37,463 bases of DNA from Erysipelotrichaceae bacterium. Lineage in GTDB: Bacteria > Bacillota_I > Bacilli_A > Erysipelotrichales > Erysipelotrichaceae. The stretch covers positions 1 to 37,463 of the forward strand of contig WSYG01000014.1 of NCBI GenBank assembly GCA_009773735.1, written 5' to 3'. Below are positions 1 through 37,463 of the stretch, in pieces. How positions within the stretch are numbered: position 1 is the stretch's first letter; every line of letters starts with the position of its first letter. The notes beneath the pieces were generated by a model. That model had not been told where the DNA came from. It ran no database searches and was given only the letters and a program-made list of their open reading frames with translations. A program made the position numbers and the translations under genes.

Positions 1-1
1 T

Positions 2-1780
2 GCTTTGATGATTTTCAGCATGGGGGCTTTAGAAAGTGGTTATGGACGCAGTACTTATGCCCAAAATCCTGCAAATTTTAACGGTTTGGTAGTTAAAAGT
101 ACGACAACCTTTGAAGTTCTCCCGTATACGGTTGAACAATATTGTTTAATATACCAAAGCGGTAAATATGCTGATGAGAATAATATCATCCATTACTGTA
201 ATGGTCGATACAACTTATTTGGTTGGGGTGCGGTTGATAGTAATCCTGATAATGCGGTAGCCTTTGTTTCAATACTGTCATGTATTAATCAACATATGGG
301 GCTCAACTTAAGAAGATCCTATATGAGTTATACTGGTTCTGTTTTTTACGCTAGTAATATTGGTACAAAAGGAGCAGGGTTAAATACAAAATATGCATCC
401 GATCCTTGGTGGAGCTTAGGCATTTCTGCGATTGCTTATAGAATTGACAGATACCTTGGTTTTAAAGATCTAAACTCTTATATGTTAGGTATACTTAGTT
501 CATCAGCATCGCGCACTGTTTATAAGGATCCACAATTGACAAATATCCTTTATACACTTCCTACTCGAGCAACCAACTACCCTTTTATCATCCTTGAAGG
601 AATGATGGTCAACGATAAATTGGTTTATAAAATTCAAACTACAAACCCACTTAATGAAGATGGTTCAATTAATAATAACCAAGATCCTATTTTAGTTCCT
701 TATAATTTTACAAGATCGATTGCTTATATCAACGCTGATCAAATTTCTGATTACATTTCAAAATTTGTAACAGGTGTCGTCCATCAAGGTCTATACAATA
801 AAGATCGCCAGATATTCTTCACAAACGGTACAGCCACACTAAATGGTTTGCCAATTCTTTCTGGAGCAACCGTAACAGCTGATGGTGTTTACGATGTTGT
901 TGCAACAAGTGTTACGGGAATTGTTCAAACATTGCGTTTCACTATAGATAAGACAGCCCCAATCATAAGCATTCAAGATTATCCTACTATAATGACCAAT
1001 CAAAATGTCATAGTAACTGCTACTACAAATGAAGGATCACTAGGTGCAGCATCTTACACCTTTACTGAAAACGGTACTTATGTATTTAGAGCCGTTGATG
1101 AAGCCGGGAATATTACGGAAAAATCAGTTACAATTTCTCATATAGATAAGATACCACCAGTCATAACAATAGCTCCTTTTGATTCAACAACGACCACTCC
1201 TAGTGACATAATAGTCACAGCTTCAACAGATGAAGGAACTCTAAATGTCACTTCTTACACATTTACCTATAACAGTTCATTTACTTTCATAGCAACTGAT
1301 GCTGTAGGAAATGTCTCTACTAAGGAAGTGACCGTTTCAAATATTGTGAAGAATATTACCTTGAGTTTTGATACTACTTTTGTTGGCGGAACTTTAGGTG
1401 CTACTCTAAATGAAGTCCCTATCGTTTCAGGAATCACTGTTAATTCGACTGATCTAATAGATTTCACTGTGACAGTAACCCCAAAATACAGAGTATATCG
1501 TTGGGGATTCAATGATGATTACACCATAACTTCTGCAACAACAGTGCGTTTAAATTACTATGCGTCTAGTACCATTGTAAAAGTGGAATTCTATTTGATT
1601 GCAGACTTAAATGATGACAATAAAGTATCTACGACCGATTTGGTGAAACTAAGAAGATTCATCTCTGGATTAGAAACCATGAATGAAAAAGCCGCACTGG
1701 CTGCCGATGTCAATGGCGACGGCAAGATCAGTACGACCGATTTGGTTAAGATTAGAAGAATGTTGGCTGGATTAGAATAA
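2..1780 (+). CDS. Glucosaminidase with Ig-like repeats and C-terminal dockerin (5' partial)
   Basis: This is the 3' part of a secreted peptidoglycan hydrolase. The reading frame is open to the left edge, so the signal peptide and the start lie outside; the TTG at 5 is internal. The first ~160 visible residues match an endo-beta-N-acetylglucosaminidase (GH73-like) fold: the motif ALESGYG holds the likely catalytic Glu, followed by NLFGWGAVDSNP, a GTKGAGLNTKYASDPWW stretch and AYRIDRYLG. Two Ig-like repeats of about 70 residues follow (about 313-380 and 381-450, each starting near DK.PP/AP and ending in a DA.GN turn), then a beta-rich segment to about 530. The end is a type I dockerin with two calcium-loop repeats, DLNDDNKVSTTDLVKLRR and DVNGDGKISTTDLVKIRR. 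It should act outside the cell on wall glycan; a dockerin normally binds a cohesin, none of which is visible here. The gene converges on rseP, with overlapping stop codons. Confidence 0.85.
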   Translation, partial: ALMIFSMGALESGYGRSTYAQNPANFNGLVVKSTTTFEVLPYTVEQYCLIYQSGKYADENNIIHYCNGRYNLFGWGAVDSNPDNAVAFVSILSCINQHMGLNLRRSYMSYTGSVFYASNIGTKGAGLNTKYASDPWWSLGISAIAYRIDRYLGFKDLNSYMLGILSSSASRTVYKDPQLTNILYTLPTRATNYPFIILEGMMVNDKLVYKIQTTNPLNEDGSINNNQDPILVPYNFTRSIAYINADQISDYISKFVTGVVHQGLYNKDRQIFFTNGTATLNGLPILSGATVTADGVYDVVATSVTGIVQTLRFTIDKTAPIISIQDYPTIMTNQNVIVTATTNEGSLGAASYTFTENGTYVFRAVDEAGNITEKSVTISHIDKIPPVITIAPFDSTTTTPSDIIVTASTDEGTLNVTSYTFTYNSSFTFIATDAVGNVSTKEVTVSNIVKNITLSFDTTFVGGTLGATLNEVPIVSGITVNSTDLIDFTVTVTPKYRVYRWGFNDDYTITSATTVRLNYYASSTIVKVEFYLIADLNDDNKVSTTDLVKLRRFISGLETMNEKAALAADVNGDGKISTTDLVKIRRMLAGLE

Positions 1781-2812
1781 CTTTGACAAGTCTTGCCAAG
1801 TAGCCAAGACCATCAACATAATCAGTAGTGCCGCACTAAAATACATCAAACCATATTCCACTCGTTTATTGAGTGGTTTTCTTATGATCATTTCAATTCC
1901 GATGATAAATACTCTGCCTCCATCTAAGATAGGTAACGGCAATAAATTAAATACTCCAACATTTAATGATAGTATCGCTGTAAGATAAATCAAGTTTAAT
2001 AGTCCATAACTTGCTTGAGCCTGTGTGATCTCTATGATCCCTAGAGGACCGCTGACGGACTGTAAACCAACTCCTGTCAATAATCTACCGATCAATAAGA
2101 ACATGCTGTAGATCGTCCCAATCATGGTCGAGAATGCATATCCAATGCCTTCGAGTGGACTAATGTTTACTTTCTCTGCGGGAGGTAACATAACCCCTAA
2201 GAAATAACGTTCAGTTTCAGCCATATAGATTGGAGTCACCGAGATTTCAATTTCTTGTGAATCTCTTAAAAGCGTAAACTTAATCTCATTGTGATAAAGC
2301 TGAGTATATGTAATAACATCATCAAAGTTCTTGGGAACGACAGAAGTCCCATCAGTAAATGTAAGTTTCAAAATCTTATCGTTCATTTGTAGACCAGCTG
2401 CTTCAGCAGGTGAATTTTCAACGATACCAGCTACTATGGCTTTTGGTGACTCAATGACATAACCAAGTGACCAATTAATCCCAACAAACAATATAAAAGC
2501 CAAAACGAAATTCATGAATATGCCTGACAACATGATGATCATGCGTTTATATTTAGCGATGCCCAGTAAAGTTCTTTCAACAGGCACATCTGCTTCAACA
2601 GATTCTTCCCCTGCCATAGCCACAAAACCACCAAAAGGAAACATCCTTAGATTGTAGGTTGTTTCTTTTCCTTTAAAGCCCCATAACTTGGGACCCATAC
2701 CTAATGAGAATTCTTTACAATAAACTTTAAAAAACTTAGCACTGACCAAATGGCCAATTTCATGAATCGTAATAATGATGCTCAATATGATCAACGTATA
2801 TAGAATTGACAT
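1772..2812 (-). CDS. rseP: Site-2 zinc metalloprotease RseP (RIP protease)
   Basis: This is an intramembrane zinc protease of the site-2 family that cleaves anti-sigma factors and signal-peptide remnants within the membrane. At 346 aa it is a compact family member. HEIGH, the metal-binding HExxH motif, is at residues 17-21 in the first membrane segment; a single PDZ domain lies around 125-205; the second metal site is in the NLLPLPILDGG motif near residue 300, followed by hydrophobic segments. The ATG at 2812 follows AGGGAG at a normal distance. In Bacillus the usual order is uppS-cdsA-dxr-rseP; dxr is absent here, and 91 bases with hairpins separate cdsA and rseP. The stop codon overlaps the stop of the convergent dockerin gene. 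Confidence 0.95.
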   Translation of the reverse strand: MSILYTLIILSIIITIHEIGHLVSAKFFKVYCKEFSLGMGPKLWGFKGKETTYNLRMFPFGGFVAMAGEESVEADVPVERTLLGIAKYKRMIIMLSGIFMNFVLAFILFVGINWSLGYVIESPKAIVAGIVENSPAEAAGLQMNDKILKLTFTDGTSVVPKNFDDVITYTQLYHNEIKFTLLRDSQEIEISVTPIYMAETERYFLGVMLPPAEKVNISPLEGIGYAFSTMIGTIYSMFLLIGRLLTGVGLQSVSGPLGIIEITQAQASYGLLNLIYLTAILSLNVGVFNLLPLPILDGGRVFIIGIEMIIRKPLNKRVEYGLMYFSAALLIMLMVLATWQDLSKLF

Positions 2813-2872
2813 GTTTACTCCCTATTTTTGATACTGAACAAGTATATGATAAAAAAGCGTAAGTTAGCATTA

Positions 2873-2900
2873 AGATGACTGATTGTCATCGAAAACGATG
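2873..2900 (-). other. Two overlapping alternative hairpins between cdsA and rseP
   Basis: GATGAC (2874-2879) pairs with GTCATC (2885-2890), and CATCG (2887-2891) pairs with CGATG (2896-2900). The two stems share bases, so only one can form at a time. No U-run follows directly, so a terminator is not shown; an RNA-processing or attenuation site is possible. Confidence 0.35.
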
Positions 2901-2903
2901 CAT

Positions 2904-3620
2904 TTATAAAGTAAGAAGAGATATAAATATGTAAAAGAATAAAAGATTAAATACTAAACTATCTATACGATCCAATACTCCACCATGAGCTGGAAAAATA
3001 CTCCCAAAATCTTTAATTTTGAAATGACGTTTAATGGCACTAAAAGCTAAATCACCAATTTGACCTATGATAGGAAATACAACCGCCATAACAACCAATA
3101 TCCAGAAATTGAAGCCCTTAACCATAAAATACGCGAAAATAAAGCCTGATATTGATCCGATTAACCAACCTCCGATTGAACCTTCTACCGTTTTCTTAGG
3201 TGATATTCTTTCGTTGAGTTTTGTTTTACCAAAATAGAAACCACTGAAATAAGCTCCAGTATCTGTTGTATATGTAGATATCAATAGAAAAATCATCATA
3301 TTGACACCAAAGTCATCAAATACTATAAATATTGACTTTAACGTGCCAGTAAACATCAGTATCATTGTCAAAATGTAACCTAGATCTGATGGAGTAAACC
3401 AAGGGTTTAAAATAGAAATCAAATAGAAAAACATAATCAAACCCAGTAAACATACCAATAGGAATTGATCTGATACTCTTGATAAACCCAATACCACAAA
3501 GATAAGTAGCACAAACAGCAGTTTTGGCCATTCTTTTTCTTTTATGGCATACGTTTCATAAACCCCTACGAGTACAAATGAATAAATGATGATATCTCTA
3601 ATTAATCCACCTGAAATAAA
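2904..3620 (-). CDS. cdsA: Phosphatidate cytidylyltransferase, N-terminus missing
   Basis: CdsA makes CDP-diacylglycerol from phosphatidate and CTP, the entry step for all phospholipids, in the membrane. The C-terminal family signature is intact: SAIKRHFKIKDFGSIFPAHGG followed by VLDRIDS near the end, preceded by STYTTDTGAYFSG and SPKKTVEG. The frame is open from 3620 (FISGGLIRDIII) and encodes 238 residues, whereas the family is usually near 260-270. No ATG lies in frame at a sensible place; the first usable start is a GTG at 3512, well inside the first membrane segments. The missing part is the first ~25 residues and the whole ribosome binding site. The upstream neighbour uppS loses its end at the same point, which suggests one deletion or an assembly join rather than two separate decays. 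Confidence 0.8.
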   Translation of the reverse strand, partial: FISGGLIRDIIIYSFVLVGVYETYAIKEKEWPKLLFVLLIFVVLGLSRVSDQFLLVCLLGLIMFFYLISILNPWFTPSDLGYILTMILMFTGTLKSIFIVFDDFGVNMMIFLLISTYTTDTGAYFSGFYFGKTKLNERISPKKTVEGSIGGWLIGSISGFIFAYFMVKGFNFWILVVMAVVFPIIGQIGDLAFSAIKRHFKIKDFGSIFPAHGGVLDRIDSLVFNLLFFYIFISLLTL

Positions 3621-4221
3621 TCAATTCAGCATAAGCCAATTGCCACATCAAGAAATTAGACAGTCGTTGTTCTCCAGAGGTGCGAATGCATAAATCAACC
3701 GCAGGATAATCTTTGGTCATCAAGAACTGCTCAAAATTCGTTTCATTCAATTCTTCAGTCATTTTTCCAGAAACCATAGCCAAATGATATTTTTTAGCCG
3801 CTTCAACAATTTCAGTTCTACTACCATAGTTCATCGCAAATACAAGAACCATTCCAGTATTATGCGAAGTATCTTTGATGGCATTTAACAAAACTCGCTT
3901 GGTGTTCTCAGGAAAAGGTGTTAAATCACCTATTGATTCGATCCTAATGTTCTTTTCCAATAATTCCTTTAGATATTTACTAAAAAACATCGATGGTAAT
4001 TGCATGAGATAATCTACTTCTTGAATTGGTCTTTTCCAATTCTCTGTAGAGAAAGCATACAAAGTCAATACCTCTATGTTTTCGTCATTGGCTGTAATAG
4101 CAATTTCTCTTACTTTTTCTACACCATGAAAATGACCGAAGGTCCGCTCCTTGTCTTGTTTTTTAGCCCAACGGCCATTACCATCCATGATGATGGCGAC
4201 GTGCTTAAGTTTTTCGGTCAT
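3598..4221 (-). CDS. uppS: Undecaprenyl diphosphate synthase, C-terminus replaced
   Basis: UppS is a cis-prenyltransferase that extends farnesyl diphosphate with isopentenyl diphosphate to give the C55 carrier lipid for wall synthesis. IIMDGNGRWAKK (catalytic Asp13), FSTENWKRP and the IPP-binding RTSGEQRLSNF (Arg180, Arg186) are present, as is Glu199 of AYAEL, equivalent to E. coli Glu213. After Leu200 the homology stops and the frame runs through seven unrelated residues (IYFRWIN) to TAG. Family members have about 40 more residues (the YFTD.LWPDF...RRFGG region), so the protein is short at 207 aa. The start ATG at 4221 follows AAGGAG. The lost end coincides with the lost beginning of cdsA. 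Confidence 0.85.
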   Translation of the reverse strand: MTEKLKHVAIIMDGNGRWAKKQDKERTFGHFHGVEKVREIAITANDENIEVLTLYAFSTENWKRPIQEVDYLMQLPSMFFSKYLKELLEKNIRIESIGDLTPFPENTKRVLLNAIKDTSHNTGMVLVFAMNYGSRTEIVEAAKKYHLAMVSGKMTEELNETNFEQFLMTKDYPAVDLCIRTSGEQRLSNFLMWQLAYAELIYFRWIN

Positions 4222-4239
4222 ATTTCTCCTTAAGAAAGA

Positions 4240-4258
4240 AGCTCACTTGAAGTGAGCT
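4240..4258 (-). terminator. Hairpin between frr and uppS, possible attenuator
   Basis: AGCTCACT and AGTGAGCT form a perfect 8-bp stem around a 3-base loop, directly after the frr stop. On the minus strand it is followed by TTCTTTCTT and then the uppS ribosome binding site. The T-run is interrupted by C, so it may be a partial terminator that lowers downstream expression, or an RNA-processing or stability hairpin. Confidence 0.5.
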
Positions 4259-4802
4259 ATACTGTCATGATGTCTTTTTCTTTGTCTTTGACGATGGTTT
4301 CAATCTTCTTTATATGTTCATCTGTTAATTTCTGAATCTTTTCTAAAGCATCTTTTTCACGATCTTCTGTTAATGTATCATCTTTTTTGATGGCATCATT
4401 AACATCGCGTCGAACATTACGAATAGAGACTTTGGCTTCTTCCGCATGCTTTTCAACGACTTTGGTGATTTCCTTGCGGGTTTGTTCTGTTAATGCCGGA
4501 ACATTGATTCTTACGACAGTACCATCATTCATAGGATTCATTCCCAAATTAGCAGCTTGGATCGCATGTTCGATCAATTTTAAAAGACTTGTGTCATAAG
4601 GTTTGATGACCAGTTGTCTACCTTCAACGACTTGAATGCTACCAACTTGGCTTAATGGGGTTGCTGAGCCATAATAATCAACATGAATGTCTTCAAGTTG
4701 TTTAGGATTAGCTCTTCCGGTACGTACCGTACCTAAATGGTGCTCAAATTTATCGATCACCTTTTTCATTTCAACGGTTGCTTTGTCTAAATGTTGTTTC
4801 AT
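4257..4802 (-). CDS. frr: Ribosome recycling factor
   Basis: RRF, together with EF-G, splits post-termination ribosomes so that the subunits can be reused. The 181-aa length is typical (about 185). It shows the usual layout: an N-terminal helix, the segment [31 protein letters not shown] marking the hinge with the beta-domain, the [20 protein letters not shown] region, and a long C-terminal charged helix pair. The ATG at 4802 overlaps the pyrH TGA as ATGA, and its AAGGAGG lies inside the end of pyrH, so the two are translationally coupled. It is part of the rpsB-tsf-pyrH-frr operon. Confidence 0.97.
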
Positions 4803-5515
4803 ATTTTGTCCTCCTTACATATGATTGTGCCTATGGTTTCACCTAGCACAGCTTTCTTGATGTTGCCCTTCTCATTCATAGAGAATACGATCAAGTCTAA
4901 TCCATTGTCTTTACACATGGCAATGGCTGTTTGATCCATGACATTCAAGTTATTTCTTATGATATCATTATAACTCAAACGAGCGTATTTAATGGCACTT
5001 TTATTCTTATTTGGATCATCATTATACACGCCATCTGTTCCGTTTTTCGCCATTAGAATTACGTCAGCTTTGATTTCTGATGCTCTTAAAGCAGCAGTGG
5101 TATCCGTCGAGAAATATGGGCTACCCGTTCCAGCTGCAAAAATAACGACTCGACCTTTTTCAAGATGGCGAATTGCCCTTCTTACAATGAAAGGTTCAGC
5201 GATTTTACTCATTTCAATGGCCGTTTGGATACGCGTTTCAATCCCGTTTTTTTCAAATACACCTTGAATAGCAATTGCATTTATTACGGTTCCTAACATC
5301 CCCATATAATCAGCTTGAATACGATCTATACCCATCTGTTCTGCAAACTTACCGCGGATAAAATTCCCACCACCAACCACAATGGCGATTTGGACACCCA
5401 TCGCTGTAATTTCTTTGACTTCTTCGGCTATCCCAACTAAAACCGCTGGATTAAGACCGTTTTGCTGACCTGCTAAGGCTTCTCCGCTTAACTTAAGTAG
5501 GACTCTTTTATACAT
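4799..5515 (-). CDS. pyrH: UMP kinase
   Basis: PyrH phosphorylates UMP to UDP with ATP, feeding pyrimidine and wall precursor pools. It is a hexameric amino-acid-kinase-fold enzyme. The protein begins [14 protein letters not shown] and shows [22 protein letters not shown] and [17 protein letters not shown], all family hallmarks. The chosen ATG at 5515 follows AAGGAG and gives 238 aa, the usual length; an upstream in-frame start would add eight unrelated residues. The TGA stop overlaps the frr start, which supports the standard genetic code. A terminator-like hairpin lies between it and tsf. Confidence 0.96.
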
Positions 5516-5530
5516 TGGGTTCTCCTTATA

Positions 5531-5553
5531 AAAGGACACAAAATGTGCCCTTT
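5531..5553 (-). terminator. Terminator-like hairpin between tsf and pyrH
   Basis: AAAGGACACA (5531-5540) faces TGTGCCCTTT (5544-5553); on the minus strand this forms a 10-bp stem with one G-U pair and a short T-rich loop, then TTTTAT just before the pyrH ribosome binding site. It probably reduces read-through so that kinase and RRF are made at lower levels than S2 and EF-Ts. This is inferred from structure only. Confidence 0.5.
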
Positions 5554-5557
5554 AATT

Positions 5558-6448
5558 TTATTTGCCAAACGTTTGATTCATGACTTCTTCGGCGAAATTA
5601 TCTTCTCTTTTTTCGATGCCTTCACCGACTTGATAACGGACAAAACTTAATACTTCAGTTTTGGCAGCTTCGAGTACTTTTTGAACTTTGATGTCTTGAT
5701 CTCTAAAGAATAATTGATCGACCAAGCTGGTTTCTTGTAACACTTTGCTCAGTTTGCCTTCTAAGATCCCATTGAGAACATTCTCAGGTTTGGAACCCAT
5801 GATCGGGTCATTTTTAATGAGAACTTTAAGAATGTTGCGTTCGTGTTCAATGAATTCAACTGGCATATGTTTACGTGAAATATAACCCGGATTCATAGAT
5901 GCAACTTGCATTGCCATGTCTTTTCCAACTTCAGCGTCTTCTGTGCTTTTTAACTTAACGATGACTGAAATCTTTCCACCCATATGGATGTAGGATCCAA
6001 ATACTTCATCATCAGCTTTAGATAGAATCTCAAAACGTCTGAGTGTGATCTTTTCACCAATGGTAAATGTTGCTTCTGCAACATGCTCAGATACAGCTTT
6101 ACCGTCAATTACTAAAGTCAATGCTTCATCCAATGATTTAACATTAGAATTAACCAAAGCATTAGATAGGTTATCTAACAATGCTAAGAATTGTTCGTTT
6201 TTAGCAACGAAATCTGTTTCAGAATTGACTTCGATGACAATGGCACGATTACCAGAAACAACTGCTTTTGTTAAGCCTTCAGCAGCAATACGATCTGCCT
6301 TTTTAGCAGCTTTCGCAATGCCTTTTTCTCTTAACCAATCGATGGCTTTATTCAATTCACCATTGGTTTCTTCGAGAGCTTTTTTACAATCCATCATCCC
6401 TGCGCCTGTTTTATCGCGCAGTTCTTTTACTTGACTTGCTGTAACCAT
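5558..6448 (-). CDS. tsf: Elongation factor Ts
   Basis: EF-Ts is the guanine-nucleotide exchange factor that recharges EF-Tu. The N-terminal UBA-like domain has the signature LRDKTGAGMMDCKKAL, and the core has VIEVNSETDFVAKNEQF (the Asp/Phe that contacts EF-Tu) and GGKISVIVKL. At 296 aa it is normal for Bacillota. The ATG at 6448 begins 3 bases after the rpsB stop, with GGAAGG upstream inside the rpsB end. It is co-transcribed with rpsB, the conserved pair across bacteria. Confidence 0.97.
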   Translation of the reverse strand: MVTASQVKELRDKTGAGMMDCKKALEETNGELNKAIDWLREKGIAKAAKKADRIAAEGLTKAVVSGNRAIVIEVNSETDFVAKNEQFLALLDNLSNALVNSNVKSLDEALTLVIDGKAVSEHVAEATFTIGEKITLRRFEILSKADDEVFGSYIHMGGKISVIVKLKSTEDAEVGKDMAMQVASMNPGYISRKHMPVEFIEHERNILKVLIKNDPIMGSKPENVLNGILEGKLSKVLQETSLVDQLFFRDQDIKVQKVLEAAKTEVLSFVRYQVGEGIEKREDNFAEEVMNQTFGK

Positions 6449-6451
6449 GGA

Positions 6452-7552
6452 TTACTCGCCTTCCTTAACTTCAGTTTTCTTTGCTCTCGGCTTTTTTGCA
6501 ACAGCTTCTTGTGTTACTTCAGCAGCTTTAGGTGCAACAACTTTAACTGCTTCAACTTTCTTAACTACTTCAACAGGCTTGACAACTTCAACAGGTTTTG
6601 CTGCTTCAACTGGTTTTGGTGTTTCTACTGCTTTAGATGGTTCTGATCTAACGAAAGGTTTTGAATCAGAACGACCTTGATAAGTATCATTGGTACGTGG
6701 ACGACGGTCGAAAGGTCTATGTGTAGAACGTTCTTCACGGGCTCTTCTTTCTTCCATTTTCGCTCTTCTACGACGTTCATTTTCTTCATTGACTTGTTCA
6801 ACATTAATGATAACATCGCTCATAGAAATGTCTTTTACGAGATCTTGTTCCTGGAAAGCATAAGATAATATGCCGCTTTTTGTTTCAACGATCGCATCTG
6901 CCATGATGCTGACAATTAGTTTGATTGAACGAATCGCATCATCATTAGCCGGAATGCCATAATCAACAGCTTCTGGATCACAATTAGTATCAGTAAACCC
7001 AAATACTGGGATGCCTAATTTTTTAGCTTCTGCAACAGCATTGTAATCTTCAGTCGGATCGACCACAAATATGGCATCCGGCAGTTTTTTCATTTCTTTG
7101 ATTCCACCGAAGAAATTTTCCAAACGAGCCGCTTCTTTGCGAATATTGGCAACTTCCTTCTTAGGGTAAACATTGATGGTTCCACTGGCTTCCATATCTT
7201 CGATTTCCTGCAAGCGTTTGATACGTTTCTGCATGGTTCTAAAATTGGTCAGCAGTCCACCCAACCAACGTTGGTTGATGTAGAATGATCCACTTCTTAA
7301 TGCTTCTTCCATGACGATGGCTTGAGCTTGTTTCTTTGTTCCAACAAACAAAACTTTACCATTCTTTTCGGCCAAAGCCTTCATTGCAGCATACGCATCA
7401 TCCAATTTTCCTAGAGTTTTCTCTAAATTAATGATGTATACACCATTCTTAGCCGCGTAAATAAACGGCTTCATTTTTGGATTCCATTTCTTGGTCTGAT
7501 GACCGTAATGGGATCCATGTTCTAATAACTTCTTCATCGATACGACAGACAT
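6452..7552 (-). CDS. rpsB: Ribosomal protein S2 with long C-terminal extension
   Basis: This is a 30S subunit protein. The core is ordinary: [30 protein letters not shown] and [19 protein letters not shown]. The chosen ATG at 7552 follows GAGGAA and matches the normal S2 start; the frame is open a further 10 codons upstream without homology. The protein is 366 aa, against about 230-260 for most S2. From about residue 255 there is an Arg/Glu-rich helix ([20 protein letters not shown]), then a Pro/Val/Glu/Lys low-complexity tail with repeated KPVEVV-like units and a basic patch (AKKPRAKK). The tail stays in frame up to tsf, so it is not a read-through artefact. Its role is unknown. Confidence 0.96.
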
Positions 7553-7657
7553 GGTATTCCTCGCTTTCCGTTTGTCCTCCATCAGTTCTGCTCGCGATAA
7601 CTCATTTCTGAGACGGAATCGCGAATCCCTGATGTGTGATGTGCATCTTTAGATGCC
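7553..7657 (-). promoter_or_regulatory. Structured rpsB leader RNA, possible S2 autoregulatory site
   Basis: The roughly 105-nt 5' leader folds into nested stems: CATCAG with CTGATG (outer, 7629-7634 with 7580-7585), TCGCGAT with ATCGCGA (7618-7624 with 7592-7598, perfect 7 bp) and CTCA with TGAG at the tip. A separate small hairpin GCATCT/AGATGC lies nearer the transcription start. A GGAGG sits just after the outer stem, upstream of the real rpsB ribosome binding site. Ribosomal-protein operons are often repressed by their product through such leaders; that S2 binds here is inference. Confidence 0.55.
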
Positions 7658-7664
7658 GTTATAT

Positions 7665-7693
7665 AGTATACCAAAGGCTCAACTTTGTTTCAA
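7665..7693 (-). promoter_or_regulatory. Promoter of the rpsB-tsf-pyrH-frr-uppS-cdsA-rseP operon
   Basis: On the minus strand TTGAAA (7688-7693) and TATACT (7665-7670) are separated by exactly 17 bases, near-consensus for the housekeeping sigma factor. The -35 box overlaps the xerC stop codon, so the operon has its own promoter in the tail of the preceding gene. Confidence 0.8.
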
Positions 7694-8607
7694 GTTGTTT
7701 TTATGGGCAGTTTAGCTCTTGGATGAGCCTTTAAATAGGAATCTTTTAGACGATCTAGTGTAACATGTGTATAAATCTGAGTTGTAGATATATTCTCATG
7801 ACCTAATAGTTCTTGGACCAAGCGTAAATCAGCGCCATTGTCGAGTAAATGAGTCGCAAAAGAGTGTCTAAGCATATGCGGATGAACAGAACGGTTTATC
7901 CCAGCTCTTTTTGAACATTGATCCAAAAGATATTCTATGCCTCGAGGTGTGAATCCTTCGCCTTGTTGATTGATGAAGACTCGATGATGAAGTTTACCTT
8001 TCATTAAGATTGGTCTGACTTCATTAAGATATTGTCTCAAGATATCGCCACAATCTGAATAGAATGGGACCATTCTCTCTTTAGAACCCTTACCGATAAA
8101 ACGAAGCGTTCTTTGTTCAAGATCGATATCTTGAATGGTCAATGCAGCTGCTTCACTGACACGTAATCCACTGGCATAAATCAATTCAAACATGGCTCTG
8201 TTTCTGAATTGATAAGGTTCCGTCAAATCAAAAGATTCAAGAAGTTGATTCAATTCTTCAAAAAGCAGAAAATCAGGTAAGAGTTTCTGTTTGGATGGAT
8301 TATGGATCGAACTTAAAGGATTATGATTGACTTTATTTTGTTGAGCCAAATAATTAAAGAATGATCTTAAACTTGAAATCTTGCGCGAAATCGTAGAATT
8401 CTTAAGTCCGCCTTTTGAGTGTTTATTAAGGTATTCTATAAAACGCATGATGGTTTTTGAATCGACCCCTTGCCAAAATGTAACCCCTTGATTGATCAAG
8501 AAAAAGTGAAATTCTTCAAGATCACGGCGATAAGCATCCCGTGTATGAACGGACTTCGTATTAATAGTGTGGATATAATTTAGAAAATCAAGGATGTCTT
8601 GTGTCAT
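7690..8607 (-). CDS. xerC: Tyrosine recombinase XerC
   Basis: This is a site-specific recombinase that resolves chromosome dimers at dif. Of 305 aa, the N-terminal ~90 form the SAM-like core-binding domain and the rest the catalytic domain. All active-site residues are visible: Arg149 (ASGLRVSE), Lys173, His244 and Arg247 ([14 protein letters not shown]), His270 ([11 protein letters not shown]) and the nucleophile Tyr279. The ATG overlaps the trmFO TGA as ATGA. The trmFO-xerC neighbourhood matches B. subtilis codV, hence XerC rather than XerD. The hslV-hslU-codY genes that follow it in Bacillus are absent; rpsB comes next. Confidence 0.93.
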
Positions 8608-9908
8608 AGTTGTGTTTTGAATTGCCTTATTTGATTCAAAGCTTCTTCTGCAATGCGCTCTTTTCTGTCTTTTAAGCGAGGACTTAAATCACTAGGAATC
8701 AATCCGAAATTTGCATTCATAGGCTGAAAAGTTTCTGGATCAGCATGAGTAATGTAGTAAGCCATAGAACCCAAGACAGTTTCACGAGGGCACTGAAGTA
8801 GGTTTTGACCTAAAGCCAACCGACTTGCATTGATTCCTGCCAGATAACCACTTGCGGTAGATTCAACATACCCTTCTACACCTGTCATTTGTCCCGCAAA
8901 GAACCAAAGAGGATTCGTTTTACATTGATAGGTCGGCTCTAAAAGCTTAGGTGCTTTAAGATAAGTGTTGCGATGCATGACGCCATATCGGGCAATTTCT
9001 GCGTTTTGTAAACCTGGAATCAAATGAATGATTCGTTTTTGTTCAGGCCATGTCAAGTGAGTTTGAAATCCAACGATGTTATAGAGACTATCCGCTGCAT
9101 CATCTCGTCTTAATTGTACTACAGCAGCAGATCTTTTATGTTCTTTCGAAATTTCAAGACCAACAGGTTTCATTGGACCATACTGTAATGTCTGTTTACC
9201 TCGTTTGGCCATGACTTCAAAAGGCATACATCCTTCGAAATAAATTTCCTTTTCAAACGCCTTTGGAACAACGACTTCTGCACTGATCAAAGCATCGTAG
9301 AATCGATCAAATTCTTCTGTGGTCATAGGACAATTGATGTAGTCTTTCCCATCACCTTTATCATAACGCGATTTATAGTAAGCAACTGAAAAATCGATAC
9401 TGTCTTTTACGATGATGGGGGCAGCTGCATCATAGAAATAAAGCGAGTCTTCGTTAAAGATCGATTTTAAGGATTCTGCCAAAGCACCATCTGTTAAAGG
9501 GCCTGTCGCAAAAACACAGATCCCCGCTTTGGGAGCTGTGACGATTTCATCATGGACCTCAATTAAGGGATGATTCCTAATTTTATCAGTGATTGTTTTT
9601 GAGAACGAATGACGATCCACAGCCAAAGCACCACCAGCAGGTACTTTTGTCGCATCAGCCGCCTCTAGGATCAAAGATCCCAAAATTCGTAATTCTTCTT
9701 TTAAAATACCAACCGCATTGGTTAGATTATCGCTTCTTAATGAATTTGAACATACCAATTCAGCGAAATCGTCAAGATGATGGGCTTCTGATTTTTTAAT
9801 GGCTTTCATTTCAAAAAGATGTACTTTAACACCTCTTTGAGCGATTTGCCATGCTGCTTCACAACCGGCTAAGCCGGCACCAATCACATTAACTTCCGCT
9901 TTCATCAT
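8604..9908 (-). CDS. trmFO: tRNA (uracil-54-C5) methyltransferase, folate-dependent
   Basis: TrmFO makes ribothymidine at position 54 of the tRNA T-loop using methylenetetrahydrofolate and FADH2. The N-terminal FAD site is [18 protein letters not shown], followed by the family-specific [15 protein letters not shown] and the C-terminal [20 protein letters not shown]. At 434 aa it is the normal length. The start overlaps the end of topA by 20 bases; a second ATG at 9905 is equally possible. No strong ribosome binding site is visible, so translation is probably coupled to topA. The topA-trmFO-xerC order is conserved in Bacilli. Confidence 0.96.
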
Positions 9909-12036
9909 TCATTTTGGCTGAACTTTCTTTCTTCTCCCTTGGTTTGATGTATTTGCATTTTGGATAATTACCACAGGATACAAAGGGTCCAAAACGACCT
10001 TTGCGAGTCACCAGATCACCTCCACAAACAGGACATTTTTCGCCTGTTGCAACAGGTTCACTTTTAACCTTAGTCTCACTAAAGATGTATTTGCAAGTAG
10101 GATAATCACTACAAGACACAAAGGGACCAAAACGACCAATGCGCTTAACCAGAGGTTTTCCGCATGTAGGACATGCATCTCCCGTCAATTCTACCTCTTT
10201 CTTATCGTTTTCAGACTTCTCGATAAACTTACAGGTTGGATAATCACTGCACGCTGTAAAGTCTCCAAAACGTCCTTTACGAACGACGAGTTCATGACCG
10301 CATTGAGGACATATTCTTCCAGTTTTAGTCGGCTGGATTTTCTCCATATTATCATTGGCTTGTTTCAATAGTTGATCAAACGTATCATAAAACGATGTCA
10401 AAGCCTCAAGTTGGTTTAGTTTCCCATCAGCGATCTGATCTAATTGAGCTTCTAATTTAGCCGTATACTCAACATTGATCAATTCGGAGAAATGTTCACC
10501 AAGTTTTGAATCTGTTAATAATCCTTGTTCAGTTGGGAAAAAGTATTTTACCTTTGAAGTTTCGGTCTTTTCTAAAGTAACATATGCCCTTTCAACGATC
10601 GTATCGACGATTGTTGCATAGGTTGAGGGTCTTCCAATCCCATTTTCTTCCATGACTTCGATCAATTTAGCTTCTGTGTAACGAGATGGAGGATTGGTAA
10701 AAGACTGTTTGCCTTCAATCCCAAGACTCACCAATCTTTCTTCCAGAGATAATTTAGGCAACATCTTATCTTGACGTTGTTCATATTTGCCAAGTACTTT
10801 ATAGAAACCATCAAATTCGACTTTTGATCCTTTAGCACTGAAATCATAGTCTCCTTGAGTCAAAAGAACAGTCATGTTTTTTATCTTAGGGGCACTCATC
10901 AACGATGCCAAAGTACGCGCATAAATCAACGCATACAGCTTATAAGCATCTTCACTCAAAGTATCTTTAACAGATTCTGGGGTGACATGAATATGTGTAG
11001 GACGGATCGCTTCATGCGCATCTTGCGAATTGTCTTCGTTTTTGACTTTATAGGATCCCACATAAGCTTTCCCATAGGTCTTCTCAATATGGTCTCGGGT
11101 TGAGTGGACAAACTGTTCACTCAAACGCGTAGAATCGGTTCTCATATATGTGATAAGACCTTCTTGAGCATCTTTTTGAGCACTTCCATCATAAAGCTTT
11201 TGAGCGACATTCATGGTTTTCTTTGCTGAAAAGAAGAGTTTGTTGGCCGCATCTTGTTGAAGCGTAGATGTGATATACGGGTAACGATGCTCGCTTTTCC
11301 CATCTTTTTCTTCAATTGACGTTACTGTAAATTCTGGTCTAAGTTGGGCTAAAACTTCATCCGTTTCAGCTTTTGTTTTTACTTTAAAGGACTTTCCTTT
11401 GAATCTGGAAAGTTCAGCTTCAAATTCAATTTCATCTTTTTTGAATTTTGTTGTAACAGCCCATTTCTCAACTGGCACAAAATTCTTGATTTCATTTTCA
11501 CGCTCAACGATCAATTTTAAAGCGACAGATTGGACCCGTCCAGCTGAGCGACTCTTGATTTTAGCTTGTAATAGTTTAGATAATTTAAAACCTAAGATAC
11601 GATCCAATATGCGTCTTGCTTCTTGAGATCGAACCATATCCATATCGACATGTCTAGGATGATTGAAAGCTTCAAGCACAGCTGTCTTGGTGATTTCATT
11701 AAATACGACGCGTTGGGTTTTATCTAAATCAAGACCCAATTCATCCGCTAAATGCCAAGATATGGCTTCACCTTCACGATCGGGGTCAGTTGCTAAATAA
11801 ACGGTATCTGCCGATTTGATTTTTGCTTTTAATGATTTAACAACGTCAGATTTATCGTCACTCACAACATAGGAAGGTTTAAAGTTTGCCGCAATGTCGA
11901 CACCCAATCCCCCTTTACCCGTGGTCGCTAAATCTCTAATGTGACCTTTGGAAGAGACCACATCAAAGTCAGATCCTAAATATTTCATGATCGTTTTTGA
12001 TTTCGATGGGGATTCTACAATAACCAGATTTTTCAT
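9889..12036 (-). CDS. topA: DNA topoisomerase I
   Basis: This is a type IA topoisomerase that relaxes negative supercoils by passing strands through a single-strand break. Of 715 aa, the TOPRIM domain is at the start (Glu8 in VESPSK, the acidic DPDREGE at 84-90), the catalytic Tyr297 is in [10 protein letters not shown], and there are three C-terminal C4 zinc ribbons (CPQCG...C.....C, CPTCG..., CPVCG...), each followed by GRFG. The ATG at 12036 follows AAAAGGAG. It sits between dprA and trmFO as in Bacillus. Confidence 0.97.
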
Positions 12037-12089
12037 AAGAACTCCTTTTCTTATTTACAATGAGACAAAAACTTGCGCTTGTCAATTGA

Positions 12090-12824
12090 TTAAATACACA
12101 AAACATCTTCTAGGCTTAAAATCATATTCGCACCCTGTTGGATTAATAAGTTACATCCTTGACCCTCTTGAGCATCTAAATCATAAGGAATCGAATAAAT
12201 TTCTTTACCGATATCCAATGCTTCTCTTACGGTTATCATAGATCCACTTTTATAATCTGCCTGCATCACAACAACTGCTTTTCCTAAAGCGGCAACGATT
12301 CGATTACGTTGAGGAAAACGATGTTTCAAAGGTAATGTTTCACTAGGATATTCAGATAAGATCAATCCTTCTTCTTCGATCTGATGATACAGAACCTTAT
12401 TCTCTATGGGATAGATTCTATGGATCCCACAACCCAGTACTGCGATTGTCGTGTTGTGTTTTAAAGCACAAACATGAGCCAAAGCATCAATTCCTTTGGC
12501 TAAGCCACTGATGATCACATAGCGTTGCGATAGCAATTCTACCACATTTTTAGTCCATCTTGTCGCATAATCTTTAGGCAACCGACTTCCTACAACACTT
12601 ATGCCCTTGTGTTTCAATAGTTCTAGGTTCCCTTTATAGTAAAGCACATAAGGCGGTTCTAAGAGGTTTTTTAATCCTTCAGGATAACAGTCATCCAAGA
12701 TCGTAAAAGCTTTTGGCGAGTCTAAAATAGGCTCATAGGGCTCATTTCGCATCAGTGCCAGTTTGATTCTAGAATACTCACCTTCATATTTAACACTATA
12801 CGCCAATAATTGATGGTTGTTCAC
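12090..12824 (-). CDS. dprA: DNA processing protein DprA (Smf), short form
   Basis: DprA loads RecA on incoming single-stranded DNA during natural transformation. The Rossmann-like core is clear: YYKGNLELL, ISVVGSRLPKDYA, ISGLAKGIDALAH, VLGCGIHRIYPIEN, LILSEYPSETLPLKHRFPQRNRIVAALGKAVVV and SGSMITVREALDIGKEI. At 244 aa it lacks the C-terminal winged-helix domain of longer DprA proteins and has only a short N-terminal part. It starts with GTG at 12824; an in-frame stop lies just upstream, and no good ribosome binding site is seen. Whether this organism is competent cannot be judged from the window. Confidence 0.9.
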   Translation of the reverse strand: MNNHQLLAYSVKYEGEYSRIKLALMRNEPYEPILDSPKAFTILDDCYPEGLKNLLEPPYVLYYKGNLELLKHKGISVVGSRLPKDYATRWTKNVVELLSQRYVIISGLAKGIDALAHVCALKHNTTIAVLGCGIHRIYPIENKVLYHQIEEEGLILSEYPSETLPLKHRFPQRNRIVAALGKAVVVMQADYKSGSMITVREALDIGKEIYSIPYDLDAQEGQGCNLLIQQGANMILSLEDVLCI

Positions 12825-12844
12825 ACTGACTGATATGCATCACA

Positions 12845-13456
12845 TTATAAATCTCCGTCAAAAAATGTCTTTCTTTTTAATTTCGCTACAGGTTCATAAC
12901 TTAAACGATGAATGGGTGTGATTCCATACGTGTTCAAAGCTTCGATATGAGCTTTGGTTGGATAACCTTTGTGTTGTTTAAAGCCATAGTTTGGATACAT
13001 TTGATCATAGTTGACCATGATCGCATCACGACATACTTTGGCGATGATACTGGCTGCAGCAATACTGATGCTTCTACTATCGCCCTTTATATAATCATAA
13101 ACTGGTATCCGTTGATGAGAAATGGGCATGGCATCGGTCAAACAAACATCCGCATTGGCCAATTGGATCAAATGAATGTTGGCATCTTTTGTAGCTTGAT
13201 AGATGTTTCTTCGATCGATCGTTTCAGGCAAAACTTCAATGACTCCAACCCATAAAGCAGATAAAACGATATCCTTAAAACATGCATTTCTTTGTTTTTC
13301 ACTTAATTTTTTTGAATCATTGATCAAAGGATGACTAAATCCCTTAGGTAAGATCACTCCCGCTACCACACAAGGCCCAGCTAAAGGTCCCCGACCCGCT
13401 TCATCGATGCCCAATATCCGTTTAAATTTATTAAAGTCAGCTTCAAGCCAAGCCAT
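12845..13456 (-). CDS. rnhB: Ribonuclease HII
   Basis: RNase HII cuts RNA in RNA/DNA hybrids and removes misincorporated ribonucleotides. The metal-binding residues are seen in GIDEAGRGPLAGP (Asp18, Glu19), LTDAM (Asp108) and KVCRDAIM (Asp134), and HKGYPTKAH is the conserved C-terminal motif. At 203 aa it is slightly shorter than the Bacillus protein, which has an extra N-terminal domain. The start overlaps the rbgA stop as TAATG, suggesting coupled translation. Confidence 0.96.
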   Translation of the reverse strand: MAWLEADFNKFKRILGIDEAGRGPLAGPCVVAGVILPKGFSHPLINDSKKLSEKQRNACFKDIVLSALWVGVIEVLPETIDRRNIYQATKDANIHLIQLANADVCLTDAMPISHQRIPVYDYIKGDSRSISIAAASIIAKVCRDAIMVNYDQMYPNYGFKQHKGYPTKAHIEALNTYGITPIHRLSYEPVAKLKRKTFFDGDL

Positions 13457-14283
13457 TATTCAAAACTCATCGGGCCTAAATCTCCCTGTCTAAGTTCGCG
13501 CAAAAATGTCACCATCGCATCATTCAGTTTATATTCACCGTTTTGAACATATCCTCTATTTTTAGCTATGGTCTCTAAAAGTTCTGTTTTATCTTTTCCG
13601 CGATATCCATATCTAGCCAATAACACATGGGGATAATTCACCATGAGAAAATCAAAGGCCGCATCAAACAATTCTTCAGTCGGCAAAACTTTTTCTGCGA
13701 TCGAGCCGCTGAGCGCTAATTTCATCGCCACATCTTTATCTTCAAAACGGCCCCATAATAGACCTGGTGTATCTAAAATATCCAGTTGAGGATGAACATT
13801 GGCCCATTTTAAAGCCATGGTCACCCCAGGTTTATTGGCCACTGTCATTAGTTTCTTCTTAGCCAATTGATTGATCAAGGTCGATTTTCCCACATTAGGA
13901 ATACCTAACACCATGGCTTTGACGGCTCGGGGTTGAATACCGCGTGCTTTCCATCTGGAAAACTTAGGCTCCATGACCTTTAGTACCCCTTCTACGATAA
14001 GTTTTCGGGTATCATCTTTCAATAGATTTAATGCGATGACCACAGTATTATCAGCCGATAAGCTTTTGACCCATTGGGTGGTCTTTTGGGGATCTGACAT
14101 ATCTTTCTTGGTTAAAACAATCAATCTTGGCTTGTCTTTGCTGAGTTGATCAATTAAAGGATTACGTGATGAAAGCGGTAAACGACTGTCTCTGAGTTCG
14201 ATGATGCAATCCACCATCCCTAAGCGAGCTTCTATTTCTCGCTTGGCTTTGGTCATATGACCAGGAAACCAATGAATGCTCAT
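13456..14283 (-). CDS. rbgA: Ribosome biogenesis GTPase RbgA (YlqF)
   Basis: This is a circularly permuted GTPase needed for late assembly of the 50S subunit. The motif order is permuted as expected: G4 TKKD (58-61), then the P-loop GIPNVGKST (127-135), then DTPG (171-174). The N-terminal IHWFPGHMTKAKREI is the family signature. The ATG at 14283 overlaps the lepB stop as TAATG and gives 275 aa; an in-frame start at 14301 would only add residues translated from the lepB end. It is followed directly by rnhB, as in B. subtilis. Confidence 0.95.
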   Translation of the reverse strand: MSIHWFPGHMTKAKREIEARLGMVDCIIELRDSRLPLSSRNPLIDQLSKDKPRLIVLTKKDMSDPQKTTQWVKSLSADNTVVIALNLLKDDTRKLIVEGVLKVMEPKFSRWKARGIQPRAVKAMVLGIPNVGKSTLINQLAKKKLMTVANKPGVTMALKWANVHPQLDILDTPGLLWGRFEDKDVAMKLALSGSIAEKVLPTEELFDAAFDFLMVNYPHVLLARYGYRGKDKTELLETIAKNRGYVQNGEYKLNDAMVTFLRELRQGDLGPMSFE

Positions 14284-14879
14284 TATGGTCCAGTGATCCA
14301 TCTAAAATGACTCAAAGGATAGAAAATATAGATGTCCTTACTTCGAATCAATTCGATTTTTAATGGTCCAAATATCCTAGAATCGGTTGAACCACCAGTT
14401 CGGCGATTGTCCCCCATCACAAAAACCTCATCGGCTTTCACAAAGACCGGTCCAAAGTTTGCGGTAAAAGGTTCGCCTGATTTAACCCAATCATCTCTGT
14501 ATTTGGTATTTAAATAAGGTTCTTCAATGGCTTGACCATTGATGTAGATGATGTCATCTTTACATTCGACCATATCACCTGGTAAACCAATGGCTCTTTT
14601 AATCAGGTAATCTTCAATAGGTGGATAATAAATGATGACGATGTCGCCGCGTTCGATACCTTCACTTCGATAACTTAACAGATTTGAGAATCCATAATCC
14701 AGATCGTGCAAAGTAGGATACATACTGCTCCCCTCGACATGGATCGGATAAGCTATAAAGTTGGTCAATACTAAAACTAAGATATAACTGATCACGATGC
14801 TCGTGAACAAATCATATACAAGTGTGTTTTTATCTCTGAAGTCTTTGAGTTTAAGTTTGATGTTGTTTAAGGTGTTCAT
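14283..14879 (-). CDS. lepB: Signal peptidase I
   Basis: This enzyme cleaves signal peptides of exported proteins at the outer face of the membrane. One membrane segment (about 22-42) precedes the catalytic domain; the nucleophile is Ser52 in EGSSMYPTL and the general base Lys94 in YLIKRAIGLPGD, with GDNR..STDSR near the end. From the ATG at 14879 the protein has 198 aa, a usual length for Gram-positive SipS-like enzymes. The frame is open six more codons upstream. It follows the rplS terminator, with a TATAAT near 14898-14903 that may give it a separate promoter. Confidence 0.93.
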   Translation of the reverse strand: MNTLNNIKLKLKDFRDKNTLVYDLFTSIVISYILVLVLTNFIAYPIHVEGSSMYPTLHDLDYGFSNLLSYRSEGIERGDIVIIYYPPIEDYLIKRAIGLPGDMVECKDDIIYINGQAIEEPYLNTKYRDDWVKSGEPFTANFGPVFVKADEVFVMGDNRRTGGSTDSRIFGPLKIELIRSKDIYIFYPLSHFRWITGP

Positions 14880-14905
14880 GGTTGTTCCACTTCCCATTAT
14901 AGAAT

Positions 14906-14929
14906 AAAAGTCGGAATTCTCCGACTTTT
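14906..14929 (-). terminator. Intrinsic terminator after rplS
   Basis: AAAAGTCGGA and TCCGACTTTT form a perfect 10-bp stem with a 4-base loop, followed on the minus strand by TTTTATT. It lies five bases after the rplS stop codon and before lepB. The stem is also followed by a T-run on the plus strand, so it could work in both directions. Confidence 0.8.
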
Positions 14930-14933
14930 TTTA

Positions 14934-15281
14934 CTAACGAATTTCTTTAAGACGAGATGCTTTGCCAGAACGACCGCGCATATAGTACAATTTGCTTCTT
15001 CTGACTTTTCCGCGTTTGAGGACAGTGATCTTATCAATGATTGGGGAATGAACCGGGAAGGTTCTTTCTACGCCGATCGAGTTAGAGATCTTTCTGACGG
15101 TAAACGTTTCTGAGATACCACTGCCACCTCTGGCAATGACAACCCCTTCGTATGCCTGAATTCTGAATTTGTCGCCTTCTTGGATACGGACGTCAATTTT
15201 GACGGTGCAGCCTGGACCAAAATCAGGGAGATCAGTACGAAGTTGGGACTTGGTGATTTCATCCACTAAGTTCAATTTCAT
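14934..15281 (-). CDS. rplS: Ribosomal protein L19
   Basis: This 50S protein lies at the subunit interface. At 115 aa it is the standard length, with the hallmark [33 protein letters not shown] and the C-terminal [24 protein letters not shown]. The ATG at 15281 follows AAGGAG. It ends the ffh-rpsP-khpA-rimM-trmD-rplS series and is closed by a strong terminator; an 85-base leader with a hairpin separates it from trmD. Confidence 0.97.
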
Positions 15282-15299
15282 GGTTTCGTGCTCCTTTTA

Positions 15300-15345
15300 T
15301 AATCTCAGTTCATGTTTAATAAACAGCGGAACTGCTTAATTAAAA
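15300..15345 (-). promoter_or_regulatory. Hairpin in the rplS leader, possible L19 leader
   Basis: On the minus strand TTTAATTAAGCAG pairs with CTGTTTATTAAA around a TTCCG loop, 12 bp with one bulge and one G-U. The region between trmD and rplS is long compared with the tight spacing of the rest of the operon. An L19 leader motif is known upstream of rplS in Bacillota; I have not matched its consensus, so this remains a candidate. Confidence 0.4.
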
Positions 15346-15366
15346 TACCATAATCCACACAATAAA

Positions 15367-16098
15367 TCAATCTTTTTTTATCGACTCCAGTAGGACTTCA
15401 CATAAGAGCTGTGTTTCTTCTTTTGAGAGAACTTTATCTTTGAAAAGATCTGGACGTTTAAGCCAGGTTTTACGTAGGGATTCTTTTAAGCGATACTTGC
15501 GTATTTTCTCATGATCGCCATTCATAAGCACAGCTGGGACATCGCCTTCATCCAAGTGTTCAGGACGTGTATACTGAGGATACTCTAATAGACCTTGTTC
15601 ATAGGATTCATCGCGATGAGAAGCTTCTTTGATGACCCCTTCTTTTAAACGTATGATCGCATCACTGATGACCATGGAAGGTAATTCCCCGCCTGTCAGC
15701 ACATAATCACCGATGGAGACCTCTTCATCACAGAGCTGTACCAAACGTTCGTCAAAACCTTCGTAATGACCGCATAGGATGATTAAGTGTTCTTTTTCAG
15801 AAAGTGAATGGGCTTTTTGTTGGGTAAAGGTTTTTCCGGATGCAGAAGTCATCACCACATATGAATTTTCTAGTTTAACGGAGTTCAAACAATCTTTCAC
15901 GGGTTGAACCGCCATCACAAGTCCTTGACCACCCCCAAAAGGATAATCATCGACTCGATGCGTCTTACTTTTCGAGAAAGCACGGATATCTACTAATTCT
16001 ACTTCAACCAAGCCTTTTAATATGGCTTTCTTAATGATGGATGTGCTTAAGAAACCTTCATACATTTCAGGAAATAGAGTTAAGATGGTAATTTTCAT
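15367..16098 (-). CDS. trmD: tRNA (guanine-37-N1) methyltransferase
   Basis: TrmD methylates G37 next to the anticodon with S-adenosylmethionine, preventing +1 frameshifting. It is a SPOUT (trefoil-knot) enzyme: MKITILTLFPEMYEGF at the start, DDYPFGGGQGLVM, the knot with CGHYEGFDERL and SIGDYVLTGGELP, and LLEYPQYTRPE. The ATG at 16098 overlaps the rimM TGA as ATGA and matches the family start; 243 aa. The rimM-trmD-rplS order is conserved. Confidence 0.97.
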   Translation of the reverse strand: MKITILTLFPEMYEGFLSTSIIKKAILKGLVEVELVDIRAFSKSKTHRVDDYPFGGGQGLVMAVQPVKDCLNSVKLENSYVVMTSASGKTFTQQKAHSLSEKEHLIILCGHYEGFDERLVQLCDEEVSIGDYVLTGGELPSMVISDAIIRLKEGVIKEASHRDESYEQGLLEYPQYTRPEHLDEGDVPAVLMNGDHEKIRKYRLKESLRKTWLKRPDLFKDKVLSKEETQLLCEVLLESIKKD

Positions 16099-16580
16099 AG
16101 ACCCTCCATCCATTTGATCGTTATCTTTTTTTGATCGATGTCGACATGTTTGATGAAAGTTGGGACATATGGGATCAATACATCCCGTTCTTTAGTTTTG
16201 ACTCGTAAGATCAATTGCGTATTCTCTATGACTTCAGAGACGGGTCCTAAAAGCTTACCCTCTTCATCCACCACAATGCATTCCTTGAGTTGATAAACAT
16301 AAATAGCTTTAGGCAAAGTTTCCGCATCGATATACAGTTTACCTTTGATCAAAGGTTCTATGGATGTTAAATCTGGATATCCAACAAACTGGATCAAAAC
16401 AGCTTCTTGATGAAAACGAACTGTTTCAATGATCAATTCTTGTTTAATATTTTCAAGTTCAAAAAACAGAATTCCCTTTTTCTTATATCGTAGTTGAGGA
16501 TCCGCACTAAAATTGCGAATTTTAACTTCGCCTTTTAATCCAAATCCTTTTGTGATTTCACCGATCAGTATCTTTTTCAT
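16095..16580 (-). CDS. rimM: 16S rRNA maturation factor RimM
   Basis: RimM binds S19 and helps fold the 3' domain of the 30S subunit. The N-terminal domain starts MKKILIGEITKGFGLKGEVKI, and a PRC-barrel follows (ECIVVDEEGKLLGPVSEVIENTQLIL, VLIPYVPTFIKHVD). The protein is 161 aa from the ATG at 16580, which matches the family start; an upstream TTG is in frame but falls in a hairpin. No Shine-Dalgarno sequence precedes the ATG, only CTTTTATTTCTCT, so initiation may depend on coupling or the hairpin just upstream. Confidence 0.92.
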   Translation of the reverse strand: MKKILIGEITKGFGLKGEVKIRNFSADPQLRYKKKGILFFELENIKQELIIETVRFHQEAVLIQFVGYPDLTSIEPLIKGKLYIDAETLPKAIYVYQLKECIVVDEEGKLLGPVSEVIENTQLILRVKTKERDVLIPYVPTFIKHVDIDQKKITIKWMEGL

Positions 16581-16592
16581 AGAGAAATAAAA

Positions 16593-16608
16593 GGATGCCA
16601 AGGCATCC
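16593..16608 (-). terminator. Hairpin with T-run between khpA and rimM
   Basis: GGATGCC and GGCATCC form a 7-bp stem with a two-base loop at the khpA stop codon, followed on the minus strand by TTTTATTTC. It looks like a weak intrinsic terminator or attenuator inside the operon, placed 12 bases before the rimM ATG. Confidence 0.5.
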
Positions 16609-16856
16609 TAATAGGATTCAAACTTAATCGAGATGCGCTTGTTCTCAAGACGGGATGCAACAGACATCATGTTACGGACTGCCGTAGCCATCGAGCCTTG
16701 TTTGCCGATCAGCCGTGCGACGTCTTCGCTTTTCGCATAGACATGAAGCAGTATTTCGCCATCATCCAGACTATCCATCTGTTTGACGCTTAAACTGTTC
16801 TTATCATCTACGAGTGGCGAAATAAGATCCGTTAAAGCCTGTTCTAAACTCAACAT
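16608..16856 (-). CDS. khpA: KH-domain RNA-binding protein KhpA (YlqC)
   Basis: This small single-KH protein partners with KhpB in Gram-positive bacteria and affects cell elongation and division through RNA binding. It has 82 aa, with the GxxG loop in LIGKQGSMATAVRNMM and an alpha-beta pattern matching the KH fold. The ATG at 16856 is two bases from the rpsP stop. The rpsP-khpA-rimM order is conserved in Bacilli. Confidence 0.94.
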   Translation of the reverse strand: MLSLEQALTDLISPLVDDKNSLSVKQMDSLDDGEILLHVYAKSEDVARLIGKQGSMATAVRNMMSVASRLENKRISIKFESY

Positions 16857-16858
16857 GA

Positions 16859-17131
16859 TTACTTAGCGTTCTTTTCTTGATGAAACTTAGTCATGATCCC
16901 AGCTTGGGAAAACAAATTTCTGACGGTATCAGAAGGTTGCGCACCGTTGTTTAACCATTTAAGAGCTAAAGCTTCATCGATTTTGATGGAGACAGGATTA
17001 GCTGTCGGATCATAATAACCGAGGGCTTCAATGAAACGTCCATCTCTAGGAAAGCGTGAATCTGCTGCTACGATACGATAGAACGGATCCTTTTTAGCAC
17101 CCATTCTTTTTAAACGAAGTTTTACGGCCAT
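16859..17131 (-). CDS. rpsP: Ribosomal protein S16
   Basis: This small 30S protein (90 aa) has the signature [40 protein letters not shown]. The ATG at 17131 follows AAGGAGG at a standard distance. Its own promoter lies in the gap after ffh, so it likely heads the rpsP-khpA-rimM-trmD(-rplS) unit as well as receiving read-through from ffh. Confidence 0.98.
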
Positions 17132-17157
17132 AGTTAATTCCTCCTTAAATCCTTTTT

Positions 17158-17198
17158 AGTATATCACAAGATAAGTGCCTGTCAAGGTATTTATCTTG
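17158..17198 (-). promoter_or_regulatory. rpsP promoter embedded in overlapping inverted repeats
   Basis: On the minus strand TTGACA (17180-17185) and TATACT (17158-17163) are 16 bases apart, and TGA directly before TATACT makes an extended -10. CAAGATAA (17189-17196) and TTATCTTG (17166-17173) are perfect inverted repeats flanking the -35; GTCAAG and CTTGAC form a second, overlapping inverted repeat. They may be an operator, or the terminator of ffh read-through. Confidence 0.65.
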
Positions 17199-17201
17199 AC
17201 A

Positions 17202-18524
17202 CTACCTAAATCCTTTTGCATTCTTTGCCATTCTAGATACCATACGCATTTGTTCTTTGGTTTTTTCATATTGACTGATCAAGCGATTGACGTCTTGAAC
17301 ACTGACACCACTGCCTTTGGCGATCCGATTTTTGCGTGAGGCTCTTAATAAAGAGGCATCTTCACGTTCTTCCAACGTCATCGATAAGATGATGGCCTTG
17401 CTTTTAATCATGGAGGCTTTTGAATCCGCATCATTGACTTGTTGAGCCATTTGACCCATACCAGGCAACATGCTCAACATTGATTTTAAAGAGCCCATTT
17501 TAGACATCTGTGTAATTTGATCCAAAAGATCATTAAAGTCAAACTGCCCTTCCATAATACGATTGGCTGAACGTTCAAGCGAAACGGTATCGAGTTTGGT
17601 TTGAGCTTGCTCAACTAGACTTAATAAATCACCACCACCGATTAAACGACTTGCCATACGGTCAGGATAGAAAAGATCATATTCATCAGTTTTTTCACCA
17701 GTACCCACCAATTTAACATTGACTTGAGCCACCGTTTTTGCGGATAATACAGCACCGCCTTTTGAATCTCCATCAAATTTAGTTACGATCAAGCCACTGA
17801 TGTTGAGGGATTGATTAAAGGATGCGGCAACATTCATCGCGTCTTGGCCACTTAACGCATCGACTGTCAATAATACTTCAGTCGGATTGACATAAGACTT
17901 GATTTGAACAAGTTCATTCATCAACGTTTCATCGATGTGTAAACGACCAGCAGTATCGATGATGATCGTATCAACATTTTCGTTTCTGGATGCTTTTATC
18001 CCATCTTTGACAACCTGTAGCGCATTTTTTGAAGAACGATCGGTATACACTTTGACATTCAGTGAAGTCCCTAAGATTTCCAACTGATCAATCGCTGCTG
18101 GACGCATCAAATCGGCTGCGATCAAGTAAGGCTTGCGACCTTTTGATTTAAAGAAGTGGGCTAATTTAGCAGCTGACGTTGTTTTACCTGAACCTTGTAG
18201 ACCCACCAGCATCATCGTTACATGTTGCGATGCAGGATATGCAAAAGCTTCTTCAGTTGATCCCAATAGATCAACCAACTGATCATAGACAATCTTCATC
18301 AATGCTTCATTGGGTTTTAAACTGCCAAAGATTTTTTGACCAAGGGCTTCGTCTTTGATTCTATTTAAGAAAACATCGATGGCCATGGTATGAACATCGG
18401 CTTCTAAAAGGGCCACTTTAACTTCTTTAAGTAAGTTGTCTAAATGACTTTCATTGATCTTATCTGTTTTTGTTAATTTCTTAAATGCTTCACTTAAGGC
18501 AGTGGATAGACGTTCTAGTGCCAT
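17202..18524 (-). CDS. ffh: Signal recognition particle protein Ffh (SRP54)
   Basis: This GTPase subunit of SRP binds signal sequences at the ribosome and docks with FtsY at the membrane. Of 440 aa, the N domain comes first, then G with P-loop GLQGSGKTT (108-116), DTAGRLHID, TKFDGDSKGG and GTGEK, then a Met-rich M domain (MSKMGSLKSMLSMLPGMGQM) with the RNA-binding SRKNRIAKGSGVSVQDVNRLI. The usual partner ylxM, which precedes ffh in Bacillus, is missing; thiI sits eight bases upstream instead. Confidence 0.98.
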   Translation of the reverse strand: MALERLSTALSEAFKKLTKTDKINESHLDNLLKEVKVALLEADVHTMAIDVFLNRIKDEALGQKIFGSLKPNEALMKIVYDQLVDLLGSTEEAFAYPASQHVTMMLVGLQGSGKTTSAAKLAHFFKSKGRKPYLIAADLMRPAAIDQLEILGTSLNVKVYTDRSSKNALQVVKDGIKASRNENVDTIIIDTAGRLHIDETLMNELVQIKSYVNPTEVLLTVDALSGQDAMNVAASFNQSLNISGLIVTKFDGDSKGGAVLSAKTVAQVNVKLVGTGEKTDEYDLFYPDRMASRLIGGGDLLSLVEQAQTKLDTVSLERSANRIMEGQFDFNDLLDQITQMSKMGSLKSMLSMLPGMGQMAQQVNDADSKASMIKSKAIILSMTLEEREDASLLRASRKNRIAKGSGVSVQDVNRLISQYEKTKEQMRMVSRMAKNAKGFR

Positions 18525-18532
18525 GATTCCTC

Positions 18533-19723
18533 CTATAGATATGTTTCTGGTTTGGGTTCTTCAATGAGATAAGTTACTGTATCCGCAAGTGTCTTTTCAT
18601 AGATCTCTGTAAAGTCACACTTTTCTTCTTCTTTGATGACATCAGGTAACCTTGGTTTGGTGATTGGATTGGTAACACCGAAGATGGTACAGCAATCTTC
18701 ATAAGGTAAGATCGATATCGGAAAAGATTTGATCCGTTCTGCGATCTCAATAATCTCTAGTTTATCATAGGTCACCAAAGGACGCAGGATATTCATTTTC
18801 GCAACTTCTGATATGACAGCCATGGATTCCATGGTTTGAGAAGCCACTTGTCCAAGGGATTCACCGGTGATCAGAGCCAAAGCTTTGCGTTGGATTGCCA
18901 GATCTTGAGCGAATCTGACCATTTGGCGACGCATTAACGTGATCGCATATGAAGGATTGGCTTTCTGATAGATTTCAAGCTGAATGGCCGTAAATGGGAC
19001 CACATGTAGCTTAATCACAGGTTGATAAGCACATAATACCCCTAAAAGCTGTTTGACCTTTTCTAGCGATTGAGATGAGGTATAGGGAGGTGCTGCAAAA
19101 TGAACAGCTTCGATTTCAACGCCCCTTTTCATGGTCAAATATGCCGCAACCGGTGAATCGATACCACCAGAGATCAACACCATGGCTTTGGATTGTACCC
19201 CAACCGGAAAACCTTGAAGACCTTTAAAGATCTTTACTGATACATATGCTTGTTGACGATCAACTTCGATTCTGACGCGTTTCTGTGGGTTTTTAACATC
19301 GACTTTATGGGTCGTTGCCTCTAAAATAAAGTGCCCTACTTTCGCATTAAGATCCATAGAATCATAAGGCAAGTTTTTGTCTTTACGATGGGTCTCCACT
19401 TTAAACGTGCATGCTTCTTCGGTTTTCATCAATTCAACGGCAGTCTCAATGATGTCTTCCATGGCGTTTGAACATTTATGCGCTAGTGAAAATGATGCGA
19501 TCCCAAATACATGCGATAACGCGTGTGTGATTGGCTCATCAGAAGTCCCATTGAGATGTAACACAAGATGATCAAATTTAGAAAAAATCCGAATTAAAGG
19601 ATAATCCTTGAGTTTGGCTTTGATGTTGTTTTGAAGTTGTCTTACGAAATAACGTCGATTGTGCCCTTTAATGGAAAGTTCGCCGAAGCGAACGATAATT
19701 AAATCAGCGTAATGGTGATCCAT
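18533..19723 (-). CDS. thiI: tRNA 4-thiouridine synthase ThiI
   Basis: ThiI places sulfur on uridine 8 of tRNA and can also feed thiamine thiazole synthesis. Of 396 aa, it has an N-terminal ferredoxin-like and THUMP region (about 1-170), then the adenylating PP-loop SGGIDSPVAAY (185-195) and GESLGQVASQT, and LPYEDCCTIFG near the end. There is no C-terminal rhodanese domain, as in B. subtilis, where a dedicated cysteine desulfurase hands over sulfur. That desulfurase gene overlaps its start by 20 bases. Confidence 0.96.
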   Translation of the reverse strand: MDHHYADLIIVRFGELSIKGHNRRYFVRQLQNNIKAKLKDYPLIRIFSKFDHLVLHLNGTSDEPITHALSHVFGIASFSLAHKCSNAMEDIIETAVELMKTEEACTFKVETHRKDKNLPYDSMDLNAKVGHFILEATTHKVDVKNPQKRVRIEVDRQQAYVSVKIFKGLQGFPVGVQSKAMVLISGGIDSPVAAYLTMKRGVEIEAVHFAAPPYTSSQSLEKVKQLLGVLCAYQPVIKLHVVPFTAIQLEIYQKANPSYAITLMRRQMVRFAQDLAIQRKALALITGESLGQVASQTMESMAVISEVAKMNILRPLVTYDKLEIIEIAERIKSFPISILPYEDCCTIFGVTNPITKPRLPDVIKEEEKCDFTEIYEKTLADTVTYLIEEPKPETYL

Positions 19724-20858
19724 ACTTAATTAACCCTTCTTTTAAGACTTTCAATAAGCGATCTGCTTCTTCGATCGTATTGGAAGCAGAGATTCCAATA
19801 CGAATGGAACCATTAAGTCTCTCTTCGCTTAAATGCATCGCACTTAAAGTAATCGAAGCATGTTTCGTTTTACTGTTACAAGTACTTTGAGCAGAGACAT
19901 AGATCTTATGAACATTGAACCAATTCAGTAAAACTTCAGACGTAAGCGACGTGACTGAAAAATTAATGATGAAAGGAGAAACTTCATTTATCGGTGAGTT
20001 GATGATGACTTCAGGGATTTCTAATAACGAAGATCGTATGTGTTCATTCAACAATTTGACTTGTTTGAGATGACGATCAAATTCACCCAAAGATAAACGT
20101 AAGGTCTTGGCGAAAAGAATATTATTGATGGCATTGGCTGTTCCACCTCGTCTTCCAAACTCTTGTTGACCACCCGTGATCAGCGATAAGATTTTGACCT
20201 TAGGTTTGACGATCATCAAGCCTGAGCCTTTGACCCCATTGATTTTATGGGCAGACATACTGGCTGCATCCACAAACCTTAAGTCAAAAGGAATCTTACC
20301 GATGGCTTGTACTTCATCGACATGAAAATAAGCTGTTGAGTTGGCTTTTATGATCTTTGAACAAAGTTCAACCGGCATAATGGTCCCAATCTCATTGTTG
20401 ACATGCATGATTGAAACCAAGGTCGTATCCGCTTTAAGTGATGCTTTAAGTTCATCTGGTGAAATACGTCCATCTTGATCAACGCTTAAATATGTCACCT
20501 CAAAGCCAAAGTCATCTTCAAGTTGTTTAAAACTTTCTAAGACACTGGAATGCTCAACAGACGTTGTGATCAAATGTCGACCTTTATCAGCATTCGCAAA
20601 AGCTATGCCTTTAATAATTGCATTGTTGGATTCCGTTGCCCCTGAAGTAAAGGTAATCATGTCAGGTTTTACACTTAGCAGATTTGCGATGCTTTCACGG
20701 CTCTTTTCAACCATATCGGCAATAGTACGCCCTGCATCATGCAGGGCTTCTCCGTTGGCGTAATGGATGGGATACAACTCAGCTTGGGTCTTCAATACTT
20801 CAGGATGAACAGGTGTACTGGACACATGGTCAAAATAAATGGGATTAAGATTGGGCAC
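19704..20858 (-). CDS. nifZ: Cysteine desulfurase (NifZ-type partner of ThiI)
   Basis: This PLP enzyme takes sulfur from cysteine as a persulfide. Of 384 aa, it has TSGATESNNA, HVDEVQAIGK, the PLP lysine in SAHKINGVKGSG (Lys205), and the persulfide cysteine in SAQSTCNS (Cys327). It starts with GTG at 20858 after AAGGAG, inside the end of ezrA. The ezrA-nifZ-thiI order and overlap with thiI match Bacillus, so the likely role is sulfur supply for 4-thiouridine; a general IscS-like role cannot be excluded. Confidence 0.92.
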   Translation of the reverse strand: MPNLNPIYFDHVSSTPVHPEVLKTQAELYPIHYANGEALHDAGRTIADMVEKSRESIANLLSVKPDMITFTSGATESNNAIIKGIAFANADKGRHLITTSVEHSSVLESFKQLEDDFGFEVTYLSVDQDGRISPDELKASLKADTTLVSIMHVNNEIGTIMPVELCSKIIKANSTAYFHVDEVQAIGKIPFDLRFVDAASMSAHKINGVKGSGLMIVKPKVKILSLITGGQQEFGRRGGTANAINNILFAKTLRLSLGEFDRHLKQVKLLNEHIRSSLLEIPEVIINSPINEVSPFIINFSVTSLTSEVLLNWFNVHKIYVSAQSTCNSKTKHASITLSAMHLSEERLNGSIRIGISASNTIEEADRLLKVLKEGLIKYGSPLR

Positions 20859-22584
20859 TTTTGGAATTCTCCTTGATTAATTCATCATAGTTGATGGGTT
20901 GTATTTTTTCAGCCGCATTTAAAGCAACTTTAATGGCTTGGGTATAATCACCGTTTCTAAACAAGAGCTCAGCGCGAGTCAATTGGGCATCCATTTCAGG
21001 ACTGTAAACACGATATTTATTCGCAAACACGATCGTATTTTCAATCATTTCGACGGTTCCTACTAAGTTATTGACGTTGTTGTATAAGCGATATACCACA
21101 TCGATCGCATCATTGACCGTATTATTGAGCATAACTATGTTTAAAGGAACTTCATCCAACAGTTTATCAATCGAACTGATTAATCCATACGCACGGTTGA
21201 TATCCCCTTCATAGGTTGATGAAATATTAGGCAGTTTGTATTTTCGGATCTTGACTTGAACTTCATTCATGATGAGATACAGTTTAAGCAGTTGTTTTTT
21301 AGCGCGATCTTCATCATTCTTAGCTGAAGTTATGGAATCTTTTTGATGAGACAAGAGTTCATAAAGGGATCCTAAATCTTGAAGGATCTCTTTGCATGAA
21401 ACCAAAACAGAACTTTCCGGCACTGAACGCTCATCAAACAATCGTACAACTCTCAATTTGTCTTCAGTGGCCCGTTGCAGATGAACCTCATGCGTCGTCA
21501 GTGCTTCAACTAAGGTATTGACACCCAAGCGTTTTGATTCCTTTTTAGACAAAGCCAATAACGCATCAAATAAACTTTGCGTTGCTTTCAATTTATCATG
21601 AAGGGATACAAAAGCATTTTTAAGCTCAAGATGGGCTTGTTTTTCTTTTTTAAGCTGATCAAACAACTGAGTTAAACGCAGATTGTTATCTTTTAGATGT
21701 TCTTGGATGTCTTTATAAACACAGCGACTCAAGCTGACAATATCTTCTTTGGTGGTATTGGTAACCATCTCAATATTCTTTTTGACTTCTAAGTGTACCA
21801 AATATACTTTGTCATTTTTAAGTTCAGTATAAAGTTGTGCAATCTCATCGATCTGTTTGGGTATGATGCCTTTGGCCAATTGAATCAAATCAGGTAAAAC
21901 ATTATTTAAGGTATTGAGTTCCATTAGACCTGCTTCAATCTCTACGACTTTCTCTTGGGCTTTGGTGAATTCTGAAGCCATAAGCCACTCTTCAAAAATC
22001 ACAAAAACATGTTCAAGATCATCGATTTTTTCTAGAATGACTGGCCAACTGATCGTCAACTGGGCATTGCGTTGATTAAGACTGTTTTTTACATTCCTAA
22101 ATTGTTCTTTGAGTTCAGTGATTTGTGAGCGCTGGTGATTTTCTTCTTTTAAGATCTCATCCAACTTAGTGTCGAGATTTCGTGCATCCTGATCCAACTT
22201 GATGATGGCTTCTTCAAGATGTTCCAGATCTAAACGGCAATCTTTTAAATGATTGGTGAGCAGTTCATCTTCACATTCCCCTAAAACTTGGGCAATACTT
22301 TTATACCGATCCTGAATCGCATCAAAATCATTCTTAAAATCATTGGCCAATATAAACACTTCATCTCTTACTTTAGCTAAAGCCAAAGCTTTATTGACCT
22401 TAAAGGGCAAAGGCAACCCCTTTATCGCTGTATACTTCGTTTCAACCGCATGTAATCTCTTTCTTAAGTTTAGTTTACGCAATAAAAAGAACAAAATAAA
22501 AGTAAATAGGATCAAACCTAACACCAATACGAATAATTGCATTTCTTTTGACCTAAAACTATCGATAAAGGCTTGCCAACTCAT
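20845..22584 (-). CDS. ezrA: Septation ring formation regulator EzrA
   Basis: EzrA is a membrane-anchored, spectrin-like coiled-coil protein that tunes FtsZ ring assembly at mid-cell. Of 579 aa, there is one N-terminal membrane segment (about 15-35), then RKLNLRKRLHAVETKYTAIKGLPL, and the rest almost wholly heptad-like helices rich in Glu, Lys, Leu and Gln. The ATG at 22584 follows GAGGT. Assignment rests on length, topology and the conserved place between nifZ and rpsD; sequence identity in this family is always low. Confidence 0.9.
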   Translation of the reverse strand: MSWQAFIDSFRSKEMQLFVLVLGLILFTFILFFLLRKLNLRKRLHAVETKYTAIKGLPLPFKVNKALALAKVRDEVFILANDFKNDFDAIQDRYKSIAQVLGECEDELLTNHLKDCRLDLEHLEEAIIKLDQDARNLDTKLDEILKEENHQRSQITELKEQFRNVKNSLNQRNAQLTISWPVILEKIDDLEHVFVIFEEWLMASEFTKAQEKVVEIEAGLMELNTLNNVLPDLIQLAKGIIPKQIDEIAQLYTELKNDKVYLVHLEVKKNIEMVTNTTKEDIVSLSRCVYKDIQEHLKDNNLRLTQLFDQLKKEKQAHLELKNAFVSLHDKLKATQSLFDALLALSKKESKRLGVNTLVEALTTHEVHLQRATEDKLRVVRLFDERSVPESSVLVSCKEILQDLGSLYELLSHQKDSITSAKNDEDRAKKQLLKLYLIMNEVQVKIRKYKLPNISSTYEGDINRAYGLISSIDKLLDEVPLNIVMLNNTVNDAIDVVYRLYNNVNNLVGTVEMIENTIVFANKYRVYSPEMDAQLTRAELLFRNGDYTQAIKVALNAAEKIQPINYDELIKENSKSAQS

Positions 22585-22602
22585 CTTTTACCTCACGGTT
22601 TA

Positions 22603-22611
22603 ATTGTATCA
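22603..22611 (-). promoter_or_regulatory. ezrA promoter, extended -10
   Basis: TGATACAAT on the minus strand is an extended -10 box (TGn plus TACAAT at 22603-22608), 18 bases before the ezrA ATG. No clear -35 is seen. It would start the ezrA-nifZ-thiI-ffh transcript, divergent from rpsD. Confidence 0.55.
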
Positions 22612-22643
22612 TAAATGCCTTTTGGTTAGGCAGGATTTTACAT

Positions 22644-22672
22644 TTGACACAGGTGTTCATTAGTGCTAAACT
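22644..22672 (+). promoter_or_regulatory. rpsD promoter
   Basis: TTGACA (22644-22649) and TAAACT (22667-22672) with a 17-base spacer: a strong housekeeping promoter. The predicted start near 22679 gives a leader of about 150 nt. Confidence 0.82.
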
Positions 22673-22678
22673 TTATAA

Positions 22679-22831
22679 GCGTCAAACGCGGCAGACAGAG
22701 TCGTGAAGTTAAGCGTTCATCACATTTGGAAGAAAGTAAGCATGCTGCAAAGCCGAAATCTCTAAGATGAACACCCTGATCGAAGATTTGTCCCTGATGA
22801 TTTGAACATACCATTAGGAGGTAAAAACATT
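22679..22831 (+). promoter_or_regulatory. rpsD leader RNA, probable S4 autoregulatory site
   Basis: A roughly 150-nt untranslated leader precedes rpsD. GTTCATC (22715-22721) pairs with GATGAAC (22766-22772), enclosing a purine-rich loop with further pairing (GGCAG with GCTGC). In B. subtilis rpsD is monocistronic and repressed by S4 through a structured leader; this monocistronic gene has the same arrangement. Binding by S4 is inferred, not shown. Confidence 0.6.
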
Positions 22832-23455
22832 ATGTCAAGAATTAATGGACCCGTATATCGCCTGTCCAGACGTCTTCAATTCTCCGTTTTAGAAACGGGC
22901 ATTGAATTCTCAACCAAAGGCGGAAAACGCAAAGGTAGAACCACAGCACCTGGTAAAGCACCGGATAGCCGTGCGCCTAAACTGACCAATTATGGCCAAC
23001 AACAGCGTGAAAAACAAAGAATTCGTTTCATTTATGGAATCAACGAAAGACAATTCTACAACACTTTCGTCAAAGCGCAGCACATCAAGGGCAATTCTGC
23101 TCACAACTTTTTATTCTTACTAGAAAGCCGTTTAGACAACATCTGTTACCGTATGAACTTTGCGCTCACCCGTCGTGGTGCTCGTCAGTTGGTCAATCAT
23201 GGACATGTCTTGTTGGATGGTAAGAAGGCAGATATTCCTTCAATTATTGTTAAGCCAGGACAAGTCATATCGATCAAAGAAGGTAGTAAAGACATCGCCA
23301 GCATCAAAGAAGCTTTGGATGCTACAGTATCTACAAAAGCATTCGTAGAAGTCGATAAAGAAAACAAAAAAGGCAAATACGTTAGATTACCTGAACGTAA
23401 AGAATTAAACGAAGACATCAACGAAGCCTTAGTCGTTGAATTCTATAACAGATAA
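22832..23455 (+). CDS. rpsD: Ribosomal protein S4
   Basis: This primary-binding 30S protein nucleates assembly on 16S rRNA. The ATG at 22832 follows TAGGAGGT and matches the family start MSRINGPVYRLSRRLQFS; 207 aa. The N-terminal region has YGQQQREKQRIRFIYGINERQF, and the S4 RNA-binding domain is at LESRLDNICYRMNFALTRRGARQLVNHGHVLLDGK. It is a single-gene transcript in the opposite direction to ezrA, with its own promoter, leader and terminator. Confidence 0.98.
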   Translation: MSRINGPVYRLSRRLQFSVLETGIEFSTKGGKRKGRTTAPGKAPDSRAPKLTNYGQQQREKQRIRFIYGINERQFYNTFVKAQHIKGNSAHNFLFLLESRLDNICYRMNFALTRRGARQLVNHGHVLLDGKKADIPSIIVKPGQVISIKEGSKDIASIKEALDATVSTKAFVEVDKENKKGKYVRLPERKELNEDINEALVVEFYNR

Positions 23456-23465
23456 TATTACCTTA

Positions 23466-23490
23466 CCACTTCACTTGAAGTGGTTTTTTT
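23466..23490 (+). terminator. rpsD intrinsic terminator
   Basis: CCACTTCA and TGAAGTGG form an 8-bp stem with a two-base loop followed by seven T, ten bases after the rpsD stop. Confidence 0.9.
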
Positions 23491-23579
23491 ATGAAGTTTA
23501 AAAACCATCTCGTTTGAGTAACGGCTTCCGTTTTGAGGTGCTTTTTGACATATTCGCAACCCATTTAGCATAATAGTTA

Positions 23580-23723
23580 GCACGAATTCATGCACATGAA
23601 AATATCCATTAATAAAAAGGTATGAAGTGTTATATCTAGAAATTAGCATATAGATTAGCAGTTCAATTAATAGGGGTTAAATTTGTGGAATAATTCTATT
23701 CCACAGATAATCTCTGTTTTTTT
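23580..23723 (+). ncRNA. Candidate small RNA inside the element
   Basis: TTGACA (23545-23550) and CATAAT (23569-23574), 18 bases apart, could start a plus-strand transcript near 23580. About 140 nt on lie GTGGAAT/ATTCCAC (23684-23703) and ACAGA/TCTGT followed by seven T (to 23723), a plausible terminator. No coding frame of note lies between. This is a structural guess without homology. Confidence 0.3.
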
Positions 23724-23828
23724 ATGTGCGAATTGCATTGCGATTTGATGTGCGATTTCATTTTCTGTTTAGCGTTCATTCCTTTAATTAAGGCTGTGTT
23801 TTAAAGTAATGTTGATAAATAGATATTT

Positions 23829-23854
23829 AAAAGGGATTCATCAGAATCCCTTTT
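23829..23854 (-). terminator. Terminator of the flavin-reductase-like gene
   Basis: AAAAGGGATTC and GAATCCCTTTT form a perfect 11-bp stem with a 4-base loop, about 100 bases after the stop codon at 23956. The stem ends are A/T runs on both strands, so it may work in both directions. Confidence 0.75.
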
Positions 23855-23955
23855 GTTACGCAATGTAGAAAAGATACGACATAACTACCTCTAAATTTAT
23901 ATTACCTAAGTTCTACTAATTGGAATTGGCCTAACTTTATACTATACTCATTATT

Positions 23956-24606
23956 TTAGTATTCGCCCATATCTTTATGCTTTTTCAATATTGCTATCCA
24001 ATCGTGTGATTTGCCCTCAAAATTTTCTGGATTTATAGGATAATGTATATTGTAAAGGTATCCCTTTTCACCATATCTTCCTTGAATGATTTCATCCAAA
24101 TGCACTTCATCTACACAAACATTAACAACTTCTAAGCACATTAAAACGTGGGTATCTCCATCTTTTATCTCACGTTCCCACAGATAGCAACATTCTAGAT
24201 TAAGAAAACATTCTTTGATACGTGGTGCATTTATACTCGTTGCTTGTTCTGTAGTAAGTCCCGATAATGTTATTTCATCATTATCGAATCCATTGTTAGC
24301 AATTGTTGCTGTGCATTTATCGTAAATAGCAGCTGAAGGAAAGTTCAGCACTACTTCCCCTTTTTCCTTTATAGTTTGATACATGTGTCCAGATTTGTTT
24401 ACACTTGAGAGAATTGCATAAAAGCCATGATGGTTACCATTAAAACATGCCCATGATTGTAGACAAGCATTAGGCTTTCCATTAGATTTGTAGGAAGTTA
24501 CAACAAATAGTGGTGATGGTATTGCAGTTACAAAATCCATCCACGAAAAACCATAAGTTTCCATATCTTTCATCGACTTTGGTAAAGTTGAGTATTCTAT
24601 TTTCAT
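23956..24606 (-). CDS. Flavin reductase-like FMN-binding protein (element cargo)
   Basis: This 216-aa protein of the flavin reductase / split-barrel FMN-binding family shows TAIPSPLFVVTSYKSNGKPNACLQSW near the start, LSSVNKSGHMYQTIKEKGEVVLNFPS, and a C-terminal region with the ECCYLWEREI and LEVVNVCVDE strands typical of the fold. Members bind FMN and reduce flavins, or act on unknown substrates; the exact reaction cannot be given. The ATG at 24606 is preceded by CAGGATGG. It lies alone inside the inverted-repeat element, has its own promoter with a dyad and its own terminator, and is flanked by AT-rich spacer unlike the tightly packed neighbours, which suggests recent arrival. Confidence 0.8.
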   Translation of the reverse strand: MKIEYSTLPKSMKDMETYGFSWMDFVTAIPSPLFVVTSYKSNGKPNACLQSWACFNGNHHGFYAILSSVNKSGHMYQTIKEKGEVVLNFPSAAIYDKCTATIANNGFDNDEITLSGLTTEQATSINAPRIKECFLNLECCYLWEREIKDGDTHVLMCLEVVNVCVDEVHLDEIIQGRYGEKGYLYNIHYPINPENFEGKSHDWIAILKKHKDMGEY

Positions 24607-24705
24607 TAAATTTTACCATCCTGTTTTTAAATCATCATCACAACAAATTACTATTTATTGAGTTGTCTTACATCCTTCATATGTCGCATTTTGCTACAAT
24701 TGCGT

Positions 24706-24744
24706 ACCAGTTTTACTATACAAAAACAGGTATTCTGGTCTTAA
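24706..24744 (-). promoter_or_regulatory. Promoter and dyad operator of the flavin-reductase-like gene
   Basis: On the minus strand TTAAGA (24739-24744) and TATAGT (24715-24720), 18 bases apart, form a plausible promoter. ACCTGTTTT and AAAACTGGT (24723-24731 and 24706-24714) are inverted repeats with one mismatch that flank the -10 box, as a repressor operator would. The leader to the ATG is about 100 nt. No regulator gene is in the element. Confidence 0.4.
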
Positions 24745-24902
24745 AATCTGTAATTTTTGTATATGCATGTGGAACACAACTTTGAACGATGAAGTTCTTG
24801 ATTAGTATGACTGCAACTCTGTGTGCTGATACTTTAGATAAATCATAAGCGATTTTTATGCTATGCACCTTAAAACGGAAGCCGTTACTCGTTTGAGATG
24901 GT

Positions 24903-25394
24903 TTATTCTAATGTAAAGTCGAAGTATTCTTTAACTTGTTTGGTTGAAGCATCTTTCCAAGAAACCACCATCTTAAGATGAATTGGTCTCATGTTTGAGA
25001 TTCCGTTGAGCACAAATCCTTGAACATAGTTTGTTGGTTTATTGATCTGATTCGGAATCATATAATACGTCTTGTCTTCAAAGATCCCAACACTGGGCAT
25101 CATGGTTTCACTGATGACCAGCGAACCATCATCATGGATCAGCAAGATCTCAACATCATACATCGCTACTTGTGGACGATCGATGATGACATCATATCGA
25201 TAAGTTTGATTCCCAAGATCGGTTACTGAATAATCAATATAGAAGTAGAAAGAAGAAGTTTTTAAATCTTTCGCATTCAAAACATCTGTATACAGTGTTT
25301 TGTAGGATTCAAATTTCAGTCGTTCTTGTTGGGCAGCATTGGTACAGCCGCTCATCATCACTAAACTGAGGAATAAAACGATGATCTTTTTCAT
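24903..25394 (-). CDS. Small predicted lipoprotein, function unknown
   Basis: A 163-aa exported lipoprotein: MKKIIVLFLSLVMMSGC is a type II signal peptide with lipid-attachment Cys17. The mature part is beta-rich, with no family I recognise. The ATG at 25394 is preceded by no Shine-Dalgarno sequence; an alternative ATG is at 25400. TGCTATAAT lies exactly six bases upstream of the chosen ATG, so transcription would start on the A of the start codon. Its terminator has been split by the insertion that starts 13 bases beyond the stop codon. Confidence 0.8.
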   Translation of the reverse strand: MKKIIVLFLSLVMMSGCTNAAQQERLKFESYKTLYTDVLNAKDLKTSSFYFYIDYSVTDLGNQTYRYDVIIDRPQVAMYDVEILLIHDDGSLVISETMMPSVGIFEDKTYYMIPNQINKPTNYVQGFVLNGISNMRPIHLKMVVSWKDASTKQVKEYFDFTLE

Positions 25395-25400
25395 ACTCAT

Positions 25401-25409
25401 ATTATAGCA
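25401..25409 (-). promoter_or_regulatory. Extended -10 promoter giving a leaderless lipoprotein mRNA
   Basis: TGCTATAAT on the minus strand is a perfect extended -10. Six bases separate it from the ATG at 25394, which puts the predicted transcription start on the start codon. There is no clear -35 and no ribosome binding site. Confidence 0.5.
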
Positions 25410-25413
25410 CAGG

Positions 25414-25899
25414 CTATTTTGCTTTACGGTTCTTGAGAAGTTCAGAGAGTTTGTCTCCAACGCTTACAGGAACACTGTGTGTTTTACCATCCAACATCGC
25501 AATACTAACCATACGACGTGTTGCAGGGCTAACCGCACGAATGCTTTTGATTCTAAAATCTTGACCGGAATATACGACAGTTTTTTCAAAGACATGAACA
25601 AATTCAACGGTTTGGACATTGACCCATTCAGAAAAAGTCATGATCGCAAAAACCCCGATATACGTAAGACCTTGAAATAGATCAGGATTGAAGAATGCCA
25701 TGATCACAAAAGCTAAAGTTGCAGCCGCAAATAAATAAAGTGCAACACGAGTTCCATTTAATTTGAATTTCTCAACCAGCGTATCTTTCTGAGTCACTTC
25801 ACCCAGAATTGTTTTAAACTTGCGATAATCTTTGATTCTCATAAATAAGACGAACCCCGCAACAACTACGGTCAATAAACTGACGATCTGATCTGTCAT
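25414..25899 (-). CDS. Membrane protein of unknown function
   Basis: A 161-aa protein with three predicted membrane segments (about 6-20, 52-70, 74-90) and a soluble C-terminal half of about 70 residues that is beta-rich (VEFVHVFEKTVVYSGQDFRIKSIRAV). A basic loop lies between the first two segments. I do not recognise the family. The ATG at 25899 begins one base after the tyrS stop, with AAAGGGG as ribosome binding site inside tyrS, so it is co-transcribed with tyrS and should share its T-box control. Confidence 0.75.
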   Translation of the reverse strand: MTDQIVSLLTVVVAGFVLFMRIKDYRKFKTILGEVTQKDTLVEKFKLNGTRVALYLFAAATLAFVIMAFFNPDLFQGLTYIGVFAIMTFSEWVNVQTVEFVHVFEKTVVYSGQDFRIKSIRAVSPATRRMVSIAMLDGKTHSVPVSVGDKLSELLKNRKAK

Positions 25900-25900
25900 A

Positions 25901-27151
25901 TTACCCCTTTAACTTCATGATGAAGTAGTTTTTCTTCCCTTTTCTCAAAACATGAATATGTTGATGCAGGGCATTCTCTTTACTTAAGACATAATCTAAG
26001 GCAATGATCTTTTCACCATTGACACTGATGGAACCCTTTTCGATCAGGTCACGGGCTTCTCGTTTACTGATGGCCAACTTCCCTTGAATCAAGACATCGA
26101 TCAAAGGCAAGGCAACATCACTTTCTAGACTAGGCGCATCACTTAGTGCTGCTAGGATATCATTCAAGTTGAGATCACGCCATTGACCACTGAAGAATAC
26201 TTCTGTAATTTGTTTGGATTGAGTTAAGCTTTCTAACCCATGAACCAGTTCAGTCAACTCTTCAGCCAAAGCTTTTTGAGCTGTCCGAAGATGCCCTTCT
26301 GTTTTGACGCCAGCTTCATAACTCATGATTTCTTCAGGGGATTTCATGGATAAACGTTTCATGAAATCGATGACATCAGAATCTGATACATTGAGCCAAT
26401 ATTGATAGAAAGCGTAAGGCGATGTTTTTTCTGCATTCAACCAAATGTTTTCACCTTCAGATTTACCAAATTTAGAGCCATCGGTATTGGTGATCAAAGG
26501 TGATGTCACGCCAAAGACTTTCGCATTATCCATGGTTCTACGAATCAATTCAGTCCCGCTGGTTAGATTGCCCCATTGATCAGATCCTCCGATTTGAACT
26601 TCGCAATCATATTTTTGATACAGATGCATAAAATCAACGGCTTGTAAGATTGTGTAAGTAAATTCTGTAAAACTGATTCCACTGGATAAACGGGATGAGA
26701 TGGTATCCTTGTTGATCATATAGGCAACATTGAAGTGTTTGCCATAATCTCTTAAGAAACTTAAGATATCGATCTTAGATAACCAATCGTAATTATTGAC
26801 CGCAATAAAGTTGTTTGTTCCTTCATGCTCTAAGAAACGAGCCAACAATGCTTTTATTTTTGTTCCATTGGCTCTTACTTCTTCGATGGTCAGCAGTTTG
26901 CGTTCAGTCGTAGGTCGAGGATCACCGATCATTCCAGTCGCATCTCCGATCAATGCAATCGGTGTATGACCATGCAATTGATATCTGCGTAAAAGCAAGA
27001 TCTGTTGTAAAGACCCGATATGTAAAGAATCTGCGGTAGGATCAAACCCACAATATAATCTTAAAGGTTTTTTTAGACGCTCAATAAAAGCTTCCTCATC
27101 GGTAATGTCTTTGATTAAACCTCGCCATTTTAATTCTTCGTATAAATTCAT
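25901..27151 (-). CDS. tyrS: Tyrosyl-tRNA synthetase
   Basis: This class Ic aminoacyl-tRNA synthetase charges tRNA-Tyr. The HIGH-like HIGS is at about 44-47, followed by GGSDQWGN and the KMSKS-equivalent KFGKS, with a C-terminal S4-like RNA-binding domain (ISKREARDLIEKGSISVNGEKI). From the ATG at 27151 it has 416 aa, usual for this family; GGAGGAAG precedes it. The frame is open 16 codons upstream, into the terminator of the leader, and those residues are not coding. It is regulated by a T-box. Confidence 0.97.
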   Translation of the reverse strand: MNLYEELKWRGLIKDITDEEAFIERLKKPLRLYCGFDPTADSLHIGSLQQILLLRRYQLHGHTPIALIGDATGMIGDPRPTTERKLLTIEEVRANGTKIKALLARFLEHEGTNNFIAVNNYDWLSKIDILSFLRDYGKHFNVAYMINKDTISSRLSSGISFTEFTYTILQAVDFMHLYQKYDCEVQIGGSDQWGNLTSGTELIRRTMDNAKVFGVTSPLITNTDGSKFGKSEGENIWLNAEKTSPYAFYQYWLNVSDSDVIDFMKRLSMKSPEEIMSYEAGVKTEGHLRTAQKALAEELTELVHGLESLTQSKQITEVFFSGQWRDLNLNDILAALSDAPSLESDVALPLIDVLIQGKLAISKREARDLIEKGSISVNGEKIIALDYVLSKENALHQHIHVLRKGKKNYFIMKLKG

Positions 27152-27159
27152 TTTTCTTC

Positions 27160-27372
27160 CTCCAATATAAAAGCACCCTCCAAGGGTGCTGGTCTGCACG
27201 GTACCACCTTAGTTACGCTTTCGCTGATCACTTTGACCCATAACGCGGGATTTCGGCTTTACTTTACATAAAGCAGCTCCAAGTTGTATTCCTTAAGAAG
27301 ACGGGATAATTTTCACCAACCATTATCTCGCTAAACCGCTTAACTTAAGTACTCTGACTTATCTTCGCTTTT
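27160..27372 (-). promoter_or_regulatory. Tyrosine T-box leader of tyrS
   Basis: This is a tRNA-sensing riboswitch that reads uncharged tRNA-Tyr. The T-box AAGGTGGTACCGTGCA is at 27195-27210, pairing to form the antiterminator that would hold the tRNA 3' end. The specifier TAC (Tyr) is at 27286-27288 in the context GGAATACAACT. The terminator at 27167-27190 is AGCACCC/GGGTGCT with a T-run, just before the tyrS ribosome binding site. Stem I elements, including a GGTTGGTG segment, lie upstream of the specifier. Confidence 0.93.
27167..27190 (-). terminator. T-box terminator
   Basis: AGCACCC and GGGTGCT form a strong stem with TTTTAT after it on the minus strand. Its 5' half overlaps the sequence needed for the antiterminator, giving the on/off switch for tyrS. 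Confidence 0.85.
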
Positions 27373-27379
27373 AAATGAT

Positions 27380-28369
27380 TTACTTTGTCGATTGACGTGG
27401 GGTAAACAAATAACTCAGTTCGATTTCTCGTTCATCAACTGGATTTTGATTGAGCATCTTGGTCATGACACGCATGGCCACAGCTCCTAAGTCATAAGCT
27501 GGAATGGCGAAACTGCTGATTTGAGGTCTGACCATCGAATTGTATTTTGTATCGATGACACAAACTACTTCCATATCTTGAGGGATACGGATGTTATTTT
27601 CTGCAGCTGCATTGATAACAGCCATTGCTTGAGAGTCGCGATGCGCAATAATCAATTCATGTTTGTTGGTTCGAAGATATTCTTTGAGATAGGCATATGA
27701 GCTTCGATATTCGCGTGGGATCTCGATAAAATTTTTAAACACAAGACCTTTTTTCTCAAAAGCTTGAGATGCGCCTAAGATAAGCTGTTCAACCATATAC
27801 TTGTTTTTACGGTCTTGTACGATGGCGATATCGGTCTTGCCTTGTTCAAGGTATGAGGATACCAATTCATACATGGCTTTTTGAAGATTGACATAGACAG
27901 AGGCGATGTTTTCAGAACTCATCTGATTGCCAACCAAAACGATAGGGAATTGATATTTTGTTAAAGCGGTCAATTCATCGACCATGAGTTTGTCATTATA
28001 GATGATGACCCCATCGACTCTGGATTTGATGATGTTTTCAATGATGTCACCGATTTGCATGATGGCTTCACTGGTGGTATGCAATGTAATGTTGTATTTA
28101 TAGATCTTAGCAACATCCAACAAACCATTGATGATTTGTCCGGTATATGAAAAACTAGCTTCCGGAATCAATAAAGCAATGGATGTCGTTTTCTGTAAGG
28201 CCAGTCCTTGAGCGATCGCATTGGGTTTATACCCCAACTTATCGATGGCTTGATTGACCCGGTTACGGGTATCTTCTCTTACGATTTCAAGTCCGTTGAT
28301 GACGCGCGAAACCGTTGCCAAAGACACATTGGCCTCGTTGGCGACATCATAGATGGTAACACGCTTCAT
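27380..28369 (-). CDS. ccpA: LacI-family transcriptional regulator, CcpA-like
   Basis: A 329-aa repressor with an N-terminal LacI helix-turn-helix and hinge (MKRVTIYDVANEANVSLATVSRVINGL...LGYKPNAIAQGLA) and a periplasmic-binding-protein-like sensor domain. CcpA mediates carbon catabolite control with HPr-Ser46-P. The DNA-binding part is very close to CcpA, and the place next to tyrS and ytxH/ytxG matches ccpA in Bacillus. The sensor domain is more divergent (for example IIENIIKSRVDGVIIYND), so a sugar-specific LacI protein is the alternative. The ATG at 28369 follows AAGGAG, inside the end of the preceding gene. Confidence 0.82.
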   Translation of the reverse strand: MKRVTIYDVANEANVSLATVSRVINGLEIVREDTRNRVNQAIDKLGYKPNAIAQGLALQKTTSIALLIPEASFSYTGQIINGLLDVAKIYKYNITLHTTSEAIMQIGDIIENIIKSRVDGVIIYNDKLMVDELTALTKYQFPIVLVGNQMSSENIASVYVNLQKAMYELVSSYLEQGKTDIAIVQDRKNKYMVEQLILGASQAFEKKGLVFKNFIEIPREYRSSYAYLKEYLRTNKHELIIAHRDSQAMAVINAAAENNIRIPQDMEVVCVIDTKYNSMVRPQISSFAIPAYDLGAVAMRVMTKMLNQNPVDEREIELSYLFTPRQSTK

Positions 28370-28371
28370 AA

Positions 28372-28737
28372 CTACTCCTTGTTCTTGAGGGCTTTCTTGA
28401 GGGCTACAACGCCTTTTTCTGCGACCTCGATCGTTTTATCCTTGGCTTTTTCGATGTTTTCTTGAACATCTGGTCTTTCAAAGAATTCTGTGGTTTTGTC
28501 TCCAACATACTTGGCGCCTTTAATGGCTCCATCTTTGACCTGATTGGCTCCGTCTACAACTTTGGCTTTGAGTTCTTCATCATGGACGACTTCATCGATC
28601 TTCTTGCCTGTTTTGTTGGCGAGATCAACAACATCGTCTTTGAATGATTCTAGATTTTCTTTTAGATGCTTGTCATCCGCAAACTTATTTGCTTTCACGA
28701 CCAGTTTGTCTAATTCTTCTTTAAAGTTCTTTTTCAT
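28372..28737 (-). CDS. YtxH-like helical protein
   Basis: A 121-residue, charged, Lys/Glu/Asp-rich helical protein with repeating segments such as DGANQVKDGAIKGAKYVGDK. Unlike typical YtxH proteins it has no clear N-terminal glycine-rich membrane segment, so it may be soluble or bind DNA or membrane surfaces. The ATG at 28737 follows ATAGGAG; the open frame upstream has no support. Assignment rests mainly on position between a DUF948 gene and ccpA. Function unknown; envelope stress is an often-suggested role for the pair. Confidence 0.65.
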   Translation of the reverse strand: MKKNFKEELDKLVVKANKFADDKHLKENLESFKDDVVDLANKTGKKIDEVVHDEELKAKVVDGANQVKDGAIKGAKYVGDKTTEFFERPDVQENIEKAKDKTIEVAEKGVVALKKALKNKE

Positions 28738-28744
28738 TTTGCTC

Positions 28745-29131
28745 CTATAGACCGAGTTCATCCTCGGTTATTTCTACTGAATCACTGCTTTGATCATTGT
28801 CTTTAACTTTATCTTTACGCTTTAAAACATTCTCTTTAAACCAATCCAACACGATTTCATAATTCTTGACCGCTGATACTGCCAAGGTCTTAACGGCATT
28901 TTCAGCAGCACTGTTGATGGAATCAATGGTTCTTGAAACATTAACAACAGTGTTAAGTGGTCCATCGATTTTTTTCATCGTTGCATCCACTTGATCTAAG
29001 GTTTTTTCTACTTTTTTCATAAGATCAAAACTTCTTCTCAATATAATTATGAGTAAAACAAAGATTGCGACCCCTAATACAGGGAGCAACTTCAGTGATA
29101 CGCTCGATAAAGTATCTAATAATGCGTCCAT
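28745..29131 (-). CDS. DUF948 (YtxG-like) membrane protein
   Basis: A 128-aa protein with one N-terminal membrane segment (about 13-31) and a helical rest, RSFDLMKKVEKTLDQVDATMKKIDGPLNTVVNVSRTIDSIN, typical of DUF948. The C-terminus is acidic. Function unknown. It heads a ytxG-ytxH-ccpA unit with its own promoter, as in B. subtilis, where ytxG and ytxH are linked to stress and ccpA follows nearby. Confidence 0.8.
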   Translation of the reverse strand: MDALLDTLSSVSLKLLPVLGVAIFVLLIIILRRSFDLMKKVEKTLDQVDATMKKIDGPLNTVVNVSRTIDSINSAAENAVKTLAVSAVKNYEIVLDWFKENVLKRKDKVKDNDQSSDSVEITEDELGL

Positions 29132-29148
29132 ATTGTCACCTCAATGAC

Positions 29149-29177
29149 AGTATAAACGAAAATGTAAAAATTTTCAA
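29149..29177 (-). promoter_or_regulatory. Promoter of the ytxG-ytxH-ccpA unit
   Basis: TTGAAA (29172-29177) and TATACT (29149-29154) on the minus strand, 17 bases apart. The -35 box overlaps the murC stop codon, the same arrangement as the rpsB promoter over the xerC stop. Confidence 0.75.
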
Positions 29178-30478
29178 GAATTCTGATAGCGCTTTAATGC
29201 ATCAGATAAGATATAAATGTCTTTTGAACTCATAAATAAGTAACAAGCAGGTGCATGTTGAGCCAAAATGATGGCCCCTGCTTGATCTTCAGTAATGACA
29301 CTTGCATTCTTACAGCGTTTTTGAAGATAGGTGATGTCGATATCAATACCCACTTCTTTATCATCGATCGCATTAAAATCGATCAAGTAAACAAAATCAG
29401 CTTTATCTAAAGCTTTTGCGAATTCATCTGCGAAATGAAACAATCGGGATACCCGATGAGGTTTAAAAATCGCGATCAAAGGCTTTGTAGGATATCTTAA
29501 TTTTGCTGCATCGATCGTTACGCTGACTTCAGTTGGATGATGGGCATAATCATCAATATACACATTGTCCTTATTGGTTTCAACGACAAAGCGACGAGAA
29601 GCCCCTTTAAACTCATTAAGTCCTTTTTGTATCAAAGGCAGTGGGATCTTTTCAAGTAGTGCCACGGTTATTGTTCCTAAAGCATTCCAAACTAAATGTC
29701 TGCCTGAGAAAGGCAAGGTCATTTCACCTAGATATTCTTTATGGTAATAAAGATTAAAACGAGTATGATGCGTATCTTCTTCTAAGATTTCAGCATAGAC
29801 ATCATTTTTAGGATCGATTCCATAGAAAAGATGCTTTTTGGTTAAACGAAGTTGTCTGACTTGAGGATCATCCCCAAACAGAATCAAAGTATCACTTACG
29901 TTTTCAGCGAAATCTTCATAGGCTTGGCGATAATCCGCTTCATCTTTATAATAATCAACATGATCCAGATCAACATTGGTAATTACTGCATATTTTGGAA
30001 AATACGCATGAAAGAACCTTCGGTATTCATCCGCTTCAATTGCTAAATAAACTGAATCTTTTGATAAATGACCATGGCCATCTCCAATTAAGTAAGCCGT
30101 TTCTTTATATTGTCGCAAAATCGACGCCATCATGGTGGTCGTCGTTGTTTTACCATGTGAGCCAGTCAAGGCAACAGTGACATAGTTTTTGGCTAATTTT
30201 CCTAAAAATTCATGATACCGATATACGGTATATGTTTTATTTTGGCGGATATGTTTAACATCTTCAAAATCTTCTTTAAAAGCATTTCCGATGATGATGG
30301 TTGCTCCATCGCTTGGATAAGTCCCAAAAGAATGAATTGGGATATGCAACTCATGAAGTTGTTCTTCGGTAAAAAAATGTTTATCCAGGTCTGAACCTTC
30401 AACAAGCTCCCCTATTTCTTTCATCATACAAGCAAGGGCAGCCATTCCTGCACCTTTTATGCCAACAAAAAACAACAT
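29174..30478 (-). CDS. murC: UDP-N-acetylmuramate-L-alanine ligase
   Basis: MurC adds the first amino acid of the peptidoglycan stem peptide with ATP, in the cytoplasm. The N-terminal substrate domain starts MLFFVGIKGAGMAALA; the P-loop ALTGSHGKTTTT is at about 103-112; and the family's YIDDYAHHPTEV motif is present. The ATG at 30478 matches the family start (434 aa) and lies four bases after the preceding stop with GGGGAAG as ribosome binding site; an upstream in-frame start is not supported. It is proof of wall synthesis in this organism. Confidence 0.96.
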   Translation of the reverse strand: MLFFVGIKGAGMAALACMMKEIGELVEGSDLDKHFFTEEQLHELHIPIHSFGTYPSDGATIIIGNAFKEDFEDVKHIRQNKTYTVYRYHEFLGKLAKNYVTVALTGSHGKTTTTTMMASILRQYKETAYLIGDGHGHLSKDSVYLAIEADEYRRFFHAYFPKYAVITNVDLDHVDYYKDEADYRQAYEDFAENVSDTLILFGDDPQVRQLRLTKKHLFYGIDPKNDVYAEILEEDTHHTRFNLYYHKEYLGEMTLPFSGRHLVWNALGTITVALLEKIPLPLIQKGLNEFKGASRRFVVETNKDNVYIDDYAHHPTEVSVTIDAAKLRYPTKPLIAIFKPHRVSRLFHFADEFAKALDKADFVYLIDFNAIDDKEVGIDIDITYLQKRCKNASVITEDQAGAIILAQHAPACYLFMSSKDIYILSDALKRYQNS

Positions 30479-30479
30479 T

Positions 30480-31187
30480 TTAGTCTTCCCCAAATAAGGA
30501 GAATTGGGTGATGTCTTCACTTGCTTCAGCAGTTGCTTCTACAGTGGGTTCACTGACGACAGGTTCACTTACCACTGGTTTAATCTCTTGTGGTTTGATG
30601 AGATCTTCAAGCGATATGTTAGCGATGACGATCGGTTTGACTTCTTCGACATATTCCGCAACCTTTGCCTTAAACGGAGTTGGTTCCATTGAAACAGGAC
30701 CACTGCTAAATGCTGGTCCAGTTTTTTTATCTTTATGGATGGCACCATAATAAGGACTAATGACCGTTTGTAGATGACTGTCGTTTTTTACTTCAGCGGT
30801 TTGTACGAAACTTGGTCTTATATGGTCTTTTTCAGATTCTTTGACTCCAAACATGGGACTGATCACTGGTTTAAATTCATAAACATCCTTTGTAGGATTA
30901 GGTTTGCGATCGATAAAAGCAGGTTCTGATGGTCGCATAGGTTCAACTCTATCGCTAGGATCAAAGGATTTACCAGTTTGATTTAAACTAGAATCATCGA
31001 CAACGATATTTTCAAAACTACTGCGTTTTGGCTTTTCGATGGGCTCTGGTTCAACCTTAACAAGATCAGGTTGTTTCCTGATGGGTTCTATTTGTTTTTT
31101 GATCCGACTAAGTTCTTCATTATTCTCTACAGGTTGTTCTACGACTTCTTCTTCTTCAAACAACAATGACACTAGTTTTTTAAACAT
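30480..31187 (-). CDS. Unrecognised acidic proline-rich protein with paired VISP motifs
   Basis: A 235-aa, largely disordered protein with a short hydrophobic start (MFKKLVSLLFEEEEVV), many Pro, Glu and Lys, and no globular domain I recognise. Two short motifs repeat about 34 residues apart: VISPMFG (108-114) and VISPYYG (142-148), each followed by a charged stretch. The C-terminal part repeats PVVSEP. The ATG at 31187 follows AGGGAG. It precedes murC, the place where Bacillus has the translocase gene sftA, but nothing here resembles the SftA motor. A peptide docking role in the divisome is only a guess. Confidence 0.7.
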   Translation of the reverse strand: MFKKLVSLLFEEEEVVEQPVENNEELSRIKKQIEPIRKQPDLVKVEPEPIEKPKRSSFENIVVDDSSLNQTGKSFDPSDRVEPMRPSEPAFIDRKPNPTKDVYEFKPVISPMFGVKESEKDHIRPSFVQTAEVKNDSHLQTVISPYYGAIHKDKKTGPAFSSGPVSMEPTPFKAKVAEYVEEVKPIVIANISLEDLIKPQEIKPVVSEPVVSEPTVEATAEASEDITQFSLFGED

Positions 31188-31220
31188 AGGGTTCTCCCTT
31201 TGGGTTAAACGTGATTAATC

Positions 31221-31895
31221 TTAAGGTATTTCAACGGAGTCGCCACCAGAGATCATATCTAAAATGGTTCCGGACTCTGGAGCAATCTGGTTAAACATAT
31301 CCAAGGTTTCTTTCTTATAGTCAATCGATTCTCTGGCTGAATAAGATAATAAGACAGCTTCACTATCTACTGTGCTTGTTCTGGCAATCTGGATCATGTC
31401 GGCAAGAATCTCAGTACTTAACGCTAGAGGGGTGATGGCTACAAACATAAAGTATCCACCTTCCAAGGTCAGCATTATCTTGTTTTCGGTGATTTCTAAA
31501 ACACTGACCCGATATGTGATAGGTTCATCTTTTGAATTGAGGAAGTTCCCATCAAAAGTCATCACATTTTGTGTAGCTGCCAACATTGACTTGAAAGTCT
31601 TGGTTGAATCATAATACGTGTCACTGATGACATCGATGACATCCAGATTCATCAAGATATTGACATTGTTGCTGGTCAAAATAGAAGAAGTCACAGTTGA
31701 AGATTTCCGTCCGATATGGGACGGCAAATAATAACTGTAGAGCCCTTTGCGGATGTTGACGCTTGTGTTGGTTTTAAGTGCTTCTGCATCATCAGCAGAA
31801 GCCTTAAGATTGACCATAAGGTTCTCTTTGGTCAGCTTTGAACAAGCACTTAATCCAAACAGGATCAGGATAAGAAAAAGAATCCTTCTTTTCAT
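31221..31895 (-). CDS. Predicted lipoprotein, function unknown
   Basis: A 224-aa protein with signal peptide MKRRILFLILILFGLSAC and lipid-attachment Cys18. The mature part is mixed alpha/beta with a segment LTLEGGYFMFVAITP that suggests a beta-sheet core. I do not recognise the family. The ATG at 31895 has no Shine-Dalgarno sequence; TGATACAAT, an extended -10, lies exactly six bases before it and overlaps the last codons of the upstream aminopeptidase gene, so the mRNA may start at the ATG. It is followed by the proline-rich protein and murC. Confidence 0.8.
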   Translation of the reverse strand: MKRRILFLILILFGLSACSKLTKENLMVNLKASADDAEALKTNTSVNIRKGLYSYYLPSHIGRKSSTVTSSILTSNNVNILMNLDVIDVISDTYYDSTKTFKSMLAATQNVMTFDGNFLNSKDEPITYRVSVLEITENKIMLTLEGGYFMFVAITPLALSTEILADMIQIARTSTVDSEAVLLSYSARESIDYKKETLDMFNQIAPESGTILDMISGGDSVEIP

Positions 31896-31899
31896 AACT

Positions 31900-32988
31900 T
31901 TATTGTATCACTTTTTTTAGTTCTTCGATGGTGTTTGACGTCAAGGTCATGACCATCGCTAAAGCAGCTTTCTTAGCGTTTATGTAATCAGAAACATCAA
32001 TGATCGAAGAATTGGTATGAATATTTCGAGCACAGATGCACATCGTTAGCGTCATGACACCATCAAACGACTTATGTATGGCTCCAGCATCTGTTCCACC
32101 CATCGATTGATAATATTGATATGGTAGATTATTGGCTTCTAAAACATCGGTGTAATGATGAATAAAGCCTCTATGGGGCAAATAATTCGCATCGATAAAG
32201 CGAACCAAAGGTCCCTTTCCCAACTGACCAAATGAATCTTTATCCCCTGAAGCATCATTGGCTGGTGAACAATCAAAGACGATCGCAGCATCAGGTTTGA
32301 TCATATAAGTCGATGTTTGAGCGCCACGGATCCCAACTTCTTCTTGAACGGTTGCCCCTACGATGAGATTCACATCCAATTTAACATCTTTCAGTTCACG
32401 AAGTAGCTCAACACCCATGATACATCCATAACGATTGTCCCATGCTTTGGCGAGTAATCGTTGACCCCCTTCTAAAACTTCAAAAGGTCCTTCTAAAATA
32501 ACAGGTGTCCCACAGGTAATCCCTAATGCTTCAGCTTCTTTCTGTGTGGTTTGACCAATATCGACCAACATGTTTTTTATTTCAGTTGGCGCATTGCGTT
32601 CTTTTTCAGTCAATAAGTGCGGCGGAATGGAACCAATGGTGCCCTTTATCTTTTGACCAGACTGGGTTTTAATCAAAACTCTTTGTCCCAGCAAGGTCTG
32701 ATTCCACCATCCACCCATGGGTGAAATATTCAATGACCCCTTCTCATTGATTTTAGTTACGATAAAACCAACCTCATCCATATGTCCCGCAATCATTAAA
32801 GTCTTGGCTTTTGGATTTAAACTCTTCTTAACTGCGAAAACAGATCCCAGATTATCATAAATGACTTCATCTGCGAGTTCTTTATAATAAGCCGATAAGA
32901 TCCGACTGACTTCTTTTTCATCTCCTGGTATCCCAAAAGCTTGAGTCAGTTCCTTCATTAAATCTAATGTGTCTTGGCTAAGTTTCAT
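31900..32988 (-). CDS. M42-family metal-dependent aminopeptidase
   Basis: A cytoplasmic aminopeptidase (glutamyl aminopeptidase / deblocking type) of 362 aa. The metal ligands and catalytic acids are in place: His69 and Asp71 (AGHMDEVGF), Asp184 (AWDNRYG), Glu216-Glu217 (VQEEVGIRG), Asp239 (VFDCSPAND), and a late His in GAIHKS. It corresponds by position to B. subtilis ytoP. The ATG overlaps the trmB TGA as ATGA, with TGGAG as ribosome binding site. Confidence 0.92.
   Translation of the reverse strand: MKLSQDTLDLMKELTQAFGIPGDEKEVSRILSAYYKELADEVIYDNLGSVFAVKKSLNPKAKTLMIAGHMDEVGFIVTKINEKGSLNISPMGGWWNQTLLGQRVLIKTQSGQKIKGTIGSIPPHLLTEKERNAPTEIKNMLVDIGQTTQKEAEALGITCGTPVILEGPFEVLEGGQRLLAKAWDNRYGCIMGVELLRELKDVKLDVNLIVGATVQEEVGIRGAQTSTYMIKPDAAIVFDCSPANDASGDKDSFGQLGKGPLVRFIDANYLPHRGFIHHYTDVLEANNLPYQYYQSMGGTDAGAIHKSFDGVMTLTMCICARNIHTNSSIIDVSDYINAKKAALAMVMTLTSNTIEELKKVIQ
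31902..31910 (-). promoter_or_regulatory. Extended -10 promoter giving a leaderless lipoprotein mRNA
   Basis: TGATACAAT on the minus strand, six bases from the ATG at 31895. The arrangement is the same as for the lipoprotein at 24903-25394. No ribosome binding site is visible in between. Confidence 0.45.
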
Positions 32989-33611
32989 TTTTTTCTCCAG
33001 ATGGCGCGATAAATAGGTTGATTGAGCGCATTGAACTTCATTTCATATTCTGTGTAGGCATCATCTTCTTTGGGATCATGAATATAATTGACACTAAAGA
33101 AAATCATCTCCAAAGCATATTCTTGCATCTGTAAGATCGTATATTCAAACAGTTTCTGATTGTCTGTCTTAAACTTGATGAGCCCTTCTTGATTCAAAAG
33201 TTTAAAAAAGCCAGGCATAAAGGTTTTTGAGGTCAAACGACGTTTCTCATGGTGTTTCTTTGGCCAAGGATCACTGAAATTAAGATGGATCTCATCGAGT
33301 TCACCTTCAGTAAACCATTCATGAATCAGTTCTGCACCATTGTTGATCCAAACCAAATTATCCAAATGTAAAACATCTGGCTTCTTCAAAGCCGTCGCAG
33401 AAACGTTTTTATCTTTCTCTAAAGCAATAAATCGATGTTCAGGATGAGCTTTCGCTAAATCAAAAATATATTGGCCTTTTCCACTGCCGATCTCAAGGAT
33501 TAACTTTTGATGATGGTCTTTCCAATGCCCTTTATACGACTTTGGATCTAAGACAGCTTTAGGATGCTGAATCAAGAAATCCTGAGCCCAAGGCTTATTA
33601 CGCATCCGCAT
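32985..33611 (-). CDS. trmB: tRNA (guanine-46-N7) methyltransferase
   Basis: TrmB methylates G46 in the tRNA variable loop using S-adenosylmethionine. Of 208 aa, it starts MRMRNKPWAQDFL, with the SAM site LILEIGSGKGQYIFDLA and the family motif LNFSDPWPKKHHEKRRLTS, then FKTDN. It begins two bases after the pepV stop without a clear ribosome binding site, so it is probably translated by coupling. The TGA stop overlaps the next ATG. Confidence 0.97.
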   Translation of the reverse strand: MRMRNKPWAQDFLIQHPKAVLDPKSYKGHWKDHHQKLILEIGSGKGQYIFDLAKAHPEHRFIALEKDKNVSATALKKPDVLHLDNLVWINNGAELIHEWFTEGELDEIHLNFSDPWPKKHHEKRRLTSKTFMPGFFKLLNQEGLIKFKTDNQKLFEYTILQMQEYALEMIFFSVNYIHDPKEDDAYTEYEMKFNALNQPIYRAIWRKK

Positions 33612-33613
33612 GG

Positions 33614-34993
33614 CTAATTGCTCGTTAAATCGTAAATGGCTTGGGCATAAATTGCGGTCGCCATCACCAATTGTTCGATCTCATAACCTTCATCGGCTTG
33701 ATGAACGTTACCAACCCATGAAGGTCGTTTCTTTAATGGAAATTCAGCCCCAAAAGCCACAAAGTTATCAAAAGATCGCGCATAGGTTCCACCACCCATG
33801 GTCATCAATTGACTTTGTTGATCGTGGCTGTAATCGCGATAAATCTTTTCTAAAGTTGAGACAAGCTTACTTTTTGGATCCACAAACAAAGGACCTTTGT
33901 GTTCTTTTATGGAAACCTTAAATTCAGGAAGAGATGAATCCAGCGCCTTTTGAATGCTGGATAATATGTTGACTTCGTTGGTTTCTTGAGGATAACGAAT
34001 ATCTAAGACGAGATCAGTGTGTTGTTTTGTGATGTTGATGATGCCTAAATTTACTGTTAAGAAACCCATATGCGAACCAAAGATTCGTACACCCAAGGCA
34101 TCTCCACGATACTCTTTGAGGTAACGTGCCAATTCAAAGGCGGTTTCATCTCCATATGCTGATCCAACGAAATTCAAACAATGCCATGCCGCATTGATGC
34201 CTTCTTGAGGCATAGAACCATGCGCATATTTACCTTTGATGAAATAGGCTACTCCTTCTGTTGTATCTTCGATATGACCACTCACATGATTGGTCTTTAA
34301 ATAGAAATCGAACAATTCTGTCTTCGCTTCACCGCTCATGATGACAGAGGCTTCCCCAATACAAATGTTAGGTCTTTCACCTGCTTTAAGAGATATGATC
34401 TGGGTTGAACGATCACCTTTGATGGTGAGCTGTAAGATTCCTTTTTCTCCATAGATGACTGGAAAATCAGCATCAGGTACAAATCCAAAATCAGGGATCT
34501 CTCCATGTTTCTTGTAATATTTCATGCAAGCCATGCCGCTTTCTTCATCGGTCCCTAAAATCATAAACACTCTTTTTTTAGGTCTAAAGCCAGCGTCTTT
34601 TAAGATCTTCATGGCCATATAAGCAGCCACACTGGGTCCTTTATCATCTTGAGAGCCTCTGCCAATGATATAGCCATCTTTTATGGTGGCAGAAAACGGA
34701 TCGACACTCCAGCCATTTCCCACAGGAACAACATCCAAGTGACCTAAAACACCCATGATTTCAGTGCCTTCACCAAATTCTATGACTCCAGCATATCCTT
34801 CTAAGTCTCTAACTTTAAAGCCATCAACTTTGGCCATATTTAACATATAATCCAAAGCATCTCTTAATGCTTTCCCAAAAGGCGCATTATGGGCAATGGT
34901 AGAAGGATCAGACAAGGATGGAATCTGAACCAGTTCTTGTAAAGTCTTGATTAATTCTTCTTGTTTATTGACTGCGGCTTGATAGAAATCCAT
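33614..34993 (-). CDS. pepV: Dipeptidase PepV (M20 family)
   Basis: A 459-aa di-zinc Xaa-dipeptidase that releases amino acids from short peptides in the cytoplasm. Ligands: His85 and Asp87 (GHLDVVPVG), Asp117 in GRGSQDDKGP, and Glu150-Glu151 (LGTDEESG). The dimer-like lid domain follows in the middle, with the late GGGTYAR motif. The ATG at 34993 follows CGGAGGT. In B. subtilis the homologue ytjP lies in the same neighbourhood. It probably heads the pepV-trmB-M42 unit. Confidence 0.94.
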   Translation of the reverse strand: MDFYQAAVNKQEELIKTLQELVQIPSLSDPSTIAHNAPFGKALRDALDYMLNMAKVDGFKVRDLEGYAGVIEFGEGTEIMGVLGHLDVVPVGNGWSVDPFSATIKDGYIIGRGSQDDKGPSVAAYMAMKILKDAGFRPKKRVFMILGTDEESGMACMKYYKKHGEIPDFGFVPDADFPVIYGEKGILQLTIKGDRSTQIISLKAGERPNICIGEASVIMSGEAKTELFDFYLKTNHVSGHIEDTTEGVAYFIKGKYAHGSMPQEGINAAWHCLNFVGSAYGDETAFELARYLKEYRGDALGVRIFGSHMGFLTVNLGIINITKQHTDLVLDIRYPQETNEVNILSSIQKALDSSLPEFKVSIKEHKGPLFVDPKSKLVSTLEKIYRDYSHDQQSQLMTMGGGTYARSFDNFVAFGAEFPLKKRPSWVGNVHQADEGYEIEQLVMATAIYAQAIYDLTSN

Positions 34994-35083
34994 AGTGTTT
35001 ACCTCCGGTATATTTTAACACAGGAGTGCTTATAAATAAAAGCAAGCGATAGAATGTGATTACCTTTAGTTTTGGGTAAAAAA

Positions 35084-35103
35084 AATCCGGATTTCTCCGG
35101 ATT
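35084..35103 (-). terminator. pnp terminator
   Basis: AATCCGG and CCGGATT form a 7-bp stem with a six-base loop, followed on the minus strand by a T-run, five bases after the pnp stop. Confidence 0.85.
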
Positions 35104-35108
35104 AAGTT

Positions 35109-37286
35109 TTATCTTTTCTTATCGAAAGGCTTTTTATGCTCAAATGGTTTTCTTTCAGCAGCTGGCTTTTCTACATAACCTTCAGGTTTAGGCATCAGAT
35201 CCTTGCGGGATACATTGACACGGCCTTTTTCATCGATTTCAGTGACGATGACCTTGACTCTATCTCCTAATTTGAAGACATCGCTCGGTTTTTCAACACG
35301 GGTATAATCGATTTTGGATACATGGAGTAAACCATCTGTTCCAGGGAACAGTTCAACGAAAGCCCCAAAGGCTTCGAGTCTTACGATCTTGCCTTCATAA
35401 ACTTCACCGACTTTAGCCGATTTGACCAAATCTTCAATAATGGCTCTGGCTTTATCGATCGACGCTTGATTGTTGTGATATATCAAAACAGTTCCATCAT
35501 CTTCGATATCGATCTTGACATTATCACAGTCAGCAATGATCTGATTGATGATCTTGCCTCCGGCTCCAATGACATCGCGGATCTTATCTGGTGCGATCTT
35601 GAGTTTTGCGATCTTAGGGGCATATGTGCCAACATTTGAACGCGCTTCTGCAATCGTAGCCGTCATGTTTTCCATGATTTCTAAACGACCGATCTTAGCT
35701 TGATCAAGGGCTTCTTTTAAGATTTCTCTATTTAGACCATCGATCTTGATGTCCATTTGTAAAGCAGTGATGCCTGTCTTGGTTCCAGCAACTTTAAAGT
35801 CCATGTCGCCGAAATGATCTTCCATACCTTGAATATCCGTCAATACTGTATAGTGTTCACCATACGTAACCAAACCCATTGCGATCCCGGCAACAGCAGC
35901 CTTGATTGGAACACCAGCAGCCATTAAGGCCATGGTTCCTGCACAAATGGAAGCTTGTGATGATGATCCGTTGGATTCTAAAGTTTCAGCAACCAAACGA
36001 ATGGCATATGGGAATTCTTCTTCAGTTGGTAGAACTTGTAGTAAAGCCTTCTCACCTAAAGCCCCATGACCAATCTCACGACGGCCAGTGGCTCCCATAC
36101 GACCTGTTTCCCCAACCGAGAATGGTGGGAAATTATAATGGTGCATAAAGCGCTTATTGTCGACATCAGACAAATCATCGATGATTTGATTGTCGCCCAA
36201 TGCGCCTAATGTACAAATAGATAGGACTTGTGTTTCACCACGAGTAAACAAGGCTGAGCCATGTACTCTAGGTAATAAATCGACTTGCGAATTTAAAGCA
36301 CGTAACTCATGAATCTTACGTCCATCTGGTCTGATCTTATCGATCGAGATCAAACGGCGCACTTCATCAGCAACGATATTGTGCGTAATTTCTTTGACTT
36401 GTTTTAATGATTTGGATTTAACAGCTTCTGAATCATATGTTTTTGCTTCAAAATCTGCATAAGCTTTAGCTTCGACTTCATCGATGGTGGTGTAGCGAAC
36501 CAGTTTTTCTTGGATCGAAACAGCTGCGCGTAATTCTGTTTCACAGTTGGCTTTAACGGCAACTTCAAGTTCAGGATCAACCGCATAGAGTTTGACTTCC
36601 ATCTTAGGTTTACCAGCCGCTTTTGCGATTTCGATTTGGAAATCACAGAGTTGCTTAATGTACTCGTGACCAAACATCATGGCCTCAAGGATGATTTCTT
36701 CGGACACTTCTTTGGCAGCAGCTTCAACCATGTTGATGGCATCTTTTGTACCAGAGACCGTCAAATTTATGCTGGACTTGTCAAGTTCTGACAGAGTCGG
36801 GTTGATGACATACATGCCATCGATATAACCTACGACGACACCAGCGATCGGTCCATTGAAAGGAACATCACTGACGCATAGGGACAAAGATGCCCCAAAC
36901 ATTGCAGCCATATCAGGTGAGCAGTCATTGTCTGCGGACAAGATCGTATTAACGACCTGGACTTCATTGCGGAAACCATCCGCAAATAAAGGGCGTAAGG
37001 TACGATCGATCAGACGGCCGGCCAAGGTCGCATGTTCGGTAGGACGGCCTTCTCTGCGAAGGAATCCTCCAGGAATCTTACCTACTGAATACAACTTCTC
37101 TTCGAAGCCGACGGTGAGTGGGAAAAAGTCAATGTCCTTGGTCACTTTAGATGCCGTTGCTGCTGAGAGCACGACGGTATCCTCATAACGAACTAAGACT
37201 GATCCACCAGCCTGTTTGGCAATTTCTCCCGTTTCGACTTGTAGATTTCTTCCACAGAAATCCATCTTAAATACTTGTTTTGCCAT
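35109..37286 (-). CDS. pnp: Polyribonucleotide nucleotidyltransferase (PNPase)
   Basis: This phosphorolytic 3'-5' exoribonuclease acts in the RNA degradosome and in mRNA turnover. Of 725 aa, it has two RNase PH domains (about 1-140 and 310-540) separated by a helical domain, the catalytic region around [19 protein letters not shown], a KH domain with [15 protein letters not shown] (about 560-620) and an S1 domain ([27 protein letters not shown]), then a basic tail [13 protein letters not shown]. The ATG at 37286 follows AGAGGT. The gene is monocistronic, with its own promoter and terminator; rpsO, the usual neighbour, is not in the window. Confidence 0.98.
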
Positions 37287-37308
37287 TGTTTACCTCTTTA
37301 ACTGATTT

Positions 37309-37317
37309 ATTATACCA
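37309..37317 (-). promoter_or_regulatory. pnp promoter, extended -10
   Basis: TGGTATAAT on the minus strand (TATAAT at 37309-37314) is a perfect extended -10, 22 bases before the pnp ATG. No convincing -35 is present. Confidence 0.6.
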
Positions 37318-37344
37318 CAAGTGCCTGTTTTCACATAATAAAAC

Positions 37345-37366
37345 AAGGCAACCAGTGGATTGCCTT
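37345..37366 (-). terminator. Terminator-like hairpin upstream of pnp
   Basis: AAGGCAA (37345-37351) and TTGCCTT (37360-37366) pair around an 8-base loop; on the minus strand GTTTTATT follows. It could end a transcript entering from beyond the right edge. Confidence 0.5.
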
Positions 37367-37368
37367 CA

Positions 37369-37401
37369 GGCTGTTGACAAATTAAGTTGACAGCCTTTTT
37401 T
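37369..37401 (+). terminator. Second hairpin with T-run, plus-strand orientation
   Basis: GGCTGTTGAC (37369-37378) pairs with GTTGACAGCC (37386-37395), with one wobble, and is followed by six T on the plus strand. No plus-strand gene lies upstream, so it may only insulate pnp, or be a minus-strand RNA structure. Confidence 0.4.
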
Positions 37402-37417
37402 AATGGAATGGTTGGAC

Positions 37418-37446
37418 TTTAAGAAAACCCTTAAAAATGGTAAAAT
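37418..37446 (+). promoter_or_regulatory. Possible plus-strand promoter at the right edge
   Basis: TTTAAG (37418-37423) and TAAAAT (37441-37446) are 17 bases apart, with TGG before the -10 making an extended -10. AGAGG follows near the window end, so a plus-strand gene may begin just outside. The -35 is weak. Confidence 0.35.
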
Positions 37447-37463
37447 AGAGGTATAAAAAAAGA

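Follow-up and report, generated by a model that had tools for sequence, protein, structure and literature searches.

The closest described counterpart of the locus studied here is the Bacillota-type uppS-cdsA gene pair, which encodes UppS (PF01255/TIGR00055) and CdsA (PF01148). In Bacillus subtilis, uppS is reported to be essential in walled cells and dispensable in L-forms, and cdsA is reported to be essential, with a role in phospholipid synthesis (PMC3989771). Work on Clostridioides difficile treats uppS1 and cdsA as essential, with the caveat for uppS1 of polarity onto the essential cdsA (PMC12548448). Depletion of UppS in Streptococcus pneumoniae is described as reducing growth and blocking division (PMC9363119). 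The RxG motif of cis-prenyltransferases is reported to help form the active site, in the human enzyme at both substrate sites (PMC7573591).

We analyzed a window of 37,463 nucleotides that is the whole of one contig (G000:C76) in a draft Erysipelotrichaceae assembly of 82 contigs and 1,943,005 bases (1.94 Mb), with a completeness of 99.27% and a contamination of 0.38%. The gene order on its minus strand is tsf-pyrH-frr-uppS-cdsA-rseP, with frr, pyrH, and tsf as presumptive names. The order and strand of the uppS-cdsA pair, with rseP next, are those of G001 and G002, the closest relatives of the window at about 81% protein identity. The loci of these two genomes (L004 and L005, respectively) and that of G006 (L006) served for comparison. 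Upstream of uppS, the presumed frr (4257..4802, minus strand) is intact relative to G001, and downstream of cdsA the adjoining rseP (1772..2812, minus strand) is intact as well. rseP directly follows cdsA in the window (with 2812-2904 between them) and in G001, G002, and G006; in 4 of the 7 other members of the genus (G003, G004, G005, and G007) cdsA is followed by a frame that we take to be dxr-like from its N-terminal motif. Neither DXR (PF02670) nor HMG-CoA synthase (PF01154) had a match in the whole assembly, yet IspG is present, so the reductoisomerase step may be carried out by another enzyme. The product of positions 5-1780 (plus strand) has a weak match of glucosaminidase type, just under the Pfam cut-off, and a type I dockerin domain at its end; this frame begins at the very edge of the contig, and part of it may be missing.

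Alignment with L004, L005, and L006 revealed that 151 bp present in both L004 and L005 are absent from the window at the uppS-cdsA junction, with homology to the relatives continuous on both flanks of the gap. In a BLAST comparison with L004, one segment ends at window position 3618 and the other starts at 3620, corresponding to L004 positions 2104 and 2253. The join (3618..3620, minus strand) contains no N, and its two edges have the trinucleotide TTT (gene strand) in common. In L004, uppS comprises 233 codons, and its stop codon TGA shares bases with the start of cdsA in the sequence ATGA. Relative to this arrangement, the window lacks the overlap itself, the 31 to 32 C-terminal residues of UppS, and 18 residues of CdsA, the L004 CdsA being matched from F19. 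An earlier note on this DNA had described a deletion-like join breaking both genes, and the direct comparison with L004 and L005 bears this out; its estimates of about 200 bp, about 40 UppS residues, and about 25 CdsA residues missing were all too large.

The uppS remnant (3598..4221, minus strand) is a frame of 207 codons that is UppS-like to about residue 202, after which a few residues foreign to the family lead to the stop. The protein follows its family to Leu200 (AYAEL), as the same note had read it, and then continues as IYFRWIN before the stop, although two further conservative positions are still paired in the alignment. The family match of this stub is not a chance one (E = 2.6e-67). 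It scores 227.4 against PF01255 (cut-off 27), covering positions 1-191 of the 219 in the profile, and 229.9 against TIGR00055 (cut-off 109.55). Against the equivalog NF011405, it reaches 276.4, under the cut-off of 304, whereas the relative's protein from L004 passes at 312.7. The lost tail holds F, W-P, and R-x-R-R-x-G positions that are invariant in 19 of 19 aligned relatives and absent from the window protein, and an R-x-R-R-F-G-G motif is among the lost C-terminal residues.

The cdsA remnant (2904..3620, minus strand) is an open frame without a start codon and without the first 18 residues. Its CdsA homology (FISGGLIRD) opens in the +1 frame with no start codon, again as first described. 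It does so directly after an in-frame TGA, and the first ATG, GTG, or TTG in the frame is a GTG at 3512. The match to the family is strong (E = 6.4e-49; 167.4 bits against a PF01148 cut-off of 24) and spans profile positions 22-263 of 264, the C-terminal part included; what the window frame lacks is the complete N terminus and its start codon. In structure searches, solved UppS and CdsA chains could be aligned to the relative's proteins from end to end. From these comparisons of sequence we infer that neither the shortened UppS nor the start-less CdsA would function normally. That the two genes form a functional fusion, or one joint frame through recoding, was considered and rejected, since the UppS C terminus is absent in every frame.

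The remnants carry little sign of age. Measured against G001, dN/dS is 0.064 for the uppS remnant and 0.080 for the cdsA remnant, within the range of 0.016 to 0.151 obtained for 21 other genes of the window. As dS approaches saturation in many cases, the ratios are rough and the low dN is the firmer point. Stretches of 200 and 238 codons without a stop, as in the two frames, have a chance of about 1e-7 and 6e-9, respectively, by base composition alone, figures to be read with the understanding that coding frames are open from the outset. An old loss with relaxed selection was rejected, as both remnants fall within the range of their neighbors. Frames that stay open and are as conserved as those around them indicate that the loss is either very recent or not real, and it is probably not old.

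A survey of 60 genomes, including the source genome, placed the break in context. uppS was matched in 57 of the 59 other genomes, and in 56 of those 57 it ran uninterrupted in a single frame for 231 codons or more, the exception being G027, in which it is split over two contigs, with the second piece running from base 4 of its contig. All seven other genomes of the genus have a full-length uppS, and none of the seven has a second one. In the same-genus draft of G004 (L008, contig G004:C36), an NN lies within cdsA and about 62 bp of the relatives' sequence are missing, apparently an under-sized assembly gap; this shows only that drafts from the genus can suffer short-gap losses.

Three origins had been offered for the join at the outset: an assembly error, second copies of the genes, or a subpopulation variant. 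Second copies were not found in the assembly, where PF01255 and PF01148 each match solely at this locus across all 82 contigs, while the other two origins both stand. A stray copy of the missing piece was likewise not found in the whole assembly; the relative's junction DNA matched the two flanks only, and the rest was at chance level (E of 0.1 or worse). Intact uppS and cdsA genes could in principle lie elsewhere in the genome, outside what is admittedly an 82-contig draft, leaving this locus a harmless broken copy. Given the completeness of 99.27%, the lack of a second uppS in any other genus member (0/7), and the lack of relaxed selection on the remnants, we consider such a spare pair quite improbable.

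The remaining gene content bears on whether a cell could live with the locus as deposited. MurG and a MraY signature are present in the assembly, as is MurC, with a TIGR01082 score of 310.6 that is under the cut-off of 335.1, and a cell with these proteins should need undecaprenyl phosphate and with it UppS. Were the deletion fixed, the organism would lack intact UppS and CdsA, or the shortened forms would have to work, whether translated from the GTG at 3512 through reinitiation or from a non-standard start. The open remnant frames fit this picture, and B. subtilis L-forms are reported to manage without UppS (PMC3989771). However, the invariant UppS positions are gone, and the lipid II genes represented by MurC, the MraY signature, and MurG would be kept without either enzyme. 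Nor was a CdsA substitute found: the alternative CDP-DAG synthase Tam41 (PF09139) had no match in the genome, with the control likewise silent in 14 of 14 genomes. A fixed, viable genotype is for these reasons very unlikely. A shade less credible still is a bacterium with lipid II genes and neither UppS nor CdsA complete, which would make undecaprenyl diphosphate and CDP-diacylglycerol with shortened or unrecognized enzymes.

Repeat-mediated misassembly was rejected, as the L004 sequences up to 25 bp from either edge share no exact word longer than 6 bases. Among distinct 151-bp deletions simulated along L004, 1.7% share at least three edge bases, and the three-base overlap was itself judged on the sequence of relatives and not on the undeleted sequence of the strain. 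An overlap of this kind is as in illegitimate recombination, and together with the undecayed remnants, which would make the event recent, it would suit a real deletion that was carried by part of the sequenced population or arose in culture, was not viable alone for long, and entered the consensus. Cells without CdsA should not grow, however, so that one would expect such a variant to be scarce and to lose out in the consensus; the overlap, moreover, rests on relatives' sequence. A minority variant of this type is unlikely on balance, yet it ranks next after an artefact. We also sought a second strain or near relative by searching with the locus, and the 59 loci found were at 41 to 52% identity, none of them near.

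To place the join among other differences, we counted deletions in 383 kb sampled from the assembly, together with the window; 116 kb of this sequence could be aligned to the sample from G001. Gaps of at least 25 bp within BLAST segments were counted, as were neighboring segments less than 600 bases apart in the window and less than 1,200 bases apart in G001, with segments under 80 bp left out. No gap of at least 25 bp lay inside a segment, and seven segment pairs were found. Six of the seven had unaligned bases on both sides, as divergent or replaced stretches, and the join alone was clean, making it the only clean deletion of at least 25 bp in the 116 kb.

We conclude that the 151-bp loss is probably an artefact of assembly or consensus. 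Assembly errors are reported to account for many of the apparent pseudogenes in public assemblies (PMC11017572). For an artefact speak the presence of the missing segment in both nearest relatives, the remnants without trace of decay, the loss of invariant UppS positions while users of undecaprenyl phosphate are kept, and the standing of the join as the sole clean deletion in 116 kb. Against it, neither an N nor a long repeat marks the join, which thus does not fit the common collapse of a k-mer-length repeat; elsewhere the sampled assembly looks clean, and no leftover fragment carries the missing segment. A genuine small deletion between short microhomologies would, moreover, look identical. 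Under the artefact reading, the deposited contig would have lost the 3' end of uppS together with the ATGA overlap and the 5' end of cdsA, leaving each gene without a part that it needs, while the living population would keep the segment intact. Pieces or reads may have been joined on a very short overlap at a poorly covered spot, or a chimeric molecule may have become the consensus.

The distinction matters for how the assembly is used. A real and fixed join would mean that this lineage can do without two enzymes regarded as indispensable. An artefact would be of consequence for the record only, in that the assembly wrongly implies the loss of uppS and cdsA and would mislead surveys of pathways and essential genes. 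Most likely, the join reflects a mistake in assembly or else a rare variant and not new biology. Compared with the Bacillota-type pair, the window lacks 151 bp, UppS after about residue 202, and CdsA residues 1-18, and the parts that it retains show about 81% protein identity to those of G001. For artefactual pseudogenes, the background given in PMC11017572 names short indels and wrong base calls, whereas here 151 bp are missing and the sample has no excess of other breaks; the locus nonetheless resembles them in having frames that are broken in one draft, intact in relatives, and free of decay.

Follow-up and report, generated by a model that had tools for sequence, protein, structure and literature searches.

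A flavin-reductase-like gene in a transposase-less insertion cassette at a terminator hairpin of an Erysipelotrichaceae bacterium

The stretch of DNA analysed here, referred to as the window, comprises 37,463 nucleotides of contig WSYG01000014.1 from an Erysipelotrichaceae bacterium (assembly GCA_009773735.1). Within it, the terminator of a gene for a lipoprotein-like protein is interrupted by an element with terminal inverted repeats (TIRs) and flanking target-site duplications (TSDs), the features of which are compiled in Table 1. The sole gene of the element, designated the cargo, encodes a flavin-reductase-like protein that matches PF01613 (E=3e-16) and, in the PDB, the flavoredoxin 2d5m (E=7e-9). 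A transposase was present neither as an open reading frame nor as a domain match nor as a decayed transposase frame of the element, according to the ORF list, a domain search and a six-frame translation of the non-coding parts; the description given in a first-pass annotation, one flavin-reductase-like gene and no transposase, was thus borne out. The GC content of the element is 33%, compared to 39% for the window.

Table 1 Features of the element and its insertion site (coordinates of the window)
Feature	Coordinates	Strand	Remarks
Target terminator stem, left half	23502..23511	.	AAACCATCTC; inverted arms; joined site folds into 10-bp stem and 4-nt loop
Left target-site duplication	23509..23518	.	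CTCGTTTGAG; 3 stem + 4 loop + 3 stem bases; exact direct repeat; boundary from L012
Whole element (mobile insertion cassette)	23519..24887	.	1369 bp; limits where homology to L012 copy begins and ends
Left terminal inverted repeat	23519..23541	+	TAACGGCTTCCGTTTTGAGGTGC; 23 bp; inverted-repeat search, core count, L012 alignment
Strong promoter-like site	23545..23574	+	TTGACA-18-CATAAT; 11/12 sigma-70-like match; inward-pointing, no ORF behind
Candidate cargo terminator	23829..23854	.	Perfect hairpin, 11-bp stem, 4-nt loop, GC-poor; downstream of cargo
Cargo gene	23956..24606	-	216 aa; flavin-reductase-like (split-barrel, flavoredoxin-like); PF01613, PDB 2d5m
15-bp match	24635..24649	.	CAAATTACTATTTAT; identical to part of C. 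zeae gene-separating repeat
Right terminal inverted repeat	24865..24887	-	One mismatch relative to left; inverted-repeat search
Right target-site duplication	24888..24897	.	CTCGTTTGAG; exact copy of 23509-23518; boundary from L012
Target terminator stem, right half	24895..24904	.	GAGATGGTTT; overlaps lipoprotein stop codon
Lipoprotein-like gene	24903..25460	-	Terminator interrupted by element; ORF list, gene order of relatives

The inverted arms visible at the locus are 40 bp long (23502-23541 and 24865-24904), and their division into element and target became clear by comparison with a second copy, which was found by a search with the cargo protein on a 3.36-kb contig (L012) of Erysipelotrichaceae bacterium UBA6182, a member of the same bacterial family and a different genus (G223). 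The two copies share 88% identity over the full length, and in the pairwise alignment their homology is confined to TAA[C/T]G...CGTTA, with flanks that differ completely outside; since the homology stops at TAA[C/T]G, the limits of the element were set at 23519 and 24887. The TIRs, TAACGGCTTCCGTTTTRAGGTGC, are conserved in the L012 copy, and the 15-bp TIR core, AACGGCTTCCGTTTT, occurs twice in the window, in inverted orientation, at an expectation of 0.00 as determined by shuffling. The inverted repeats initially described as 26 bp long are therefore real but shorter, and the reported 4-bp duplication GTTT proved wrong, stem bases having been assigned to the TIR. The duplication is a 10-bp palindrome (CTC-GTTT-GAG) which contains not only the four loop bases believed to have been duplicated, but also three stem pairs on each side.

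Removal of the element together with one duplication restores a perfect hairpin with a 10-bp stem and a 4-nt loop (-13.3 kcal/mol as RNA) right at the stop codon of the lipoprotein gene, so that the earlier proposal of two stem halves outside the element which rebuild a terminator was confirmed by folding of the joined site. Two congeners (G033, G247) have the rpsD gene next to the lipoprotein gene and lack the element, and they carry an intact hairpin of different sequence, e.g. AACATCACCTTGAGTGATGTT in L006, at the orthologous place; a sequence identical to the site before insertion was not recovered. An empty site, which had been suggested as a decisive check, is thus available in relatives, and because of the intact orthologous hairpins the event is best described as an insertion, in the lineage of the window, at a position already occupied by a terminator. 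The coding sequences of the neighbours remained whole, as previously stated, but the terminator itself is split, and for this reason the insertion cannot be regarded as neutral for the adjacent transcription unit. As the neighbouring genes are convergent at both insertion loci, the cargo necessarily shares its direction with one of the two, and its orientation is uninformative.

The insertion locus of the L012 copy is unrelated to that of the window. Its TSD comprises 9 bp (GCCTTGTGC, palindromic GC-CTTGT-GC, flanked by AAAAATGAA and TTCATTTTT) and is centred on a hairpin with an 11-bp stem and a 5-nt loop, from which it takes 2+5+2 bases, just as the 10-bp TSD of the window is centred on its hairpin with 3+4+3 bases. 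The cassette is known from these two copies only, and because the L012 copy likewise sits in an unrelated hairpin loop, homing amounts to more than one coincidence. The previous suggestion of a non-autonomous cargo element at the tip of a terminator hairpin was supported by this second copy with its equal placement. The TSDs of 10 and 9 bp, the two unrelated loci and the element-free relatives indicate at the sequence level that the element is mobile. That it represents an immobile ancestral insertion or a chance arrangement is highly improbable: in its favour, the host draft genome contains a single copy of the cassette (only two occurrences of the 26-bp end pattern), but the known copies occupy unrelated loci in two genera and differ in their duplications, congeners have element-free sites and the TIR expectation is 0.00, all of which argues against it, and the second copy refutes a chance arrangement.

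The cargo protein is 91% identical to that of the L012 copy, 90% to a homologue of Anaerocolumna sedimenticola and 89% to one of Clostridium zeae, values which point to horizontal acquisition and spread of the gene, and a dN/dS of about 0.16 between the two cassette copies indicates its maintenance under purifying selection. The clostridial homologues in donor-type genomes are without the TIRs of the element. The window has the 15-bp sequence CAAATTACTATTTAT upstream of the cargo, and the identity of this sequence to part of the C. zeae repeat (Table 1) hints at a clostridial donor from which the cargo may have been picked up. In C. zeae itself (L254, G978:C4:316000-335999), at least eight repeats of about 50 bp in the same orientation (..CAAATTACTATTTATACTACTCAACTTAAATTGGAATTTA..) are located between small genes at positions 6064-14650, an arrangement which resembles the cassette arrays of integrons, here in a clostridium, and has the cargo homologue inside.

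Expression signals within the element are less clear than the first-pass annotation assumed. A promoter of its own could not be assigned to the cargo, since the sole strong sigma-70-like site (23545-23574) lies on the plus strand, opposite to the cargo; the promoter scan overall gave no excess (7 found vs 8.1 in shuffles). Both hexamers of this site are conserved in the alignment with the L012 copy, and it might be a relic of the promoter of a lost transposase gene or the start of a non-coding transcript. The hairpin at 23829-23854 could serve as the proposed cargo terminator, but it is GC-poor, partly decayed in L012 and absent from the list of the consensus terminator scan. An Rfam search gave no credible match.

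An autonomous insertion sequence (IS) with the same ends, a search for which had been proposed, was sought in the genome, order, family, class and donor genomes and was not found. None was detected in the host draft genome, where drafts may lose collapsed IS copies, nor with up to three mismatches in 245 genomes of the order, with a relaxed TIR pattern in 244 genomes of the family, or in 395 genomes of the class and in genomes of the cargo-donor type; one exact TIR pattern gave zero matches over a collection of 84,980 genomes. The relaxed search in the family yielded 29 matches in 27 genomes, among which an inverted partner end was present only in L012, and the others were taken as chance. Plasmids and phages contained no DNA match to the element, and cargo protein matches on plasmids were below 60% identity. 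A 17-bp viral match (L003), which falls into a GC-rich coding sequence of a phage, was attributed to chance. Of the weak internal DNA matches, L052-L054 were inspected and set aside, and L055 was judged from its score to be chance.

Because no autonomous IS with the ends of the element was available, the anatomy of insertion was compared instead, for which elements of the IS4 type (NF033592) were retrieved from the family and the phylum. Autonomous elements with TIR and exact TSD numbered 51 (41 in the family and 10 outside), and the TSD is 9 or 10 bp long in all of them. A strong dyad is present at 27 of the 51 target sites vs 5.8% of random control sites in the same loci, and in 21 of these 27 cases the dyad deviates by no more than half a base from the TSD centre, compared to about 21% of control dyads. 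The flanks are A-rich on the left and T-rich on the right, which is the signature of bidirectional terminators, and one element (L168) has a duplication, CTCTTTTGAG, almost identical to that of the window. About half of the sites are not hairpins, elements of G122 lying mostly outside hairpins, and part of the dyad enrichment could be due to selection against insertion in genes, terminators being intergenic. Palindromic duplications of 9-10 bp in terminator-like hairpins are exemplified by L060, L068, L085, L092, L112, L158, L165 and L168. These data suggest that terminators act as safe harbours for the IS4-type elements of these bacteria.

For the IS4 subgroup, ends of the pattern -AATR--------WTW and direct repeats of 10-13 bp have been published (PMC2266710), and mobile insertion cassettes (MICs) such as MIC231 have been described for the IS4 family (cited in PMC2266710). 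The ends of the element (TAATG/TAACG...TTT) agree with this pattern at positions 2, 3, 5 and 14-16 in all four cases, whereas three of the four have C at position 4, against the pattern, and the fit is suggestive rather than proof. The TSDs of 10 and 9 bp correspond to about one helix turn, one copy falling just under the published range, and the similarity of the TIR to local IS4-type ends (CAATGTCATTAAGTTAAG) is weak, with about 8 of 18 positions identical.

We consider it fairly probable that the element represents a mobile insertion cassette moved in trans by a terminator-hairpin-targeting DDE transposase of the IS4 type; since the searches yielded no autonomous partner with the same ends, the IS4 type of the missing transposase is inferred. 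Such a transposase, encoded elsewhere, would bind the TIRs and excise the cassette, which would then be joined across a staggered cut of 9-10 bp that straddles the loop, with the dyad of the terminator at its centre, and gap repair would yield the palindromic duplication; either hairpin extrusion or a bent or palindromic sequence may be recognized. Transcription of the lipoprotein gene could continue through the split terminator into the co-directional cargo and would end at the 11-bp hairpin (23829-23854). Going further, we tentatively propose that a lineage of transposase-less IS4-type cargo cassettes homes to terminators by hairpin geometry, with a stagger of 9 or 10 bp that keeps the cut symmetric to odd or even loops, and moves metabolic genes between unrelated gut bacteria to sites at which the cargo can be expressed by read-through from the gene upstream.

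Local IS1182-type elements (PF13751) were compared as multi-copy sets from the same family, the boundaries of which were set by alignment between copies. A group with the end sequence AAGAGGCTGTAACGAA has no duplication, its TIR lying between an A-tract and a T-tract as in the stem-replacing IS1272. In some groups a TSD is absent and the bases AAGAGGCTG are conserved outside TAACG, and some show other short duplications. Elements with GGCTGTAACG/GGCTGTGACA ends (L208-L216 in G010; L221-L226) likewise have no duplication, and their TIR often has an A-tract on one side and a T-tract on the other, as though it had taken the place of a terminator stem. Elements with CAGACTGTTGACAAA ends (L191; L227-L230 in G105; L241 and L243 in G161) duplicate the complete terminator hairpin, and therefore the length of their duplication follows that of the hairpin.

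It is unlikely, in view of this comparison, that the cassette belongs to the IS1182 family and was inserted by a transposase with stem-loops as its target and with duplication of the loop region (pathway c in the model of PMC5678879), although elements of the IS1182 type abound in this bacterial family, where they are located in or at terminators, TAACGA is contained in the TIR of one group, and TAACG, the first five bases of the element, occurs in one IS1182-type TIR (CTGTAACGAA). IS1272 deletes or replaces the stem-loop and TnSha1 deletes it, in both cases without a TSD (PMC5678879, PMC4923244), whereas the cassette kept both stem halves and has a TSD of 9-10 bp, and a dyad-centred duplication of this length was found in no local IS1182 group. 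IS1182 as the best fit, and with it the original lead to IS1182/IS1272, was therefore rejected; in addition, DDE_Tnp_1_6 (PF13751) has no match in the host draft genome, and the element matches no transposase domain.

Duplications of 8-10 bp are made by several IS families, and the partner IS of the cassette was not found in the genomes of the family, class or donors. Another DDE or otherwise unclassified transposase with 9-10-bp duplications could be responsible, the hairpins then reflecting a general preference for palindromic or intergenic sites; we regard this as improbable, as the exact dyad centring at both cassette sites recurs in the local IS4-type elements.

MICs and terminator-targeting ISs are each already known. 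With MIC231 and the other MICs of IS231 (IS4 family, Bacillus cereus group), the element retained by our preferred reading, a cassette mobilized by an IS4-type transposase, has in common IS-type ends, a passenger gene, the lack of a transposase, a presumed mobilization in trans and duplications of similar size (about 10-12 bp). The element differs in its target, a terminator hairpin, and in that its partner IS was not found; moreover, ends of the IS231 subgroup begin with CAT, unlike those of the element, and the passenger is a different one. IS4 itself prefers the target AAAN20TTT, and a DDE transposase with a YREK motif is characteristic of the IS4 family. The likeness to IS4 and its subgroup consists in the partial -AATR...WTW ends, the duplication of one helix turn and the local members in terminator hairpins, the difference in the lack of a transposase gene, the C at position 4 of three ends and duplications of 9-10 instead of 10-13 bp. 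IS1272 and TnSha1 share the terminator stem-loop targets, and TnSha1 also carries a metabolic passenger (sh-fabI), but both possess a transposase of their own and lose the stem-loop at the target. MITEs are transposase-less with TIRs and TSD as well, but they are much shorter and non-coding, whereas the element comprises 1369 bp with a conserved gene under purifying selection. A cargo carrier that homes to terminators leaves coding sequences untouched, and its cargo could come to be transcribed by read-through. The combination of a MIC with terminator targeting and, at two unrelated sites, a duplication centred on the dyad seems to be undescribed in the open-access literature; it offers a clean two-site case of a duplication centred on the hairpin dyad and joins two phenomena usually described apart, transposase-less passenger cassettes and transposons that target terminator hairpins.
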